DNA from: Shewanella woodyi ATCC 51908
GTDB taxonomy: Bacteria; Pseudomonadota; Gammaproteobacteria; Enterobacterales; Shewanellaceae
Assembly: GCF_000019525.1 (NCBI RefSeq)
Contig: NC_010506.1
Span: forward strand, 4,898,001-4,962,000
Reading direction: 5' to 3'
Length of the DNA stretch: 64,000 nt
Part shown: positions 1-64,000 of the stretch, piece after piece
Layout: each line of letters opens with the position of its first letter
Position numbering within the stretch: the first letter of the stretch is position 1
Position numbers and translations under genes: made by a program
Notes under the pieces: model-generated
Databases searched by the model: none
What the model saw: the letters and a program-made list of their open reading frames with translations, nothing else
What the model was told of the DNA's origin: nothing

Positions 1-1583
1 GCCGCTGTTTTACGCTTTTTCGGATCCCCAAAGCCTGCCCCATTTGCCGTAATGACACGCACAATATCATCTGTATCAAGGGTTACTTCAGATGCCATCG
101 CATGCACCTCAATCTCGCCATTGGTGCGGATAACCTCAACTCGGTTGACACTACCATCCTCACCTTTATTGAGCCCCCACGGAGCTATTTTATTACGTGT
201 GTACGCACAGGTAAGGAAGCTATTATCGGAGCGAATAACATAGTCAATCACCACACCTTTGCCACCTCGATACTCACCCGCTCCAGCATCTTCATCATTC
301 AACGCGACTTGTCCTACGGTCACGCCGTAGCGGGTTTCGGCAATTTCTGCCGGGCAGTTAAACGTATCGCCATGCATGGCGCAAAACATAGCATTAGCAC
401 CATCAAAGCCATCTCCGGCTCCCCAACCACCAATTTCGGGCTCAATGATGGAGTAGTGTTGTCCTGTATCTGGGTGCTTTCCTCCCATAATGGTGGCGCA
501 AATTGAAGAGAAGTTACCACTGGGCAGAGTGTCGGTGACTTTTTCTGCCAAGCAACGCCAGATAAGATCATTAAGGCGGATCATGGTTTCAAAGTAGATC
601 CCACAAGGCCCTGGGGCTTGCACATCATAAATAGAGCCTGAGCGAGTTTTGACGTCCAACACTCTGAAACAGCCCCCATTCGCAAGCTGCCGGTCACCAA
701 TCAAGCCCATTAGCGCCATCTGACACGCCAACATGGTGCCATCTTTAGAGAGGTTAATAGGCAGAGGGCTCTGAATAGGCGCTTGAGTTAAATCGATAAC
801 CAATTTGCTTCCTGATACCTCGATAGCAACAGATAGATGGCTGCCATCGTCTTGAGCTTCATCTATCTCATACTTGCCATCAGGTAGTGCCTTAATGGCT
901 TTCTCTGCCATGGCTTGACCCAATTCAAGATAACTCTCCACCGCATGGACATAACTGGAACGACCATATTTATTAACCAGACTCAGGATTCGTTTGCCCC
1001 CTAATCTCAATGCCGATATCTGTGCCCATAGGTCACCCTTTAGAAATTCCGGCATTCTAGAGTTTGCAGTGAGCATATCAAACACCGAAAGTATCGGTTC
1101 ATCATTGACGAACAACTTAACGGCGGGAATACGGATCCCCTCTTGATAGATCTCAGTCGCATCCACAGACATTGAGCCTGGAGATTTACCGGAAACATCA
1201 TTCCAATGGGCAATATTCACCGCCCACGCTAGGAGCTCCCCCTCCATAAATACAGGCTTAATCAGCACCACATCATTGAGATGGGTTACGCCGCCATAGT
1301 AAGGATCGTTAGTGATAAATATATCGCCATCATTGATACCTTCAGGCTTGAACTTGTTGATAATGGCTTTAACAGACTTGTCCAGCGCCCCCACAAAAGC
1401 AGGAATTCCAGCGCCTGCACTCGCTAACTCTCCTTTGGGATCTGTGATCGCCGTCGCCATATCTAATACTTCATAGATAATCGGACTCATTGCCGTCTTG
1501 GCTATGGTGTAGAACATCTCATCACTGATTGATCGTAATGAATTTTGAATAATTTCCAGTGTAATGGGGTCGTCATTAAACAT
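1..1583 (-). CDS. hyuB: Hydantoinase/oxoprolinase subunit B (partial)
   Basis: B subunit of an ATP-dependent hydantoinase or 5-oxoprolinase type amidohydrolase, acting with HyuA on cyclic amides in the cytoplasm. The frame is open from an ATG at 1583 to the left edge (527 codons), so the C-terminus lies outside the window and no stop is seen. Family features are the start PITLEIIQNSLRSISDEMF, the block ITNDPYYGGVTHLND near residue 90, and a Gly-rich GGWGAGDGFDGANAMF late in the protein. GGGAGGTG sits just before the ATG. The gene overlaps the end of hyuA by 8 bases, so the two are probably translationally coupled. The true substrate cannot be read from sequence. Confidence 0.93.
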   Translation of the reverse strand, partial: MFNDDPITLEIIQNSLRSISDEMFYTIAKTAMSPIIYEVLDMATAITDPKGELASAGAGIPAFVGALDKSVKAIINKFKPEGINDGDIFITNDPYYGGVTHLNDVVLIKPVFMEGELLAWAVNIAHWNDVSGKSPGSMSVDATEIYQEGIRIPAVKLFVNDEPILSVFDMLTANSRMPEFLKGDLWAQISALRLGGKRILSLVNKYGRSSYVHAVESYLELGQAMAEKAIKALPDGKYEIDEAQDDGSHLSVAIEVSGSKLVIDLTQAPIQSPLPINLSKDGTMLACQMALMGLIGDRQLANGGCFRVLDVKTRSGSIYDVQAPGPCGIYFETMIRLNDLIWRCLAEKVTDTLPSGNFSSICATIMGGKHPDTGQHYSIIEPEIGGWGAGDGFDGANAMFCAMHGDTFNCPAEIAETRYGVTVGQVALNDEDAGAGEYRGGKGVVIDYVIRSDNSFLTCAYTRNKIAPWGLNKGEDGSVNRVEVIRTNGEIEVHAMASEVTLDTDDIVRVITANGAGFGDPKKRKTA

Positions 1584-3711
1584 GTTCACCTCCCTTATTC
1601 TTTAGCAGCTCAACAATCACATTGCTGTATTCATCAAGAAACACGGTTTGATCAGGATGAATGACAATCGTAGTGCCTGTTTGCTCGATAATCGCAGGGC
1701 CGGAAAATGCCATCATCGGCTCCAGCAGATCACCGTCATATATTACCGAGGTATGCACGCCATCTTCGGCAAAGTCGACTTCACGCTCCCCTTTGATGGT
1801 TTCAGCAATCAAACGTCCGCTTTGCTGCTGTTTAGCTAACTTCACTTTGCCAACGTCCGCTTTGCCAACAAGATGCAATCCGACCAGCTCTATCTCATTA
1901 TCTAGGTTGTAGGTGTACTCCTGTTTATAGAGTTGCTGAAAAGACTCCCTGACTTGATCGATAGAACTCTCATTAAGTATCAATGGCAAAGGCACCTCAA
2001 TAGAGTGCTCCTGATTCTCATACCTAAATCTGCCGAAGAACTGAAATCGAGTATCTTTTGATGTGAAATTTTCACTAATAAACTCATCCGATAGCTCTTG
2101 GTACAGCTGCGCCATCTGCTCATTAATAAATACTAAGGTTTGATGTTCCCACGGACTTAAGTAGGTTAGTAATCTGTCTCTGCGAATATCAGACATCATC
2201 ATCCCCCAAGCGGAGAATACTGCGGCTGTTGCGGGGATAATCAATCTCTTAATACCTAGCTCTGCCGCCAGTGCTGCTGCATGCATGGCGCCACCGCCGC
2301 CAAATGCAACCATAGTAAAGTCTCGTGGATCATGGCCTCGATTGACCGAAACCAGCTTTAACGCATTTACCATATTGTTATTGGCAATCCGCACGATCCC
2401 CCGTGCCACATCTTGAGTTGAGATACCCATTGGTGCGGCAATCTTCTCTAAAGAGGTTTGAACACTGGCCATATCCGCTTTTAATTCACCGCCACAGAAG
2501 AACTCAGGATTAATACGGCCCAAAGCCAGATTGGCATCTGTGGTCGTTGGTGCTGTGCCGCCTTTGCCATAAGCAACGGGACCAGGATAAGCCCCTGCAC
2601 TTTGAGGACCCACATGAAGTTTATTAAAATCATCAACCCAAGCGATTGAACCACCACCATTACCAATTTCAACCAGATCAACCACAGGTACCATAATCGG
2701 ATACCCCGCGCTGAGATGACTTTTTTCGATGTAATAGTCTGAGGTAATTTTAACCTCGCCATCACTAATTAGTGCGCACTTGGCCGTGGTGCCACCAATA
2801 TCTAACGCAATGATATTGGGCTCATTGATTATTTTACCTAGTTCGGCAGCACCCCATATACCACTGGCGGGACCAGACTCCACCATAGTGATCGGAACCT
2901 GCTTAGCTGATTTTAAGGTATCTACACCGCAGTTAGACTGCATGACATAGAGCTGACCGGAGAAATCCTTCTCCTGTAAACCGTGATGCAAACGGCTTAA
3001 ATAACGCGAAGCGATAGGTTGCACATAAGCAGACAGAACCGTGGTACTCGTCCTTTCATATTCACGCCACTCTCGGGATATTTGATGGGAGCAGATAACC
3101 TCCAACTTATCCGTCAAAGCATTAATAGCGTTTGAAAGGAGAGTTTCATGTTGTGGATTCTTGTAGGCGTTCAATAAACAGATTGCCACAGCTTCAACGC
3201 CCTTATCCTCCAACTCCCTTATGATATTTGCCAAAGGGAGTAACTCTAATGCCTGAGTTACCTCGCCGTGATAATTAACTCTTTCATTAATCTCAAACCG
3301 CAAATGCCGCGGTACATAAGCTGGTGGTTTTTGGTAGTTAAGATTAAAGAAGTCAGGTCTGTTTCCTCGACCAATCTCCAGAACATCCCTGAAGCCTTGA
3401 GTGGTTATTAGCGCAGTTTTGGCGCCCTTCCTTTCAGTTAAGGCATTAATAACAACAGTAGTACCATGAGCCATCACATCTATCTGTTTGGCATCCACCT
3501 GTGCTTTGTCCATGACATTCAACACCCCCTGTTCAAAGTTGGGAGGAGTGGTATCTGATTTTGCCGTTTTAAGCTGCTGCCTTCCTGTTTTAGGATCCTC
3601 ACTTAAGTACACAAGGTCAGTAAAGGTACCGCCCACATCTGTCGTCACGAAGACCTTATCTTTTACCCTACCTTCCTTCATGATATTTTCCTCCTTAATC
3701 ACTGCTTTCAT
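1576..3711 (-). CDS. hyuA: Hydantoinase/oxoprolinase subunit A
   Basis: A subunit of the hydantoinase/oxoprolinase family, 711 residues, which supplies the actin/hexokinase-like ATP-binding fold. The N-terminal phosphate loop TTDVGGTFTDLVYL is near residues 23-36, AHGTTVVINAL follows near residue 82, and the second nucleotide motif ALDIGGTTAKCALI is near residue 300. A Gly-rich FGGGGAMHAAALA comes later. Two starts are plausible. The ATG at 3711 overlaps the TGA of the GAF gene (ATGA). A second ATG at 3681 has a stronger Shine-Dalgarno (AAGGAGG, 8 bases upstream). Together with HyuB and the upstream TonB receptor this looks like import and ring opening of a cyclic amide. Family membership is firm; the substrate is not. 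Confidence 0.94.
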   Translation of the reverse strand: MKAVIKEENIMKEGRVKDKVFVTTDVGGTFTDLVYLSEDPKTGRQQLKTAKSDTTPPNFEQGVLNVMDKAQVDAKQIDVMAHGTTVVINALTERKGAKTALITTQGFRDVLEIGRGNRPDFFNLNYQKPPAYVPRHLRFEINERVNYHGEVTQALELLPLANIIRELEDKGVEAVAICLLNAYKNPQHETLLSNAINALTDKLEVICSHQISREWREYERTSTTVLSAYVQPIASRYLSRLHHGLQEKDFSGQLYVMQSNCGVDTLKSAKQVPITMVESGPASGIWGAAELGKIINEPNIIALDIGGTTAKCALISDGEVKITSDYYIEKSHLSAGYPIMVPVVDLVEIGNGGGSIAWVDDFNKLHVGPQSAGAYPGPVAYGKGGTAPTTTDANLALGRINPEFFCGGELKADMASVQTSLEKIAAPMGISTQDVARGIVRIANNNMVNALKLVSVNRGHDPRDFTMVAFGGGGAMHAAALAAELGIKRLIIPATAAVFSAWGMMMSDIRRDRLLTYLSPWEHQTLVFINEQMAQLYQELSDEFISENFTSKDTRFQFFGRFRYENQEHSIEVPLPLILNESSIDQVRESFQQLYKQEYTYNLDNEIELVGLHLVGKADVGKVKLAKQQQSGRLIAETIKGEREVDFAEDGVHTSVIYDGDLLEPMMAFSGPAIIEQTGTTIVIHPDQTVFLDEYSNVIVELLKNKGGEHV

Positions 3712-4202
3712 AAAGAACTCTCCTGTAACACTGGCAATGAGAAGGCGATAACAAACCAGGGATACAGCGCCTCAAACTGTTCTAGGTCGCAATCTAGATA
3801 GGAGTTTTCACTTGAGAGAATATTAACTGTTCCAATCACTTTTCCCTCAACAATGACGGGCCAATTAATCACAGCACCTAAGCCCATGGATGAGATAAGC
3901 TGATGATCAAAAAACACTTCAGATAATGCTTTCTCAGTATTCGCGATAAAGGCTTCACCTTGTTCAAGAACCTGTTTACTCCAGTCATTAATCTCTATCT
4001 GTTTATACCCCCCAATAGGATACTGCTTAGGGGCAGAGCTATAGATCCGCTTAGCTTGTCCCCCCAGATGATCGATCTCTGTCAGCGTAAATAGTCTGAT
4101 GGAGTAGCCCTTAGCCAGCTCATTATTAAGCACTTCAAAGAAGAGATCTGCAGATACTTTTCTCAAGGAGTTAACTAAGGCACGTTGTAAAAAAGGCATC
4201 AT
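3708..4202 (-). CDS. GAF-domain-like protein between TonB receptor and hyuA
   Basis: A 164-residue soluble protein starting at the tandem ATG at 4202/4197. GGAG overlaps the end of the receptor gene upstream, and the stop overlaps the hyuA ATG, so it is embedded in the operon. Residues about 110-160 (GLGAVINWPVIVEGKVIGTVNIL and the acidic helix after it) resemble the C-terminal half of a GAF small-molecule-binding domain. No catalytic or DNA-binding domain is attached. By position it may sense or bind the substrate or product of the hydantoinase; that is inference. A longer start at 4280 is rejected because it would run deep into the receptor gene. Confidence 0.75.
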   Translation of the reverse strand: MMPFLQRALVNSLRKVSADLFFEVLNNELAKGYSIRLFTLTEIDHLGGQAKRIYSSAPKQYPIGGYKQIEINDWSKQVLEQGEAFIANTEKALSEVFFDHQLISSMGLGAVINWPVIVEGKVIGTVNILSSENSYLDCDLEQFEALYPWFVIAFSLPVLQESSL

Positions 4203-4204
4203 AA

Positions 4205-6403
4205 TTACTCCATATTCCAGCGCAGCTCGATACCAAAGGTTCGCTCTTGAGCTGGGTGAGCAAAGCCACCTAATACCCATTCAGCAAGGTACTCTTCGTT
4301 ACCTAGGTTTTTCGCCCAAAGGTTCACACTCCAATCACCTTCATCACGGTTAAAGCCCAACCGTGCATTGACTAAATTAATGGCATCACGGGCACTGGTA
4401 TTAGAGGGATCCCAATACTGCTCACCTCTTTGCTCCCAATCTAGTGTTAAAGTCGATAACCAACCACTAAAGAGTTCAGCATGGAACTGAGCACCTAAAT
4501 TAACCGTATACTCAGGTACGTAAGGGGCCTTATTTCCCACATCCGCAGGATTTAAGCTGTAAGCTTTAATTTCACTATCTGTAATACCAAATGAACCATA
4601 AAGGTCGATGTTGTCATGTAGCTCGGTCTTAAAATCAAATTCACCACCAATCAGGGATACCTCATCGATATTGGTCAATACCTGTGCCCCCAATGAACCA
4701 ACAAAAACAAAATAGTGTTGGTTATCGATACTGGTATTAAAAAGTGATGCATTAAAACGGGTAGATATATCTGGGTAGAGCCCCTTAATGCCTAGCTCAA
4801 AGTTACTGGACTCCTCCGCTTTATAGAGATCGCTTACTCCAGATAACCCAGCCGATGCAGCTAAGTCGCCCACACCACTTTGGTTAAAGCCACCACTTCT
4901 GAACCCTTCAGAGAAGTTGGCATAGAGGCTTAAGTTAGGTAAACCTGTGTAGACGTAGGAGACTTTAGGTTGGAACTTGCTGAAGGTCTCTTCGCGAACC
5001 TCACCTGAGTTCGAGTCAAAACTAACTGGAGCACGATTGGTTTGCTCTCGAGTATCCGAATCATAACGCCCCGATATGCTTAATTCTTGAGTATCTGTCA
5101 GGTCATAATTGAGTTGTGCAAATACCGCATAGGATTGGTTATCGTTACTGTCAGCTAAAAAAACGGTCGCTGGACTAATGTCATCATTCAGCGGTGGTGT
5201 CTTTTCAACTCTTGGGATCCCTTTGCCCAGATCTAAACCGTTAAAAGATGAAATAAAGCGATCAGTTTGCAGATAATAGAGACCCGCAATCCAACGTAGG
5301 TCACTGTCATCATCAGAGGTAAATCTCAACTCAGCACTTTGAGAGCTAGTATCTAAATATTGCGTTTGTACCCCATCAAATACATTTGGACCAAAAGGTG
5401 ATGTGGCCGAAGTATTACGGCTATAGGGGAACTGGTCACCGGATAGAAACTCAGTCAGCTCATCAGCTGAGAGGATAAGACCTGCCGTCACATCTGAGAT
5501 ATTCCAATCAAGCTTTAAAGAAGCCGAAGTGATTTGACGATCATTTTCACCGAGATTATTCGCCTCAATATTTAGACTGGCATCATTAGCATCATTAATT
5601 CCAAAGAGTGGCTGATAGATATAGTTAACCGCCCCTCCCTCAGTCTCTCCCCTCGCAATTCTTAGGTCGGCAGAAAAATCATCATTTGGCTGCCAGATAA
5701 ATCGACCTCGAATGTTTTTATCTTGTTGAAAATCGACCTTTTCATTCAGGTAAACATTATCAATCAAACCATCAAAATCTTTATAGGAAGCCGTTATGCG
5801 ATAGTTTAAAGTATCTGTCATAGGCCCACTTATCGCGCCAGACAAGGCTTTCAACCCCCCATTACCTAAATCTAGTTCAGCATAACCCGTTAACTCATCC
5901 GTTGGCGCTTTCGTGGTGATATTGATCGCACCACCGATGGCATTTCGCCCATAAAGTGCACCTTGCGGCCCCTTTAAGATCTCTATTTGCGCTATGTCAT
6001 AAAGATCCTGATTGAATTGATTAGGGCTGATTTGCAATACCCCATCAACCGATATGGCAACAGGTGACTCACCATTTCGAACCTGAGTCAGTCCTCTTAT
6101 GGTGATAAAACTAGTTCCAGCATTCTGAGCTTCAACCATGGTCATGTTCGGCGTCAGCGAGATAAAATCTGCTGCACGCTCAATCCCTAGATCTTCAATA
6201 TCCTGCTCGCCAAATACAGTGATAGCCATTGGTACTTCTTGTATATTCTCTTTACGCTGCCTAGAGGTGACCTCAATCACCTCCATCTCACTCTCTTGCA
6301 GTTCGCTCTCTTCAGCTTGCAGTGAAAAACTCACCAAAAGCAGGTTACTTATTGTCGCTGTCACGCATGCTCCAGCTGTTATAACTCTTGAAAATATGCT
6401 CAT
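4205..6403 (-). CDS. TonB-dependent outer-membrane receptor
   Basis: A 732-residue outer-membrane receptor for energised uptake of an unknown ligand. A signal peptide (hydrophobic stretch about 8-28, ending SLQAEES) is followed by a TonB-box-like MEVIEVTSR. The plug domain carries ITVFGEQDIEDLGI and GPQGALYGRNAIGGAINI. The beta barrel ends in an aromatic strand (ERTFGIELRW). GGGGGAG precedes the ATG. It is the first gene of the minus-strand operon with the GAF-like protein and hyuA/hyuB, so the ligand is probably the hydantoin-like or other cyclic-amide substrate. It is transcribed divergently from the LuxR/MalT-type regulator, the likely controller. Confidence 0.93.
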   Translation of the reverse strand: MSIFSRVITAGACVTATISNLLLVSFSLQAEESELQESEMEVIEVTSRQRKENIQEVPMAITVFGEQDIEDLGIERAADFISLTPNMTMVEAQNAGTSFITIRGLTQVRNGESPVAISVDGVLQISPNQFNQDLYDIAQIEILKGPQGALYGRNAIGGAINITTKAPTDELTGYAELDLGNGGLKALSGAISGPMTDTLNYRITASYKDFDGLIDNVYLNEKVDFQQDKNIRGRFIWQPNDDFSADLRIARGETEGGAVNYIYQPLFGINDANDASLNIEANNLGENDRQITSASLKLDWNISDVTAGLILSADELTEFLSGDQFPYSRNTSATSPFGPNVFDGVQTQYLDTSSQSAELRFTSDDDSDLRWIAGLYYLQTDRFISSFNGLDLGKGIPRVEKTPPLNDDISPATVFLADSNDNQSYAVFAQLNYDLTDTQELSISGRYDSDTREQTNRAPVSFDSNSGEVREETFSKFQPKVSYVYTGLPNLSLYANFSEGFRSGGFNQSGVGDLAASAGLSGVSDLYKAEESSNFELGIKGLYPDISTRFNASLFNTSIDNQHYFVFVGSLGAQVLTNIDEVSLIGGEFDFKTELHDNIDLYGSFGITDSEIKAYSLNPADVGNKAPYVPEYTVNLGAQFHAELFSGWLSTLTLDWEQRGEQYWDPSNTSARDAINLVNARLGFNRDEGDWSVNLWAKNLGNEEYLAEWVLGGFAHPAQERTFGIELRWNME

Positions 6404-6486
6404 CTCTCCCCCTATTACTCTGCTTTAATCTTGTTCAAATGTGACTAAAGTGTTGCAATCCGCTAAGGTTTGTTCAATGAACACAA

Positions 6487-6548
6487 GGGGTAGTTAATCA
6501 GACACAAAGTGGAAACCTACCCTATTGGGTAGTTCTTAATGGGTAAGT
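6487..6548. promoter_or_regulatory. Candidate operator: GGGTAG repeats between receptor and MalT-type regulator
   Basis: The divergent region holds three copies of a GGGTA(G/A)-type motif: GGGTAGTT at 6488, GGGTAGTT at 6527 and GGGTAAGT at 6541. The second is the right arm of a perfect hairpin-like inverted repeat CTACCC-TATT-GGGTAG (6517-6532). G-rich asymmetric repeats are reminiscent of MalT boxes, which fits the MalT-type architecture of the adjacent regulator. Binding is inferred, not shown. Confidence 0.45.
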
Positions 6549-6609
6549 GTGTTTCAAAGGTTTTTTAGTATTTAATAGATCTGACAATAATGAGAAAAGG
6601 GACCTAGCT

Positions 6610-9300
6610 TTGCCAAAAAAACCAACGCCAAGCTTTCTGCTACAAAAATTCAAGCCACCTCAGCAACAGGTAAAACTGTCACAGAGAACCCGGCTACTGA
6701 AGCTGCTTAGCCAAGCAGAAGCAAAGAGCTTGATCACGGCTGTCAGCCCAGCAGGTTATGGCAAATCAACCTTGCTCTCTCAATATGTAGAGATGCTGAA
6801 CCAGCAAGGTAATGCTCAGGTGATCTGGATTGCTATCGACCCATCTGACAATGAGCCTAATAAGTTTTTCAACATTTTCTCTCATGCATTGGTTCACCAC
6901 AATATCGCCGATAAACAGCTAATAAACCGATCAAATAGCATCTCGGCTAATACAGATTACGACTCTTTTTTTATCGATATTGTGGGTATTCTTCATGAGG
7001 TTAAGCACCCTATTTATCTCTTTATTGACGATTTTCATTTTCTGTCTGATAAGGTGATCTTGCATTTTTTCAATCAAATTTTGCAGTATGCTCCTCAACA
7101 ACTTCAGCTGATCATTTCCAGCCGGATCCAACCCAGATTAGAGATAGCTAACCTCTTGGCCAGTGGGCAGATGCAGATGCTTCAGCCGGAACATTTTAAA
7201 CTCAGTATTGATGAAGCTTTTCAGCTCTACTCAGATCAATTTAGCCAAAGTGAAATCACCGCTTTTCATGATAAGACAGAGGGGTGGGTCGTTGCTATGC
7301 AGCTTATAGCCATCTTTCATCAGCAGCACCCAGAACTGGCTTTGACCAGCCTGCTCAACCAATCAATCGATATTCTCGACCTCTATATGTCAGAGCAGAT
7401 CTACCACAAGCTTGATGCCAATGTTCAGCACTTTCTACTGCATACTTCACTGCTGGATAGGTTTGACCCTCTTATTGCCAATTATGTCTGTGAGATAGAT
7501 AACTCAACCCAATTAATGTCACAGATCATCCCCTTTAGCTCTTTAGTTATCCCCATCGACAGCCAACAAGGCTTTTTTCGCTATCACCATCTATTTGCTG
7601 ATTTTTTGAAACAGAGACTATTACAGGAGGTGGGAGAGCAAACATGCAGAGAACTAAGATGCAAAGCAGCTAAATATTACGCCAATAATGACTACTTTGA
7701 AGAAGCTGTTAACCAATATATTCGCGCTAACCATATTGAATCGGCTATTGCACTTATAGCGTCAGCGGGGGGATGGGAGCTAATTTTAACACGAGGAATT
7801 GGCTATGTAGAATCACTCTTAAGTCAGTTTAATCGCACCCAGATCACCAACTCGCCAACTCTCGGTCTCATTCAATGCTACCTATATTTGAAACTGGGTG
7901 AGGTGAATCAAGCGTCAAACTCCTATGAGCTCGCCTACACCCTTTTCAAGGAGTACCAACAGCAAGATAAACCCAGCTCAAGCCGGTCTCGCGATTTTAG
8001 TATTATCAAGATGCTTATCGATCTCTATCTAGACAGAGGTACCGACAATCGGCTGATTAATACATTAACCGAACTGCTCGAAACTCTTGAAGAGAGTGAC
8101 CATTTAGGTCGTGGGGTGGTTTTGGCAGGCCTTGGGCTTATTCATAACCAACTAGGACGATTTGAAGAGGCGCATTCTGCAGCCTTGACCAGCCACCAAC
8201 AGATGCAACTGGCTAATTGTTGGGTAGGGATTAATTATAATATCTTCCATCAAGGACAAAGCCTTGCTTACCGTGGAAGGCTAAACGAAGCACTTGAGCT
8301 GTTTAAACGTGCGAGTAAAATGGCAAAAGAGCACCTTGGTTTAGATAGTGGGCTACAATCCATGGCAAGCTGTCTCAAAGCCGATATCCACTACCAAGTC
8401 TACCAGATAGAGAAGGCTGAGGAGTTGCTCGCCAGTGGCATTAAGGTATTAGAAAGTAAAGACTGTTGGCATGATATTTATGCGGTAAGCTTCAAGTTAG
8501 CCATCAATATTGCCATTGCTCGTGATGATCACAACCTATGCCAACATTACTTACAAAGGGGTTATCTGGTCGCCCAAATAAGGCAGTTAGAGAGACTTGA
8601 AAAACTCCTTGATGTACTTAGCCTAAAGGTCACAGATAAGTTTTGTCATCTAGACAAATTTAACCAACTAAACAGTCAGATAATTCGTGAAAACTATTGG
8701 GAAACTCCTCAACCTATGTGGTTTGTGATAAGCGAGTATTACTATGTCATCGCTAACCACTATTTATCACGTAATATGAGTAATCAAGCACTCAGTTATA
8801 GCCAGAAACTCAGCCTACTAGCCCTAGAGAACAACCAAAAAATCGATCAAGTTAAAGCCTTGGGCATTCAATGCTTATCCCAGTTTTCAACCGGTAATGA
8901 GAAAAAAGCATTTAGATTAGTGACTCAGATGTTAGAACTTGCCAGCCAAGTTGGTTGTAAACAGGTGTTTTTTGAGCTTCCTAATCACATTGAAGCCCTA
9001 TTACTTAAGCTGAACCTTCATAGCGACGAAAACCAACTTAGTAGTGAGGGAAACAGGCTACTTACTTGGTTAATCTCAGAGCTAAAAAAGTCACATCAAG
9101 CTCAAAATAACCCTTGGCACCTCTCCTCACGAGAACAACAGATCTGCCCACTACTCTCTCAAGGTTTCACCAATAAACAGATCAGCACCACCTTGGGGAT
9201 CTCTGAAAACACAGTAAAGTTTCATCTTAAAAATCTCTTTCAAAAATTAGGAGTCATTAACCGTCAACAAGCCGTACTCGCATTAGCGACACCTAAATAG
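6610..9300 (+). CDS. MalT-type LuxR family ATP-dependent transcriptional regulator
   Basis: Large STAND-class regulator of about 896 residues. The N-terminal NTPase has Walker A SPAGYGKSTLLSQY and Walker B LFIDDFHFL. A long alpha-helical, TPR-like middle follows, and a LuxR helix-turn-helix closes the protein (LSSREQQICPLLSQGFTNKQ then ISENTVKFHLKNLFQKLGV). Such proteins bind ATP and an inducer, then oligomerise to activate transcription. I prefer the TTG at 6610, preceded by AAAAGGGA with 7-base spacing. A GTG at 6547 in the same frame would add 21 residues but overlaps the repeat motif. It faces the receptor-hydantoinase operon, its likely target. Confidence 0.9.
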   Translation: MPKKPTPSFLLQKFKPPQQQVKLSQRTRLLKLLSQAEAKSLITAVSPAGYGKSTLLSQYVEMLNQQGNAQVIWIAIDPSDNEPNKFFNIFSHALVHHNIADKQLINRSNSISANTDYDSFFIDIVGILHEVKHPIYLFIDDFHFLSDKVILHFFNQILQYAPQQLQLIISSRIQPRLEIANLLASGQMQMLQPEHFKLSIDEAFQLYSDQFSQSEITAFHDKTEGWVVAMQLIAIFHQQHPELALTSLLNQSIDILDLYMSEQIYHKLDANVQHFLLHTSLLDRFDPLIANYVCEIDNSTQLMSQIIPFSSLVIPIDSQQGFFRYHHLFADFLKQRLLQEVGEQTCRELRCKAAKYYANNDYFEEAVNQYIRANHIESAIALIASAGGWELILTRGIGYVESLLSQFNRTQITNSPTLGLIQCYLYLKLGEVNQASNSYELAYTLFKEYQQQDKPSSSRSRDFSIIKMLIDLYLDRGTDNRLINTLTELLETLEESDHLGRGVVLAGLGLIHNQLGRFEEAHSAALTSHQQMQLANCWVGINYNIFHQGQSLAYRGRLNEALELFKRASKMAKEHLGLDSGLQSMASCLKADIHYQVYQIEKAEELLASGIKVLESKDCWHDIYAVSFKLAINIAIARDDHNLCQHYLQRGYLVAQIRQLERLEKLLDVLSLKVTDKFCHLDKFNQLNSQIIRENYWETPQPMWFVISEYYYVIANHYLSRNMSNQALSYSQKLSLLALENNQKIDQVKALGIQCLSQFSTGNEKKAFRLVTQMLELASQVGCKQVFFELPNHIEALLLKLNLHSDENQLSSEGNRLLTWLISELKKSHQAQNNPWHLSSREQQICPLLSQGFTNKQISTTLGISENTVKFHLKNLFQKLGVINRQQAVLALATPK

Positions 9301-9415
9301 CCCCCTCTTTAACATCTGGTAATTTTATTTAATTGTAGGCAAATATGTCTCCCCCTAGAGATACAACACTGCTTGCTGATATAGTCGTTCACATAATAAA
9401 AAATGGAAACTGATT

Positions 9416-10144
9416 ATGTCTGAGCCAGTTAACTCGAAGGTAGAAGCAAGCGAACAGCCACTTCATCACCTTGAAGCTGAGAGCCATGCCTGCAGCAACA
9501 TAGTTCATGAGCCACTCCCTCCTGCCCAGTGGCTTGGTTTTGATCAAACTCCATTGACCTTAGTTGAGAGCCGCTACTATACCCAAGTGTTAATCGAAAC
9601 TTCAGTTGCCGCACTCCTGTTTATCACTCTGCTCACTAGTTTCCTTATTATTGGTGCTGAGATGCCACTGCATATCATAGCTATCATTGTTCCGGCTCTG
9701 GTGTTAATCGCAGCAACAATAACTTGGCTTAGAGTCTCCCATGCTAAATCCATCGCTTATGGTGTATGCGAACATGAACTCCTTATGCAGAAAGGGATTA
9801 TCTGGTTTAAACGTATCTCACTTCCCTATACACGCCTACAACATATCTCCCTCTCTCAAGGGCCTATAGAGCGTAAATTTAATTTAAGAACATTAAAATG
9901 TTTCAGTGCTGGCAGTGGCAGTGCCGAGATTGAGCTGCCAGGACTCGAGAGCAAGGCTGCTGAAAAGCTCAGGCAGCATCTTCTCACTATGGCGAGTAGA
10001 GCTTCGCAAAAAGGTATCGCGGAAGCAGAGAGCGCAGCTCCATTGCAACAAACTCCCGAGGTTGAAGCTCTAAGCCTCGAAGAGATCACTACAGATACCC
10101 AAGTAGACAGTGATAACCAAGTTGAAAACGATGCAAAGCGCTAA
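9416..10144 (+). CDS. Bacterial PH-domain (bPH2/YdbS-like) membrane protein
   Basis: A 242-residue membrane protein of the YdbS/DUF304 (bPH2) family. Two adjacent hydrophobic helices (about residues 58-105) precede a single bPH2 domain with the typical GVCEHELLMQKGIIWFKRI and PYTRLQHISLSQGPIERKF segments. The acidic, low-complexity tail after residue 190 lies outside the domain. The stop at 10144 is one base before the ATG of the next gene, a larger protein of the same family, so they form a YdbS/YdbT-type pair. The molecular function of the family is not well established; an envelope role is likely. Confidence 0.87.
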   Translation: MSEPVNSKVEASEQPLHHLEAESHACSNIVHEPLPPAQWLGFDQTPLTLVESRYYTQVLIETSVAALLFITLLTSFLIIGAEMPLHIIAIIVPALVLIAATITWLRVSHAKSIAYGVCEHELLMQKGIIWFKRISLPYTRLQHISLSQGPIERKFNLRTLKCFSAGSGSAEIELPGLESKAAEKLRQHLLTMASRASQKGIAEAESAAPLQQTPEVEALSLEEITTDTQVDSDNQVENDAKR

Positions 10145-10145
10145 T

Positions 10146-11690
10146 ATGTCAGACCAAACATCCAGGTGGGCAGGGCTCTCTGCCTGGTCTATTATCAGCT
10201 ATAGCTTTAGCACTATTCGGCAAGTGTTGACTAATGGCTATGCCATCATCCCCTTCGTTTATACAGGTTGGCAAACAGGCTTTAACTCCCCTTGGCTTAT
10301 CATAGCGATAGTTGGCGCTATCTTGGCTGTTTTTACCTACGCCACAGTACAGTGGGCCATGTTTCGTTATCGCCTCTATGAGGACAAACTCGATGTTCGC
10401 CACGGGCTGATATTTAAGAAAGCCAATGAGATCCCCCTCAGTAAAATACAGAATGTTCGTCTCGAACAACCTCTCTACTTCAGGCCGATGGGACTTTATA
10501 GCTTAGTGGTGGAAACCGCAGGTTCCAAAGAGGATGAAGCGATACTGGCAGCGGTTAGCTATCAAAGAGCCATAGAGATAAAACAGCATCTGGTCGGAGA
10601 AAGGACTAATATTCAACAAAAAGTTGGCTCCCCATTAACTGAAACAGAAAACCAGCAAGTACAAGGAACTGTTCAAGGCTCGGCCCTAGAGCAGGCCCAA
10701 GAACAAACATTAGTGACGAAAGGAATTAAGGATCTACTACTGTTTGGTTTATATCAAAACAACCTCTTCTGGTTTTCCATTATTGCAGGTCCCATCTTAA
10801 GCCAATTAGATTGGAGTGATATCGCCGATACTCAATTGGCTCAAAGTTCACTGCAATGGTACAACCAAGCCACAAGCAGCAGCCTACTTTACCAAGTGCT
10901 CATCATCACACTACTCATTATCGGCTTCTACCTACTGCTATCGCTAATCTCTATGGCTGCAGCCGTACTGAAATATTACCCATACCATTTAGGGTTACAC
11001 AGCAAAACACTCCATAGAACCGGTGGTGTGATTGCAAAACAAAATGATGCTTTAGCCCTTCATAGGGTCCAAGTGACACGTTTCTCACAACCCCTAATTG
11101 GCCGCTTACTAAAGCTGTGGACACTTCATTTTAAGCAAGTTCAAGGCACTGAGATTGAGCAAAAAGCTAAAAAGCATATGTTGATCCCCAGCATGAACCG
11201 AGCACAGATCTCCGAGTTAATGCCTCAGATTGATGAATCAGGCACTAAGGCGCAACGACTACCTACACATTACAACCCCATCCATTTTGGTTGGTATTGG
11301 CGCAGAGCGTTACTGCCACTTCTTATCCCTCTGGTCAACACCATTGGGGTAGGGCTCAACCCTATGACAGAGGTGATGTGGGCAATTGGGCTCGCTGTGA
11401 GCTTGGCTATCTACCTTAGATACCGTCAATGGGGCTACCGATTAATCGAGAATACTTGTTGGATACATAATGGTGTATTGGGGCAATCTTGGTATCAGGT
11501 TCCACTTATCAAAGTGCAACATGTTGCGATAACGCAAACATCTGGCCAACGCAAGCGTGGAACCGCCACGTTAGAGTTAGGGCTGGCTAGCGGAACACAA
11601 ACCATCCCCTACATGCCAGTTGAGGATGCAAGAGAGATAGCCGAACTTACACTTGTAATTACCAGTAAAGATCCCAATAACTGGATATAG
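10146..11690 (+). CDS. Tandem bPH2 (YdbT-like) membrane protein
   Basis: About 514 residues from the ATG at 10146, right after the stop of the YdbS-like gene. In-frame upstream codons exist (ATG at 10131, GTG at 10110) but would overlap that gene. There are several pairs of membrane helices and three bPH2-like units: YRLYEDKLDVRHGLIFKKAN with IPLSKIQNVRLEQPL, then LGLHSKTLHRTGGVIAKQN with LALHRVQVTRFSQP, then YRLIENTCWIHNGVLGQ with VPLIKVQHVAITQTSG. This repeat architecture is typical of YdbT. The two gene products probably work together in the inner membrane; no enzymatic motif is visible. Confidence 0.87.
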   Translation: MSDQTSRWAGLSAWSIISYSFSTIRQVLTNGYAIIPFVYTGWQTGFNSPWLIIAIVGAILAVFTYATVQWAMFRYRLYEDKLDVRHGLIFKKANEIPLSKIQNVRLEQPLYFRPMGLYSLVVETAGSKEDEAILAAVSYQRAIEIKQHLVGERTNIQQKVGSPLTETENQQVQGTVQGSALEQAQEQTLVTKGIKDLLLFGLYQNNLFWFSIIAGPILSQLDWSDIADTQLAQSSLQWYNQATSSSLLYQVLIITLLIIGFYLLLSLISMAAAVLKYYPYHLGLHSKTLHRTGGVIAKQNDALALHRVQVTRFSQPLIGRLLKLWTLHFKQVQGTEIEQKAKKHMLIPSMNRAQISELMPQIDESGTKAQRLPTHYNPIHFGWYWRRALLPLLIPLVNTIGVGLNPMTEVMWAIGLAVSLAIYLRYRQWGYRLIENTCWIHNGVLGQSWYQVPLIKVQHVAITQTSGQRKRGTATLELGLASGTQTIPYMPVEDAREIAELTLVITSKDPNNWI

Positions 11691-11749
11691 AGTTATAAAG
11701 CCTAGAACCGAAGCCCAAAAATCTAAGCTTAAAATAGAGGAGAATTATC

Positions 11750-12328
11750 TTGAGTAGTAAGGAACACGTATCCCTGCAAGCAGAGAATATCACCCCAGAC
11801 ACCATTATTAATTTCTGGTTTAAAGAGATTGATCCTAAATGCCACTGGGTTAAAGATACAGACTTTGATCAACAACTCCGCAGCTGTTTCGGCCCACTAC
11901 TGGAGCAAGCCAAAGCTGGCGAACTCTACCACTGGCGTGCGACCCCCCAAGGCCGCTTAGCTGAGATAATTGTATTAGATCAGTTCTCCCGTAACATCTA
12001 CCGTGATACCCCCCAAGCTTTTGAAGCAGATCCAATGGCATTAGTCTTAGCCCAAGAAGCCGTCGCATTTAAGGTAGATCAAGAGATTAACCCAACATAT
12101 GTTCCTTTTCTGTTTATGCCCTATATGCACAGTGAATCAGCCAAGATACATGAAATAGCCATGGTGCTATTTAAACGTGAAGCTGCACAGGTAAGCTTAA
12201 GCTTTGAAGAGAGGCATAAGGCGATCATCGACCGCTTTGGTCGTTATCCCCATAGAAATGAGATCCTTGGACGCTCCTCAACAGCTGATGAGTTAGAGTT
12301 TTTGTCTGAACCTGGGTCGTCATTCTAG
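11750..12328 (+). CDS. DUF924 family protein
   Basis: A 192-residue soluble alpha-helical protein of the DUF924 (TPR-like fold) family. Typical blocks are TIINFWFKEIDPKCHWVKD near the start, GRLAEIIVLDQFSRNIYRDT near residue 65 and FLFMPYMHSESAKIHEIA near residue 120, ending RFGRYPHRNEILGR. The start is TTG at 11750, chosen because AGAGGAG lies about 7 bases upstream and no ATG is suitably placed. It stands alone between the bPH2 pair and a minus-strand region. The family has no firmly assigned biochemical function. Confidence 0.9.
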   Translation: MSSKEHVSLQAENITPDTIINFWFKEIDPKCHWVKDTDFDQQLRSCFGPLLEQAKAGELYHWRATPQGRLAEIIVLDQFSRNIYRDTPQAFEADPMALVLAQEAVAFKVDQEINPTYVPFLFMPYMHSESAKIHEIAMVLFKREAAQVSLSFEERHKAIIDRFGRYPHRNEILGRSSTADELEFLSEPGSSF

Positions 12329-12502
12329 TAATAAAGAGCAGATTTGTCCGATAACAAACAAGTGATCTCTTCGATTAGACTTTACTATCAAAAAGTTTAG
12401 CGGCCCTATTTTTATCGGTTTAAATTTTTACATGGGCCGTTAATCGCTTTTAAGCATAACCATACTGAAGCTTGTAAGTACTATTAATGAATTTCTTACA
12501 CC
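12329..12502. other. Intergenic, possible weak hairpin
   Basis: AT-rich spacer between convergent genes. AGCGGCCC near 12400 and GGGCCGTT near 12434 could pair across a roughly 25-base T-rich loop and might act as a weak terminator. No gene is evident. Confidence 0.3.
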
Positions 12503-12691
12503 CTATGTTACAGATAACTCTATTAAAAGAGTAAATGACACCAGATTACCAAATAGATCTGTGTTCGCAGTAACAGAGATTATTTCGTGGCCTTCGCCTT
12601 CCATCTCTTCGATTTGAGCGTTTAGCAGTGTTAAATCGACATCCCCAAAAAACCTATTTGTTCTTTTATTAAAAATAACAACTTTACGCAT
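12503..12691 (-). CDS. Small protein of unknown function (62 aa)
   Basis: A 62-residue reading frame beginning MRKVVIFNKRTNRFFGDVDL. It has a good ribosome-binding site (GGAG, 7 bases before the ATG at 12691) and its own space between two flanking genes. The sequence has no signal peptide or clear membrane helix; the hydrophobic C-terminal strand (LVSFTLLIELSV) is too short to be sure. I do not recognise the family. It is 31 bases downstream of the flavin-binding-fold gene on the same strand and may share its transcript. Confidence 0.6.
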   Translation of the reverse strand: MRKVVIFNKRTNRFFGDVDLTLLNAQIEEMEGEGHEIISVTANTDLFGNLVSFTLLIELSVT

Positions 12692-12722
12692 ATTTAAACT
12701 CCATCTCTTATGCTCATCAATA

Positions 12723-13298
12723 TTAAGAATCGCTACTGTTTTGCTTTATGCCTGCTCGCTGAACAATCTCAGTATCGAAGCCATCGATGCTCTTTTGGTT
12801 TCTTTTAACCCAGTACTTTTCGATCCCCTCAGTCCCATGTTTATCTGACCACTTTGCTAAATCGTCTCGGTCGCTTTCAAAGGTAAAATAGGGAACAGAC
12901 ATGCCACATGAAGATTGCACTAAAGTGATATCTAGTACAAAGATTTGACGAGCGGCGACACTCTCAGGAAAGAGTTTTGCATATTGCTCCCATTCGGCAT
13001 CGTTAACGTGCAGTACTTCAGCTTGACCATAAGTGCGTAGAATGAGTGGTGAGCCTTCAAATGCACAAAACATAATAGTCATTCGGGGATCTTGCAGTAC
13101 ATGAGAAGCCGATTCATTGCCGCTACCGGTTAGGTTTAACCAAGCAATTTTGCTGGAGCTAATCACTCGTAATGAGTCGCCCCCTTTCGGTGATAGATTC
13201 ACACAACCAGTTTGAGCTGCGGTAGCGACAAAATAGATCTTTTGCTTCTCAATAAACTCAATGTGTTTACTTGAGAGCTCTGCAAATTGCTTTCCCAT
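12723..13298 (-). CDS. Pyridoxamine 5'-phosphate oxidase-like (flavin split-barrel) protein
   Basis: A 191-residue soluble protein with the split-barrel fold of the pyridoxamine-phosphate-oxidase superfamily. The N-terminal half shows the usual IYFVATAAQTGCVNLSPKGG and IAWLNLTGSGNESASHVLQD pattern, followed by MTIMFCAFEGSPLILRTYG. Members bind FMN or F420 and reduce varied substrates, or serve in stress protection. The C-terminal extension (about residues 130-191) is as expected for this subgroup. It is monocistronic or paired with the small gene downstream. Substrate and cofactor cannot be assigned from sequence. Confidence 0.85.
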   Translation of the reverse strand: MGKQFAELSSKHIEFIEKQKIYFVATAAQTGCVNLSPKGGDSLRVISSSKIAWLNLTGSGNESASHVLQDPRMTIMFCAFEGSPLILRTYGQAEVLHVNDAEWEQYAKLFPESVAARQIFVLDITLVQSSCGMSVPYFTFESDRDDLAKWSDKHGTEGIEKYWVKRNQKSIDGFDTEIVQRAGIKQNSSDS

Positions 13299-13409
13299 AA
13301 AATAAAACTCCCTGTAAAGCTTTGAAAAAAGTCATAAGACTATACAACCTTTAACACTACCTATCATCGTTAATAAATAACATACCGAGATGTAATTTAA
13401 CTTAGCAGG

Positions 13410-15086
13410 CTAATGTCGTTTCTCCATCATATCTCGCATCACAAATTTCTGTATTTTTCCTGTAACTGTCATCGGAAATTTGGTCACAAAAGAGATATGT
13501 TCAGGGATCTTAAAATGACTAATACTGTCCTTACAGAAATCTTGAACCTCCTGTACCGTCAATGATCTATCCTTCTTACATATTATCCATGCGCACACAC
13601 TTTCCCCATACTTATCATCCTTTATACCGAAGACTTGTACATCTAAAATGGTCGGGTGCGTATATAAAAAGTTTTCGATCTCTCTAGGATAAATGTTCTC
13701 ACCACCACGAATAATCATGTCCTTCATACGTCCGGTGACTTTTAGGTAATTGTCGTTATCCATCTCACCTAAATCACCTGAGTGCAGCCAACCATCTTGG
13801 CTGATTGTCTCTTTGGTTTTTTGCTCATCTTCCCAGTAACCTTTCATCACGGCATAGCCACGAATACAGATCTCCCCTTCCACGCCTATTGGCACAGTCT
13901 CCCCATTTTGATTAACCAGCTTTACCTCTAAACCAGGCCCAATTTTCCCCACGGTTGTAACCCGTTTCTCAATCGCATCATCGATACCCGTCATGTGACT
14001 AACAGGGCTAGTTTCAGTTTGTCCGTAGGCGATAAGTATATGTTTCATATTCATATCACCGATAACTTTCTTGATAGTCTCTATTGGGCATAATGCCCCC
14101 GCCATAATCCCCGTACGTAAACTCGTCAAATCATATGCGTTAAACTCTGGCTCATTTAAAATGGCGATAAACATGGTTGGGACGCCATGAAGCGCGGTAC
14201 ATCGGTATTCATCTATCGCCTCTAAACAAGCAATAGGGTCAAATGAGTCACTGGGAAATACCGCACTACAGCCGTGGGTAATGCAGGCTAAGTTTCCCAT
14301 TACCATGCCAAAACAGTGATATAGCGGCACAGGAATACATAGCTTATCATCGTAAGTTAAGCGCATTTTTTCGCCGACTTGAAAGCCATTATTCAAAATA
14401 CTACTGTGAGTCAAGGTTGCTCCTTTAGGCTCTCCCGTTGTACCACTGGTAAACTGAATATTAATGGCATCATCAGGAGAAAGACGCTGACCAATGCTAT
14501 TAACTTTTTCAATCAATTCATCAGTGCAGTAATCACTCACCTCATCGAAACCAAACATACCAGAACGGCTTTTATCGCCCATCTGAATAACACTTTTCAA
14601 CAATGGGAAGTTTTCAGAAGTAAGCTCTCCAGGCGAACATAACTTAAGTTCTGGCACTATGGTTTCAATCATTTCTAAGTAATCGGAAGATTTGAAGTTT
14701 GTAGCGGTGATCAATACTTTACAGCCAACTTTCTTTAGCGAATATGACAGTTCAGAGATCCTATATGCCGGATTGATGCACACCAATACAGCACCGATTT
14801 TTGCAGTGGCAAACTGAGCAATACACCATTCAATACAGTTAGGGGCCCAAATAGCAACTCTATCACCGGGTTTAACATTAAGCTGTAGCAATCCCGCGGC
14901 GAACTGAGTCACCTTTTGGTGATACAGCCTGTAGTTCCAAGAGATATTTTGATGTTTAACAACAATGGCTTGCGCATTAGGATGTTGTGAAGCGATACAA
15001 TCAAAAGTCTGCCCAATAGTGCCATTGATAAACACTGCGTCCCCCTCCCCCTCTTTGTAACTTTGTCTTGTTAAGTCCTGCTCCAT
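13410..15086 (-). CDS. AMP-binding acyl-CoA synthetase
   Basis: A 558-residue adenylate-forming ligase that activates a carboxylic acid with ATP and joins it to CoA. The P-loop-like INIQFTSGTTGEPKGATLTH motif is near residue 205, AYGQTETSP near 345, and the A8 hinge block GWLHSGDLGEMDNDNYLKVT then GRMKDMIIRGGENIYPREIE near 430-460. The catalytic lysine is in MTVTGKIQKF near the C-terminus. It resembles medium- or short-chain FadD-type enzymes. It is divergent from the amidase gene, which suggests it activates the acid released by amide hydrolysis; that link is inference. Confidence 0.92.
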   Translation of the reverse strand: MEQDLTRQSYKEGEGDAVFINGTIGQTFDCIASQHPNAQAIVVKHQNISWNYRLYHQKVTQFAAGLLQLNVKPGDRVAIWAPNCIEWCIAQFATAKIGAVLVCINPAYRISELSYSLKKVGCKVLITATNFKSSDYLEMIETIVPELKLCSPGELTSENFPLLKSVIQMGDKSRSGMFGFDEVSDYCTDELIEKVNSIGQRLSPDDAINIQFTSGTTGEPKGATLTHSSILNNGFQVGEKMRLTYDDKLCIPVPLYHCFGMVMGNLACITHGCSAVFPSDSFDPIACLEAIDEYRCTALHGVPTMFIAILNEPEFNAYDLTSLRTGIMAGALCPIETIKKVIGDMNMKHILIAYGQTETSPVSHMTGIDDAIEKRVTTVGKIGPGLEVKLVNQNGETVPIGVEGEICIRGYAVMKGYWEDEQKTKETISQDGWLHSGDLGEMDNDNYLKVTGRMKDMIIRGGENIYPREIENFLYTHPTILDVQVFGIKDDKYGESVCAWIICKKDRSLTVQEVQDFCKDSISHFKIPEHISFVTKFPMTVTGKIQKFVMRDMMEKRH

Positions 15087-15253
15087 TTGTCACCCCTTCA
15101 ACTATCCAGCAAATTTATAACTTATAAAAATAGTATGTAAAACGCAATAATTTATTCTGAAAGTAGAATATACGCAAAGATAATATACAGCTTGACATTA
15201 TTACCATCCCCCCTATACGTTAATATTTCGAACTTAGACTCAGGAGAACAACA

Positions 15254-16768
15254 ATGGCAATTACAGGCCCGACAATAACCGAGTTAAATTTGATCGCTAA
15301 AAGCCTCTGTATGGATTTATCAGACTCAGATTTAGAATTACACCTGTCGTTATTACAACCAAACCTTGCAGCTTATGAACTCATCGACTCACTTCCCGAT
15401 AACGTCCCTTTTGTCACTCATCCTCGAACAAGCGGCTATGAGCCAGATCTCGAACAAAATGAACTGAATGCTTGGCATAGAAAGGTATCAATTAAAGGAG
15501 AAAAGTCTGGCTTATTAGCTGGATACAAAGTTGTTTTAAAGGATAATATTTTTCTTGCTGGAGTACCGATGAACAATGGAGCATCAACATTGCAAGGATA
15601 TATTCCTGAATATGATGCAACGGTAGTAAGTAGGATCCTCAACGCTGGGGGCGAAATTGTTGGTAAAGCCCACTGTGAATATTTCTGCTTATCCGGTGGA
15701 AGTCACACCAACAGCAAGCACTCAGTCAAGAACCCATACAATCCGCTGCATTCTAGTGGCGGCTCCTCCTCTGGCTGTGGCGCCTTAGTTGGAGCAGGGG
15801 AAGTGGAGATGGCAATAGGCTGTGATCAAGGGGGATCCATTAGAATTCCCGCCTCTTGGTCTGGTTGTGTTGGCATGAAACCCACCTGGGGTCTAGTTCC
15901 TTACAGTGGAATAATGCCTATTGAAAATACCATCGATAATGCTGGGCCTATCACCAATAATGTGGAAAACAACGCTAAATTATTACAAGCCATAGCGGGT
16001 CATGATGGCCTAGATCCAAGGCAATATCGGCAGGGAGTCGATGATTATCTTACCAGTTTAAAGTCCAATATAAACGATCTTAAAATCGGCATATTAACTG
16101 ATGGATTTAACCGTCCAGAATCAGAAGAAGACGTCGATAAAGCAGTGTTAGATGCCATACAAGTGCTTTCAAAACTTGGCGCCAGTATTGATGAAGTATC
16201 CACCCCTTGGCATAACATTGGACAATCTATTTGGCTAGCTGTGGCACTTGAAGGCTTAACCGACCAGATGATGCTAGGCAATGGCATGGGGCGTGGCTGG
16301 AAAGGCTTGCACAGCACCAGCTTAATTGACCGCCATTCAAGCTGGCGTATGCGAGCTAATGAACTACCAAATAATCTAAAGTCTTGCCTACTCACCGGCC
16401 AGTACATGCTTGAGAAATATAATGGCCACTTCTATGCAAAAGCACAGAACCTAAGCCGCCGTTTAACCGATGAATATGACAAGCTTCTGTCACATTTTGA
16501 CATCTTAATCATGCCAACTACCCCCATGAAAGCAACACCAATCCCGACTGCTGACGATGATGAGGCTCTGCATGTGCAGCGAGCCTTTGAAATGATAGGT
16601 AACACCAGTCCATTTGATACCACTGGCCACCCGGCATTATCTATACCCTGCGGAATACGAAACGGTTTACCCGTTGGAATGATGTTAGTTGGCAATCATT
16701 TTGATGAAGCAACCCTGTACCGGGCTGCACAAGCCTATGAGCAAAGTACAGATTGGAAGGCCGTTTAG
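15254..16768 (+). CDS. Amidase (amidase signature family)
   Basis: A 504-residue amidase hydrolysing an amide to acid and ammonia or amine. The Ser-cisSer-Lys triad is visible: Lys96 in YKVVLKDNIF, Ser171 in SSGGSSSGCG, and nucleophile Ser195 in CDQGGSIRIPASWSG. The numbering matches, as I recall it, Rhodococcus enantioselective amidase, and the N-terminal helical extension (residues 1-80) is also of that type. AGGAG precedes the ATG. It is followed by a TonB receptor on the same strand and faces an acyl-CoA synthetase, making a compact amide import, hydrolysis and activation set. No nitrile hydratase genes are nearby. Confidence 0.93.
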   Translation: MAITGPTITELNLIAKSLCMDLSDSDLELHLSLLQPNLAAYELIDSLPDNVPFVTHPRTSGYEPDLEQNELNAWHRKVSIKGEKSGLLAGYKVVLKDNIFLAGVPMNNGASTLQGYIPEYDATVVSRILNAGGEIVGKAHCEYFCLSGGSHTNSKHSVKNPYNPLHSSGGSSSGCGALVGAGEVEMAIGCDQGGSIRIPASWSGCVGMKPTWGLVPYSGIMPIENTIDNAGPITNNVENNAKLLQAIAGHDGLDPRQYRQGVDDYLTSLKSNINDLKIGILTDGFNRPESEEDVDKAVLDAIQVLSKLGASIDEVSTPWHNIGQSIWLAVALEGLTDQMMLGNGMGRGWKGLHSTSLIDRHSSWRMRANELPNNLKSCLLTGQYMLEKYNGHFYAKAQNLSRRLTDEYDKLLSHFDILIMPTTPMKATPIPTADDDEALHVQRAFEMIGNTSPFDTTGHPALSIPCGIRNGLPVGMMLVGNHFDEATLYRAAQAYEQSTDWKAV

Positions 16769-16844
16769 TTCCTCAGAGACTAAAGGTTCAATTTTTATCG
16801 CTCGTTATTCTAACAATAAACAACTAAAAGGAATGATTAATATT

Positions 16845-19121
16845 ATGAATCGATTAATAAATATAACTCTAATAATCTCAATCTCTTCCGTTACACTCCC
16901 AGTGCTAAGCAATGACTCGGAAATAGAAGTTATTGAAGTAAGAGCTCAAAAAAGAGTACAGCCTTTGCAAAAAGTCGGCATCACTATGGCCGCATTTGGG
17001 GAGGAACAGCTAAAAGAGTTAGGTGTAACCGACGTAGTTAATGTCGCTGCAAATGTGTCAAATGTTCAAGTCAACTACGGTCTAGGCAATAACTTTTTCA
17101 ACATACGAGGATTAGGGCTAAACGAGTTTACCTCTAACCTAGATGCACCAGTTGCAGTTCATGTAGATGAAGTTTATATGAGCAAGGGCTTTATGACGGG
17201 AATGACACTATTTGATATTGAACATGTAGAAGTCCTTAAAGGCCCACAGGGGGATCTTTTTGGTCGCAATACCACAGGTGGGGCCGTTAACTTTTTTACT
17301 AACAAACCTACATCCTACTTTGAGGCTGGAGTCAGTGTTGGATATGATAACTATGACACCTTAACCACAGAAAACTTTATCTCTGGCCCTTTGTCTGACA
17401 ACCTTTCTGGACGATTGTCCATGTATATAACAGAGCAAGGTGAGGGCTATTACTACAACACCAATCGCCAAGACGATGAAGGGGCCGTAAAAGAGAAAGC
17501 CGTTCGTGGCCAACTCTTATGGGAAAATGATGACGGAACATCTGCTCTATTGTCAATGCACTATGGTAAGGATAAATCTGAACTTCATCCCTATGAAGGG
17601 GTAGGCAATACCTTACCCGATGGAAGTGGTTTTTGCCCTGCTTACTTAGATGGAACCGTGCAAGGGGATAATGCCAATTGCTTACGAGGTTTAGATCTTA
17701 TTTTCAATCCAGGCCAAGATATTAGTCAGTACTACCCAGGAGAAAGTGATCCCTATATCACTCAAAATAACCTGAGCTTTACCGTCGATAATGAAAGCAT
17801 AGGCGGGTTAGTCAGAATAGAGCATCAACTTGATAATGCTACCCTCTCCTCTATCACCGCCTATGAGCAATTCAGTCAAGATCAACGTGAAGACTCAGAT
17901 GGTAGCCCTGTGACCTCTGTTGAAGTTTATTGGTTCACCGAATTTAAGCAGTTTACTCAGGAGATCAGGTTGTCATCAGATTTTGATCATAACAACTGGA
18001 ACTACATTGTTGGATTATTCTATGAACATGATGACTTCGATAACGCAGATTATTTAACGGCATATTTACCGTTCAATGGACTCAACAATTACTCAAAGTA
18101 CAACCAAAAAGTCGATGCAGTAGCTGCATTTGCACATATAGAAAATGAGTTAACGGAAGATTTAAGATTAATTAGTGGCGTTCGATACAGTTGGGAACAA
18201 ACTAGCTTAACAGGGGGAACTTATAAAGGTGAGGGGCTGAAATCAATAGGAGGGGAAGAGCAACCTGTCACCATCACGGGAGTTGCATCTACCGCAGCAA
18301 ACCTTAGCGATGGCGGCCAACGAACCGATGAAAACGTCACATTTAAAGCTGGGTTAGAGTGGTCACCTCAAGAAGATGTACTCTATTATGGCTCAATCTC
18401 TACAGGGTTTAGAAGCGGTGGCTACAGTGTGGCTTTTGCTGCAACACAAGATGAACTCACCAGTTTAGAGCCCGAAGAGATCACCGCTTATGAGATCGGA
18501 TTTAAATCTACACTAGCCGATAGGAGCTTACAATTTAACGGTTCAATTTTCCGTTATGACTTCCAAAATGGTCATATTGATGTTGATGCGCCTAACTCTC
18601 CGGTACCAATTACCATTAATGCTGCTGAAATTGAAACAATCGGAGCAGAGATTGATCTTCAGTGGGTACCCATTGATGGGTTAAAACTCAGTTCAGGTGT
18701 TGGTTGGGTCGATGCAGAATTAAAAAGCGAGTTAACCTTACAAACAGGTATTGGGGAAGTTCAACTACAGGGGAATCGTCCTGCATTTAATCCTAAATAC
18801 ACCTACAATGGGCAGGCACGCTATGTGTGGGAGCTACACGATGGTTATGATCTGATTTTTGCCAGTGATTGGAGCTGGAGAGATGAGCAATATCTCGAAG
18901 TGAATAACCAACCTAGTAATTTAATTGACGACTATTGGATCGTAAATGCACGTATTGCACTGGAGTCAACCGAAAATGATTGGCGTATCTCTTTATGGGG
19001 AAAAAATATCACTGACACTCAGTACGTGACTTACCTCAATGATCTGCCAGCATTTGGTTGGTTACTTCGTGGTTATGGTGCTCCATCGACCTACGGCGCA
19101 ACATTTGAAATGAAGTTCTAA
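16845..19121 (+). CDS. TonB-dependent outer-membrane receptor
   Basis: A 758-residue receptor counted from the ATG at 16845, where a signal peptide begins (MNRLINITLIISISSVTLP). AAAAGGA lies about 11 bases upstream. An in-frame ATG at 16689 overlaps the amidase and is not the start. A TonB-box-like IEVIEVRAQKR follows the leader. The plug has ITMAAFGEEQLKELGV and GPQGDLFGRNTTGGAVNFF, and the barrel ends YGATFEMKF. It follows the amidase by 76 bases and probably imports the amidase substrate or a precursor. A good terminator follows. Confidence 0.92.
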   Translation: MNRLINITLIISISSVTLPVLSNDSEIEVIEVRAQKRVQPLQKVGITMAAFGEEQLKELGVTDVVNVAANVSNVQVNYGLGNNFFNIRGLGLNEFTSNLDAPVAVHVDEVYMSKGFMTGMTLFDIEHVEVLKGPQGDLFGRNTTGGAVNFFTNKPTSYFEAGVSVGYDNYDTLTTENFISGPLSDNLSGRLSMYITEQGEGYYYNTNRQDDEGAVKEKAVRGQLLWENDDGTSALLSMHYGKDKSELHPYEGVGNTLPDGSGFCPAYLDGTVQGDNANCLRGLDLIFNPGQDISQYYPGESDPYITQNNLSFTVDNESIGGLVRIEHQLDNATLSSITAYEQFSQDQREDSDGSPVTSVEVYWFTEFKQFTQEIRLSSDFDHNNWNYIVGLFYEHDDFDNADYLTAYLPFNGLNNYSKYNQKVDAVAAFAHIENELTEDLRLISGVRYSWEQTSLTGGTYKGEGLKSIGGEEQPVTITGVASTAANLSDGGQRTDENVTFKAGLEWSPQEDVLYYGSISTGFRSGGYSVAFAATQDELTSLEPEEITAYEIGFKSTLADRSLQFNGSIFRYDFQNGHIDVDAPNSPVPITINAAEIETIGAEIDLQWVPIDGLKLSSGVGWVDAELKSELTLQTGIGEVQLQGNRPAFNPKYTYNGQARYVWELHDGYDLIFASDWSWRDEQYLEVNNQPSNLIDDYWIVNARIALESTENDWRISLWGKNITDTQYVTYLNDLPAFGWLLRGYGAPSTYGATFEMKF

Positions 19122-19155
19122 CGACAAATTCCCCCCAAAAACACCAAACAGTATT

Positions 19156-19190
19156 AAATACCGTTAAGCAGTAATTTACGGTATTTTTTT
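19156..19190 (+). terminator. Intrinsic terminator after TonB receptor
   Basis: AAATACCGT (19156-19164) pairs perfectly with ACGGTATTT (19178-19186) and is followed by further Ts. It lies 35 bases past the receptor stop, ending the amidase-receptor transcript. Confidence 0.75.
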
Positions 19191-19239
19191 AGTTATATGA
19201 ATTAGGAATAAAGGAGTAAAAAGAGAACAAAGAAAACCA

Positions 19240-20313
19240 TTAATAACCAATACGATGCAAAGGTACAAATCTATTATCTTTCGCTTGGACAATAAACACA
19301 TCTGCCTGTACATTTTTATTTAATAAGGTTATCTCACCTCTTGGACTGTGAAAGTTAACTGCCGACATCGATGTTTTTTCTATATCGTGAGTCTGTAAGG
19401 ATTGACTACGCTGCGCAAGGTCAGCCAACAACATGATCCCTTCATAACTCGAAACACTGATCTGATTAAGCCCAGGTGCCAAATCACCAAAGTTATTATA
19501 ATAAAGCTTATTAAAGTTTTGAGCTTCGTTAGTTTTTAAGCCTTCGAAATAGCCCATTGATGAAAATAAATTACGACTATTTTCACTACCAACCGCATAC
19601 AACATGTTCTCTTCGATCGCACCACAATATCGGATGATTTGGCTATCTAACCCTCGCTGAGCAAACTGTCGATTAAAATCAATGGCTCCTTCACCAAGTA
19701 AATTAATAAACACAACATCAGGTTTGCTCTGCTCTATACGCTCAAGTGTACTAGAAAAGTCCTTGCATTTCAGTGGCAACAGTTCATTCGCGACTACCTC
19801 TCTATGTCTGGAATACAAAAAATCGATAGCAGAGGAATGGGTTTTAGCTGGCCAAATATAGTCACTCCCCACAAAAAACCAACGTTGAGATGTGACATTG
19901 GAGCAGAGCCAATCTAAAGTCGGCAACACACTTTGCTCAGTGGTGAGCCCTGTAAGGTACATGCCAGTACCTTGATCACCGCCCTCATACATAGGGGTAT
20001 AGATGTAAGGCACCTTACCTTTAATGGCATTGGCAACCTCTTTACGAACATCACTGGTGTGAGTACCAACTAAAGCAGATAGTTGACCAGAATTCACCTT
20101 AGCAGAGACCTCTTTGACCACGTTACTAGGCTTGAGACTGGCATCAATAAACTCTAGTTCAACCTTACAATCGAGTATCCCACGGTAGCTATTCAATTCT
20201 GCAGCGGCCAATATAGAGCAGGCTTCACAAGAGTTCCCCCAAAGCCCTATGGGACCACTAAAGGGCAACAGTACACCAATGTTGACGGTTTGATTATCTA
20301 TTTTTTTATGCAA
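19240..20313 (-). CDS. AmiC-like type I periplasmic-binding-fold ligand sensor, no signal peptide
   Basis: A 357-residue protein of the branched-chain amino acid/amide-binding fold (AmiC/FmdD/UrtA group). The opening VNIGVLLPFSGPIGLWGNSC, then LVGTHTSDVRKEV and VPYIYTPMYEGGDQGTGMYL, follow that family closely. There is no signal peptide or lipobox: the first residues are MHKKIDNQTV, so it should stay in the cytoplasm, as AmiC does in Pseudomonas. AmiC senses amides and restrains the antiterminator AmiR, but no AmiR-like gene is visible here. It lies between the amidase operon and a divergent MarR regulator, so an amide-sensing role is likely. No ABC permease or ATPase genes accompany it. Confidence 0.85.
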   Translation of the reverse strand: MHKKIDNQTVNIGVLLPFSGPIGLWGNSCEACSILAAAELNSYRGILDCKVELEFIDASLKPSNVVKEVSAKVNSGQLSALVGTHTSDVRKEVANAIKGKVPYIYTPMYEGGDQGTGMYLTGLTTEQSVLPTLDWLCSNVTSQRWFFVGSDYIWPAKTHSSAIDFLYSRHREVVANELLPLKCKDFSSTLERIEQSKPDVVFINLLGEGAIDFNRQFAQRGLDSQIIRYCGAIEENMLYAVGSENSRNLFSSMGYFEGLKTNEAQNFNKLYYNNFGDLAPGLNQISVSSYEGIMLLADLAQRSQSLQTHDIEKTSMSAVNFHSPRGEITLLNKNVQADVFIVQAKDNRFVPLHRIGY

Positions 20314-20503
20314 ATTATACCGCCATAGCTAGCAGAGAGTACCGTTATACAACCCTATGAGCCGATGACCCACAGTGAATTGCTCACTTTATATACTGTA
20401 TTGGATTGATAGCTATTGTTCAATAAATTATAATCCTTTATAGTTTATTCCAGATATAGAATATCTTATTGTGAAGTTAAAAACTGATTCAAAGGGTCAA
20501 TAA

Positions 20504-20956
20504 ATGAGTCCTACTGCAGGTAATTTAAAGTCAGAGCTAGCTAAACTTTTAGTTCAAAATGAACGTCTTTTAGACAAAAAACTAGAGTCAGCCTTACAGC
20601 AAAGAAAAAAAACGCTTGGTAATGTGCAGTGGCGAATACTCACCAATCTTATTGAAGCCAGCGAAGGCTTAAGCATGAAAGACCTATCTCTATTGACCCA
20701 CACCAACGATTCAACCCTGACGAAAGTGGTTGATAAGCTTGTCAACGACAGCTTGGTATATCGTCGACCTCATCCAAAAGACAGACGAAAAATACTTATC
20801 ATCAGCAGCAGTAAAGGTAAGGCACTCCATGCCAAGCTAGAAAGTGATGTGAATCAATGCTATGAAAAAATGTTTGAGCCACTATCAGCACAACAGATGA
20901 AGTCTTTACAGAATATTTTACAGACACTAAACAATGAAGGTTCTCTGACTCTGTAG
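20504..20956 (+). CDS. MarR family transcriptional regulator
   Basis: A 150-residue winged-helix regulator. The recognition region is LTHTNDSTLTKVVDKLVNDS with the wing LVYRRPHPKDRRKILIISSS, both typical of MarR. It is divergent from the AmiC-like gene, with 190 bases between them. That AT-rich spacer (20314-20503) must hold both promoters, but I could not define a clear palindrome. A role in controlling the amidase/AmiC-like region in response to an aromatic or amide ligand is plausible but inferred from position only. Confidence 0.88.
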   Translation: MSPTAGNLKSELAKLLVQNERLLDKKLESALQQRKKTLGNVQWRILTNLIEASEGLSMKDLSLLTHTNDSTLTKVVDKLVNDSLVYRRPHPKDRRKILIISSSKGKALHAKLESDVNQCYEKMFEPLSAQQMKSLQNILQTLNNEGSLTL

Positions 20957-20959
20957 ATA

Positions 20960-21118
20960 TCACAAAGCGATCTCAAACCGGAGATAGATACCCGTGCTCA
21001 ACTCATGTCCATCGACTTCAGAGCTACTGATATCAAACCTGAAATTCTCAACGGATATAGACTTAAGATTTTCATAAATAATCCCAAACGTCTGATTCTT
21101 GATCACAGACGATAATCC
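20960..21118 (-). pseudogene. Remnant of an AraC/GyrI-like effector domain
   Basis: On the minus strand a 52-codon stretch reads GLSSVIKNQTFGIIYENLKS then ISVENFRFDIS, ending at a TGA at 20960. It aligns with the GyrI-like part of the intact AraC-type gene at 24491-25360 (TGLSPVSKSQTFGMIYEDPK, EDFRFDICGS). In-frame stops lie just upstream, there is no start codon, and the rest of the domain is lost. It is therefore a decayed paralog. DNA identity to the intact gene is only moderate by eye, so this is not a recent duplicate. Confidence 0.7.
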
Positions 21119-21150
21119 TATTTATGCTAAGCGATGACTCATTGAGCAAT

Positions 21151-21996
21151 TTAATCTTCATTTGAAGTCGACATAGCATCATTTCGTATCGATTCTAGCT
21201 CAGCATAAAGATACTCAGTAAAGAAACCATGCATCAGAAAACGTTGACTTAAATTCCAAGGGCCAACGAGGTAGTGTGGGTATTTGTTGTAGGCCATCTC
21301 CACTATCTCAGGCTTACCGATAATACGACCGATGCGGATTGCGATAGATTGATCTAAGTTAAAACCGTTGATCGCATCTCGATATTCGTCCCGCTTAAGT
21401 AAAAAACAAAAAAGGCACATAAACAGCGCGTGAGCAGTTTCAAAGTCAATAACTTGAGTTAGCTTTCTATCAAGTTCAAATGCCTTCATATCTATCTTTT
21501 GCCAGTGCTTCCATTTCAGCTTTGTACGCGCAATTTTCTGAGCATCTTTTGCATCTCCCAAATGATAAAAGGCATCAAATAGCTCTTGATCATGCTTCAC
21601 AAAGGTATCTCGAATCATGTCGTCGACACACTTTGGGTACAGATCAACAACCACCTCTTTGCCGCTGTTTTCGGCTAAAAAGTTAATCACATTAGACTCG
21701 GTTGAGAAGTGCCTAAGGATTAACAAATTGGCTTCAGGCGAAACGAGATTTTTGCAGAACCAGCAGATCATCTTTTGCAGTAATGAATGCCCACTAAACT
21801 GAGGGAGCGGCAACCTTTTGAAGAACCAAGTTAAGTGCAGCAAAATAGCAAAAAGGAACTGTAATATTGGCCTCAACGTCCAACGAAATGGGTTATCCAG
21901 ATCTTTAACCCAGAGATCAACCGCGGCTTTTTCAATCGGTAGTGAGTTGTCGCTCCCTATCGCTCGTATAAATGCACTCTGCTCTTTATTAGACAT
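21151..21996 (-). CDS. Unknown protein in KAS III / diiron operon
   Basis: A 281-residue protein from the ATG at 21996, which has a strong GGAGG 6 bases upstream and overlaps the preceding gene by 8 bases. I do not recognise a named family. A hydrophobic segment around residues 40-60 (LRPILQFLFAILLHLTWFF) suggests a membrane anchor or acyl-binding surface. The rest is helical and charged, with LILRHFSTESNVINFLAENS and a C-terminal NLSQRFLMHGFFTEYLYAEL. It is the last gene of a four-gene operon with a ketoacyl synthase, a diiron-type oxidase and a His-rich membrane protein, so it probably serves the same lipid or metabolite pathway. Confidence 0.8.
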   Translation of the reverse strand: MSNKEQSAFIRAIGSDNSLPIEKAAVDLWVKDLDNPFRWTLRPILQFLFAILLHLTWFFKRLPLPQFSGHSLLQKMICWFCKNLVSPEANLLILRHFSTESNVINFLAENSGKEVVVDLYPKCVDDMIRDTFVKHDQELFDAFYHLGDAKDAQKIARTKLKWKHWQKIDMKAFELDRKLTQVIDFETAHALFMCLFCFLLKRDEYRDAINGFNLDQSIAIRIGRIIGKPEIVEMAYNKYPHYLVGPWNLSQRFLMHGFFTEYLYAELESIRNDAMSTSNED

Positions 21997-22672
21997 GGTC
22001 AACCTCCTCCAATTGAAGAATATAGAGCCTAGCAACCACTTTCGCGGTTCGCTCAATCGCTTTTATTGCTCCATCATCAACAGCAACACGATCCACCAGC
22101 TTGTAGAGTTCCTCAAGATGATGTTCATCATTTTCACCGTGATAACGCATAAATTGGGTCGCCTCTTTGGGTAGCTCAAGCTGCTCCTCAACCAGCTGGG
22201 CCCATTTGCTTGCCATCTTGTTGCCAAGCCCCTCAATGATCCACATGGCACCAATGAGATCCACAGGGTTCTCTTGGCTCGCTCGATACATCAAAAAGCC
22301 GTGCAGCGCCTCTGAGCCAATATTCTTACTGCTATTTTGGATCACATCGATGTCGCCACCAACAGCAACATAATCGCTCTCCAACATAAGAAAATCTTTA
22401 TGTTCATCTTTGGCATGGCCAATCACAATTGAGCGAACATCGGCATACTCTCGGTTAAAGCTCGATGCACAACGGGTGATCCAGCGTGAGCCCTCTATCA
22501 CCTGCTGACGTAGGTTTAACAGCAGTTTTTGGTAATCTTCATGGCTCAAGCGGCCCTGCTCTAAACGTTTAACAATAGGGGCCTTAGATAGCGCCAGATC
22601 AAAATCAAACCAGACTTTAAGTAATGACTGAAGACAAGTTTGGCCAGAGGTTGTTAATACATGTGCAGTCAT
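21989..22672 (-). CDS. Heme-oxygenase-like diiron oxidase family protein
   Basis: A 227-residue all-helical protein of the iron-containing redox enzyme group (heme-oxygenase/TenA/CADD fold). Possible metal ligands are Glu60 (QQVIEGSRW), His86/Glu90/His91 (GHAKDEHKDF), Glu147 (WIIEGLGNK) and His178, Asp182 and His185 (RYHGENDEHHLEEL). The H-x3-D-x2-H spacing matches CADD-type diiron proteins as I remember them. Relatives oxidise fatty acids, amino acids or small molecules using O2 (UndA makes 1-alkenes). It sits 3 bases after the KAS III-like gene, so an acyl chain or acyl-derived product is the likely substrate. Reaction unknown. Confidence 0.85.
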   Translation of the reverse strand: MTAHVLTTSGQTCLQSLLKVWFDFDLALSKAPIVKRLEQGRLSHEDYQKLLLNLRQQVIEGSRWITRCASSFNREYADVRSIVIGHAKDEHKDFLMLESDYVAVGGDIDVIQNSSKNIGSEALHGFLMYRASQENPVDLIGAMWIIEGLGNKMASKWAQLVEEQLELPKEATQFMRYHGENDEHHLEELYKLVDRVAVDDGAIKAIERTAKVVARLYILQLEEVDHV

Positions 22673-22675
22673 GAT

Positions 22676-23782
22676 CTACTCCACTACCGTTAAATGCATA
22701 TAAGCACAATTAAATCGGCCACTTTCAGGCACCATACAAAACAGGGTTTCACCAACAGATAAATCCTGTGTCGCGAGAAACTCATCCAACATAATAAAAA
22801 TAGACGCGCAGCCCGTATTTCCCCTTTCATACAGGTTTGTGTACCACTTCTTCTCAGGGATCTGCACTCCAGCAACCTCAAGCATCTCAACGATTTTGCT
22901 TTTAAAGTAGGCCGATGAAAAATGACATAGCACATGATCTATCTCAGGCACTTTGAACATCCCATCTTGTAATAGCTTTAAGAAGCCATTGACTCCGACC
23001 GAGACAATATTATCGAGTAGGCGAACATCTTGACGTAGCAGCAAGGCCCCCGCTTGCTCAGCCTCACTGTACGTTGGAAAGTCTTGCCAGCTTTTAGTGG
23101 CATTTTTAGGCATCCCCACCGACATACACACTGGGTATACATCCGCATGAGAAAAGCTTTTAATCCAATCAATTCTTAAGCTTTTTCCTGTTTTTCTTGG
23201 TTGGTTCTCAAGTAACAAGGCCCCAGCACCATCAGACAACATCCAACGCAAAAATTCAGCATTGAAGTCTATCTCGTTCCCCTCAACTTGCTCATAACGA
23301 GTATGTTTAAACAGGCGGGAGGCTAATTCACTGGCGATAACTAAAGCGTTAGCAGACTCCTGCGCCTTAATATTGGTATAAGCCGATTTAAGTGCCATCA
23401 TGCTGCTGGAGCAGATCCCATGACTCGTCTGTAACTCAACAGAAGGGATATCTAACTCAGCTTGCACCATGCTGCCAAAGCCAGGTAACACCAGATCCCC
23501 TTGGCTGGTCGCCACACTGAGCATCTCTATCTGATGAGGCGAAATATAGCTAGCATCTAAACACTTAATCCCAGCATGTGCGGCCATTTCGCTGTTTGAT
23601 ATTTGCGTCTCTTGCTGTTGATTAATCGCATAATGGCGCGTTTTTATGCCATTAGATTGCAATATTTTATGTTTAAGCCGGCTTTTTTTTCCATTTACCA
23701 AGCCTAAAATATCTTCTATCTCATCATTATCAATCGGCGGCCCCGGCAGGTAATGCCCTGTACTGTTAATGTAAACATTCAC
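22676..23782 (-). CDS. Beta-ketoacyl-ACP synthase III-like enzyme
   Basis: A 368-residue thiolase-fold condensing enzyme. The Cys-His-Asn triad of KAS III is visible: Cys124 in TSHGICSSSMMALK, His287 in HVLCHFSSAYFK, and Asn322 in YERGNTGCASIF. It differs from housekeeping FabH in length (about 50 residues longer) and in its N-terminal insert with GLVNGKKSRLKHKI, so it is a specialised FabH relative of the kind found in secondary-metabolite clusters. Its start overlaps the stop of the His-rich membrane protein gene (ATGA), showing tight coupling. It probably condenses an acyl-CoA or acyl-ACP starter with malonyl-ACP; product unknown. Confidence 0.9.
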   Translation of the reverse strand: MNVYINSTGHYLPGPPIDNDEIEDILGLVNGKKSRLKHKILQSNGIKTRHYAINQQQETQISNSEMAAHAGIKCLDASYISPHQIEMLSVATSQGDLVLPGFGSMVQAELDIPSVELQTSHGICSSSMMALKSAYTNIKAQESANALVIASELASRLFKHTRYEQVEGNEIDFNAEFLRWMLSDGAGALLLENQPRKTGKSLRIDWIKSFSHADVYPVCMSVGMPKNATKSWQDFPTYSEAEQAGALLLRQDVRLLDNIVSVGVNGFLKLLQDGMFKVPEIDHVLCHFSSAYFKSKIVEMLEVAGVQIPEKKWYTNLYERGNTGCASIFIMLDEFLATQDLSVGETLFCMVPESGRFNCAYMHLTVVE

Positions 23783-24345
23783 TTTATTGCCCTCGATTTA
23801 ATGGTCACTCGAATACATCGAATATTTTCCTCAATGTAGGGAAATACACAGACAATCGACATGAAGCTTAAATAGGTCAGCAGATAACCGCTGCCGCCAT
23901 GTGGGGTCTCCACAGGCACAAGCGACATATTCCCTTCCCAATTAAAGGTGACTAAGTTTATGAATTGTGGCCAGTTAATAATAATGATAGTGATTAACAT
24001 ATACATGGGAAGTGTCCCAAGATAGTTATGAGCATGCATCTCCCAGATCGAAATCTCTCTCTTTGGAGAGGCATATCTCACATCAGCGTGGGCAACGATC
24101 TCGTGCAGTATCCAAGTCAAAAAGCAGATAATTAAGATGAGGACGTTAACCATATACAGCAGACATAACACCATGGGGATAGCGATTTGAATCCCCATTA
24201 ATGAGTGCATTAGGGTCTCTTTAACCCCTGAAGTGTGCTCTATTTTTGTTGCTCTATGACAAAACCAATCTGCTAATCCCGCAATGCCCCATATTGGCAA
24301 TAACATAAAAAGCAAAAAGTTAATCAGTAGCTGTGACGTATCCAT
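23779..24345 (-). CDS. Histidine-rich multi-pass membrane protein
   Basis: A 188-residue protein with about four hydrophobic helices. Histidines sit at membrane edges: H30-x6-H37 (WFCHRATKIEHTSG), H47, H81-x4-H86 (LHEIVAHADVRYA) and H104-x-H106 (EMHAHNYLG). Clusters like these resemble the metal sites of membrane fatty-acid hydroxylases and desaturases, though the protein is short and I cannot name the family. Automated labels for such proteins vary. It is first in the operon, before the KAS III-like and diiron-type genes, which supports a membrane-bound oxidative step on a lipid. Function is inferred. Confidence 0.8.
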   Translation of the reverse strand: MDTSQLLINFLLFMLLPIWGIAGLADWFCHRATKIEHTSGVKETLMHSLMGIQIAIPMVLCLLYMVNVLILIICFLTWILHEIVAHADVRYASPKREISIWEMHAHNYLGTLPMYMLITIIIINWPQFINLVTFNWEGNMSLVPVETPHGGSGYLLTYLSFMSIVCVFPYIEENIRCIRVTIKSRAIK

Positions 24346-24490
24346 GTCACCGTTTCCTTAAGCGTTTATTCCAACCTTGTTAGACACGTTAACATCCCTA
24401 TATCAATTTGTAAGTGAAAAATCATTAATCTCCATGCCCATAAGATCATGGAAAGTAGAGTTAACTCAATTAATTAAATCTCAAATTTAA

Positions 24491-25360
24491 TTAATTTAGG
24501 GGCAGATAGATATCCGTGATGAGTTCATGCTCAGCCACTTCTGGGAAGAAGTTCTGATAATGAAAGAAACAGGGGAAGTCGCGAAGAGACTCACCACTTT
24601 TGGGTAACCATTGACCATAAAGGTAATGCACCTTGGCATCCAGAGCATCATGGGAACCATGATGACGGATCACAGCGCAACGCCCTTGAGGTATCACTTT
24701 ATTAAGCACACCATGGCTGTTATCTGGTACTTCATGCAGTACCGAGCCACAGATATCAAACCTAAAATCCTCAGCCGGTACAGATTTAGGATCTTCATAG
24801 ATCATGCCGAATGTTTGGCTTTTGCTCACTGGTGATAAACCTGTCTGTTTACGCCAAGCGATAAACTTTGCCGCAGACTCATTGACCAGCTCAGGTGCAC
24901 CACGGTGCTCAAAAACGGCAATTCTAGTCTCTGCAAAATTGACCAATTCAACCTTTTGATCTTTACCCATCTTTTTTACTCCAAAGTGATATTTCTCATT
25001 CCATTCCAGCCATTTTGGCTGGCTGCGAAATTCAGTAGGAGATTGGTCAAACGCCTTCTTAAATGCCCGAGCAAAAGACTCTGGGTAATCAAACTTAGCG
25101 TCTAAGGCGATATCGATAATCTTGGCCTCACGGTCGAAATAGAGCCGGTATGATGCCCTCTTTAATCGTAAAAGCTGGATATATTTAGCTATGCCTATAC
25201 CGAGGTAATCTGAAAACTGACGGTGAAAATGAAACTTAGAAAAACCTGCAAAATCACTCAGGTGATCGACTGTTAGCTCCTCGTCTAGATTTGCATAGAT
25301 ATAATCACAAACCCTGTCCATCACTCTGATGTAATTATCTAGCTCTCCATTAGCTTGCAT
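24491..25360 (-). CDS. AraC family regulator with GyrI-like effector domain
   Basis: A 289-residue regulator. The N-terminal AraC double helix-turn-helix covers about residues 8-110 (LTVDHLSDFAGFSKFHFHRQ, then IDIALDAKFDYPESFARAFK with KAFDQSPTEFR). A GyrI-like/SOUL-type ligand-binding domain fills the C-terminal half (TRIAVFEHRGAPELV, FGMIYEDPKSVP, VIPQGRCAVIRHHGSHD). Such regulators bind small hydrophobic or cationic compounds. It lies 145 bases upstream of the His-rich/KAS III operon on the same strand and could regulate it. A decayed relative lies at the far side of that operon. Confidence 0.9.
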   Translation of the reverse strand: MQANGELDNYIRVMDRVCDYIYANLDEELTVDHLSDFAGFSKFHFHRQFSDYLGIGIAKYIQLLRLKRASYRLYFDREAKIIDIALDAKFDYPESFARAFKKAFDQSPTEFRSQPKWLEWNEKYHFGVKKMGKDQKVELVNFAETRIAVFEHRGAPELVNESAAKFIAWRKQTGLSPVSKSQTFGMIYEDPKSVPAEDFRFDICGSVLHEVPDNSHGVLNKVIPQGRCAVIRHHGSHDALDAKVHYLYGQWLPKSGESLRDFPCFFHYQNFFPEVAEHELITDIYLPLN

Positions 25361-25500
25361 ATCTTCCCTTATCTGTTTTCATTAACCACTTATTATTGGG
25401 ATACTCCTGTGTAGCATATCCCCTACTGAATTGTTAGCCAGTATCTAGGGGATTTAAAACGCTTTCCTGACCAAAGTTGCTCAATTGTCGAATATCTCGG

Positions 25501-25827
25501 TCATCCCTTACTTAAGTAGGGGATGGTGCCTGCAAGATCTGTATCATCGATAAGTTGAAAGCGACTTTCACTACCTGAAACTCTAGCGCGGCGATAGGGG
25601 GCATATTCAGGATCAGATAAAAACGCCTGTACCGATGCTTCGGTTGGGAATGCTAGCAAAGCGATGAGTGTTGTCTCCAACGGTTTTCCCTCAAGGGTTT
25701 TCACATTACCGCTGCGAGACAGGTACTTACCTCCATGTCGATGCACGATCTCATGCACTGAGGCGGCATACTCCGGCACCCAAATATCCTCAGTAATTTT
25801 GATATCTGCGATCACGTATACAGTCAT
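25501..25827 (-). CDS. DUF1330 (dimeric ferredoxin-like fold) protein
   Basis: A 108-residue small alpha/beta protein of the DUF1330 family: YVIADIKITEDIWVPEYAAS, then HRHGGKYLSRSGNVKTLEGK and FPTEASVQAFLSDPEYAPYR. The fold resembles YciI and dimeric alpha-beta barrel proteins; activity is not established. It is divergent from an HxlR-type regulator and the shared spacer holds two inverted repeats, so it is probably the regulator's target. Confidence 0.88.
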   Translation of the reverse strand: MTVYVIADIKITEDIWVPEYAASVHEIVHRHGGKYLSRSGNVKTLEGKPLETTLIALLAFPTEASVQAFLSDPEYAPYRRARVSGSESRFQLIDDTDLAGTIPYLSKG

Positions 25828-25902
25828 GTTCTCTCCTTAATTAATGTTAACTATGCTCGATTGCTACACCTCTCAGCTTGCCGATAACAAAACATCCTAG
25901 AT

Positions 25903-25941
25903 AGTCCAAAAACTGGACTTGAGCAGTACAATTTCCGTACT
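25903..25941. promoter_or_regulatory. Two inverted repeats between DUF1330 gene and HxlR regulator
   Basis: AGTCCA-AAAAC-TGGACT (25903-25919) and AGTAC-AATTTCC-GTACT (25925-25941) lie 22 bases apart centre to centre in the divergent promoter region. They suit a dimeric winged-helix regulator binding two sites. The second matches the GTAC-like half-sites often reported for HxlR proteins. Assignment to this HxlR is inference. Confidence 0.5.
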
Positions 25942-26000
25942 AGTGTTTGTAAATGGCCTTTGCTAGTCTTTTGGTTAACCCCCACCTCTTGGAAATCGCG

Positions 26001-26693
26001 ATGAGTCAACCTGGTTATAAACAGTTTTGCCCAGTTGCCATGGCTGCAGAAGTACTATGTACTAGGTGGACTATGGTGCTGATTAGAGAGTTAGTTGCGG
26101 GTACGAATCGCTTTAATGAACTACGCCGAGGGGTGCCAAAGATGTCCCCCACTCTTCTATCTCAAAGGCTAAAAGAGCTTGAAACTGCTGGAATTTTGGA
26201 GAAAAAAGAACATAGCTCCGAGAAAGGCATATTTGAGTATCATTTAACTAAAGCCGGCAAAGATCTCTACCCTGTGGTTGAAGCTATGGGTAACTGGGGA
26301 CAGAAATGGGTCGAATCTCAGATCTCCCTAAAGAATCTAGACCCCTCGTTACTCATGTGGGATATGCGTAGAAACTTAGACCCAAGTCCCCTGCCAACAA
26401 AACAAACGGTCATTCAGTTTCTGTACCCTGAACTCTCCAGATCTAAGCAGCGTTGGTGGCTGGTTATCGAGCCCAAAGGCGATGTCGATCTCTGCTGGGC
26501 CGACCCTGGCTTTGATATCGATCTCTATGTCACCACAGACCTTCGCACAATGACAGCAATCTGGATGGGACTAACCACGGTCAAGCGTGAAAGTGAGCAG
26601 ATGAAACTAATCGGTGCCAAAGAGATCGCATCATCGATGCAAATCTGGCTGGGGCTAAGCCCATTTGCAGCGCAGAAAAAGCTGGTGCCTTAA
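26001..26693 (+). CDS. HxlR family regulator with C-terminal extension
   Basis: About 230 residues from the ATG at 26001 (MSQPGYKQFCPVAMAAEVLC). An upstream in-frame ATG at 25953 lies within the promoter region and is less likely. The HxlR winged helix spans residues 10-100 (CTRWTMVLIRELVAGTNRFN, SPTLLSQRLKELETAGILEK). A Cys at residue 10 precedes it, as in redox- or electrophile-sensing members. HxlR proteins are usually 110-130 residues. Here about 110 extra residues follow (IQFLYPELSRSKQRWWLVIE, LYVTTDLRTMTAIWMGL), resembling an SCP2-like ligand-binding unit. It faces the DUF1330 gene. Confidence 0.88.
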   Translation: MSQPGYKQFCPVAMAAEVLCTRWTMVLIRELVAGTNRFNELRRGVPKMSPTLLSQRLKELETAGILEKKEHSSEKGIFEYHLTKAGKDLYPVVEAMGNWGQKWVESQISLKNLDPSLLMWDMRRNLDPSPLPTKQTVIQFLYPELSRSKQRWWLVIEPKGDVDLCWADPGFDIDLYVTTDLRTMTAIWMGLTTVKRESEQMKLIGAKEIASSMQIWLGLSPFAAQKKLVP

Positions 26694-26696
26694 GAT

Positions 26697-26723
26697 GCAA
26701 TAAACTGTTACTAGCTTTATTGC
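26697..26723. terminator. Candidate hairpin between convergent genes
   Basis: GCAATAAA (26697-26704) pairs with TTTATTGC (26716-26723) just after the HxlR stop and before the 3' end of the CMD gene. There is no strong T-run, so it is a weak candidate only. Confidence 0.35.
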
Positions 26724-26756
26724 CAAAAGTCTTCTTTTCAACTTAATATTTAGTAT

Positions 26757-27161
26757 CTAAGTATCAAGGTCATTGCTTGGTTGAATTGCTTTACTCTCTT
26801 GAAGTACCTCTTTAAATGCGAACATGCCATTTAATGCTGCGGGGAAGCCTGCATAAACTGTCATCTGTAATAGTACTTCTTTAATCTCATCTTCTGTGCA
26901 GCCGACATTTAAAGCCGCATTAAGGTGTACTTTCAGTTGAGGTTTACAATGACCTAATGCCGTTAAGGCGGCAATGGTGGCTATCTCTCTGGACTTTAAA
27001 TCTAGAGCTGGCCGTGAATATATATCCCCGAAGGGATATTCAATGGTGAATTTAGCCAGATCGGGACAGATATCTTGCAGACTTTCGATGACATTATGAC
27101 CTGCCTCACCATCGATTTTAGACAGCTGCTCTAGACCTACTGTAAATCTTGAGTTTTCCAT
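26757..27161 (-). CDS. Carboxymuconolactone decarboxylase (CMD) family protein
   Basis: A 134-residue CMD-domain protein. Key segments are EYPFGDIYSRPALDLKSREI, then AALTALGHCKPQLKVHLNAA and VGCTEDEIKEVLLQMTVYAG. It has one Cys (VGCTEDE) and one Cys-x-x-Gln-like position (GHCKPQ) rather than a clear AhpD CXXC, so a lactone decarboxylase-like or peroxidase-like role cannot be chosen. AAGGAG precedes the ATG. It follows a MerR regulator gene and its promoter has the 19-base spacer and central palindrome of MerR-activated promoters. Confidence 0.88.
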   Translation of the reverse strand: MENSRFTVGLEQLSKIDGEAGHNVIESLQDICPDLAKFTIEYPFGDIYSRPALDLKSREIATIAALTALGHCKPQLKVHLNAALNVGCTEDEIKEVLLQMTVYAGFPAALNGMFAFKEVLQESKAIQPSNDLDT

Positions 27162-27191
27162 AAATGTTCTCCTTTGTGTAATGAAAAGGAG

Positions 27192-27222
27192 ACCTTACAA
27201 CTTAGAGTTAACTCTAAGTCAA
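27192..27222 (-). promoter_or_regulatory. MerR-type promoter with operator in a 19-bp spacer
   Basis: On the minus strand TTGACT (27222-27217) and TAAGGT (27197-27192) are separated by 19 bases. The spacer is largely filled by the perfect 20-bp palindrome ACTTAGAGTTAACTCTAAGT (27200-27219). This is the classic MerR-family arrangement, upstream of the CMD gene. The palindrome overlaps the stop codon of the MerR gene. Confidence 0.8.
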
Positions 27223-27587
27223 CTCACTTTATTCAATTCATATAAACCAATCTTATCCTCTAGGGCTGCGAGATGATTTTGCTGTAGCTCAATATGAGAC
27301 TTTAAACACTCTCTATGTTGTTCAAGTAGCTTCTGACGCTCTTTAACCGTATCCGAACCTAATGCTCGTAACTTGGCATATTCCAAAATGTTGCTCAAAG
27401 GCATACCAGTGTCTTTCAGACGAATAACAAAATTAATCCAATCCAGATCTCTGCTGGTGTAATCTCGATGACCACTAATATTGCGTTGGACGTTGTTGAG
27501 TAGGCCAATTTTTTCATAATAACGCAGTGTATGTGCTGACAGACCTGCTCGCTCAGAGAATTTTTTCATATTCATAACGTTAGCCAT
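27219..27587 (-). CDS. MerR family transcriptional regulator
   Basis: A 122-residue regulator. The helix-turn-helix MKKFSERAGLSAHTLRYYEK and wing IGLLNNVQRNISGHRDYTSR are at the N-terminus, followed by a long dimerisation coiled coil (LKSHIELQQNHLAALEDKIG). There are no metal-binding cysteines in the C-terminal tail, so it belongs with the electrophile- or drug-sensing MerR types rather than metal sensors. It lies directly upstream of the CMD gene and its own stop overlaps the operator there, so it very likely activates that gene. Confidence 0.9.
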   Translation of the reverse strand: MANVMNMKKFSERAGLSAHTLRYYEKIGLLNNVQRNISGHRDYTSRDLDWINFVIRLKDTGMPLSNILEYAKLRALGSDTVKERQKLLEQHRECLKSHIELQQNHLAALEDKIGLYELNKVS

Positions 27588-27712
27588 TTAATATTCTTCA
27601 ATGTGGGAGCCTTCAGTGAGTGAGATGAACTACCTGAACTTTGATATTCATAATGATGCCAAACTGATTGGTATACAGAAAACGCAGCCACCAGTTTGAT
27701 TATCTACAACGA

Positions 27713-28054
27713 CTAAGATTTGTTAGGTTTTTGTCGACTAATCACCTTTCCATCTCTATCTCTCCAACCCTCTATCTCAGGGGTTGATAGTAAGAAAGAG
27801 TGAAATGTTAAAATACCAATCGTTCTTCTAATACGTTCAGCCCAAACTAAACCGGCAATGAATCCGATCCCTGAGGCGAAATATAGAATGGTGAATGAAG
27901 TGTCTTCACCTTGGATATCGATGAAAATTAAACTGGCTATCGAAAGAATGGCCATAGGGGATAGGACTATTTGAACATATAACCATCCGACAAGTATAAA
28001 ACCTTGTCCGTACATGTACCATTCAAGTGGTTTCAATAAAGTGAACTTGGACAT
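27713..28054 (-). CDS. Small multi-pass membrane protein of unknown function
   Basis: About 113 residues from the ATG at 28054 (MSKFTLLKPLEWYMYGQGFI); AAGG lies upstream. An in-frame ATG at 28090 would add 12 residues. Three hydrophobic segments are visible (about residues 17-45, 55-75 and 78-90), with a charged C-terminal tail WRDRDGKVISRQKPNKS in the cytoplasm. No family is recognised. It has no evident operon partner; neighbours on both sides are separated by more than 100 bases. Confidence 0.6.
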   Translation of the reverse strand: MSKFTLLKPLEWYMYGQGFILVGWLYVQIVLSPMAILSIASLIFIDIQGEDTSFTILYFASGIGFIAGLVWAERIRRTIGILTFHSFLLSTPEIEGWRDRDGKVISRQKPNKS

Positions 28055-28277
28055 TCTACAAACCTTCCATGAGTAGAGTAGATAAACCAAAGAGTTATAA
28101 TCTCTTTTTGTTTAACATGTCCCATCAACACCTTTCTGCTTACATATGAAAACGAATAATAGAGGTTAGATAAATGCCAAAGGACTAGATCAATTTATCT
28201 TTATTCACTTACAGATGTAAATAAGTAAACCCACCTACAACTGAAAAATAGCTAGCAACATGAGAAACTAACCACAA

Positions 28278-28766
28278 TTAGTAAACTCCCCGCTCCAGTT
28301 TATCCCTAAGCAAGTCTTCATCTTCAATCGATTCTGTGGTTTGAATCAACTCAAGGTATGAGGTTGGTAGTTGGCTCTCGATTGCACCTATGATGACGTG
28401 GTTGAGATACCATGAGTAAGGTTTAAGTGATGGCAAAATATTAAGGGCGTAGTATGTGATTGCCTCATGCTCTTCACCAGCAGCACTCACAACCTTGACC
28501 ACTTTCTCACCGTAGCCAACTCCCAGACTCTCGGCGAGATCCAGAGAGGGCTTTTCCAGTTCATCTATCTCGAAAAGAGCACCGAAAACTTGTGATTGAG
28601 GCTCACCTGTTTGGTAGGCATCACACTTACCTGAGCCATCTCTGCCTAGCTTATGAAAACGCAGTTCATGGCCAGTTAAAATAAATGTGCCGATCCGTTT
28701 CGCGCTAGGGGTTCGCGCTTTTAACCTGGCAATCGACATGTTTGAGCCATATGCGAAGTATTTCAT
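28278..28766 (-). CDS. Gamma-glutamylcyclotransferase-like protein
   Basis: A 162-residue protein of the GGCT/AIG2 fold. The N-terminal MKYFAYGSNMS matches the YGSN substrate-binding loop of the family. KCDAYQTGEPQSQVFGALFE and the conserved acidic ELEKPSLDLAE segment with the catalytic Glu follow. Family members release 5-oxoproline from gamma-glutamyl compounds. It is monocistronic by spacing. The link to the hydantoinase/oxoprolinase genes far to the left is only thematic. Confidence 0.88.
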   Translation of the reverse strand: MKYFAYGSNMSIARLKARTPSAKRIGTFILTGHELRFHKLGRDGSGKCDAYQTGEPQSQVFGALFEIDELEKPSLDLAESLGVGYGEKVVKVVSAAGEEHEAITYYALNILPSLKPYSWYLNHVIIGAIESQLPTSYLELIQTTESIEDEDLLRDKLERGVY

Positions 28767-28809
28767 CTTTTTGAATTCCTAAGATATCTAAAAGATATCC
28801 TAATCAATA

Positions 28810-29154
28810 CTAAGCAAGGTCGCTAACATCACATAAGGTGCGTTTAGATTTGGTATAGGGATCTTCGCACTCAAAGCTAACGTGGCGCTTGATATCTTTA
28901 ATATCGATATCGATTGAGGAGAGTGCTAATTTTATTAATTGATAGAGGTACTCATCATGTTGAGCCGATTTTGCACTGCTAAGCTCTGAGCTTGAACCAA
29001 ATACACAAGTTATCTGAATAGAGCCAGCCACGTTGCCATAATGGACTCTATGGGTCAGCCACTCAAAGCCCTCAACGTTCTCCAGTGCGGTTTCACACAC
29101 CTGAGTCAAGGCCTCTCTGATATTATGCTCAATCTTCTTGTCTGACTTTTTCAT
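28810..29154 (-). CDS. Conserved-looking small protein of unknown function
   Basis: A 114-residue soluble protein, MKKSDKKIEHNIREALTQVC onward, with an alpha/beta pattern (GSIQITCVFGSSSELSSA, DIKDIKRHVSFECEDPYTKS). No signal peptide, membrane helix or known catalytic motif is visible, and the ribosome-binding site is weak. It lies between the GGCT-like gene and another unknown on the same strand. I do not recognise the family. Confidence 0.6.
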   Translation of the reverse strand: MKKSDKKIEHNIREALTQVCETALENVEGFEWLTHRVHYGNVAGSIQITCVFGSSSELSSAKSAQHDEYLYQLIKLALSSIDIDIKDIKRHVSFECEDPYTKSKRTLCDVSDLA

Positions 29155-29198
29155 TACTATTTAATCGAGTAATCTTCGAAATAACACTCTGCTCGATA

Positions 29199-29657
29199 TT
29201 ACTCTGACCCCTCCTGTTTTGCCTTCTCTTCATATAATTTTATAAGCATTCCCGATAGTTGCAAGATTTCCGCATTAATCATCTCTCGTTTCTTCTGTGC
29301 AACCTCTGATTTATCTCCCTGCAGACCCTTCAAATCCTGCTTGAGCTGCTCTATCCGCTCTTTAATTCGCTCGATCTGCTTATCTATTATAGATGAAGAC
29401 TCAGCTTCACTCTTCTCTGCGGCTTCAGCGCCCCTATCTTTAAGCTGCACCATCGCGCTGCCAACATCTAATTTTTCTGCCGTTTTGCCGGCTTGTGAGA
29501 TAGATGCAGTGTCAGCGGTACTTACCTGAGCCGAGGTTTTATCCAGTGAGCCCCTATCCAATTTGGGGGTGATATATCCCTCAGACACAGATCTTGTCTC
29601 TGGCTTTAATGAGGTACTGAATCCATTTATGTTCACAACTCCCCCTATTGCAGTCAT
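29199..29657 (-). CDS. Unknown protein with C-terminal coiled coil
   Basis: About 152 residues from an ATG at 29657 (MTAIGGVVNINGFSTSLKPE). A GTG at 29693 in frame would add 12. The first half is Ser/Thr-rich and probably disordered. Residues about 85-145 form a strongly predicted coiled coil (IDKQIERIKERIEQLKQDLK). There is no signal peptide. Function unknown; it lies between another unknown gene and the nemA terminator. Confidence 0.6.
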   Translation of the reverse strand: MTAIGGVVNINGFSTSLKPETRSVSEGYITPKLDRGSLDKTSAQVSTADTASISQAGKTAEKLDVGSAMVQLKDRGAEAAEKSEAESSSIIDKQIERIKERIEQLKQDLKGLQGDKSEVAQKKREMINAEILQLSGMLIKLYEEKAKQEGSE

Positions 29658-29783
29658 TACTCTCAAGGTATTTTTATCAAAAGCAGATGCCACATACCCA
29701 TAACTTAAGCAAACGTATCAATACGTATCGGCATATACCCACTTATCGGCTAACTCAGAGGTTGCTTAAGCTTTATCGAAAAC

Positions 29784-29815
29784 AAAAAAAGAGGCTAGCC
29801 TGGAGACTAACCTCT
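29784..29815 (-). terminator. Intrinsic terminator of nemA
   Basis: On the minus strand AGAGGTTAG (29815-29807) pairs with CTAGCCTCT (29798-29790), with one G-U pair, followed by seven Ts (29790-29784). It lies 65 bases past the nemA stop. Confidence 0.85.
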
Positions 29816-29879
29816 CTGTCTAACATATCTATGGGGATAGATGAGACAAGGTTGATGATTTTGGTAAAACTGAACGCCT

Positions 29880-30932
29880 CTAAACTAGGTTCGCTAACAT
29901 CTCATCTGAGTATTCAACGAGCTCCTTACCCTCACGGACTCTAGATACGTAATCTGGATTTGCGATAAAGGGTCTGCCAATAGCAAGAAGATCAAACTTA
30001 TCTTGAGCTATGGCACTGCTACCGGACTCGGCGCTATAGCTTCCGACACCCACCAGTGTCTTGTTATACACACTACGAACATAAGCAGATGCGCTGCCTC
30101 CCAAATAATCAAACTTCATGGCATCATCAAAAATACCGATATGCAGGAAGGCTAAGTTTCTCAGCTCAAGTTGAGGAAGAAGATAATCGAAAACTGCGCG
30201 ATCACGCTCATCACTGGCCATATTGAAATAAGCACCTGGCGAGACTCGCAGCGCAGTTCTTTCATTACCGATACGCTGGGCAACTGCATCCACAACCTCC
30301 AGTGCAAAGCGAGCCATATTTTCAGGCGTTTGGCCATATTCATCTTGGCGATGGTTACTGTCATGATGCAGGAACTGATCAAGTAAATACCCGTTAGCGC
30401 CATGGATCTCGACACCATCAAAACCTGCATCTATTGCATTTGACGCTGCTTGTGAATAATCAGCAACAAGCTGAGCAATATCTTCATGGGTCACGGCTTT
30501 AGGCACTTGATAGCTCAACTCACGCATTCTTGGCACACTTCCCTCAACACCTACTGCAGAGGGAGCTAAGACATCTGTTGATCCTGTTTTCTTAAAAAAG
30601 TGTGGATGAGCAACTCGGCCTGTATGCCATAGCTGGGCAAATATTTTACCCCCACCTTGATGTACCGCATCAGTCACCACTCGCCAGCCATCTATCTGCG
30701 CAGAGGAAAACAGACCAGGAGTATTGGGATAACCTTGACCGTCAGGGCGAATAATCACGGCTTCAGAGATAATAAGTCCAGCTTCTGCACGTCGAGCGTA
30801 ATAATCCGCCATCGCCTGAGTCGGTACTAGCTCCTCATCAGCCATGCAGCGGGTCAGTGGTGCCATCAAAATGCGATTTTGCAGGGTAATGGTCTCGTTG
30901 AGCGCAAAAGTTTGAAAAAGGTTATCAGTCAT
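29880..30932 (-). CDS. nemA: Old yellow enzyme family alkene reductase (NemA-like)
   Basis: A 350-residue FMN-dependent ene-reductase counted from the ATG at 30932, which follows AGAGGT. An ATG at 30959 lies inside the operator and is unlikely. Family motifs are LQNRILMAPLTRCMADEEL, then GKIFAQLWHTGRVAHPHFF, the active-site region GVEIHGANGYLLDQFLHHDS with NHRQDEYG, and LLAIGRPFIANPDY at the phosphate-binding end. NemA reduces electrophiles such as N-ethylmaleimide, nitro compounds and nitrate esters. The divergent TetR gene is the likely repressor, through three repeated operators between them. Confidence 0.95.
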   Translation of the reverse strand: MTDNLFQTFALNETITLQNRILMAPLTRCMADEELVPTQAMADYYARRAEAGLIISEAVIIRPDGQGYPNTPGLFSSAQIDGWRVVTDAVHQGGGKIFAQLWHTGRVAHPHFFKKTGSTDVLAPSAVGVEGSVPRMRELSYQVPKAVTHEDIAQLVADYSQAASNAIDAGFDGVEIHGANGYLLDQFLHHDSNHRQDEYGQTPENMARFALEVVDAVAQRIGNERTALRVSPGAYFNMASDERDRAVFDYLLPQLELRNLAFLHIGIFDDAMKFDYLGGSASAYVRSVYNKTLVGVGSYSAESGSSAIAQDKFDLLAIGRPFIANPDYVSRVREGKELVEYSDEMLANLV

Positions 30933-30947
30933 AGCGACCTCTGTTTC

Positions 30948-31014
30948 TTGAATGTTCATTCAAGATATTCTTATTTGAACGATCATTCAAGTATTATTTT
31001 GAACAAACATTCAA
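30948..31014. promoter_or_regulatory. Three TetR-type operators between nemA and nemR
   Basis: Three 16-bp sites share TTGAA(T/C)-N4-CATTCAA-like symmetry: TTGAATGTTCATTCAA (30948-30963), TTGAACGATCATTCAA (30975-30990) and TTGAACAAACATTCAA (30999-31014). They are spaced 27 and 24 bases apart and fill the divergent promoter. Repression by the adjacent TetR protein is the simplest reading. Confidence 0.8.
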
Positions 31015-31058
31015 AATTAAGTACAATCCAGTGAACGAGAGCTAATGAGTCGCTGCCC

Positions 31059-31640
31059 ATGCGTAATGCTGAGTTTGATAGAGAGAAAGTACTGAGATCC
31101 GCCATGACCGCTTTTATGGACAAAGGTTACGGTAAGACAAGTATGCAAGATCTGACCAAAGCAACTGGATTACATCCAGGTTCTATCTACTGTGCATTTG
31201 ATAATAAACGTGGCCTTCTATTAGCCGCGTTAGAGCAGTATAAGATCGACAGAACAACTGAGTTTCAGGGTTTCTTTACTGGCAAAAAAAGTGTGTTAGC
31301 TGAGCTGAAAGACTATCTGGATAATACGGTTCAGGAGTGTATTAGCTGCGAAGCCGCCAAAGCCTGTCTGCTAACAAAAGCCCTTAACGAGATGGCTCAG
31401 CAAGATGAAGAGATACAAAAAATAATCACCGAGAATCTAGCCAATTGGCAACAGGGACTCGCCGATGTATTCACACTCGCCAAAGAGAAAGGTGAACTCA
31501 GCGCAGAACGTGACAGCCAACATCTAGCACGTTTTCTCGCCATGGGGATCTATGGACTCAGAACCTTTGCCCACACTCACCCTCAAGGAGAGACACTGCA
31601 GGAGTTAGCCGATCAACTCTTCAAGGATATCTGCGCTTAG
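31059..31640 (+). CDS. nemR: TetR family regulator (NemR-like)
   Basis: A 193-residue TetR repressor. The helix-turn-helix is at residues about 10-55 (VLRSAMTAFMDKGYGKTSMQ, then DLTKATGLHPGSIYCAFDNK). Cysteines in the ligand domain (ECISCEAAKACLLTKALNE) are typical of this subgroup and match the region where NemR senses electrophiles. It is divergent from the nemA-like gene. The Shine-Dalgarno before the ATG at 31059 is weak. NemR function is inferred from pairing and cysteine placement. Confidence 0.88.
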   Translation: MRNAEFDREKVLRSAMTAFMDKGYGKTSMQDLTKATGLHPGSIYCAFDNKRGLLLAALEQYKIDRTTEFQGFFTGKKSVLAELKDYLDNTVQECISCEAAKACLLTKALNEMAQQDEEIQKIITENLANWQQGLADVFTLAKEKGELSAERDSQHLARFLAMGIYGLRTFAHTHPQGETLQELADQLFKDICA

Positions 31641-31801
31641 CATTTTTAAGCTTTAAAAATAGTAATCAATCGATCCCCCTTCGCAGATATAGCCCTATCT
31701 GCTTGATAAATAGAGATGACAGGGTCATCAGCAAGATAAGCACAGACAAGAGCCCTATTTCTGCGGTATTCTGTCGACTTCAAGTACTATCAAAGCGCCC
31801 T

Positions 31802-32092
31802 ATGACCATAGATGTAACCAACCTCAACGAACCTGAAATTACCTGTGCCACTTGCCAAGCATGCTGTTGTCGCCTCCAAGTTCTAATCATCTCTGACACA
31901 GGTGTTCCCGATGAGCATATCGAAGAAGCTGAGTGGGGAGGCGAAGTGATGCGTCGTCTGGACGATGGTTGGTGCTCCGCACTGGATCGGGAAACTAAGA
32001 TGTGCACCATCTATGAACAGCGCCCCTGGATATGCCGTGAATTTGAGATGGGCTCTTATGAATGCAAAACAGAGCGCACTGATAATATGTAG
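31802..32092 (+). CDS. YkgJ-type cysteine-cluster protein
   Basis: A 96-residue protein starting at 31802 (MTIDVTNLNEPEITCATCQA). An in-frame upstream ATG at 31703 is not supported by sequence conservation. It has the zinc- or iron-binding cysteine pattern of the YkgJ/UPF0153 family: ITCATCQACCCRLQVL, then WCSALDRETKMCTIYEQRPW and ICREFEMG. Function is unknown; the family may bind metal or an iron-sulfur centre. It stands alone between the TetR and LysR genes. Confidence 0.85.
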   Translation: MTIDVTNLNEPEITCATCQACCCRLQVLIISDTGVPDEHIEEAEWGGEVMRRLDDGWCSALDRETKMCTIYEQRPWICREFEMGSYECKTERTDNM

Positions 32093-32201
32093 CCTATTGC
32101 TATAACTATTACCTATAGCTCAACCTTGTTAACATAACTAATCCTGAGTAAGCTAACGTTTATGACCCATTTCATAGCTCGTAGCTTATTAAGGATCCTC
32201 A

Positions 32202-33038
32202 GTGAAGCTAAGATCGATACACTACTTTCAATCTGTCTATGAACAGGGCAGTATCACGGCAGCTTCACGCCAATGTTTCGTCTCTCAGCCCTCAATCACT
32301 GCGGCAATTTCACAGCTAGAACAGCAACTTAATGTAGAGCTATTTGTGCGCCATACTGGTGGCGTACGCCCAACTTCAGCCGCCGATAAACTCTATCCAT
32401 TGGCGAGAGAGATGAGTGAAAATGAGCAAGCTATTCTTCATCTTTTTAAAGATAGCCCGGCCCCAGTGCCGCTCCGTTTGGGCCTAATGCGCTCTCTTGG
32501 TGCCCAACGTATGAGTGATTTACTGACAGAGCTGACCCAAAGGATCGACAACCTTGAACTCACTCTTGTGGAGCCTGATGAGCCCAGTGATGCTAGAGTC
32601 GTTTTATCTCAATCAGCATCCAGTAGCGAAGACTTTATCCCTATTTGGGAAGATAAGTACCAACTCGCAATCCCCTGTAACTGGTCTTTAGCTTCTAAGC
32701 CTATTATCAAGATAGAAGATCTCGATGGACTGCCCTTCATTAATCGAACCCCATGTGATGTGCAGGACAGGCTTAAACATGCCATGACCAAGTGCGGTGC
32801 CCAATTTCAGTCCAGAGCCAATATTCGCACCATAGAATATACTTGGCCTATGGTCTGCGCTGGCGTAGGCGCAGCTCTCCTTCCCGATTGGCAAGAGATA
32901 AAACACAACAAGGCCTTAGTATTAAGGCCAATTGAGGGGGAGAAATTGATTAAACAGATAGGATTAGCTTACAGTGCAAGTCGGTTGAGTGAGCCAGCTA
33001 TTACCGCGGTGATATCCGTTTGCCGAGACAAGGCATAA
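32202..33038 (+). CDS. LysR family transcriptional regulator
   Basis: A 278-residue LysR regulator with a GTG start at 32202 and AAGGA upstream. The helix-turn-helix is at residues 1-60 (MKLRSIHYFQSVYEQGSITA, then ASRQCFVSQPSITAAISQLE and QQLNVELFVRHTGGVRPT). A periplasmic-binding-like effector domain follows, somewhat shorter than usual. No divergent partner is evident: the upstream gene runs the same way and downstream it converges on uspA. Target unknown. Confidence 0.9.
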   Translation: MKLRSIHYFQSVYEQGSITAASRQCFVSQPSITAAISQLEQQLNVELFVRHTGGVRPTSAADKLYPLAREMSENEQAILHLFKDSPAPVPLRLGLMRSLGAQRMSDLLTELTQRIDNLELTLVEPDEPSDARVVLSQSASSSEDFIPIWEDKYQLAIPCNWSLASKPIIKIEDLDGLPFINRTPCDVQDRLKHAMTKCGAQFQSRANIRTIEYTWPMVCAGVGAALLPDWQEIKHNKALVLRPIEGEKLIKQIGLAYSASRLSEPAITAVISVCRDKA

Positions 33039-33066
33039 CAGGGGTTAATAGCTGTAAATGCCACTG

Positions 33067-33102
33067 ATGAGGCGCAGTGATTAGCATCAACTAGCGCCTC
33101 AT
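33067..33102. terminator. Hairpin between convergent lysR and uspA genes
   Basis: ATGAGGCGC (33067-33075) pairs perfectly with GCGCCTCAT (33094-33102). It lies between convergent genes and could end transcription both ways, but there is no clear T-run. Confidence 0.5.
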
Positions 33103-33110
33103 TAAACGGA

Positions 33111-33554
33111 TCATTTAACCACAAGCACCGGACACTTAGCTTTATTAGCCACAGCTTCCGATACATTAGGATTAAGCAAGTGAGACAAACCTGTGTGGCC
33201 ATGACTGGCGATCACTATCATCCCCACCTCCTGTTCAATACTCTCCTCTATAATTTGCGCCATCACATCCCCACTCCTGACCACAGGAATAACGCTGAGC
33301 GCTTCATCTAGATAAGCCTCAACTTCACCGGCTAATTTAGTGAGCTTCTCTTTAGAGAAGTTTTCCATCTCATCCTCAAGCTCAGCTGGCGTTTCTACCG
33401 CGATGCCGTAGTTATGATGCCCTAATGCTTCGCTATTGATATGCAGCAATCGAATATCGACATGATAAAGGTTCGCCATCTCGATAGCATATTTCAATGC
33501 ATGGGATGCAGTTTCAGAAAAATCCGTTGGGCATAAAATCTGACGAGTACGCAT
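33111..33554 (-). CDS. Universal stress protein (UspA family)
   Basis: A 147-residue single-domain Usp with opening MRTRQILCPTDFSETASHAL and the C-terminal loop VIASHGHTGLSHLLNPNVSE. The ATP-motif position after the G-2x-G-9x stretch carries Ser-Glu, not Gly-Ser/Thr, so nucleotide binding is uncertain. Its first 20 residues are identical to the neighbouring paralog, showing a tandem duplication. The 75-base spacing suggests co-transcription. Confidence 0.92.
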   Translation of the reverse strand: MRTRQILCPTDFSETASHALKYAIEMANLYHVDIRLLHINSEALGHHNYGIAVETPAELEDEMENFSKEKLTKLAGEVEAYLDEALSVIPVVRSGDVMAQIIEESIEQEVGMIVIASHGHTGLSHLLNPNVSEAVANKAKCPVLVVK

Positions 33555-33629
33555 AATTAGCTCCTCCTAAGTCACTGTTTAACTTAAATTCCGTTAAATT
33601 CAATCATCCAAACTCTTTACTTCACAGCT

Positions 33630-34061
33630 TTATTTCACCACTAAGACCGGACATTTAGCACGATTTGCGATCCCTTCAGCGACATTGGTGTGTAGAAAGT
33701 GTGATAAACCGCTACGACCATGGCTAGCCATGACTATCATTCCAACATCAAACTCAACCGCATCGGCTAAGATCTCCTCAATGGGAGAGCCCCGCCTAAT
33801 AACGGTTTCCATCGGTAGCTCACTTTTTAAATCAGAGAGCAGATGCCGCATCTTATCTGCAGCCGCGTCCTCCATGCTCTTAGCCAGTTCCTCGGGAGTA
33901 ATGGCGAGTATCTGATAGTTTTCAGCACCAACAGGCTGATCCACTACATGGATTAATCTCAACCCTACTTGATAAAAATTGGCCATTTCAATAGCGTATC
34001 TTAATGCATGAGATGCTGTTTCGGAAAAGTCCGTTGGACAGAGTATTTGTCTGGTTCTCAT
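33630..34061 (-). CDS. Universal stress protein (UspA family)
   Basis: A 143-residue Usp paralog, starting with the same 20 residues as the next gene and ending GIANRAKCPVLVVK in nearly the same way, but diverged in the middle (DVGMIVMASHGRSGLSHFLH). The post-glycine position is Ala-Glu, again unlike ATP-binding Usps. It is the promoter-proximal copy of the pair. The long spacer upstream (34062-34538) probably holds its promoter. Confidence 0.92.
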   Translation of the reverse strand: MRTRQILCPTDFSETASHALRYAIEMANFYQVGLRLIHVVDQPVGAENYQILAITPEELAKSMEDAAADKMRHLLSDLKSELPMETVIRRGSPIEEILADAVEFDVGMIVMASHGRSGLSHFLHTNVAEGIANRAKCPVLVVK

Positions 34062-34538
34062 AACTACCTCCTATGACCTCATAATTATAGTTTTTTCTTA
34101 GCCATCCTTTACCTGTATTAAACTTTTCATCTGAAAAACTTCTCTCCTTACATTAATTCTAGTTTTATGCAGCCCTAAAAATGTTGATCTTGATCACACA
34201 TACTGCTTACTTAGCCTCTTAATTTATATGCTAAACAAAGCCATGTTCCGTCTATAACCCGCCTTAAAAATCTAAGACTAAATATCAAAGCAATTAAAGT
34301 TAAAACAACCACAAAACAGCCACAAAAACAGTTCCTATCACTAAAAACCTCATTTTTAATATATGAATACCTGAAATTTTAGCTAACTAAGCTCGGTCTT
34401 GATTTTAGGTAGATATGCTGGCTTTTGAGACCGGATAAATGAACTGTTCACAATCAAAACAGTTTTTTTATGTGGTTACCTGAAAATTGTCACTAATCTT
34501 ATACCTGAGTTCAATAATTAATCAAAAAGGGTAATATC
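34062..34538. other. Long AT-rich intergenic region with hairpin upstream of bufA-like gene
   Basis: 477 bases without a gene, between divergent uspA and the metallophore precursor. One hairpin stands out: AACTGTT (34442-34448) with AACAGTT (34458-34464), followed by a run of Ts to 34469. It has the form of a weak plus-strand intrinsic terminator, 70 bases upstream of the precursor ATG, and could be a leader attenuator or insulate the gene from upstream transcription. The precursor's ribosome-binding site AAAAGGG precedes 34539. No other open frame was convincing. Confidence 0.5.
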
Positions 34539-35006
34539 ATGAATACTAAAGCTCAAGCCACCCTGACAGGGGCAGCTCTTGCACTGACAATGGCAGGACT
34601 AACTGGTTGTGCTAGTACAGAAAAGTCTGAAACAACTCAAGCGGCAATGGCGAAAGGTAGTACTGATCTCGTCCACTGTTATGGCGTTAATGTCTGTAAA
34701 GGTCATAACGATTGTAAAACAGCGACCAACGCCTGTGGCGGCCATGCAAGCTGTAAAGGCACCGGTTTTGTCGCTATGCCATCAAAGAGCTGCGCAGATG
34801 TTGGTGGCAAGATTCAGGATGATTGGGTCGGCAGTATCGCTAAAACAGACTTAGTTCATTGCTACAGCGTGAACGTCTGTAAAGGTCATAATGACTGTAA
34901 AACAGCAAATAATGCTTGTGGTGGACACGCCAGCTGTAAAGGCACAGGCTTTGTTTCGGCTCCAGCTAAATCATGTGCCGATATTGGCGGCAAAGTAGGC
35001 GCTTAA
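34539..35006 (+). CDS. bufA2: BufA2-like Cys-rich RiPP metallophore precursor, duplicated domain
   Basis: A 155-residue exported protein. The leader ends in a lipobox-like LTGC (Cys24), so it may be a lipoprotein. Two near-identical units follow at about residues 43-91 and 104-152, offset by 61 residues. Each has six cysteines (47, 53, 59, 66, 72, 85 and 108, 114, 120, 127, 133, 146) in the pattern [25 protein letters not shown], KSCADxGG. This matches BufA2-type bufferins, periplasmic copper-buffering peptides matured by a DUF692 enzyme and partner, which are encoded next. Doubling of the core is unusual. Family call from recollection; metal not proven. Confidence 0.85.
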
Positions 35007-35026
35007 TATCATATCGTAAACAAAAC

Positions 35027-35055
35027 AGGCAGCAGATCCTTTTCGCTGCCTTTAT
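35027..35055 (+). terminator. Partial terminator/attenuator between bufA and bufB
   Basis: AGGCAGC (35027-35033) pairs with GCTGCCT (35045-35051) and a T-rich run follows. It lies 21 bases after the precursor stop and 30 bases before the start of the DUF692 gene. It would give more precursor than enzyme transcript, as expected for a RiPP locus. Confidence 0.65.
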
Positions 35056-35080
35056 TTACCTCAATCAAGGTGAGCACAGA

Positions 35081-35998
35081 GTGACAGAAACGGCACTGAC
35101 ACAAGATTTTCTCGGATTTGGATTGGGGTTAAGAACCAATCACTTTGACCATGTTCTGACAAATCGCCCCGATATAGACTGGTTTGAAGTGTTATCGGAA
35201 AACTATATGGTCGCTGGCGGCAAGCCAAGATATTATCTTGAAGCCATAGCCGAACAATATCCGATAGTGATGCATGGTGTCTCTATGTCGATAGGCAGCA
35301 CAGACCCTCTGGATAGGGAGTATTTAACCGCACTTAAAAAGCTCGCTAATGATGTTCAGCCTCAATGGATCTCAGATCATATCTGCTGGACCTCAATTCA
35401 TGGGGTGAATAGCCATGATCTTCTGCCCCTTCCCTATACCGAAGAGACCATCAAGCATGTGGCTGAGCGTGTACGTCAAGTACAGGATTTTTTAGGCAGA
35501 CGGATTTTGTTAGAGAACGTCTCCAGCTACCTCTCTTATCAAGACTCAACCATGGACGAGTGGGCGTTTCTCAATGCGGTCGCTGAGCAAGCCGACTGCC
35601 TCATACTTTTAGATATCAATAACATTTATGTCAGTGCTAGAAATCATAATTTCGACCCTGTCACTTATCTCAACAAGATCGACCCTAAACGGGTACAACA
35701 GTTCCACCTTGCAGGCCACTCTGACTATGGAGATTATGTCGTCGATACCCATGATCACGACGTGCCTAATAGTGTATGGGAACTTTACCGTATTGCCCTT
35801 GAGCGTTTCGGTGCTATCAGTACTATGATAGAGCGAGATGGCAATATTCCTGAATTCCCAGCGTTGGAGCAGGAGCTACAAATAGCCAGAGATATTGCAG
35901 AAAAGACATTGCCTGAACTCGCTTCTCAATTAGCGAGTATCAATGAACAAGCTCAAAAACAGAGCTTAAAAACAGGAATGTTTGATGACCAGTCTTAA
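35081..35998 (+). CDS. bufB: DUF692 multinuclear non-heme iron oxidative enzyme (BufB-like)
   Basis: A 305-residue TIM-barrel enzyme of the DUF692/MNIO family, related to MbnB. It modifies cysteines of the peptide encoded upstream. Metal-binding motifs are all present: SENYMV, VMHGVSMSIG, ISDHICW, LLENVSSYL, ILLDINNIYV, QFHLAGHS, DTHDHDV and IERDGNIP. The start is a GTG at 35081 with AAGGTGA upstream; longer in-frame starts run into the precursor and the hairpin. The C-terminus overlaps the next gene by 14 bases. It acts in the cytoplasm before export of the modified peptide. Confidence 0.92.
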   Translation: MTETALTQDFLGFGLGLRTNHFDHVLTNRPDIDWFEVLSENYMVAGGKPRYYLEAIAEQYPIVMHGVSMSIGSTDPLDREYLTALKKLANDVQPQWISDHICWTSIHGVNSHDLLPLPYTEETIKHVAERVRQVQDFLGRRILLENVSSYLSYQDSTMDEWAFLNAVAEQADCLILLDINNIYVSARNHNFDPVTYLNKIDPKRVQQFHLAGHSDYGDYVVDTHDHDVPNSVWELYRIALERFGAISTMIERDGNIPEFPALEQELQIARDIAEKTLPELASQLASINEQAQKQSLKTGMFDDQS

Positions 35999-36791
35999 GC
36001 AAACCCAAGCACTCTTTATGACATACATACTCTCAGATAAGGAGAGTGATGCCGACCAAGATGATAAGTTTTCAGCTTTCTCCTCTATTATCACAGCTAA
36101 GAGTGAAGAGGATGGCAAAACCCGACTTGGGATCTATGCCAGTGCCTATCGACTCAGATTAATTGAGACCATAGAGACAGATCACGAGATCTTAGGGGTA
36201 TACTTAGGCGATGAGCTTTTTGACAAGATGGCTCAAGCCTATATCAATGCGCACCCATCATCATTTCGCTCACTGCGGCATTTCTGTGATGCCCTGCCGC
36301 AATTTCTCAGTGACGATAGCTTTTTCAGCCAATACCCTATCCTATCCCATATCGCCACTTTCGAGCGCCGCTTACTCAACGCTTTCGATGCAGAAGAACA
36401 GCCTAGAGCCAGCTTTACCGAGCTTGAACAACTTGCCCCAGAGCACTGGCCCGAGAGTCAATTCAGGTTCCACTCTAGCGTACAAATATTTCAGTGCCAA
36501 AGTAATGCAGTCGAAAGCTGGCAGGCCTTGAAAAATGAACAGACACCGCCCCAGCCCGACTACAGTATCGCCAGTGCCTGGTTGCTCTGGCGAGGTGAAG
36601 AGCGACTCACAGAGTTTATCTCTCTCACCGAATATCAGCTGGTGCTTTTAGAGGGCTTCATCAAGGGCAATACCTTAGCCCAGCAGTGTGAACTCATGCT
36701 CAACTACTTTGATGAGGAGCAGGCTCCCGTTAAGGTATTACAAGCGATACGAGCTTGGTTCGACATGGGGATTATCCGTGCAATTGCGTAA
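35985..36791 (+). CDS. bufC: DUF2063/HvfC-type partner protein (BufC-like)
   Basis: A 268-residue protein from the ATG at 35985, overlapping the end of the DUF692 gene, with AGGA upstream. The N-terminal DUF2063 domain includes RLGIYASAYRLRLIETIETD, HEILGVYLGDELFDKMAQAY, then FRSLRHFCDALPQFL. Such proteins deliver the precursor to the DUF692 enzyme (MbnC/HvfC/BufC role). The C-terminal part resembles a small winged-helix-like RiPP recognition element. With the two upstream genes it completes a minimal bufferin locus; no transporter genes follow. Confidence 0.88.
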   Translation: MTSLKQTQALFMTYILSDKESDADQDDKFSAFSSIITAKSEEDGKTRLGIYASAYRLRLIETIETDHEILGVYLGDELFDKMAQAYINAHPSSFRSLRHFCDALPQFLSDDSFFSQYPILSHIATFERRLLNAFDAEEQPRASFTELEQLAPEHWPESQFRFHSSVQIFQCQSNAVESWQALKNEQTPPQPDYSIASAWLLWRGEERLTEFISLTEYQLVLLEGFIKGNTLAQQCELMLNYFDEEQAPVKVLQAIRAWFDMGIIRAIA

Positions 36792-36798
36792 GCGGTAA

Positions 36799-36819
36799 GT
36801 TTCGAGTTTCGAGTTTCGA
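36799..36819. repeat. Tandem heptamer GTTTCGA x3
   Basis: Three exact 7-bp units directly after the bufC stop. The reverse complement (TCGAAAC x2) recurs at 51647-51660. Confidence 0.8.
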
Positions 36820-36923
36820 AGCAGAATAGAAACCTGCCGTGCAGTATTTCCTCACCTTTCAAAAGCCTCCCACACATTAATACTGGACGTTTTTTGTTCT
36901 CTGACATAGTATACAGATAACAG

Positions 36924-36941
36924 ACCGACCAATCAGTCGGT
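36924..36941. promoter_or_regulatory. TetR-type operator upstream of aldehyde dehydrogenase
   Basis: ACCGAC-CAATCA-GTCGGT is a perfect inverted repeat with a 6-base spacer, of the form bound by many TetR proteins acting on fatty-acid or aldehyde genes. It lies 59 bases before the dehydrogenase start; the TetR gene downstream is the probable ligand. Confidence 0.7.
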
Positions 36942-36999
36942 TTAGTTGATTAACAAATAACAGCCTCACCCACACATACCCTATAGCAGGAGCGAGCAG

Positions 37000-38439
37000 A
37001 TGAACATGCCTATTCAACAGACAGATAATGATCTAGTTCAAGCAGTTAACTTAACTGAACTACTTCAATCTCAACAGCAAAGCTATCGCTCACAGCCCGC
37101 TCCAGCCTATGAACTTAGGGTAAAACAACTTCATGCACTAAAAGCTGCACTGCTCAAGTTTAAGCAGCCGTTAGCCGAAGCACTTAACCGAGATTACGGC
37201 AGCCGCTCTGTCGATGACACCATGATCTCAGACATCATGCCTTGCCTTAACAACATCAACTACAGCCTTAAAAACCTAAAGAAGTGGATGAAACCAAGTC
37301 ATCGACATGCAGGGCTTCTGCTCGCTCCTGCTAAAGTAAAGGTTCAATACCAGCCTGTGGGTGTTGTCGGCATTATTGTGCCATGGAACTTTCCTGTTAT
37401 GCTGTCTGTTGGCCCCTTGATCACCGCACTCTCTGCCGGTAATCGAGCCATGTTAAAGCTGTCTGAGTTTACTCCTGAAACCAATAAGGTGATCACTGAG
37501 ATGCTAAGCAGCATCTTTGATACCAATACCGTTGCCGTCGTTGAAGGGGAAGCCGATGTTGCTGCAGAGTTCTCCGGGCTGCCTTTCGACCACCTGCTTT
37601 TTACAGGCTCTACCACAGTAGGACGCCATGTAATGCGAGCTGCTGCTGCGAATCTAACCCCAGTCACTCTTGAGCTAGGGGGGAAATCCCCAGTGATAGT
37701 CGCCCCCGATATGCCGATAGAGACCGCTGTTGAGCGCATGATCTATGGTAAATGTTTAAACTCAGGGCAAATATGTGTGGCACCGGACTACATCTTAGTG
37801 CCGAAGGAGAAACAGGCTGAATTTGTCGCAGCTTACCAGAAAAAGTTCACAGCCATGTACGGCAACGTCAGTGACAACAGTGACTACGGCGCCATTATCA
37901 ATGAGCGCCAGTTCGAGCGTTTAACCTCTGTACTTGAGGATGCAAAAGCCAAGGGCGCCACCGTTATCAGTGCCAATGATGAACCCATCAACACAGAAAA
38001 ACGCAAAATCCCCACTCAGCTTATTACCGACGTCAGTGATGAGATGATATTGATGCAAGATGAGATATTCGGGCCTCTGCTTCCCATCTTAGGCTATGAC
38101 AATCTGGATGAGGCGATAACCTACATCAATGATAGACCTCGTCCATTAGCGCTCTACTTGATGAGCTTTAACCAACAGACTCAAGATAAAGTACTTAATA
38201 ACACCCACTCAGGTGGCGTCTGTATCAATGAAACTGTGTTCCACGTTGCCGCTGACGATGCGCCATTTGGCGGTATTGGACCATCAGGTATGGGGCACTA
38301 TCATGGCAAAGAGGGCTTCTTGACCTTAAGTCATGCTAAAACAGTGCTTAGCCGAGGAAAGCTTAATACAGGTAAGTTCGTTCACCCACCTTACGGTACG
38401 GGTATTCAAGCCATGCTATACAAGCTATTTATGCGCTAG
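37000..38439 (+). CDS. calB: Coniferyl-aldehyde-dehydrogenase-like NAD(P) aldehyde dehydrogenase
   Basis: A 479-residue aldehyde dehydrogenase oxidising an aldehyde to its acid. VGIIVPWNFPVMLSVGPLI is the cofactor-binding start and FTGSTTVGRHVM the Rossmann loop. The catalytic Glu is in TLELGGKSPVIV and the catalytic Cys in LNSGQICVAPDYILV. The C-terminal AADDAPFGGIGPSGMGHYHG with the membrane-associating tail resembles coniferyl/fatty aldehyde dehydrogenases, so a long-chain or aromatic aldehyde is likely. A TetR operator lies upstream and a TetR gene downstream. The gene symbol is a tentative family label. Confidence 0.88.
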   Translation: MNMPIQQTDNDLVQAVNLTELLQSQQQSYRSQPAPAYELRVKQLHALKAALLKFKQPLAEALNRDYGSRSVDDTMISDIMPCLNNINYSLKNLKKWMKPSHRHAGLLLAPAKVKVQYQPVGVVGIIVPWNFPVMLSVGPLITALSAGNRAMLKLSEFTPETNKVITEMLSSIFDTNTVAVVEGEADVAAEFSGLPFDHLLFTGSTTVGRHVMRAAAANLTPVTLELGGKSPVIVAPDMPIETAVERMIYGKCLNSGQICVAPDYILVPKEKQAEFVAAYQKKFTAMYGNVSDNSDYGAIINERQFERLTSVLEDAKAKGATVISANDEPINTEKRKIPTQLITDVSDEMILMQDEIFGPLLPILGYDNLDEAITYINDRPRPLALYLMSFNQQTQDKVLNNTHSGGVCINETVFHVAADDAPFGGIGPSGMGHYHGKEGFLTLSHAKTVLSRGKLNTGKFVHPPYGTGIQAMLYKLFMR

Positions 38440-38471
38440 TTATTTCTAGGTTCTAGGCTTGATTACTAGCA

Positions 38472-38541
38472 GGTTCTAGGTTCTAGGTTCTAGGTTCTAG
38501 GTTCTAGGTTCTAGGTTCTAGGTTCTAGGTTCTAGGTTCTA
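38472..38541. repeat. Tandem heptamer GGTTCTA x10
   Basis: Ten exact 7-bp units (70 bp) between the aldehyde dehydrogenase stop and the TetR gene, with a further broken copy near 38446-38457. The same unit recurs at 53256-53289. No gene lies in 38440-38660 apart from this array. Confidence 0.95.
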
Positions 38542-38660
38542 GCAGCATGCTGAAACAAGTTGTGCATGACAAATTGAGTCACTATCTCTGTCATCCTGAG
38601 TTTATCTCAGGAGCTGGCTTTGTAATAACAAGAAAGTTAATCAGGTAAGACAAGTCGTTG

Positions 38661-39242
38661 ATGAGCAAACCAGATAAGAAACAAGCTATTTTAGATACCG
38701 CGCTGACACTATTTGTCAGCCAAGGTTTTTATGCAACCTCAACGGCGTCTATTGCCAAAAAGGCGGGGGTAGCAACGGGTACCCTGTTTCACCATTTTCC
38801 CTCAAAAGATGAGTTGATGAACCATCTATTCATCTCCATTAAGCAGGAGTTTGCCGATGCGATTCTCACCTCGGTGACCGATAGCGGCAATCTAAAACAG
38901 GATGCACAACATCTCTGGTACGCTGCCATTCAGTGGGCCATAGAAAATCCACTCAAGCAGGAGTTTTTTCAGCAATACTCCATGTCCCCCTCTATTCCGC
39001 TGGAGATCCGCGAGCAAGCGATGAACTCAATACTCAGTTTTATGGGAGCCTTGATGCAAAAAGGCCATGCTCTAGGATTACTAGCAGACTATCCCCTAAG
39101 CCTGATGCAAGACAACTGCCACGGCCAGTTCCTAGCCGCCACCCGTTACTTTCTAGATAACCCAGGCAAATGGCAGGAGCCAACACACAAAGAGGCCAGC
39201 TTTGCGATGTTTTGGAATGCGATGAGAACGGATAACGGATAA
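38661..39242 (+). CDS. TetR family transcriptional regulator
   Basis: A 193-residue TetR repressor from the ATG at 38661 (MSKPDKKQAILDTALTLFVS). An adjacent TTG at 38658 is a weaker start. The helix-turn-helix reads STASIAKKAGVATGTLFHHF, followed by PSKDELMNHLF. The all-helical effector domain suits a hydrophobic or aldehyde ligand. It lies 3' of the aldehyde dehydrogenase and probably acts at the ACCGAC/GTCGGT site upstream of it. The last codons and the stop lie inside an AACGGAT tandem array, so the array has grown into the gene's 3' end. Confidence 0.88.
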   Translation: MSKPDKKQAILDTALTLFVSQGFYATSTASIAKKAGVATGTLFHHFPSKDELMNHLFISIKQEFADAILTSVTDSGNLKQDAQHLWYAAIQWAIENPLKQEFFQQYSMSPSIPLEIREQAMNSILSFMGALMQKGHALGLLADYPLSLMQDNCHGQFLAATRYFLDNPGKWQEPTHKEASFAMFWNAMRTDNG

Positions 39243-39274
39243 CGGATAACGGATAACGGATAACGGATAACGGA
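39227..39274. repeat. Tandem heptamer AACGGAT, about 7 copies
   Basis: Six exact units plus six bases of a seventh, spanning the end of the TetR gene (stop at 39240-39242) and the spacer after it. Confidence 0.95.
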
Positions 39275-39278
39275 AATA

Positions 39279-39311
39279 TAATCGTGCCTCACTAACAATG
39301 AGGCACGATTA
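39279..39311. terminator. Strong bidirectional-type hairpin
   Basis: AATCGTGCCTCA (39280-39291) pairs perfectly with TGAGGCACGATT (39299-39310), with one further pair outside. It lies between convergent genes. The minus strand continues TATATTT, which is the better T-tract, so it chiefly ends the transcript of the small secreted protein gene. Confidence 0.8.
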
Positions 39312-39315
39312 AGAA

Positions 39316-39537
39316 TTACTCCTTCTCTTTCTTACTTTTACTCTCTTTTTTACCACCTGGGTTACGCCCTTTCTTTTCAGGGACACCACTGCCATGGGCA
39401 TCATTCCAATGTTTGTCATCTAGATTTTTCTCTGCTTTCTCATGAGCCTTATCATCATGCTCAGGTTCTGCAGCATAAGTGGCGGTACTGAAAAATAAGA
39501 TTGAAATAAGTAGTATTAACTTTGTATATAACATCAT
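39316..39537 (-). CDS. Small exported Lys/Glu-rich protein
   Basis: A 73-residue protein with a clear signal peptide (hydrophobic residues 6-18, cleavage after ATYAAE). The mature part is highly charged, rich in Lys, Glu, Asp and His (HDDKAHEKAEKNLDDKHWND), with a Gly/Lys tail. The first ATG follows GGAG and the gene begins directly after the stop of the upstream membrane protein gene, so they share an operon. I do not recognise the family. Its His and acidic residues might bind metal; this is speculation. Confidence 0.75.
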   Translation of the reverse strand: MMLYTKLILLISILFFSTATYAAEPEHDDKAHEKAEKNLDDKHWNDAHGSGVPEKKGRNPGGKKESKSKKEKE

Positions 39538-40125
39538 TTAATCTCCATTTATTGATGATGGTGCGCGATTAGCGCGTTTTTTTGGGGTAATTTCTTTAGG
39601 GAAAACAAGATAAAACGGAGCAGATTCATCATAAATAACAGTGGGCAGCTCCGAAGAGTAAAGATCCTCTTCCTGTGTTGATTCTTGCTTGATTATCTCC
39701 GCTAAAAGCTCAATTTCTTCACTTCTAATCTGATATATTTTTGCTACATCTTCATCTGAATATCCGAGCAAGTTCATCTTCTCTTTTACCAAAATCCAAT
39801 CCAACGCCTCTTTAGTACTCTTTGGTTTAGCCGCTCCTTCCCAAGGTAGAATCTGATTAACTTGAATATTAGACTCGGTACGATAAAAGCCTCCTGAAAC
39901 AGTGCCAATGAAAAGTGAAATAGAGACAACAAGCATGCTGATGCCTAAAAACTTAGCGCCATACTTATTAGAGTTATTGATATTCAGCACATATTGAGTA
40001 CCTAATAAAGTACCAATAAAACCAAAAATACTCGTTAGAAATAACCCAATAACTGGGGTATTAGACGCCCCTAAGAGGAAACCAATAAACAGTGAAAAAA
40101 ACGTAAATCCTAGATATAGACTCAT
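39538..40125 (-). CDS. Membrane protein of unknown function with C-terminal soluble part
   Basis: About 195 residues from the ATG at 40125, which has AGGGAG at the right distance; an in-frame start at 40155 is weaker. Three hydrophobic helices fill residues 1-90 (LGFTFFSLFIGFLLGA, VIGLFLTSIFGFIGTLLG, FLGISMLVVSISLFIG). The rest is acidic and probably cytoplasmic or periplasmic, including STKEALDWILVKEKMNLLGY with a possible helical pair. No known family. Two-gene operon with the small exported protein. Confidence 0.72.
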   Translation of the reverse strand: MSLYLGFTFFSLFIGFLLGASNTPVIGLFLTSIFGFIGTLLGTQYVLNINNSNKYGAKFLGISMLVVSISLFIGTVSGGFYRTESNIQVNQILPWEGAAKPKSTKEALDWILVKEKMNLLGYSDEDVAKIYQIRSEEIELLAEIIKQESTQEEDLYSSELPTVIYDESAPFYLVFPKEITPKKRANRAPSSINGD

Positions 40126-40438
40126 AACGCTCCCTGTAAAATCAATTACGCTCAACCTTGATGTTTTTCCGAATTAATATATCGAAAAACAAAGCCTTTC
40201 CAATTAAAAGCTTCATAAAGAAACAGATTATTAGATAACATAACAGAACAAATAATAACCACAAGTCTAAACAATTGAGTCTTGTTACTCGCCGTCCACA
40301 GAGCCTCTGCGAACAGGAGAAAGATTTGATCTTTGATTAAAAGCGGTGGAGAGAGCTTGCCGGATAATAAGCGCTAACTCTCTTTTAGATTGGAATCATA
40401 TAAATATCTGCACGTTTCACACAAAAGAGAAAAGCAGA
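40126..40438. other. Intergenic region, 313 bases
   Basis: AT-rich spacer between the sensor kinase gene and a membrane protein gene, both on the minus strand. AGAGAG near 40351 and CTCTCT near 40379 could form a weak, long-loop hairpin after the kinase. No gene or clear promoter is recognised. Confidence 0.3.
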
Positions 40439-41830
40439 TTAAACAGATGGTAGCCAAACCCTCACACAAAGCCCCATATCATCGCGATTATGTAGGCTAA
40501 TGCGTCCATCGTGGGCTTCAATAATTTCACGGCAAAGAGGCAAGCCAAGTCCTGTACCAGACTGCTTAGTGGAGTAGAAAGGCAGTAGAGCTTGTTTAAG
40601 TACCTCGGCGGGCATTCCGCTGCCCTCATCTTTCACCTCAATCACTGTTCCACTCATCACTCGCCCTTCACTATCCAGAGCGCGATTATTGGCATTAAGT
40701 GGGGATGATGCTTCAATGCTTAAGCTCACTCCCGCTATCTTTGAGCCTGATTCATGGGCGTTTTTCAACAGATTCAGTAATACCTGCTCCATCTGAATAA
40801 GATCGAACTCACCACTGTCACTAGGCAGCTCACCAAGCAGAGTAAACTGATAATGCTGACCTAGCTGATCCACCAATTTACGCCAATCGACTCTCTCTTT
40901 TTTAGGTAGGGGAAGTTTAGCAAAGCGGGCATAATTGAAGATAAACTGGCTAAGGTGGCTGGTTCTATCCTCAATCGTATCGAAGATCATCTTAAGCTTA
41001 GGATCATTAAGATCTTTGGTCAGCATACGCCCAGAGTTCACCATAGAGGCGATAGGCGCTACAGAGTTATTCAGCTCATGACTGATTATTCGTATCACCT
41101 TTTTCCAAACAGCGACCTCTTGTCGATTTAACTCATGGGTCATCTGCCTTAGCAGTACCAGATGATGATACTGACCATTAAGCAAAAATTGCCCCCGTGA
41201 TAGGTGCCAGGTCTCATCCTCATCTTGACCCTCAACAGACAAGGTAAACAACCCACCTTTTGGCTTGCTTAATGCCGATGACAGCTCATCGCTGACCTTG
41301 TCCATCACCTCCTGCAATAGGAAACCATTGATATGATTACCTTGGTTTAATAGATGTCTTGCGGCATCATTAGCATAGATAATACGTTGGTCATCATCGA
41401 GCAGTAACATGACATTCGGCGAGCTCTGGATCACTTTATCCAGCAATAACTCACGCTGGTAGATATATTGTCGCTCCTGCCTTAGAGTTTCGGCAGATTC
41501 ATTAAATAGTTCAATCAAACTCTGTAGTTGAGGCTCTCCACTAGCAGGAATAGTGACACTAAAGTCGTTATCTTTAAAATTAAGCAGGCCCACCTCAAGT
41601 GCATTAAGGCTAGTAGCGAGAGTCCGAGTGGCATAATAACTAATAACCCAAGCGCACAGAGCCGCAAGCATAAATATCATGACAAAAGAGAACATTGAGG
41701 CGGCGATAAAGGTTTGTGGCTGCGTCATCTTAAACATGACAAACAATGACAAACCAGTACCGACTTGAGAAGCGAATACAGCGCCAAGAATCAATTTAGT
41801 GCGTAGCGAGAGAAACGAAAACAGTGCCAT
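40439..41830 (-). CDS. Sensor histidine kinase (NtrY-like, PAS-containing)
   Basis: A 463-residue inner-membrane kinase. Two helices (about 10-33 and 42-66) flank a very short periplasmic loop. A HAMP-like linker and a PAS segment follow (SSPNVMLLLDDDQRIIYAND). The H-box IISHELNNSVAPI carries the phosphorylated His251, then the N-box NLLKNAHESG, G1 DEGSGMP and G2 SGTGLGLPLC. The short loop suggests it senses membrane or intracellular signals. It lies 18 bases after the sigma-54 response regulator gene, its partner, and the pair sits at the 3' end of the efflux cluster. Confidence 0.93.
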   Translation of the reverse strand: MALFSFLSLRTKLILGAVFASQVGTGLSLFVMFKMTQPQTFIAASMFSFVMIFMLAALCAWVISYYATRTLATSLNALEVGLLNFKDNDFSVTIPASGEPQLQSLIELFNESAETLRQERQYIYQRELLLDKVIQSSPNVMLLLDDDQRIIYANDAARHLLNQGNHINGFLLQEVMDKVSDELSSALSKPKGGLFTLSVEGQDEDETWHLSRGQFLLNGQYHHLVLLRQMTHELNRQEVAVWKKVIRIISHELNNSVAPIASMVNSGRMLTKDLNDPKLKMIFDTIEDRTSHLSQFIFNYARFAKLPLPKKERVDWRKLVDQLGQHYQFTLLGELPSDSGEFDLIQMEQVLLNLLKNAHESGSKIAGVSLSIEASSPLNANNRALDSEGRVMSGTVIEVKDEGSGMPAEVLKQALLPFYSTKQSGTGLGLPLCREIIEAHDGRISLHNRDDMGLCVRVWLPSV

Positions 41831-41848
41831 TAACAGATATACCCTCGA

Positions 41849-43306
41849 TTATTTATCTATGCCGAATTTTTCCATTCTGCGATAAAGCGCTTGGCGACTC
41901 AAACCTAATGATTTGGCCACTCTGGCGATAACCCCACCATGTTGGATAAGCGCAGCTTCTATCTCACTTTTCTCAAGCTGAGTTTTATCGGTCTCTGCCC
42001 CTCTTGAATCAAGCTGCTCTGTAGACTCAGGACTTATTGAGCTAGCAGTATCAGACTGAGCTTGTACTTGACTCTGTACAAGGGCTTGTACTTGAGCAGA
42101 GCGAACACTGGAATCATCTTCAGACAGGTGGCTAATGCTACCAAGGCCAAAATCCGATGGCGTTAATTTAGGGCTACTTGCTAAGATCACAGCTCGCTTA
42201 CAGGCATTTTCCAGCTCACGTACATTGCCAGGCCAAGGGTGTGCAACTAATGATTCTTGCGCTTGTTTATTCAGTGAAAACTCTCTGCCAATAAAGTGTT
42301 CGACCAGAGGCAATATATCATCTTGACGTTGATTGAGCGGTGCTAAGGCAAGCTCAATCACGTTAAGTCGATAGAAGAGGTCTTCACGAAAACACCCCTG
42401 TTTAATATCTTCAGCAAGGTCAGCATTGGTTGCACTGAGTACCCTGACATTCACTTTCTTAGTCTGGTGACTCCCAAGACGCTCAAACTCGCCAGTTTGC
42501 AACACCCGCAATAGTTTGATCTGACCCGACAAGGGCAAATTACCTATCTCATCCAGAAATAAAGTCCCACCATCGGCTGCCTCGAAACGACCAATACGTG
42601 TCTTGTTAGCACCTGTAAATGCTCCAGCCTCTGCACCAAACAGCTCAGCCTCTAATAGATCAATCGGCAAAGCGCCAACGTTAACCTTGATAAAAGGCTT
42701 GGTTTTGAGCGATGAGTTCGCGTGTATGATATCGGCAAGCTTATCTTTACCCGCACCATTGGGGCCAGTGATCAGCACAGAGACATCGGAGCGAGCGATC
42801 TGTAGTGCCAAATCCACGCTACGTTGCATGGCGCCACTGCCAAAGACAATGCCACACAGATCTGCGCCTTTAATTGCTGACATACGATCGTTTTCAACTC
42901 GAGTCAGTTGAGTATTGGCTTTAGATAACGCATGTAATGAGATCAGATTATTGATACTAGTGACTAACTTGGTGTCATCCCAAGGTTTGCCCATATAATC
43001 TGCTGCTCCCTCTTTTACTAACTCAACAGCTATCTCAAGTTGAGTCCATGCCGTTAGCAATACGATAGGTAGCTCGGGCTGCAGCTCTCTCAGCGCATAA
43101 AACAAGGCCTTTCCCTCTTCACCAGAGGTGGTGTCTTGGGTGAAGTTCATATCCTGAACCACTAAGGCGATATCATGTAATCGAATGAGTTCGAGGGCAA
43201 CCTCTGGAGAGAGACAAGTAAGGGTATTAAAGCCGTTCAGCTCTAACATAAGCGACAATGCGTTACACACTGCTTGGTTGTCATCGACGATGAGAATCGT
43301 ATCCAT
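41849..43306 (-). CDS. Sigma-54-dependent response regulator (NtrC family)
   Basis: A 485-residue activator. The receiver domain has Asp52 (LVVQDMNF) and GKPWDD. The AAA+ domain has Walker A ITGPNGAGKDKLAD, the sigma-54 contact loop AGAFTGANKTR and Walker B GGTLFLDEIGNLP, then WPGNVRELENACKRA. A Fis-type helix-turn-helix is at the end (RVAKSLGLSRQALYRRMEKF). A Gln/Ser-rich linker (about 405-450) is longer than usual. Its target is probably the adjacent ABC efflux operon, which starts with a sigma-54 promoter and repeated upstream sites. Confidence 0.94.
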   Translation of the reverse strand: MDTILIVDDNQAVCNALSLMLELNGFNTLTCLSPEVALELIRLHDIALVVQDMNFTQDTTSGEEGKALFYALRELQPELPIVLLTAWTQLEIAVELVKEGAADYMGKPWDDTKLVTSINNLISLHALSKANTQLTRVENDRMSAIKGADLCGIVFGSGAMQRSVDLALQIARSDVSVLITGPNGAGKDKLADIIHANSSLKTKPFIKVNVGALPIDLLEAELFGAEAGAFTGANKTRIGRFEAADGGTLFLDEIGNLPLSGQIKLLRVLQTGEFERLGSHQTKKVNVRVLSATNADLAEDIKQGCFREDLFYRLNVIELALAPLNQRQDDILPLVEHFIGREFSLNKQAQESLVAHPWPGNVRELENACKRAVILASSPKLTPSDFGLGSISHLSEDDSSVRSAQVQALVQSQVQAQSDTASSISPESTEQLDSRGAETDKTQLEKSEIEAALIQHGGVIARVAKSLGLSRQALYRRMEKFGIDK

Positions 43307-43439
43307 ACTTGAGTATTGTTCTTATATTGTTGAATATCTGAGTATTAGAACCATCAAACTAACTGAAAGTGAAAGAGAATTAAAGGACAATGCCCATCAA
43401 TACATGCCTCTTTCACTCATGGTTAACACTCACTTATCG

Positions 43440-44654
43440 CTAAACGCTGCGTGTTGCTATCGCCGGAGAGATCTTAGCCGCTTTTCTAGCGGGCAGAATC
43501 ACAGCTACCGTCGTCAACACCACTAAACCTACAACAGTAGCGATGGGGTAGATAAGCTCAAGCTGAGGTAAGCTGTAAACACTCATCAACTGCCTTCCTA
43601 ACTGCACTGCAACCAAAGCACCAATAACCCCACCTGTTAGACAGATAATGTAGTTCTCGACTAGGAAGAAGCTAACAATATCACGCTTCTTCGCCCCTAA
43701 AGCGCGGCGCGTGCCTATCTGTTTAGTGCGACGCTCGATATTGAACATCACCATACCCGCTAAACCCAGAGAGGTGATAAGCAATAATAGAATAACCATC
43801 ATAGAGAGCACTGTCGCCATCAGTTCATGATCACGATAGACACGCTTTCTGTGCTCTGTGATCATAGTAAAACCATCGATCACTCGATTCTTATTCTCTT
43901 TGTGTAGAGCCGCAATAATCTGTGGCTTAAGCTCTGTCATCAAGCCCGGTTCTGCACGAACAAGGAAACGGTTAAATGAGGTAAGTCCGAGCTCAACATT
44001 CAGAATAATCGCATTATCTAAGTGGCTGCTATTCACCCAAGCCCCTTGTAAGGTTTTAACCACCCCGATCACCTTGAGTGCTTGCTCTCCATATCCGCCA
44101 GCATAGATGGTCTGACCCACAGCAGGCTCATCCCCCCAAGTTACAGTAGCAAAAGCTTGACTAACAATTGCAAGATTTGCGGTATTCGGATGGCCAGACT
44201 CAATCTCAGATTGATAGAAGTTACGGCCAGCGATCATCTCAACCCCTAAGGTTTCCACCATCTGCTCATCGCCATAATAGATAGCAGCCTGTGGTGCATC
44301 TTTCGCGGTCTCTTCACTCTGACCATAGGTGAAAGTTGATGACCAGCCACCACCGCTCAGTGGCGTCATACTGCTGGTGGTTGAAGCTTTAACTCCAGCT
44401 AAGCCACGAATAATATCCATATCTCGACTGTTTTGAGCCGTATAGTCGACCCCCTCTTCGAAGTTATAGACAGTGAAGTCAAAAACTTCATCTTCTACTA
44501 AACCTGAGTCACGACTCATCAGCTGTACCCGCTCATTAATAATAAAGCTGGCGTTGGCAACGATAGCCACTGATAAAATGATCTGTAGCAGTAACAGTAA
44601 CGGACCGCTTTTGTTATGTCGTAGCGTGCTGATAATCGGTTTAATCTGCAACAT
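43440..44654 (-). CDS. MacB/FtsX-type ABC transporter permease
   Basis: A 404-residue permease with an N-terminal helix (about 18-38), a large periplasmic MacB-PCD domain, and three C-terminal helices of the FtsX domain (VLSMMVILLLLITSLGLAGM, IICLTGGVIGALVAV, VVGLVVLTTVAVILPARKA). The ERRTKQIGTRRALGAKKRDI segment is the FtsX signature. It is the second permease of the operon and likely pairs with the one 25 bases upstream as a heterodimer driven by the ATPase. Substrate unknown; MacB-type systems export peptides, toxins or lipids by mechanotransmission. Confidence 0.9.
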   Translation of the reverse strand: MLQIKPIISTLRHNKSGPLLLLLQIILSVAIVANASFIINERVQLMSRDSGLVEDEVFDFTVYNFEEGVDYTAQNSRDMDIIRGLAGVKASTTSSMTPLSGGGWSSTFTYGQSEETAKDAPQAAIYYGDEQMVETLGVEMIAGRNFYQSEIESGHPNTANLAIVSQAFATVTWGDEPAVGQTIYAGGYGEQALKVIGVVKTLQGAWVNSSHLDNAIILNVELGLTSFNRFLVRAEPGLMTELKPQIIAALHKENKNRVIDGFTMITEHRKRVYRDHELMATVLSMMVILLLLITSLGLAGMVMFNIERRTKQIGTRRALGAKKRDIVSFFLVENYIICLTGGVIGALVAVQLGRQLMSVYSLPQLELIYPIATVVGLVVLTTVAVILPARKAAKISPAIATRSV

Positions 44655-44679
44655 AGTTCTTTTCCTTAAACTCTTTTGT

Positions 44680-45981
44680 CTACTGACTCTTCAGGTGAAC
44701 ACTGGGGTTGGTAGAGCAGATCCGCCAAGCGGGATAAAGCCCTGCAATCAATGCACTCGCAATAGCCACACCAGGGGCTAGCACCCACATACTCATTCCA
44801 AGTTGAGTTAATGCTTCTTCAAGTTTGAAGTGCGCTGACAAAATCGATAACGAGCCCCAAGCCCAAAGTAAACCAATCACGCCACCAAAAAAGCCAATCA
44901 CTCCCACCTCTACCATATGCTGGGCAAAGATTTGTGCTCTGCTAGCACCAATAGCGCGGCGAACCCCGACCTCTGGGGCACGTTTAAGGAACTTGGCCAA
45001 CAGTAGGCCTAACATATTGACTAAACAGACAATTAAGAACAGTACGCTTAGACCTACCAATACCTTATTATCTTCAGGCACAACGTTGTTGACCTTAAGC
45101 CAAGTGGCCACATCAGAGAGGTCAGCTTTAGCTTCAGGCATCTCAAAACGGCCAATCAGTTTTTGCTGCTCGATATAGTTGCTAAGCCAGAGCTGATACT
45201 CTTTTACCTGCTCAGGGGTATTAAGCTCGACCCAGTATTGGTTCCAGTGAGTTTCTGAAGCAAGTCTGTCGGCATAGGTCACAATATCTTCGCGCTTCCA
45301 ACTTTGGTTATTACCCCAACTCTCAAACTCCTCAATAGGCGCTAGAGAAAAGGGAACGAACATACGCTCAGCATCATTAAAAGCGCCGTTGTTAACGTCG
45401 TAATATTTAGGACTTGGGTTCCAGTACTTGATCACCCCTACAATCTGGTAGGGCTTCTGGTTAAGATAGATAGTGCGGCCAACACTGTTTTCACCGCCAA
45501 ATACCTCTTTGTTAAGATCTTCTCGGATCACCACTTGATAGGCGGGATCGATATCGACCTGCTTACCCCAACTGCTACCGTAAAGAAACTCCACAGAGAA
45601 CAGGCCAAAGAAATCACTATCTGCTACACGTGCACCCTCTAGGATGGGCACGAAATTGTCATCGTCAGTTTGTACTGCCATCCCAGTTCGAAACATAGGG
45701 CTTTGGCGGGTAGCAATACTGTTTTTTCGCAGATTAAAACTATCTTGATAGGTTATCTGTTCATTGATCTCCTCCCAAGAGTCGAGCCCTTGGCTCATCA
45801 AGCGCACCTCATACAGCTGGCTTGAACGATCACCAGCTGGATTGATGTTGGCCATCTGATAGATATTTAGGCTAGTGATAGTAGTGCCGATACCGATAGA
45901 GATCGCCAGTACCATCAACAGAGACAATAGCGGCGTTTTTTTAATGCTGCGCCAGGCTAAATCGAGATAATAGAAAAACAT
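44680..45981 (-). CDS. MacB/FtsX-type ABC transporter permease
   Basis: A 433-residue permease with the same layout: helix near residue 20 (LLSLLMVLAISIGIGTTITS), periplasmic MacB-PCD domain, and C-terminal FtsX helices (VLVGLSVLFLIVCLVNMLGL, GVIGFFGGVIGLLWAWG, WVLAPGVAIASALIAGLYPA). KRAPEVGVRRAIGASRAQIF is the FtsX signature. It is divergent from its neighbour in sequence, so the transporter is probably heterodimeric. It starts 11 bases after the ATPase gene. Confidence 0.9.
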   Translation of the reverse strand: MFFYYLDLAWRSIKKTPLLSLLMVLAISIGIGTTITSLNIYQMANINPAGDRSSQLYEVRLMSQGLDSWEEINEQITYQDSFNLRKNSIATRQSPMFRTGMAVQTDDDNFVPILEGARVADSDFFGLFSVEFLYGSSWGKQVDIDPAYQVVIREDLNKEVFGGENSVGRTIYLNQKPYQIVGVIKYWNPSPKYYDVNNGAFNDAERMFVPFSLAPIEEFESWGNNQSWKREDIVTYADRLASETHWNQYWVELNTPEQVKEYQLWLSNYIEQQKLIGRFEMPEAKADLSDVATWLKVNNVVPEDNKVLVGLSVLFLIVCLVNMLGLLLAKFLKRAPEVGVRRAIGASRAQIFAQHMVEVGVIGFFGGVIGLLWAWGSLSILSAHFKLEEALTQLGMSMWVLAPGVAIASALIAGLYPAWRICSTNPSVHLKSQ

Positions 45982-45992
45982 AGCCTCTCTCC

Positions 45993-46754
45993 TTATCCTG
46001 CAACTTGTTCAGTTTGAGCTTGCTGTCCATCACTAGCCGAATCTGTTTCAGACACCAAATGAGGCTTCTCAGCACCGCCTTGATACATGGTAAAATCACA
46101 TACTTGGCCATCGACAATCTGGATGTTTCGCTGCGCACGACGAGCCAGTTCAGGGTCATGGGTTACCATAATAATCGTGGTTCCCGCCTTATTGATCTCC
46201 TCAAGCAACTCCATCACCTGACGTGCCATCATGCTGTCTAAGTTACCCGTTGGCTCATCGGCCAATAGAAACCTTGGCTCTCCCGCCAGCGCACGAGCAA
46301 TAGCCACACGCTGCTGCTGACCACCGGAAAGTTGTGACGGCAGATGCTTCATTCGTGCAGCCAGTCCAACCTGCTCCAGTGCATGTTGCACACGACGTTT
46401 ACGCTCGGCGGCATTAAAGCCACGATAGCGCAGTGGTACCTCAACATTCTCAGCAAGATTTAGATCAGGAATTAAGTTAAAGCCCTGAAAGATAAAACCT
46501 ATCTTCTCGTTTCGAATCGCTGCACTCTTGTTATCACTCAAGTTAGAGATATTCACGCCATCAAGAAAGTAATCACCATGGGTAAAACCTTCAAGCAGAC
46601 CTGCAATATTGAGAAAGGTCGTTTTACCTGATCCCGATGGCCCAGTTACCGCCACAAACTCTCCCTCATTCACCTCTAAATTAAAATCTCGTAGCGCATG
46701 GGTCTCTACTAAATCCGTTTTAAATACTTTACTGATACTTTTCATCGATAACAT
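45993..46754 (-). CDS. MacB/LolD-type ABC transporter ATPase
   Basis: A 253-residue ATPase with Walker A GPSGSGKTTFLNIAG, Q-loop IFQGFNLIP, signature LSGGQQQRVAIARAL, Walker B RFLLADEPTGNLD and the H-loop MVTHDPELA. It is longer than LolD by a C-terminal tail of about 30 residues. It powers the two FtsX-type permeases downstream, and the HlyD-type adaptor upstream would link to an outer-membrane channel such as TolC, which is not encoded here. Confidence 0.95.
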   Translation of the reverse strand: MLSMKSISKVFKTDLVETHALRDFNLEVNEGEFVAVTGPSGSGKTTFLNIAGLLEGFTHGDYFLDGVNISNLSDNKSAAIRNEKIGFIFQGFNLIPDLNLAENVEVPLRYRGFNAAERKRRVQHALEQVGLAARMKHLPSQLSGGQQQRVAIARALAGEPRFLLADEPTGNLDSMMARQVMELLEEINKAGTTIIMVTHDPELARRAQRNIQIVDGQVCDFTMYQGGAEKPHLVSETDSASDGQQAQTEQVAG

Positions 46755-46839
46755 TTTAATATTCCCTGTTTTTATTCTTTAATTTGTTTTAGCCCTTGGC
46801 AAAAGCAGTTCTAGCTGTGAAGTACTTGAAAACTCTCTC

Positions 46840-46853
46840 CCGGCTATAGCCGG
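46840..46853. other. Perfect 14-bp palindrome between small membrane gene and ATPase gene
   Basis: CCGGCTATAGCCGG lies in the 109-base gap between the small membrane protein gene and the ATPase gene. It may form an RNA hairpin in the operon transcript, setting stability or relative expression. No T-run follows, so it is not a strong terminator. Confidence 0.5.
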
Positions 46854-46863
46854 TACTACAGGC

Positions 46864-47160
46864 TTAGCAAAAAATGAACTCCACCAAAGCCTTCACCACA
46901 CTCCAAACCATCTCGCGTAAATGCTCTAATCCACCAGCAACACTGCTGCCCACATTGGAGACATCATGAACGGACACATTCATCGGTGCCGTAACCTCCA
47001 ACACATTTAAACCAAACACAAACCAGTCTTCGACGCTCTGAGTTGAAATCTGCACCGCAACCAACAAGATTAACAATGCACTCACTGTGATCACTTTTTG
47101 TGGGCTAAGCGCTCTCTCTTGGGGAAGTTGCATCTCTACTTTTTGCTGTAATCTATTCAT
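46864..47160 (-). CDS. Small single-pass membrane protein in ABC efflux operon
   Basis: A 98-residue protein starting at 47160 with GGAGAG upstream. One membrane helix (about residues 23-40, VITVSALLILLVAVQI) is followed by an amphipathic or periplasmic segment ending VVKALVEFIFC. No family is recognised. It sits between the adaptor and ATPase genes, 10 bases after the adaptor stop, so it is probably an accessory subunit of this transporter. Upstream in-frame starts would lie inside the adaptor gene. Confidence 0.72.
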   Translation of the reverse strand: MNRLQQKVEMQLPQERALSPQKVITVSALLILLVAVQISTQSVEDWFVFGLNVLEVTAPMNVSVHDVSNVGSSVAGGLEHLREMVWSVVKALVEFIFC

Positions 47161-47170
47161 CTTGCTCTCC

Positions 47171-48433
47171 TTAGCGAACCAAAACTTGCTGAGCTTGATT
47201 GAAGGGCTGAACGCTTGAAATGACCCATATATCGCCAGCCTTACCACCCTGTAGTACCTCGATATGGCTCATGCTGCGGGCCCCCAGTTGGATCTCTGTC
47301 TGCTCAGCGATATCGCCATTCATGGTGTACACCTCTCGACCACCACCGGTTGATACAAATGCCCCACGCTTCACCATCAAAACGTTAGGTCTATTTTCGA
47401 GTAATACTCGTGCTGATAATCTTTGATTTTGACGAAGGTGCAAACGGTCATCTTGCTCAAAACGGACACGGGCAGTAACCTCACGATTTCTTACCTCAGG
47501 AGAGATAGAGGAGAGCTCCCCCATCAAGGTCAGTTCACCAAATTTCAACTCAACATCCATGCCTAAACCAAGTTCATCAGCGTAAGATTCTGGTACCGCT
47601 AACTCAGCTTCAAAAGCACTTAAATCCACCACAGTTAAGATAGGTTGACTCTGACCAATACGCGCTTTCTGCTCTGTTAACCAGTTACCGATAATGCCGC
47701 CAACCGGTGCTTTAATATTCAGTGCTGCAACTTGACGCTCAAGCTCACTCACCACTAACTTCTGACGGTTAACCTCTGAAGCCTTATTTTTAATCTCAAA
47801 CGCTAAGGTATCGCGAGTCAACTCAGCTTCTTGCTGTGCATGGGCAGATAGTAACTTGGCCTTATGCAGATCATCTTTACCCTTCTCGAAATCGATCTTT
47901 GAGATAAGTTTATTCTCAATTAACTCATCACCACGACGACTCTCTCTGTCTGCGGCCTCAAGGTCGACCTTAGCCATATCGAGAGTCTGCTGCGCTTTTA
48001 ACTGCTCTCGACGAGCGTCAAGACGGGCACGCTCCAATGAGCTCTGCATCCCCTCAAGCAAGGCTTCCTGCTGCTTAAGACTGTTCGTTAACTGATGGCT
48101 TTCGATAGTTGCCACCACATCCCCTAACTCAACTTTATCACCGGGTTTTGCCAGTAACGTCACCGTACCTTGATCAGTGCTGTAGAGGATTGGCGCATTG
48201 GCCGCGACAATTTTACCTGTGGTGGCAATATCCCGCGTTAAAGTCCCCTGCTCTAAGGTCGCAAATCTTAAGTCACTACGACTAATCGACTCACTGACAT
48301 TACTGCCACCAACACTTGACCAAACCAGACCTGAAACCAAAAGTGCTGCGGCAGTTGCAATTAAAGGCCACTTAAGCCTGCTAGCTTTGCTTGCCTGTAC
48401 CACAGTGTCCTGTCCGCTAGTATCCTGAATCAT
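47171..48433 (-). CDS. HlyD/MacA-type periplasmic efflux adaptor
   Basis: About 420 residues from the ATG at 48433, chosen because AGGAAG precedes it. An ATG at 48472 would leave almost no leader behind the sigma-54 promoter. An N-terminal membrane anchor (WPLIATAAALLVSGLVWSS) is followed by the lipoyl half-motifs (ITGKIVAANAPILYSTDQGT, KPGDKVELGDVVATIESHQL), a long coiled-coil hairpin (residues about 120-240), and beta-barrel parts with LNIKAPVGGIIGNWL. It would bridge the ABC permeases to an outer-membrane channel. It is the first gene of the operon. Confidence 0.92.
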   Translation of the reverse strand: MIQDTSGQDTVVQASKASRLKWPLIATAAALLVSGLVWSSVGGSNVSESISRSDLRFATLEQGTLTRDIATTGKIVAANAPILYSTDQGTVTLLAKPGDKVELGDVVATIESHQLTNSLKQQEALLEGMQSSLERARLDARREQLKAQQTLDMAKVDLEAADRESRRGDELIENKLISKIDFEKGKDDLHKAKLLSAHAQQEAELTRDTLAFEIKNKASEVNRQKLVVSELERQVAALNIKAPVGGIIGNWLTEQKARIGQSQPILTVVDLSAFEAELAVPESYADELGLGMDVELKFGELTLMGELSSISPEVRNREVTARVRFEQDDRLHLRQNQRLSARVLLENRPNVLMVKRGAFVSTGGGREVYTMNGDIAEQTEIQLGARSMSHIEVLQGGKAGDIWVISSVQPFNQAQQVLVR

Positions 48434-48485
48434 CTTCCTGTCCTGTCCGTTTGGTAAGTGTTTATCGCTCATCTAACTTGATTAA

Positions 48486-48501
48486 TACAAGCTATGTGCC
48501 A
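48486..48501 (-). promoter_or_regulatory. Sigma-54 promoter of the ABC efflux operon
   Basis: On the minus strand TGGCAC-N5-TTGTA, with -24 at 48501-48496 and -12 at 48490-48486. It matches the sigma-54 consensus TGGCAC-N5-TTGCA except for one base. Transcription would start near 48475, giving a 40-base leader to the ATG at 48433. Confidence 0.75.
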
Positions 48502-48563
48502 AAAACAACTTAACAATAAAAATCAATATGATAGAAAAGCATAAAGGATAGGTAATTAAGAAA

Positions 48564-48680
48564 GTGTCCGCAGATAGACAGAGAATGTGTCCGATCTTCT
48601 ACTCATATCAGTAGAAAGTGTCCGATCTATTCTCATATGGGAAAATAAAGTGTCCGCAGGCCAAATACTTGGGCGGACAC
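48564..48680. promoter_or_regulatory. Candidate enhancer (UAS) with five GTGTCCG sites
   Basis: GTGTCCG occurs at 48564, 48587, 48618 and 48650, with the reverse complement CGGACAC at 48674. Spacings are 23-32 bases. They lie about 65-190 bases upstream of the sigma-54 promoter, the usual place for NtrC-type binding sites, and TGTC/GACA cores are typical of that family. They could alternatively be remnants of a repeat element. Confidence 0.55.
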
Positions 48681-48767
48681 ATTACATCATTCACGTTATG
48701 AAGCAGTGACTTTAAAGAGGGGAAAAACTATCTAAAAATGTCGCTCAGCGCATCACTCAAGATCAAG

Positions 48768-49253
48768 CTATGCTTGGGCTTGAGTCCCTAAGTAGTTTTG
48801 GCTCAGCTTACCAATATAAAGTCCAGTTATCATGGAGATCATAAATAGCCCTAGGCTGATATCTAAGCTGCCAAGATTCACCAGAGCAGGTCCCGGACAG
48901 ATCCCTGCTATTCCCCAACCTAAGCCGAAGATCCCAGCGCCAAATATCAACTGACCATCAGGCTTTTTTACTTCAGGCAGGTGATACTGACTATCACAGA
49001 CAGGCCCAGAGCTATGCGTAGAGTTTGCGCAGGCTCTAGGTTTAACCCTTGGCTTAACATAGAGATGAAACACAGGTATATAAACCGATAGCGCACCAGC
49101 CATCACCAACATTAGCGAGGGATCCCAGCTACCATCGAGCAGACCCTTAAGGTCGAGAAAACCGATAACCTTCACTGGCTCTGCCATGCCGGAGAGCAAT
49201 AAACCTGCACCAAACAGCAATCCTGATAGAGATGCAATCCACTTATTATTCAT
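48768..49253 (-). CDS. YeeE/YedE-type (DUF6691) sulfur transport membrane protein
   Basis: About 161 residues from the ATG at 49253 (MNNKWIASLSGLLFGAGLLL, with GGAG upstream). It is one half of a split YeeE/YedE permease. Conserved GLLFGAGLLLSGMAEP and the helix FGAGIFGLGWGIAGICPGPA, with the reactive Cys in GICPGP, match transporters of thiosulfate or other sulfur species. It pairs with the next gene upstream and with a rhodanese-containing reductase. The Lys/Arg/Ser-rich loop with CANSTHSSGPVCDSQYHLPE is an unusual insert. Confidence 0.9.
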   Translation of the reverse strand: MNNKWIASLSGLLFGAGLLLSGMAEPVKVIGFLDLKGLLDGSWDPSLMLVMAGALSVYIPVFHLYVKPRVKPRACANSTHSSGPVCDSQYHLPEVKKPDGQLIFGAGIFGLGWGIAGICPGPALVNLGSLDISLGLFMISMITGLYIGKLSQNYLGTQAQA

Positions 49254-49298
49254 TTTTTTTACTCCAAAAACGACAAGAGTGATTAATATCATTTGATA

Positions 49299-49730
49299 CT
49301 AATGGATTAAAACAGCAGCAAGCATGCCGGTTAACATAAATACCCCAGTCGCAATAACTGAGCGGGGAGATAACCTGCCGATGCCGCAGATCCCATGACC
49401 ACTGGTACAGCCAGAACCTATGTTACTGCCAAGCCCCACCAGCAAGCCCCCTATGATTAACAAGGGAGTGGAAACCTGATTAAATTGAGGTTGATTATGT
49501 GATGATGAGCCTGAAAGCAACGCATAAACAAAGCCCGCTGAGACTAAGCCAAACAGAAAAAACCACTGCCAAGCTAAGCCGGTTTCTTTATCACTACTAG
49601 CCCTCTCCTTGGGCAAGAGAGCCGAAGATAAAATGCCACTGATCCCTGCAATTCGACCATTAAAGATCATCAAACCAATTGCGGCTAGACCGATTAAACT
49701 CCCACCTAAAAACGACATTAATAGACTCAT
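49299..49730 (-). CDS. YeeE/YedE-type sulfur transport membrane protein
   Basis: A 143-residue membrane protein, the second half of the split YeeE/YedE pair. It has GGSLIGLAAIGLMIFNGRIA, GISGILSSAL, and the conserved SNIGSGCTSGHGICGIGRLS, whose cysteines relay sulfur. Its ATG overlaps the stop of the reductase-rhodanese gene (ATGA). Together they would import a sulfur compound and deliver it to the rhodanese/CoA-disulfide reductase. Confidence 0.92.
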   Translation of the reverse strand: MSLLMSFLGGSLIGLAAIGLMIFNGRIAGISGILSSALLPKERASSDKETGLAWQWFFLFGLVSAGFVYALLSGSSSHNQPQFNQVSTPLLIIGGLLVGLGSNIGSGCTSGHGICGIGRLSPRSVIATGVFMLTGMLAAVLIH

Positions 49731-51373
49731 GCAGTCACCGCCTGATAGGTCTTAAACCCACCGCTTAAGTTTCTGACCTTAAAACCATGATTAACCAACA
49801 TCCGATAAGCTACATGCCCTCGTAATCCCACCTGACAGAAAACTAATACTTCCCTATCTCGGGGCAGTTCATTGAGCCTCTCCCTAAGTTGATCCAGTGG
49901 AATGTTTATCGCTCCCGCTATTGAACCCGCTTTAAGCAATTCGCCAGGATTTCTAACATCGAGCAAGACTTGGCTGTCATCACGAGCATCAATATCTGCG
50001 CTGTGACATAAGCATGTCTCGCCTTTCAAGCTATTAGTGGCGACAAAGCCAGCCTGATTAAGCAGATCCTTGGCCGAGCCATAGGGCGGTGCGTAGGTCA
50101 ACTCCATCTCTTGCAGATCATAAACAGTTAATCCCGCTCTTATGGCCACAGCCAACACATCGATTCGCTTATCGACTCCATCGCGTCCCAATGCCTGAGC
50201 CCCTAAAATTTTGCCGTTATCTGTGTTAAACAAAAGCTTTAATGAGATAGGGTGCGCACCAGGGAAATAGCTCGCATGACTCGCGCCATGCAGATAAACT
50301 TTATCGAAAGGTATCTCTGTTTTAGCAAGGCGCTTTTCACTCAGCCCTGTACTGGCAATCGCTAAGTCAAAAACTCGACAGATAGCCGTTCCTTGGGTCT
50401 TTTTATAGCTAGCGCTGCCACCGAAGATATTATTTGCAGCGATACGGCCTTGCCTGTTTGCTGGGCCTGCCAGTGGCACTAGGCACTTTTCACCTGTTAA
50501 TAGATCAAACTCCTCGACCGCATCCCCCACCGCATAGATATCGGCATCACTGGTTCGCATCATCTCGTCAACAATGATCCCACCCAGCTCACCGATGACC
50601 AGCCCAGCATCTACAGCTAAACGGGTCTCAGGTTTGACGCCAATAGCGCAGATTAATAGCTCTGTATCAAGAGACTCACCATTGCTTAAGAAGAGGCTCA
50701 ATCCTGAGCTTGTCTGTTCGACACTAGCAAGGCCAGTATTAAGTCGCAGATCAATCCCTTTCGCTAGAATCTCGCTGTGGAGCATATTCGCCATCTCTAT
50801 ATCCACAGGCGCCATCACCTGATTCGAGAGCTCCAGCAGGGTCACCTCAATATTAAGAGCATGAAAAGACTCCATCATCTCAAGGCCGATAAAGCCGCCC
50901 CCTACAACCGTGACATGGCGAGGCCTGCTTTGTTTAACACTGGCTAAGATCCTATCCATATCAGGGATATTGCGTAGCGAGAAAGTAAGCGGTGTATTTA
51001 AACCTGGGATAGGTGGCGTGATTGGCGCAGCTCCAGGAGATAAAAGAAGTGCATCGTAACTTTCACTGTATTGCTCACCGGTAATCAGATTCTTCACCAA
51101 TAGGGTTTTAGCGACTTTATCGATGGCAATCACCTCCTGCTGTACGCGCACATCGACATTAAAACGGGACTTAAAGCTAGCGGGCGTTTGCAGAATAAGC
51201 GCGCTGCGTTCAGGGATCTCACCACTGATATGATAGGGAAGACCACAATTAGCAAAAGAGACAAATTCACCACGCTCAAACATGATGATCTCAGCCTCCT
51301 CATTCAAGCGCCTTGCACGAGCCGCTGCCGATGCACCACCAGCTACACCACCAATAATCAGTAACTTCTTCAT
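49727..51373 (-). CDS. cdr: CoA-disulfide reductase with C-terminal rhodanese domain
   Basis: A 548-residue flavoprotein from the ATG at 51373 (GAGG upstream). It has an FAD-binding start MKKLLIIGGVAGGASAAARA, the redox Cys of the CoADR family in SFANCGLPYHISGE, an NAD(P)H-binding TVVGGGFIGLEMMES and the FAD-binding DIYAVGDAVEE. The last 90 residues are a rhodanese domain with active-site Cys in VLVFCQVGLRGHVAYRM. Such fusions reduce CoA disulfide or persulfide species and transfer sulfane sulfur. It forms an operon with two YeeE/YedE genes. The gene symbol is a family label. Confidence 0.92.
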   Translation of the reverse strand: MKKLLIIGGVAGGASAAARARRLNEEAEIIMFERGEFVSFANCGLPYHISGEIPERSALILQTPASFKSRFNVDVRVQQEVIAIDKVAKTLLVKNLITGEQYSESYDALLLSPGAAPITPPIPGLNTPLTFSLRNIPDMDRILASVKQSRPRHVTVVGGGFIGLEMMESFHALNIEVTLLELSNQVMAPVDIEMANMLHSEILAKGIDLRLNTGLASVEQTSSGLSLFLSNGESLDTELLICAIGVKPETRLAVDAGLVIGELGGIIVDEMMRTSDADIYAVGDAVEEFDLLTGEKCLVPLAGPANRQGRIAANNIFGGSASYKKTQGTAICRVFDLAIASTGLSEKRLAKTEIPFDKVYLHGASHASYFPGAHPISLKLLFNTDNGKILGAQALGRDGVDKRIDVLAVAIRAGLTVYDLQEMELTYAPPYGSAKDLLNQAGFVATNSLKGETCLCHSADIDARDDSQVLLDVRNPGELLKAGSIAGAINIPLDQLRERLNELPRDREVLVFCQVGLRGHVAYRMLVNHGFKVRNLSGGFKTYQAVTA

Positions 51374-51680
51374 CTTCAACCTCAAGCTTTTAGAATATGG
51401 ATGCAGTCTATTATATTTTTAAGTACATTAGAATTTTTTTTATTAAAAAAATCTAATGTAACAGTTGTAACATAAGAAAAACTAAAGGATTCATATTGTA
51501 GAGTGGAGATAAAGCCTGAATAATACCAATCGGTATTAGCCTAGAACAGACTCATAAGTCGTAAAAATATAGAGAGCGCTTGTTCAAAGTAGAACTGTAC
51601 CGAAAATTGAAGAGAAGTATGTGTAGCTAAGCTCGCAGCTAGAGTTTCGAAACTCGAAACTCTTAGCCTTTAACCTCCAA
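51374..51680. other. Intergenic region with tandem TCGAAAC
   Basis: 307 bases without a gene, between the reductase and the MAPEG gene, both on the minus strand. Two units of TCGAAAC (51647-51660) are the reverse complement of the GTTTCGA array near 36799. A T-rich stretch near 51417-51445 is likely part of the reductase promoter region. No operator was resolved. Confidence 0.5.
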
Positions 51681-52064
51681 CTAGAACGCCTGACAGAAGA
51701 TAGTGAAGGAGGAGATGATGGCAACAAACCAGCTTAAAGATCGCAATGTGCCTTTGTCGATAAGGTATAACACTTGATAGGCGATGCGAGCTATCACATG
51801 CACGATAGCAAAGATCACAGCGGTCTCATTAACACTATTTGTCGCTATCACGGTCACCACCGCAAGTCCAAAAATCAACAAAGATTCAAATGCATTTTGA
51901 TGTCCAGCCACTGCCCGAGCACCGAAACCAGTTAACTTTGACTGTTGATCTCTCGGGTGAGCATTATCATAGCCACCGGCTTTTGCCATCGCTACAGCAA
52001 CGGGGCCTTTCGCCAGATAGGGCAACAACATAGCAATAAACAGACAAATAAGTAGGGTTGTCAT
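51681..52064 (-). CDS. MAPEG family membrane protein
   Basis: A 127-residue four-helix membrane protein of the MAPEG family (eicosanoid and glutathione metabolism relatives). The conserved block AVAGHQNAFESLLIFGLAVV and the helices MLLPYLAKGPVAVAMAK and FAIVHVIARIAYQVLYLID are diagnostic. Bacterial members are often of unknown activity; some are glutathione-dependent. It is monocistronic. Sequence on both sides (51600-51670, 52065-52294) contains short degenerate repeats of GAGTTTCGA and similar words. Confidence 0.88.
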   Translation of the reverse strand: MTTLLICLFIAMLLPYLAKGPVAVAMAKAGGYDNAHPRDQQSKLTGFGARAVAGHQNAFESLLIFGLAVVTVIATNSVNETAVIFAIVHVIARIAYQVLYLIDKGTLRSLSWFVAIISSFTIFCQAF

Positions 52065-52294
52065 AGGGTAGAGATCCTTTAATTAGTTAAAAATAACTAT
52101 GAGTAGCGAGTTGCTAGCTAGAGACACAGCCAAGAAAGCTGCGAGTTACGAGTCAAAGCCGGCTCCTGAGGTAAACTCAGTATGACGGCATCAACACCTG
52201 AGCCGTCATAGTGAACTTTGCTGTTGCTAAAGAGTTGTATCCATCTCTTATCTTTTAGCTCGTGACTCGAAACTCATATCTAATAACTAGCAGC
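52065..52294. other. Intergenic with degenerate repeats
   Basis: Spacer between MAPEG and btuF genes. Contains short words related to the heptamer arrays, for example GCGAGTTACGAGTC near 52140 and CTCGAAACTC near 52265. No gene is visible. Confidence 0.35.
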
Positions 52295-53125
52295 TTATTT
52301 TCTCGCTTTATCTAAAGCTTCACACAGCGCATTAACCCCTAATAGTGCCCTAGGCGCCGCCCTATGTAAAAGATCGGCATTAAGCTGGTAGATATGTTGC
52401 TGTTTCACCGCAGGGATCTCCTGCCACTTGTTCCAGTCAACACCTAGCACATTGCCCTCATCTTGGCTCTGTAGGATCACTTCTGGCATCTTAAGCAATA
52501 CACTCTCAAGGCTCACCTGGGGGTAATCACTGGCAGCATCAATATAGACATTATCACCATGGCAAACATCGATGATCTGTTGGATCCAGCTATTTTTAGC
52601 CACTGTCATCAAGGGGGTAGACCAGAGTTGATAGAACACTTTTACCTTCTGCTTAGCTAAGTTGTCCTTGCGTAGCTTAGCCAGCTGAGTAAGGTACTCA
52701 TCACCAACCCTATTAGCTTGCGCCTTATTTCCGGTCAACTCACCCAAGGCTTTGAGCTCGTCGGCTACCGCCTCCAGTGTCTTAGGGTCGCTATCAAATA
52801 CCTTAAACCCTAAGCTCTTAATCCGATCAATATCCTCTGCTTTATTGCCACTACCCCACACCAGAACCAGATCAGGGTTAAGCTCAATCACACGTTCAAT
52901 TTGAACCCCGTGATAGCCGCCAATACGTGGGATATCAAGTGCAGCTGCAGGAAAGTCAGCATGATCTGTGGTGGCTACAATCGTCTCACCCGCACCTATG
53001 GCATAGAGCATCTCCACCGAATGAGGTGATAAAGCAATCACACGTTTCGCCGGCGCTGCAACCGCCACAGAAACAGATAAAAAACAGACCATGGCCACAA
53101 GCAGCCTTTTTACACTATGTTGCAT
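52295..53125 (-). CDS. btuF: Cobalamin ABC transporter substrate-binding protein (BtuF-like)
   Basis: A 276-residue periplasmic binding protein of the BtuF/FhuD type from the ATG at 53125 (AAGGG upstream); an ATG at 53131 has no spacing. A signal peptide ends near AVAAPAKRV. Class features are VIALSPHSVEMLYAIGAG, YHGVQIERVIELNPDLVLV, and the backbone helix typical of the fold. It would hand B12 or a corrinoid to BtuCD encoded at 58645-60505. It is the distal gene of the operon, separated from cobO by a 556-base stretch of repeats. Confidence 0.88.
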   Translation of the reverse strand: MQHSVKRLLVAMVCFLSVSVAVAAPAKRVIALSPHSVEMLYAIGAGETIVATTDHADFPAAALDIPRIGGYHGVQIERVIELNPDLVLVWGSGNKAEDIDRIKSLGFKVFDSDPKTLEAVADELKALGELTGNKAQANRVGDEYLTQLAKLRKDNLAKQKVKVFYQLWSTPLMTVAKNSWIQQIIDVCHGDNVYIDAASDYPQVSLESVLLKMPEVILQSQDEGNVLGVDWNKWQEIPAVKQQHIYQLNADLLHRAAPRALLGVNALCEALDKARK

Positions 53126-53681
53126 CAACATCCCTTTTATATTTTGTTTTATATTCTGAGTTTTAGGACTCTAGATCGTTCGCAAGCTCACTGCTAGGCC
53201 GCTTCGCGGCTAGAGCGGACTTCGTCCTGCTATACAATCAAGAGCTAAAGAAACGGGTTCTAGGTTCTAGGTTCTAGGTTCTAGGTTCTTCAGACAATAC
53301 ACCACAGTTTTGACCCCGAAGAAATACAATTTCAAACTGATCGGGATAAGGGCTAAGCCGTCAAGCCCTTGCTTTACATAAAAAGTCAGCTCCTGAGCAT
53401 ATATCTCTTTATTACAAGCCGCTGAGGGCTCCTCACCCAAAAGCCGCTGAAGGCTCATGGATGGGGTGAGCCAGCATAGACAATAACGCCACAACAAAGA
53501 AAGCGAAGTACAAGGCGCCCCACAGCGAACGACGACGCAACACATTTTCGGCAGTATTTTTCAAAGTGATCGCCTCTGTGGCTAAGCAGTCAAGCTGGCT
53601 CAGCCCCTGAGCATACGACTAGTATGTGATGGGGTGAGCCAGCGTAGACAATAACGCCACAGTGGTGAGCAAGAAGAAAGA
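53126..53681. other. Repeat-rich region between btuF and cobO
   Basis: No confident gene. It holds a GGTTCTA array (53256-53289) and an imperfect duplication: the segment 53460-53493 (ATGGGGTGAGCCAGC and on to GACAATAACGCCACA) recurs at 53628-53661. Read on the minus strand, both copies encode VALLS(T/M)LAHPI. In the copy at 53460-53590 the frame extends as AENVLRRRSLWGALYFAFFV, looking like the end of a membrane protein without a start codon. A 92-codon frame (53545-53267) overlaps this but looks like chance. Confidence 0.55.
53256..53289. repeat. Tandem heptamer GGTTCTA, about 5 copies
   Basis: Four exact 7-bp units and a near-exact fifth, the same unit as the 10-copy array at 38472-38541, 15 kb away. 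Confidence 0.95.
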
Positions 53682-54332
53682 TCAGTAGTCGAAGCCGGGC
53701 TGCGCTTTGATTCCGGCTTCAAACGCATGTTTGATCGGCTGCACCTCACTCACCGTATCCGCTAACTCGACAATGGCTCGATGACACGCTCTTCCCGTCA
53801 CTATCACATGTTGCATCTTAGGCCTGTTTTTTAACGCTTCGACCACCCGCTCAACATCTAGGTAGTGATAACTTATCATGTAGGTAAGTTCATCGAGCAT
53901 CAGGCAATCAATAGTCTCATCTTTGAGTAACTTCTCTGCCGCAGCCCAGGCACTTTCCGCGGCTTGAGTATCCTTTTCTCTGTCTTGGGTCTCCCAGGTA
54001 AAGCCTGTGCCCATCACATGAAAATCAACACCTGCTCCCTCAAGTAGAGTACGCTCACCACAGTCCCAGTTTCCCTTGATAAACTGAACAACGGCGGCTT
54101 TCTTACCATGGCCGACAGAGCGAGCTATGGTGCCGAAACCTGAAGTGGACTTCCCCTTACCATTACCCGTTAACACGAGCAATATGCCCTTCTCCTCTTG
54201 AGCGGCAGCAATTTTGGCATCTACCGTCTCTTTGACTCTCTGCTGCCTCTCTTTATGGCGCTGAGCTTTTCGCTCCTCCTGAGTCATCTCACTCTTATCT
54301 GTCATGTTCGACGTTCCGTTATTTTCTGTCAT
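53682..54332 (-). CDS. cobO: Cob(I)yrinic acid a,c-diamide adenosyltransferase
   Basis: A 216-residue CobO/BtuR-type adenosyltransferase that adds the 5'-deoxyadenosyl group of ATP to cobalt. P-loop GNGKGKSTSGFGTIAR is near residue 57, with VVQFIKGNWDCGERTLL, LDELTYMISYHYL and HVIVTGRACHRAIVELADTV following. The first 30 residues are a charged extension (SEMTQEERKAQRHKERQQRV). Located between cobQ and the repeat region; the 59-base gap to cobQ suggests one operon. Confidence 0.94.
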   Translation of the reverse strand: MTENNGTSNMTDKSEMTQEERKAQRHKERQQRVKETVDAKIAAAQEEKGILLVLTGNGKGKSTSGFGTIARSVGHGKKAAVVQFIKGNWDCGERTLLEGAGVDFHVMGTGFTWETQDREKDTQAAESAWAAAEKLLKDETIDCLMLDELTYMISYHYLDVERVVEALKNRPKMQHVIVTGRACHRAIVELADTVSEVQPIKHAFEAGIKAQPGFDY

Positions 54333-54391
54333 GGTATTTCCGTCAATTAGTTAATCACTTGAAGCCAAATACAGCGCTAAAGCTGGTAGCT

Positions 54392-55975
54392 TCACGATCT
54401 TAAAATCTCTTCTATCTTCTCTATATCTAAACTTTTCTCTAGCTGATCGGCAAACCGATTAAGTTGCTCCTCACGGATGGCATCGATATCCACCACTTGG
54501 GCATGATTCAATCCCGCCCATTTGAGGATAAGAGTGCAAGCCTGAGGCGAGTCAAACACACCATGAAGATAGGTGCCTAAAATTTGGTTGTCTTTAGTGA
54601 GCATGCCATCACTAAACTCTTCAGCTTCACTCTCAACGGTGAGGCTAAACGGAGAGTTTTGACTCAGATCAGGATTTAATATTTGGGACTCGCCACAATG
54701 GATCTCGTAGCCTTTCACTGCTGCCTGCTCCCCTAACAAAGAGAGCTCACCAGTGACCTGTCTTAACACCTTGTCTGGCTTAAGCTCTGTTACGAGTGAG
54801 AGGTAACCTAACCCTTCTGTATCACCCACCTCACCTTCAACCCCACTAGGATCGTCAATCATCAAGCCTAACATCTGATATCCGCCACAGATCCCCATCA
54901 CCTTACCACCATACCTAAGATGTTTAGCCAGCGCGATATCCCAGCCCTGCTCACGCATGAAATCCAGATCAGCCCGAACATTTTTACTGCCCGGTAGTAT
55001 GATCAGATCGGCTTGAGGTAGTTCTCCAGAAGTTAATGGAGATTGAGACAGAGTTTGCACTGAGACATAGTTAAACTCAATCTGCGGGTGCAACCTAAGG
55101 GGATCAAAATCGGTGTGATTACTGATGCGAGGAAAAACTAAAACAAGGACATTAAGCTTGCTGTTTTGGGATTTAACAGGCGATGCCACCAAGGCATCTT
55201 CAGCGTCCAAATGCAGATCATGTAAATAGGGCAACACACCTAACACAGGTTTATTCGTGTAGAACTCCAGCCAATCGAGTCCAGATTGCAGCAGTGCAAT
55301 ATCGCCGCGAAAACGGTTAATCACAAACCCTTTAACCCTAGCCTGCTCAGACTCAGAAAGCAGCGCGAGAGTGCCAACCATATGAGCAAACACACCACCT
55401 TTGTCGATATCAGCTATGATGATCACAGGGCAATCTACCGCTTCGGCAAAGCCCATATTAGCAATATCACCTTCACGCAGATTAATCTCAGCAGGGCTAC
55501 CAGCACCCTCTACAAACAAAGTGTCATAACCTCTAGATAAACGCTCAAAGGAGTCGAGTACTGCCGACATCGCCTTGACTCGGTAGCCCCCCTTCTCTTT
55601 TATTCGCTCGCCATCTTGACCAAAAAAGGTCTTAGCTTCCATCTGATCTAAGGCTCGACCTTGCACGATAACTTGAGCACCCGTATCAGAACTGGGCTTG
55701 AGTAAAATAGGGTTAAAATCTGTGTGCAGAGGTAAACCACAGGCTATCGCTTGCAGCGCTTGGGCGCGGCCAATCTCACCACCATCGGCAGTAACCGCAC
55801 TATTAAGCGCCATATTTTGTGGCTTGAAGGGAGCAACGTTAACACCGCGACGGGCAAACAAACGGCACAAACCTGCGACTAAGGTGCTTTTGCCGGCATC
55901 TGAAGTGGTACCCTGTACCATAAGCACTTGAGCTGGAACTGCTGTATCTGATTCAATCTTCTTTTTGGGGCTCAT
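54392..55975 (-). CDS. cobQ: Cobyric acid synthase
   Basis: A 527-residue amidotransferase forming adenosylcobyric acid. The N-terminal ATP-binding [20 protein letters not shown] and [20 protein letters not shown] segments are followed by a class I glutaminase-like domain with active-site Cys in [13 protein letters not shown] and His in [10 protein letters not shown] near the end. Five bases after cobU, with AAGGGATAG before the ATG. In the operon it is the one gene that acts on cobyrinic-acid-level intermediates; no corrin-ring genes are in the window. Confidence 0.95.
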
Positions 55976-55980
55976 CTTAT

Positions 55981-56523
55981 CTATCCCTTTAACCTCATGG
56001 GAAGTCCAGCTGTGACTAACACAACTTCGTCAGCAATCTTGGCGATATCCTGATGCAGCCAGCCAGCTTCATCGACAAAGCGGCGGCTTAACTCTCCCAT
56101 AGGCACTATGCCACACCCTACCTCATTGCTCACTAAATAGACCTCTCCTGGTAGTGATGGCAGGGCTTGCAACAGCATAGTTTTGGCTTTACGCCAACGC
56201 TCTTCAGACTGAGTTTTTGGCTCAATGAGCAGATGATTGGTCAGCCAAAGCGTTAAACAGTCCACTACTATCACTCTGTTATCTCTAGCAATGGCTTTAA
56301 GTGTCTCCACCAGTTCAAAGGGCGTCTCATAGGTTAACCACTCAATACTGTCTTGCTCTCTATCGAGCTGATGTCTGGTGATCCTTTCATGCATCTCACT
56401 GTCCAGCGCCTGAGCAGTCGCGAGATAAACACATTCATATCCCTTTGCAGCAAGTGCCACAGCCGCTTGAGTAGCAAAACGGGTTTTGCCACTCCTGGCA
56501 CCGCCTAAAATCAGATGGTTCAC
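55981..56523 (-). CDS. cobU: Adenosylcobinamide kinase/guanylyltransferase
   Basis: A 180-residue CobU/CobP enzyme that phosphorylates adenosylcobinamide and adds GMP. P-loop [15 protein letters not shown] is at the N-terminus, with [20 protein letters not shown] carrying the guanylated His, then [14 protein letters not shown] and [20 protein letters not shown]. Its start overlaps the cobS stop by 4 bases (ATGA). It works with CobS and CobT to assemble the lower nucleotide loop. Confidence 0.95.
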
Positions 56524-57293
56524 AGTGAGAACCCCAACAACATAAGGTAACAGGCTAACTCAGCAAGCTGTTGAGTCGCACCCAGAGTATCCCCTGTGTA
56601 GCCGCCAATTTGACGATGAAACAGATAGATAAGCCCCCAACGTAACAGCACAAGTCCGATAGCAATATAGAGGCCTCCACTTAATCCACTACACCAGAGC
56701 ACAAGCACTGCTGTCGCCAGTAAAATCAATAACTCATTGACCGTTTGGTTCTGAGCCAGAGGTTTACTTTTACTAGAATCGTCATCGCGAACATAGGATT
56801 GGGAAAAGATAAGGCTCGCCGCCATCACTCGGCTCAAGGTGTGACCGACTATCAAAGCTGTCACGACTAAGTCAGGATTATAGAGCGCCAACTCACTGAG
56901 CAGAATGAACTTAAGCATGAGCCCCATCACCAGAGCAAGCGCCCCATAGGTGCCTATCCTTGAGTCTTTCATAATCTTAAGTTTATCAGCCACACTCCAG
57001 CCACCACCTAAACCATCGGCGGTATCGGCCAATCCATCTTCATGGAAGCCACCAGTCACGACTAATCCAGCGATCATGGCAAATATAATGCTGACTGAAA
57101 CAGGGAGAAAACCGCGAGTTATCTCATAAACCAGCGCACAGATCCCCCCCACTAAAAGTCCAATCAGTCCAAAATAACGATTAGCTTTATTTAAACTTTC
57201 GCCATCGACCTTAACCCATGTCGGCATAGGAATGCGGGTAAAAAAGCCCATGGCGATAAAAAAAAGAGTCAGCTGTTGACGTAAAACATGCAT
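56520..57293 (-). CDS. cobS: Cobalamin synthase (adenosylcobinamide-GDP ribazoletransferase)
   Basis: A 257-residue integral membrane enzyme that joins adenosylcobinamide-GDP to alpha-ribazole. Conserved motif TGGFHEDGLADTADGLGGGW with DxADxxGG acidic residues is near residue 75, and MKDSRIGTYGALALVMGL follows. Several membrane helices make up the rest. It lies between cobT and cobU, overlapping cobU. Upstream (57294-57399) are degenerate short repeats. Confidence 0.94.
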   Translation of the reverse strand: MHVLRQQLTLFFIAMGFFTRIPMPTWVKVDGESLNKANRYFGLIGLLVGGICALVYEITRGFLPVSVSIIFAMIAGLVVTGGFHEDGLADTADGLGGGWSVADKLKIMKDSRIGTYGALALVMGLMLKFILLSELALYNPDLVVTALIVGHTLSRVMAASLIFSQSYVRDDDSSKSKPLAQNQTVNELLILLATAVLVLWCSGLSGGLYIAIGLVLLRWGLIYLFHRQIGGYTGDTLGATQQLAELACYLMLLGFSL

Positions 57294-57399
57294 ATAAATA
57301 TCCAGAAGAAAAGCAGTGTTAAGTCGAGAGTTAAAGATAAAGCTAAGACAGTATCGAGTCGCGAGTTAACGCTTTAGCTCGTAACTCTAAACTCGTCGC

Positions 57400-58440
57400 T
57401 TATATCTCTATACCCGCATCACTGAAGCTGGCCATCTCATTGTAAAAACCAGCAGCAGCTTGGATCATAGGTAGCGCTAGTGCGGCTCCGGTACCTTCAC
57501 CTAATCTCATATCCAGTTTCAATAACGGACGTGCATGCAGGTGCTCCATCATCAGGCAGTGACCGCGTTCATCGGATTGATGACCAAAGATCATATAACC
57601 GCGCACATTAGGGTTTATCTTTACCGCTACCATGGCCGCAGCCGTGGCAATAAACCCATCAATCACCACTAGCATGCCTCTTTCGGCAGCCGCAAGCATG
57701 GCCCCTGTCATCTGCACGATTTCAAAGCCACCAAGGCAGGCCAAAATATTAAAGGGATCGGCAAGCTCTGACTCATGAACATGCAGAGCCTGTTCCACAA
57801 GCATCTGTTTACGCTTTAGGGTTGCCGCGTCGATCCCTGTGCCGCGCCCGACACAATCGATACTATCCATTTCCATTATGCATGCCATTATCGCAGCGGC
57901 AGAGGTGGTATTTCCTATGCCCATCTCACCTAGGGCGATTAAGTTACACCCAAGTTGATGATGATGCTCAATACGCGCTCGCGCCATCTCCATGCCTTGC
58001 TTTACCGCACCCAATGTCATTGCAGCTTGGCGGTGGATCGGCGCCGTTCCCGCCCCCAATCGTTGGTCGATAATCCCTTCAACCCCCTCCAAGGGTTGTA
58101 AAATTCCGCAATCAATCACTTCAAGTTCAAAGCCCACCTGACGGCAGAACACATTGATAGCCGCGCCGCCATTGATAAAGTTCATCACCATCTGGGTAGT
58201 CACTTCACTCGGCGCTATCGATACTCCGGCAGCAGCAATACCATGGTCGGCGGCAAATACCAGCAGCTTAGGATTCGATATCTTTGGCTTATCCTTACCT
58301 AGTACGCGAGCTATCTGTTTAGCCAGAAACTCAAGTTCACCAAGCGCCCCTAATGGTTTGGTCTTATTATCAATTCTACTCTGAATCTCATCATCAAACT
58401 CATGACTAATTGGCGCAATATCGAACCCAATGCCTAACAT
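57400..58440 (-). CDS. cobT: Nicotinate-nucleotide-dimethylbenzimidazole phosphoribosyltransferase
   Basis: A 346-residue CobT that makes alpha-ribazole phosphate from dimethylbenzimidazole. Conserved [54 protein letters not shown] and [14 protein letters not shown] are present, and the catalytic Glu is in [15 protein letters not shown] near residue 317. Gaps of 106 bases before cobS and 204 bases after btuC separate it, but orientation supports one operon. Confidence 0.95.
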
Positions 58441-58644
58441 ATTCCATACCCTGATTTAATTATTTAATCTTCTCACTATGCTCAAACCCTTTCAAAGTAC
58501 TGAAATTTCAATCTAAAGAGGTTTAAGCGAGTAAGTCAAAAGTAGTACTTTAAACACGAACACTAAGAAAACATGAAAGCGTTGAGGCTGCAAGCCCCAT
58601 AGACACTCTTTACCTAAATTCTTACGCGACTTACTGTTCGCTAT

Positions 58645-59682
58645 CTATTTTTTTCGCCCTAAAATAGCCAGAAAGAAAACACTGCCGATCACAGCCGTAA
58701 TAATGCCGATAGGCAGCTCTTGGTGACTCAATAGTGTCCGAGCCAACACATCGATCCAGATCATAAACAAGCCACCAAACAGCGCCGTCGTCAGCAGAGG
58801 AAAGTAGCCAGGAAATAGCATTCTGACCGTGTGTGGGATCATCAAACCCACAAAGCCAATTCCTCCACAGTTGGCCACTAAGATAGCGGTGATGAACGAG
58901 CACAGTAATAGCATCTGCAAGCGCAAACGAGCGACGTTAACACCTAATGTGTGGGCGGTTTCATCTCCAGCTCTCATGGCCATTATCTGGCGCTTAAATA
59001 ACAGTATGATTACAGTAGAAAAGCTCACGACAGCAAAGGGAAGCAATAGGGTATCCCAACCCGCTTTTGCAAAACTGCCCAGACTCCAAAAAAGCACAGA
59101 TGCTGCGGCCTGGGGGCTGGAGAAATAGAGCAGAAGGCTAGTGAGCGCCCCGAACATAAAGGAGATAGCTACGCCAGAAAGCAGCATGCGCTCAATCTGA
59201 CTACTCATGGTGCGGCCACACAGACTCAGCACCATCAATACCGACAAACCAGCACCGATAAATGCCCCTAATGGCAAACTTAACCACTCGTAACGCTCGA
59301 ACAGCCCTGAGCTAGAGAACAGCGTCAGCACCACCACTGCACCAAAGGAAGCACCCGAGGAGATCCCAAACAGATAGGGGTCCGCTAACGGGTTACGGGT
59401 CACGGTTTGTAACACACTACCAGCAATAGAGAGTCCCGCTCCCGCGGTAAAAGCCAGTAAAATCCGCGGAAACCTGAGTTCGATAATGATCCGCTCGGCA
59501 ATGCCAGCTCCCTCTGAGACTCCCGAACCAAAAGCTTTATGTTCTAGTACACTCAACACGTCGACAAAGGAGAGATCCGCAGCGCCAAAACTCGCAGCAG
59601 CCACTAAGGAGACAAGCGAGATAATCAAGAGCGAGAGGTTGACCCAAACCTGATGTAGGCCAGACTTAACTGCCACTGTCAT
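58645..59682 (-). CDS. btuC: Cobalamin/corrinoid ABC transporter permease (BtuC-like)
   Basis: A 345-residue FecCD-type permease with about ten helices, from the ATG at 59682 (GGGAGG 5 bases upstream). Signature segments are RFPRILLAFTAGAGLSIAGS, VTRNPLADPYLFGISSGASF, GGIGFVGLMIPHTVRMLFP and LPIGIITAVIGSVFFLAILG. Longer in-frame starts run into btuD. It overlaps btuD by 17 bases and forms the membrane channel with it; BtuF is at the far end of the operon. Confidence 0.94.
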   Translation of the reverse strand: MTVAVKSGLHQVWVNLSLLIISLVSLVAAASFGAADLSFVDVLSVLEHKAFGSGVSEGAGIAERIIIELRFPRILLAFTAGAGLSIAGSVLQTVTRNPLADPYLFGISSGASFGAVVVLTLFSSSGLFERYEWLSLPLGAFIGAGLSVLMVLSLCGRTMSSQIERMLLSGVAISFMFGALTSLLLYFSSPQAAASVLFWSLGSFAKAGWDTLLLPFAVVSFSTVIILLFKRQIMAMRAGDETAHTLGVNVARLRLQMLLLCSFITAILVANCGGIGFVGLMIPHTVRMLFPGYFPLLTTALFGGLFMIWIDVLARTLLSHQELPIGIITAVIGSVFFLAILGRKK

Positions 59683-60505
59683 CTTGCCTCCCTTGCTTCT
59701 CTTTAATTGAGGAGTAGCCATAAAAATAGCTGATCTGAGGATTGGCATGTTGAGGATGCGGCTCGACTTTACAGCAGACACCGAACACGTCCCCAATTCG
59801 CTGCTCAGTTAACACCTCTACAGGTGCGCCATGGGAGATACACTTTCCTCCATCTAATAACAGCAACTGATCACACAGGGCACTGGCAAGATTTAGATCA
59901 TGAATAGAGGTGATAACTGAAATATTAAGGCTTCGAAGCAGCTCTAAGATCTGTATCTGATAACGAATATCTAGATGATTGGTAGGCTCATCTAAAATCA
60001 GCAGTTTAGGTCGTTGCACTATCGCCCGGGCAATCAAGGCACGCTGCTTTTCACCACCGGAAAGGTGCTCATAAGCTTGCCCAGCTTTATGGGTCAACCC
60101 CACTTTTGCTAGCGCATCATTGATAACCTCTCTGTCTTTAGCTGTGGTTATCTCAAAAGGCCCCTTATGGGGAGTTAACCCAATAGCCACCAGCTGCGCT
60201 GTGGTCAGGTCAAAATGGTGTGGCGTGTCCTGGAGTACAACCGCTACTCGCTTAGCAAACTCCTTTGCTGATAGCGTTGCTATCTCGTCACCAAAAAGGG
60301 TAATTGCGCCTGAGCTTGGTTTGATATATCGGTAGAGACAGCGCAGCAGGCTGGATTTACCGGCACCATTGGGACCAATGATCCCTAACATCTCCCCTTT
60401 TGTTAGGCAGAAGTGGATACCGGATAAGATCTCACGCTCATCGGCATGCCAGCTTAAGTTATCGACCTTAAGTATTTCAGTCTCTTGAACAATTCGCTCT
60501 ATCAC
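59666..60505 (-). CDS. btuD: Cobalamin/corrinoid ABC transporter ATPase (BtuD-like)
   Basis: A 279-residue FecE/BtuD-type ATPase with a GTG start at 60505. Walker A GIIGPNGAGKSSLLRCL, Q-loop VLQDTPHHF, signature EHLSGGEKQRALIARA, Walker B PKLLILDEPTNHLD and the switch SIHDLNLASA are all present. An upstream ATG (60518) is followed by an in-frame stop, so GTG is the likely start. It is the first gene after the cobalamin riboswitch and thus the first to be repressed when B12 is plentiful. Confidence 0.93.
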   Translation of the reverse strand: MIERIVQETEILKVDNLSWHADEREILSGIHFCLTKGEMLGIIGPNGAGKSSLLRCLYRYIKPSSGAITLFGDEIATLSAKEFAKRVAVVLQDTPHHFDLTTAQLVAIGLTPHKGPFEITTAKDREVINDALAKVGLTHKAGQAYEHLSGGEKQRALIARAIVQRPKLLILDEPTNHLDIRYQIQILELLRSLNISVITSIHDLNLASALCDQLLLLDGGKCISHGAPVEVLTEQRIGDVFGVCCKVEPHPQHANPQISYFYGYSSIKEKQGRQDDSGS

Positions 60506-60686
60506 TTAACGCCCCATGTGCATCTTGTGCGGCAAATTTCAGGCATGATAAACATCGAGATACGAAGGAACCCGAACTGGCTTAACTTATTGATGATGAC
60601 GTGGCACTGCCAATTGGTGCAGTGAAAAAACAGCATTTGAAACGCCCCCTCGAGTTACCCGCTCGAGTTTTTTAGCGACAAAGTTA
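60506..60686. other. Leader between riboswitch and btuD, two hairpins
   Basis: Contains CTCGAG-TTACCCG-CTCGAG (60649-60667) and an imperfect palindrome CACTGCCAATTGGTGCAGTG (60607-60626). Both can fold in the minus-strand leader. Neither is followed by a T-run on that strand, so the expression platform is not a plain terminator in the forms I can see; it may act on translation or through another fold. Confidence 0.5.
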
Positions 60687-60895
60687 GGCAGGTATCCTGA
60701 CTCATGGTTTAAAGAGGTACTCATGTCCTAGGTCCTAGGTTAGATCCTAACGACCTCTTTAAAACACATACAGTTGCGGGTACAGTTTGGGCCATTAATA
60801 GCTAAATGCTACTCCCCAATTCCCTTTTAAGGTTGAGTTCACTTTCAAGCGCTTTGTTGTACTCAGCACTTGCTCGCTCTCAACACCTCACTTTG
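60687..60895 (-). ncRNA. Cobalamin riboswitch upstream of btuD-cob operon
   Basis: On the minus strand the conserved landmarks appear in order: TTAAAAGGGAA (60830-60820), then GCAACTG (60777-60771) in the core, and the B12 box GAGTCAGGATACCTGCC (60703-60687). Between the last two a perfect 11-bp stem TTTAAAGAGGT/ACCTCTTTAAA (60708-60718 with 60753-60763) forms a peripheral arm whose 34-base loop carries the heptamer GTCCTAG twice. The 5' end is set near 60895 by similarity only. It should switch off the transport and salvage operon when adenosylcobalamin is bound. Confidence 0.88.
60725..60738. repeat. Tandem heptamer GTCCTAG x2 in riboswitch loop
   Basis: Two exact 7-bp units in the loop of the peripheral riboswitch arm, followed by GTTAG-ATC-CTAAC which can itself fold. 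A close relative of the GGTTCTA arrays elsewhere in the window. Confidence 0.7.
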
Positions 60896-61021
60896 CGGAT
60901 CTGCCTCTGGGCATTCACTCTATCAGCAGCCAAGTTAAACAGATCCTAGATGGCGCTATTATGCCGTGTTTAATAGCTGAGTAAAACCGTAGCGATTGAA
61001 TTTTCGAGTCTTATAGTTAAT

Positions 61022-61669
61022 TCAATTGCCATTAGCACCCCAATGCAGTTTAGTGAATAGCTCCCCTTGAGCTGAGCTGTAAACGGTGATCTTCACCACG
61101 CAGGCATAATCCAGTGCAAGCTGGGTGTAAAAGCCTGCGACTCCTGTCGCACCTAATGCCTTAGACATTAGATGGCGGATCACACCACCATGGGTCACCA
61201 GTAGCAAGGTCTGCCCGCTGTACTGGCTTATTATCCTCTCCCACCCCTGATTTACTCTGGCCTCAAACTCCTGCATCGTCTCGCCATTAGGTGGCGTAAA
61301 TGCCCAAGGGTTCTTCCAGTACATATCCAACACACTTGAGCTCTGCTGAAACAGTGTTTCTAGTGTCTCGCCGTCCCAGTCACCAAAGTCTATCTCTTTG
61401 AGCCCATCCTCCATCTTCAGCGGGATCCCCTTTTCAAGGTAGAGGCTTAAAGCAAATTCGCTACAGCGGCGCAGTGGAGAGCAGATCACCTGCTCAAACT
61501 CAATATCTAACCCAGCTAATTCTTGCTGCATCTGCTCCTTGCCAAGTTGACTCAAGGCCACATCGGTTTGGCCTCGTAATATATCACCACCTTCGCATTC
61601 ACCATGACGCATCAGGTAAAGGCTGGTCGTTTTACCATTGCTCCAATCTTGCGTTTCACTTTCTTCCAT
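61022..61669 (-). CDS. cobC: Histidine phosphatase, CobC-like (alpha-ribazole phosphatase)
   Basis: About 215 residues from the ATG at 61669, which has GGAGG 6 bases upstream. The phosphoglycerate-mutase-like active site is LYLMRHGECEGGDILRGQTD, with ICSPLRRCSEFA and the second histidine in LLLVTHGGVIRHLMSKALG. ISQYSGQTLLL and the acidic DFGDWDGETLE fit CobC. Its position upstream of the B12 riboswitch operon supports removal of phosphate from alpha-ribazole phosphate, but it is separated by the riboswitch. An upstream GTG (61759) would add a (DIEGV)n tail encoded by a tandem repeat; this is rejected. Confidence 0.85.
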   Translation of the reverse strand: MEESETQDWSNGKTTSLYLMRHGECEGGDILRGQTDVALSQLGKEQMQQELAGLDIEFEQVICSPLRRCSEFALSLYLEKGIPLKMEDGLKEIDFGDWDGETLETLFQQSSSVLDMYWKNPWAFTPPNGETMQEFEARVNQGWERIISQYSGQTLLLVTHGGVIRHLMSKALGATGVAGFYTQLALDYACVVKITVYSSAQGELFTKLHWGANGN

Positions 61670-61700
61670 CCATCGCCTCCGACATTCTCTTCCTTCCACA

Positions 61701-61760
61701 CCTTCAATATCCACACCTTCAATATCCACACCTTCAATATCCACACCTTCAATATCCACA
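61701..61760. repeat. Tandem 15-bp repeat x4 upstream of cobC
   Basis: Four exact copies of CCTTCAATATCCACA lie 31 bases upstream of the likely cobC start. If translated from an upstream GTG they would encode DIEGV repeats; a multiple-of-three unit keeps the frame. Possibly part of the 5' leader. Confidence 0.9.
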
Positions 61761-62015
61761 CTGCCTAAGTTTGCAATCTATCCCCTCTTAGTCAAGCAAT
61801 TCTAATCGGTATAGGATGGATACTCGACTATCACTAGACTCTGGTTTATTATGGACGTCTATACGTATAAACATCCAAAATAAAGTTCAGATAAAACCGC
61901 ATACCAAACTAACTAAAATTGGTATAAAAACAGAGTAAACATCTGAAAGTATAGATTTATAATATAGGCACACGCTTGAGCCTGAGCAATTAAGTCGTTA
62001 AAACAGGTAGAATTT
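61761..62015. other. Divergent promoter region of cobC and metH
   Basis: 255 AT-rich bases between divergent genes, including the MetJ-like boxes (61853-61876). No gene is evident; metH has AGGTAG upstream of its ATG. Confidence 0.5.
61853..61876. promoter_or_regulatory. MetJ-like operator upstream of metH
   Basis: Three adjacent 8-base units, GGACGTCT, ATACGTAT and AAACATCC, match the MetJ met-box AGACGTCT at 7, 6 and 5 of 8 positions. This suits methionine repression of metH. Confidence 0.65.
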
Positions 62016-64000
62016 ATGACCACTGGAACCCTAAGAACCAAAAACATAAAAGCGAAAGGCCAACAACTCGAGCAGCAGCTAAAGCAGCAACTGAGCGATG
62101 GGATCCTTATCCTAGATGGCGCCATGGGCACCATGATCCAAGACTGCAAATTCGAAGAGGATGCCTTTCGTGGTGAGCAGTTTAAGGAGTGGCATTGCGA
62201 TGTTAAGGGCAACAACGACATGTTGGTGCTCACCCAGCCAGATGCGATTAAACAGATCCATAAAGATTACCTACTGGCTGGTGCCGATATTATCGAGACC
62301 AACACCTTCAACGCGACTCGTATCGCCATGGCCGATTACGACATGCAGGAGCATTCGGCCTCGATCAACCTTGAGGGTGCTCGCTTAGCCCGCGCCGCTG
62401 CCGATGAAGTCGAACAAGAGACTGGCCGAAGCTGTTATGTGGCGGGTGTTCTCGGACCAACCAACCGAACCTGTTCAATCAGTCCCGATGTCAACGACCC
62501 TGGCTACCGTAATGTTAGCTTCGATGAATTAGTCGAAGCCTATATTGAGTCTATCAATGCATTAGTCCAAGGCGGCGCCGATATCCTCATGGTGGAAACC
62601 ATCTTCGATACGCTCAACGCCAAAGCGGCACTGTTTGCTATTGAAACCGTATTTGATGAGCAAGATTTCCGTTTGCCTATCATGATCTCAGGCACCATAA
62701 CCGATGCCTCAGGCCGTACCCTTACCGGACAAACCACCGAAGCCTTCTACAACTCATTACGTCACGTTAAGCCACTCTCTATCGGCCTTAACTGTGCATT
62801 AGGACCAAAAGAGCTGCGTCCATATGTAGAAGAGTTATCAAAAATTTCTGAGTGTTTCGTCTCGGCGCACCCCAATGCGGGGCTGCCAAATGAGTTTGGT
62901 GGTTATGATGAAACCCCCAAACAGATGGCCGATATCATTGGCGAGTGGGCCGAGGAGGGCTTCCTCAATATTATCGGTGGCTGTTGTGGTACTACACCCG
63001 ATCACATCCGCGTCATTCGTGAAGCTGTGATTAAGCACCCGGCGCGTAAACTGCCTGATATTCCAGTGGCTTGTCGTCTCTCAGGCCTTGAGCCTCTGAC
63101 CATAGATGAGAACTCACTCTTCCTAAACGTAGGTGAGCGTACCAACGTCACTGGCTCTGCCAAGTTTCTGCGCCTGATTAAAACTGGCGAATATGAAGAA
63201 GCACTGAGTGTCGCCCGCGATCAAGTGGAAAACGGCGCTCAGATCATCGATATCAATATGGATGAGGGGATGCTCGACGGCGTCGAGGTGATGCACAAAT
63301 TCCTCAATCTTATCGCTTCAGAGCCAGATATCTCTCGCGTACCGATTATGATCGACTCCTCCAAATGGGAGGTGATCGAAGCCGGTCTTAAATGCATTCA
63401 AGGCAAAGGGATCGTTAACTCCATCTCCCTAAAAGAGGGCGAAGAGAAGTTTATTGAGCAAGCCAAACTGGTTAAACGATATGGCGCTGCTGCCATTATC
63501 ATGGCCTTCGATGAAACAGGCCAAGCGGACACCGAGGCGCGCAAAGTCGAGATCTGTACTCGCGCCTATAACGTCTTAGTCGACAAGGTTGGCTTCCCAC
63601 CAGAAGATATTATCTTTGACCCCAACATCTTCGCCATCGCCACCGGTATCGAGGAGCATGATAACTACGCCGTCGATTTTATCGAGGCAACCCGCGAGAT
63701 AAAGCGCACTCTACCCCACGCAATGATCTCGGGCGGTGTCTCCAATGTCTCCTTCTCATTTCGCGGTAATAACCCGGTGCGAGAAGCAATTCACGCCGTG
63801 TTCCTCTATCACGCGATTCAAGCTGGCATGGACATGGGTATCGTTAACGCTGGGCAGCTGGCCATTTATGACGATATCGACCCAGAACTCAAAGAGAAAG
63901 TTGAAGCCATAGTACAAAACCTCCCCTGCAGCGCAGTGGATAAAAACGGTGAAGCAACCAATAACACCGAACAGCTACTAGAGGTCGCGGAAAAATTCCG
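62016..64000 (+). CDS. metH: Cobalamin-dependent methionine synthase (partial)
   Basis: Start at an ATG at 62016, running to the right edge (661 codons), so the B12-binding and activation domains lie outside. The homocysteine-binding barrel has [20 protein letters not shown] and zinc Cys in GLNCALG and [13 protein letters not shown]. The methyltetrahydrofolate domain follows: [46 protein letters not shown] and [20 protein letters not shown]. It transfers the methyl group from methyl-THF to homocysteine through B12, so it is the main consumer of the cofactor salvaged by the neighbouring operon. MetJ-like boxes lie upstream. Confidence 0.97.

Follow-up and report, generated by a model that had tools for sequence, protein, structure and literature searches.

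What does a beta-ketoacyl synthase gene do in a tight operon with a putative metal-dependent oxidase, a histidine-rich membrane protein and an all-helical protein, when the cassette holds no acyl carrier protein gene? This question is raised by a 3.2 kb cassette of four genes in the window, the 64,000-nucleotide stretch of Shewanella woodyi ATCC 51908 that was analysed (NC_010506.1, positions 4,898,001 to 4,962,000). The features are as follows, in window coordinates.

24346-24490, minus strand: leader region between the operon and an upstream AraC-like gene, defined by position only
23779-24345, minus strand: MEM, predicted integral membrane protein of 188 aa, first gene of the operon
22676-23782, minus strand: KS, StlD/DarB-like beta-ketoacyl synthase of 368 aa, with a GTG start
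21989-22672, minus strand: HDO, member of the heme-oxygenase-like dimetal oxidase family, 227 aa
21151-21996, minus strand: DUF6999 (PF22523) protein, 281 aa, all-helical model
23411-23413, minus strand: codon of the KS catalytic Cys124, with partners His287 and Asn322, aligned to StlD
22394-22417, minus strand: HDO helix motif H86-x3-E90-x2-D93, with Asp93 where alignments place the His of 3dde and His89 of MboA
22118-22141, minus strand: HDO motif H178-x3-D182-x2-H185, all three residues invariant in 90/90 rows

The operon described in the first-pass annotation was correct in coordinates and frames: MEM and KS overlap by 4 bases, KS and HDO are separated by 3 bases, and HDO and DUF6999 overlap by 8 bases. 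The leader probably contains the promoter, judging from its position. No sigma-70 site came up ahead of MEM in a promoter scan, which gave 3 sites in all against a shuffled mean of 8.1.

The synthase had been labelled KAS III-like, with Cys124-His287-Asn322 kept, and these catalytic residues stand: all three align with StlD, and each is invariant in 88/88 KS rows, the window included. The family assignment had to be changed. KS matches PF08541 and PF08545, and its best solved relative is StlD (5gk0, E 2.8e-76), a member of the synthase class that makes 2,5-dialkylcyclohexane-1,3-diones from two acyl chains (PMC4578411). In a tree of cassette KS, eight DarB-like KS and five FabH rows, the eight DarB-like sequences made up one side of a 100/100 branch, and the cassette KS did not fall within them. 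A generic FabH/KAS III identity was ruled out because a long branch separates the five FabH rows from the DarB side, where the cassette KS is placed. By sequence, then, the cassette enzyme is related to the StlD/DarB synthases and is not a plain FabH. It scored 391.8 bits against NF005293, below the curated StlD/DarB cut-off of 450, and so its substrate and product may differ from those of the characterized enzymes. It also fell below the cut-off of NF053539 (352.6 vs. 550 bits), which was reached in none of 185 genomes, so the DarB-like loci used here are likewise below 550.

These comparisons bear on a route resembling that of UndA, in which KS would join two chains head-to-head into an open-chain beta-keto acid, HDO would cleave this oxidatively by decarboxylation to give an unsaturated ketone or alkene, and MEM would tailor the chain. 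Both kinds of chemistry have precedent: UndA is itself an HDO that decarboxylates fatty acids (PMC13108848), and head-to-head synthases of the OleA type exist (PMC4578411). However, among 51 KS positions fixed jointly in 8/8 DarB-like and at least 29/30 cassette sequences, the two groups carry the same residue at 50, the sole difference being position 102 (F versus H). This agreement, together with the placement on the DarB side and far from FabH in the tree of cassette, DarB-like and FabH sequences, makes such a route rather unlikely.

The four genes are conserved together, as the first-pass annotation had proposed to check. In the best 80 loci of 349 relatives found by scan, 76 have MEM, KS, HDO and DUF6999 all present, in that order and on one strand, with mostly short intergenic gaps; of the other four, one is rearranged and three are truncated where their contigs end. 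No widely common fifth gene emerged when 1150 ORFs from 83 loci were clustered, the most widespread additional cluster occurring in 16 loci. The cassette is found in many marine and halophilic bacteria. Both KS and HDO are held by 87 of 89 distinct DUF6999 places, and one DUF6999 locus (L120) has neither within 14 kb. Since DUF6999 occurs in only 1/118 genomes of the order of genome G598, no neighbourhood statistics are available for that genome as a centre. Nine loci lack MEM, and in seven of them KS and HDO are fused into a single protein. Directly upstream of KS, five of the nine carry a fatty-acid hydroxylase and a desaturase (Pfam assignment run on locus L020), one has a partial desaturase only, and no membrane gene was found in the other three. 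Among the papers listed by searches of an open-access library, none dealt with a KS-HDO-DUF6999 pathway, and the term "DUF6999" gave no papers there.

In desiccated Acinetobacter, oxidative stress is kept down by a protein with an HDO domain (PMC13232832), and the cassette could by analogy be a membrane-lipid or stress-adaptation module in which MEM modifies membrane acyl chains and HDO is protective, as DtpC is reported to be, instead of biosynthetic. We regard this as very improbable, given the tight coupling and fusion of HDO to a synthase of the two-chain type and the patchy occurrence of MEM (8/117 genomes of the genus), which fits a specialised metabolite better than a housekeeping function.

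The gene partners of KS differ between the two kinds of loci. A gene that we call DarA-like, named by its place beside DarB only, adjoins KS in 8/8 DarB-like loci fetched (of nine strong ones found), and none of these eight contains HDO, DUF6999 or MEM. Conversely, no DarA-like gene was present in 100 fetched loci, representing the 89 distinct DUF6999 places, or in two cassette genomes searched in full (G000 and G224); as a positive control, the DarA-like query does find the gene in two DarB genomes. Five of seven DarA-like queries were scanned against curated models, with no NCBIfam match at E 0.001 and no Pfam match above cut-off. Three Streptomyces plasmid matches carry the name hypothetical. 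In Azoarcus, DarA is designated the DAR-aromatase and DarB the DAR-cyclase (PMC3949708).

The absence of a DarA-like gene beside a synthase of the same class is also what would be expected if the cassette made an ordinary dialkylresorcinol, a known compound type, with HDO and DUF6999 serving as an oxygen-dependent analogue of DarA. However, the cassette keeps three other proteins, MEM among them, whereas the published scheme assigns aromatisation to DarA alone; this is suggestive only, and we consider an ordinary dialkylresorcinol an unlikely product, if a credible one.

HDO scored 34.6 bits against PF14518 (cut-off 28.9), which places it in the family, and its profile matches 3dde (E 3.7e-12). 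The residues H178, D182 and H185, proposed earlier as diiron ligands, are indeed conserved in close homologs (90/90 each), and H86 and E90 (88/88 each) and D93 (89/89) are likewise invariant. Five of the six canonical ligand positions are kept (E90, E147, H178, D182 and H185). The set of three histidines and three carboxylates is incomplete, with Asp93 at the first-helix His position in 89/89 rows. By comparison with the ligands of MboA (PMC13185094), Asp93 occupies the position of MboA His89, and likewise of the 3dde His, an assignment based on a strong alignment to 3dde and a weak one to MboA. The invariant His86, four residues before E90, might be a substitute ligand. HDO is likely an oxygen-using metal enzyme.

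The fourth gene, previously unrecognised, encodes a protein that matches Pfam DUF6999 over nearly its full length (305.7 bits vs. a cut-off of 27). H96, H135, D136, D184, D215, H256 and E261 are invariant. The predicted structure is all-helical (pLDDT 89.2), and no clear fold match was found for it. The possibility of a hidden HDO was not supported: the top Foldseek hit was the HDO PolF, yet with E 0.55 and TM 0.15, and hhalign against the HDO profile gave 0.1%.

MEM has no Pfam or NCBIfam match. Its AlphaFold2 model (pLDDT 93.7) has five long helices. Six histidines (30, 47, 81, 86, 104 and 106) and seven acidic residues (D26, E43, E82, D88, E102, E172 and E173) are invariant in every row that has a letter at the position (77 or 78 rows). 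In the model, those of the invariant residues that come no later than H106 sit close to or at the termini of long helices one to four, and the histidine clusters reported earlier at helix ends are borne out. Many MEM homologs are labelled "diguanylate cyclase" in public sources. Two possible metal-dependent oxidations had been suggested for the cassette, and this is borne out by half. HDO keeps a metal-site pattern with one His-to-Asp change; MEM has residues like metal ligands, but profile and homolog comparisons found no kinship of MEM to a known oxidase. Comparison by hhalign with FA_hydroxylase and FA_desaturase gave probabilities of 0.2% and 0.5% from shallow alignments, and PF04116 was reached by 1/32 MEM homologs (E 0.65); therefore, the substitution of these enzymes for MEM is a positional idea only. 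A hit of the MEM profile to the ADP/ATP carrier 9j3n (E 4.1e-5) covered some 60 of 586 residues, and PF03219 was found in 2/32 homologs (best E 6.1e-4); we take this resemblance as a composition match.

Cassette conservation, the KS family, the KS-HDO fusions and the lack of any DarA-like gene together give good support to the earlier suggestion of a dedicated lipid or small-molecule pathway. Since a synthase of the ring-making type is paired here with what is likely an oxygen-using metal enzyme, the product is probably a lipid-like compound not described before. The reading we prefer, though our confidence in it stops a little short of even, is that KS carries out a condensation of the DarB type and that HDO, in place of DarA, then oxidises the product with O2 and metal, with further steps by DUF6999 and MEM; its chemical steps, metals and product are all ones we infer. 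KS would join two acyl thioesters that general fatty-acid metabolism supplies, of which one is most likely a beta-ketoacyl and the other an unsaturated acyl chain, and close a ring of the 2,5-dialkylcyclohexane-1,3-dione type. DarA aromatises this ring in the classical pathway; here HDO, from an O2-activating dimetal enzyme family, would take the KS product directly and either dehydrogenate it to a resorcinol or hydroxylate it. DUF6999 may act at the HDO stage as a partner or second enzyme, and MEM may catalyse another step, also metal-dependent, at the membrane; in some genomes the fatty-acid hydroxylase and desaturase occupy the position upstream of KS instead. A bolder version is possible but more doubtful: a new branch of two-chain condensation in which KS hands its product to a physically linked O2-activating metalloenzyme whose ligand set is unusual, the first iron having Asp for His. 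MEM and DUF6999 would then each represent a new family of metalloenzymes, and the product would be heavily oxidised and undescribed.

The cassette gives context to two families without a function, DUF6999 and MEM. It predicts that an HDO uses O2 on the product of a KS in a new kind of reaction, and it suggests that a wide range of marine and halophilic bacteria make a compound yet to be identified. The nearest known pathway leads to dialkylresorcinols, which are reported to serve Photorhabdus as signals between cells (PMC4578411).

Compared with the DarA/DarB/DarC pathway and StlD (5gk0), the cassette KS is of the same class, with the same catalytic triad and nearly all of the jointly fixed positions (50/51), whereas the cassette has no DarA-like gene and instead contains HDO, DUF6999 and MEM, with KS and HDO fused in some loci. 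With the heme-oxygenase-like dimetal oxidases (UndA, MboA, SznF and CADD) its HDO shares the PF14518 match and has E90, E147, H178, D182 and H185 at ligand positions, but it differs from these enzymes in having Asp93 for the canonical His and an invariant His86. MEM resembles the fatty-acid hydroxylases and desaturases (PF04116, PF00487) in being a His-rich membrane protein encoded upstream of KS, as those are in other genomes, although its His spacing differs and profile comparison from shallow alignments found no similarity. Finally, DUF6999 (PF22523), a family without a function in Pfam, is here tied to a StlD/DarB-like synthase and an HDO.

The four genes run on the minus strand with the coordinates and motifs that the first-pass annotation had given them, all of which proved correct; three of the motifs were read again in the sequence.

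24345 to 21151, minus strand: four-gene operon encoding, in order, MEM (predicted membrane protein, 188 aa), KS (beta-ketoacyl synthase, 368 aa), HDO (heme-oxygenase-like dimetal oxidase, 227 aa) and DUF6999 (Pfam PF22523, 281 aa)

MEM and KS overlap by 4 bases, KS and HDO are separated by 3 bases, and HDO and DUF6999 overlap by 8 bases. The S. woodyi host genome is a single contig of 5,935,403 bases, and the DUF6999 protein encoded here shares 98% identity with a database entry from that species. Adjoining the operon (15254-20956) are genes that, named from their translations, are amidase-like, TonB-receptor-like, MarR-like and of a periplasmic-binding type resembling amide regulators.

We examined conservation of this cassette by searching named genomes with a DUF6999 profile, which gave 349 relatives; the best 80 were retained, and the most distant relatives fall outside the following counts, which, being drawn from related loci, are not independent. 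All four genes were present in 77 of the 80 loci and shared one order and strand in 76; a Myxococcota MAG (L092) has a rearranged cassette, and the remaining three (L036, L076, L103) are on a short stretch or one starting inside the cassette. Among the 76 ordered loci, gaps were at most 30 bases at the MEM/KS junction in 73, KS/HDO in 71 and HDO/DUF6999 in 73. Because the lowest identities to the window proteins fall to 54-60%, this conservation reflects more than mere recency. Judged by record titles, the loci come from Shewanella, Colwellia, Pseudoalteromonas, Rheinheimera, Arsukibacterium, Halomonas, Billgrantia, Reinekea and Vibrio, among others. Gene clustering found no widely shared fifth gene; the next cluster covered 16 loci, and its 12 listed members are all from Halomonas or Billgrantia. 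The distribution of the cassette is patchy: 8 of 117 genomes from the genus contain MEM, and DUF6999 is present in 6 of 274 at class level and 9 of 398 at phylum level (own genome counted each time). On one contig (C95 of genome G052; L009-L011, L134), DUF6999 is broken into three pieces beside a fragment of KS that contains one stop, which looks like a cassette in decay.

Two sequence blocks were observed upstream of MEM. Halomonadaceae loci (e.g. L074, L080, L088, L094) carry a palindrome-like CGAACAnnGTTTnnnAAC about 50-90 bases upstream, found with at most 2 mismatches in 19/19 loci versus a shuffled mean of 0.06, a count inflated by shared descent; seven of the 19 contain AAACnnnnGTTTGCA with 0 mismatches. 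This site may resemble PsrA-type fatty-acid operators. A different conserved block, this one promoter-like, CTACAAAnnATTAACC...TATAGTA, is present with at most 4 mismatches in 20/20 related loci versus a shuffled mean of 0.00; these loci belong to Rheinheimera, Arsukibacterium and the unplaced MAGs L050 and L062.

HDO matches PF14518 above its cut-off. A profile of 24 HDOs matched the solved structure 3dde strongly (E 3.7e-12) and the HDO MboA weakly (E 0.14), and the ligand transfer is based on these two alignments. The diiron ligands of MboA are given as His89, His172, His181, Glu86, Glu143 and Asp176 (PMC13185094). E90-x-x-D93 of the window protein aligns with E-x-x-H of MboA and E-A-G-H of 3dde, where Glu86-x-x-His89-Asp90 of MboA would correspond, by pattern, to the aligned letters. 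E90, E147, H178, D182 and H185 are retained at ligand positions. Asp93, at the canonical His position, is invariant (89/89 rows with a letter), as is His86 (88/88), so the predicted site is either 2-His/4-carboxylate or one employing His86. A review describes HDOs as 3H/3C in the majority and 3H/4C in a smaller subset (PMC13108848).

MEM gave a confident helical model that places D26/H30, E43/H47, H81/E82/H86/D88 and E102/H104/H106 at or near helix ends, suggesting one metal site close to one membrane face; fold and family comparisons assigned it no known fold or family. Many homologs of MEM (23779-24345; P0001-P0120) are called 'diguanylate cyclase' in NCBI/UniRef, probably a propagated misannotation; the listed homologs (184-210 aa) have no precomputed Pfam domain. 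DUF6999 is modeled as all-helical, and structure and profile comparisons gave no clear match. Its H96, H135, D136, D184, D215, H256 and E261 are kept in all rows with letters and could be metal ligands.

Ten genomes with distant DUF6999 genes were expanded, leaving out G052 and G739 (whose L113 coincides with L034). KS and HDO adjoin DUF6999 in nine of the ten loci, as a single polypeptide in seven (L020, L021, L114-L118) and as separate genes in L022 and L119. BLASTP found no match to MEM in these nine at E 1e-3. A fatty-acid hydroxylase relative and a desaturase relative lie directly upstream in five (L020, L114-L117) and a partial desaturase alone in L118; neither was found upstream in L021, L022 or L119. 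Pfam was applied to the pair in L020 and to the desaturase in L118. In L119, a 1133-aa ORF with an MFS-transporter-like start (2697-6098) begins 21 bases past DUF6999 on the same strand and is possibly an LplT-Aas-type fusion. The exception, L120 (G074), has no KS or HDO anywhere in 14 kb; its DUF6999 gene adjoins what reads as an IS3-like transposase gene, and the locus is possibly a disrupted cassette.

KS has a KAS III fold by Pfam; its best NCBIfam model is StlD/DarB (391.8 bits, under the 450 cut-off) and its best solved relative is StlD (5gk0). According to PMC4578411, enzymes of this class build 2,5-dialkylcyclohexane-1,3-diones from two thioesters, one carrying a beta-ketoacyl chain and the other an unsaturated acyl chain. 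As DarB-like references we used eight of the nine strong loci lacking DUF6999 (447-533 bits) from a search of the class, excluding G104. In a 43-row tree (8 DarB-like, 23 separate cassette, 7 fused and 5 FabH sequences; StlD absent), the DarB-like KS form one branch (support 100/100), and a second (97/93) unites the fused KS (100/100) with 21 cassette KS (100/98). Two sequences form long branches: L119, which joins the fused and cassette KS with support 91/79, and L022, for which the tree gives no placement. Of the 51 positions fixed in both the DarB-like and cassette groups, 50 hold the same residue, the exception being position 102 (Phe versus His).

All eight DarB-like loci have a related gene of about 305-340 aa beside KS, which we call DarA-like from its position and the published darB-darA order; no curated NCBIfam or Pfam model names the five of seven proteins scanned. 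HDO, DUF6999 and MEM occur in none of the eight. Seven DarA-like queries recovered all eight DarB-like loci as a control and had no match at E 1e-3 in 100 fetched loci (L020-L119). These loci represent 89 distinct places; DUF6999 is present in every one of them, and KS and HDO in 87. One such query found its relative in whole genomes G131 and G157 and no match in whole cassette genomes G000 and G224, so that the absence covers the fetched stretches and these two genomes.

This mutual exclusion, together with the KS-HDO fusion, argues that HDO and DUF6999 may substitute for DarA on the KS product. In the scheme we infer, HDO with DUF6999 would process that product in DarA's stead, by an O2-dependent dehydrogenation or hydroxylation, proposed because HDOs use O2, and MEM would come next, acting on a product soluble in the membrane. 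The cassette contains no ACP or ligase gene among its four, which is consistent with KS feeding from the cell's own fatty-acid pool. In the known system, DarB is described as the DAR-cyclase and DarA as the DAR-aromatase (PMC3949708); DarB-like loci have a DarA-like gene as the partner of KS, whereas cassette loci have HDO and DUF6999 instead.
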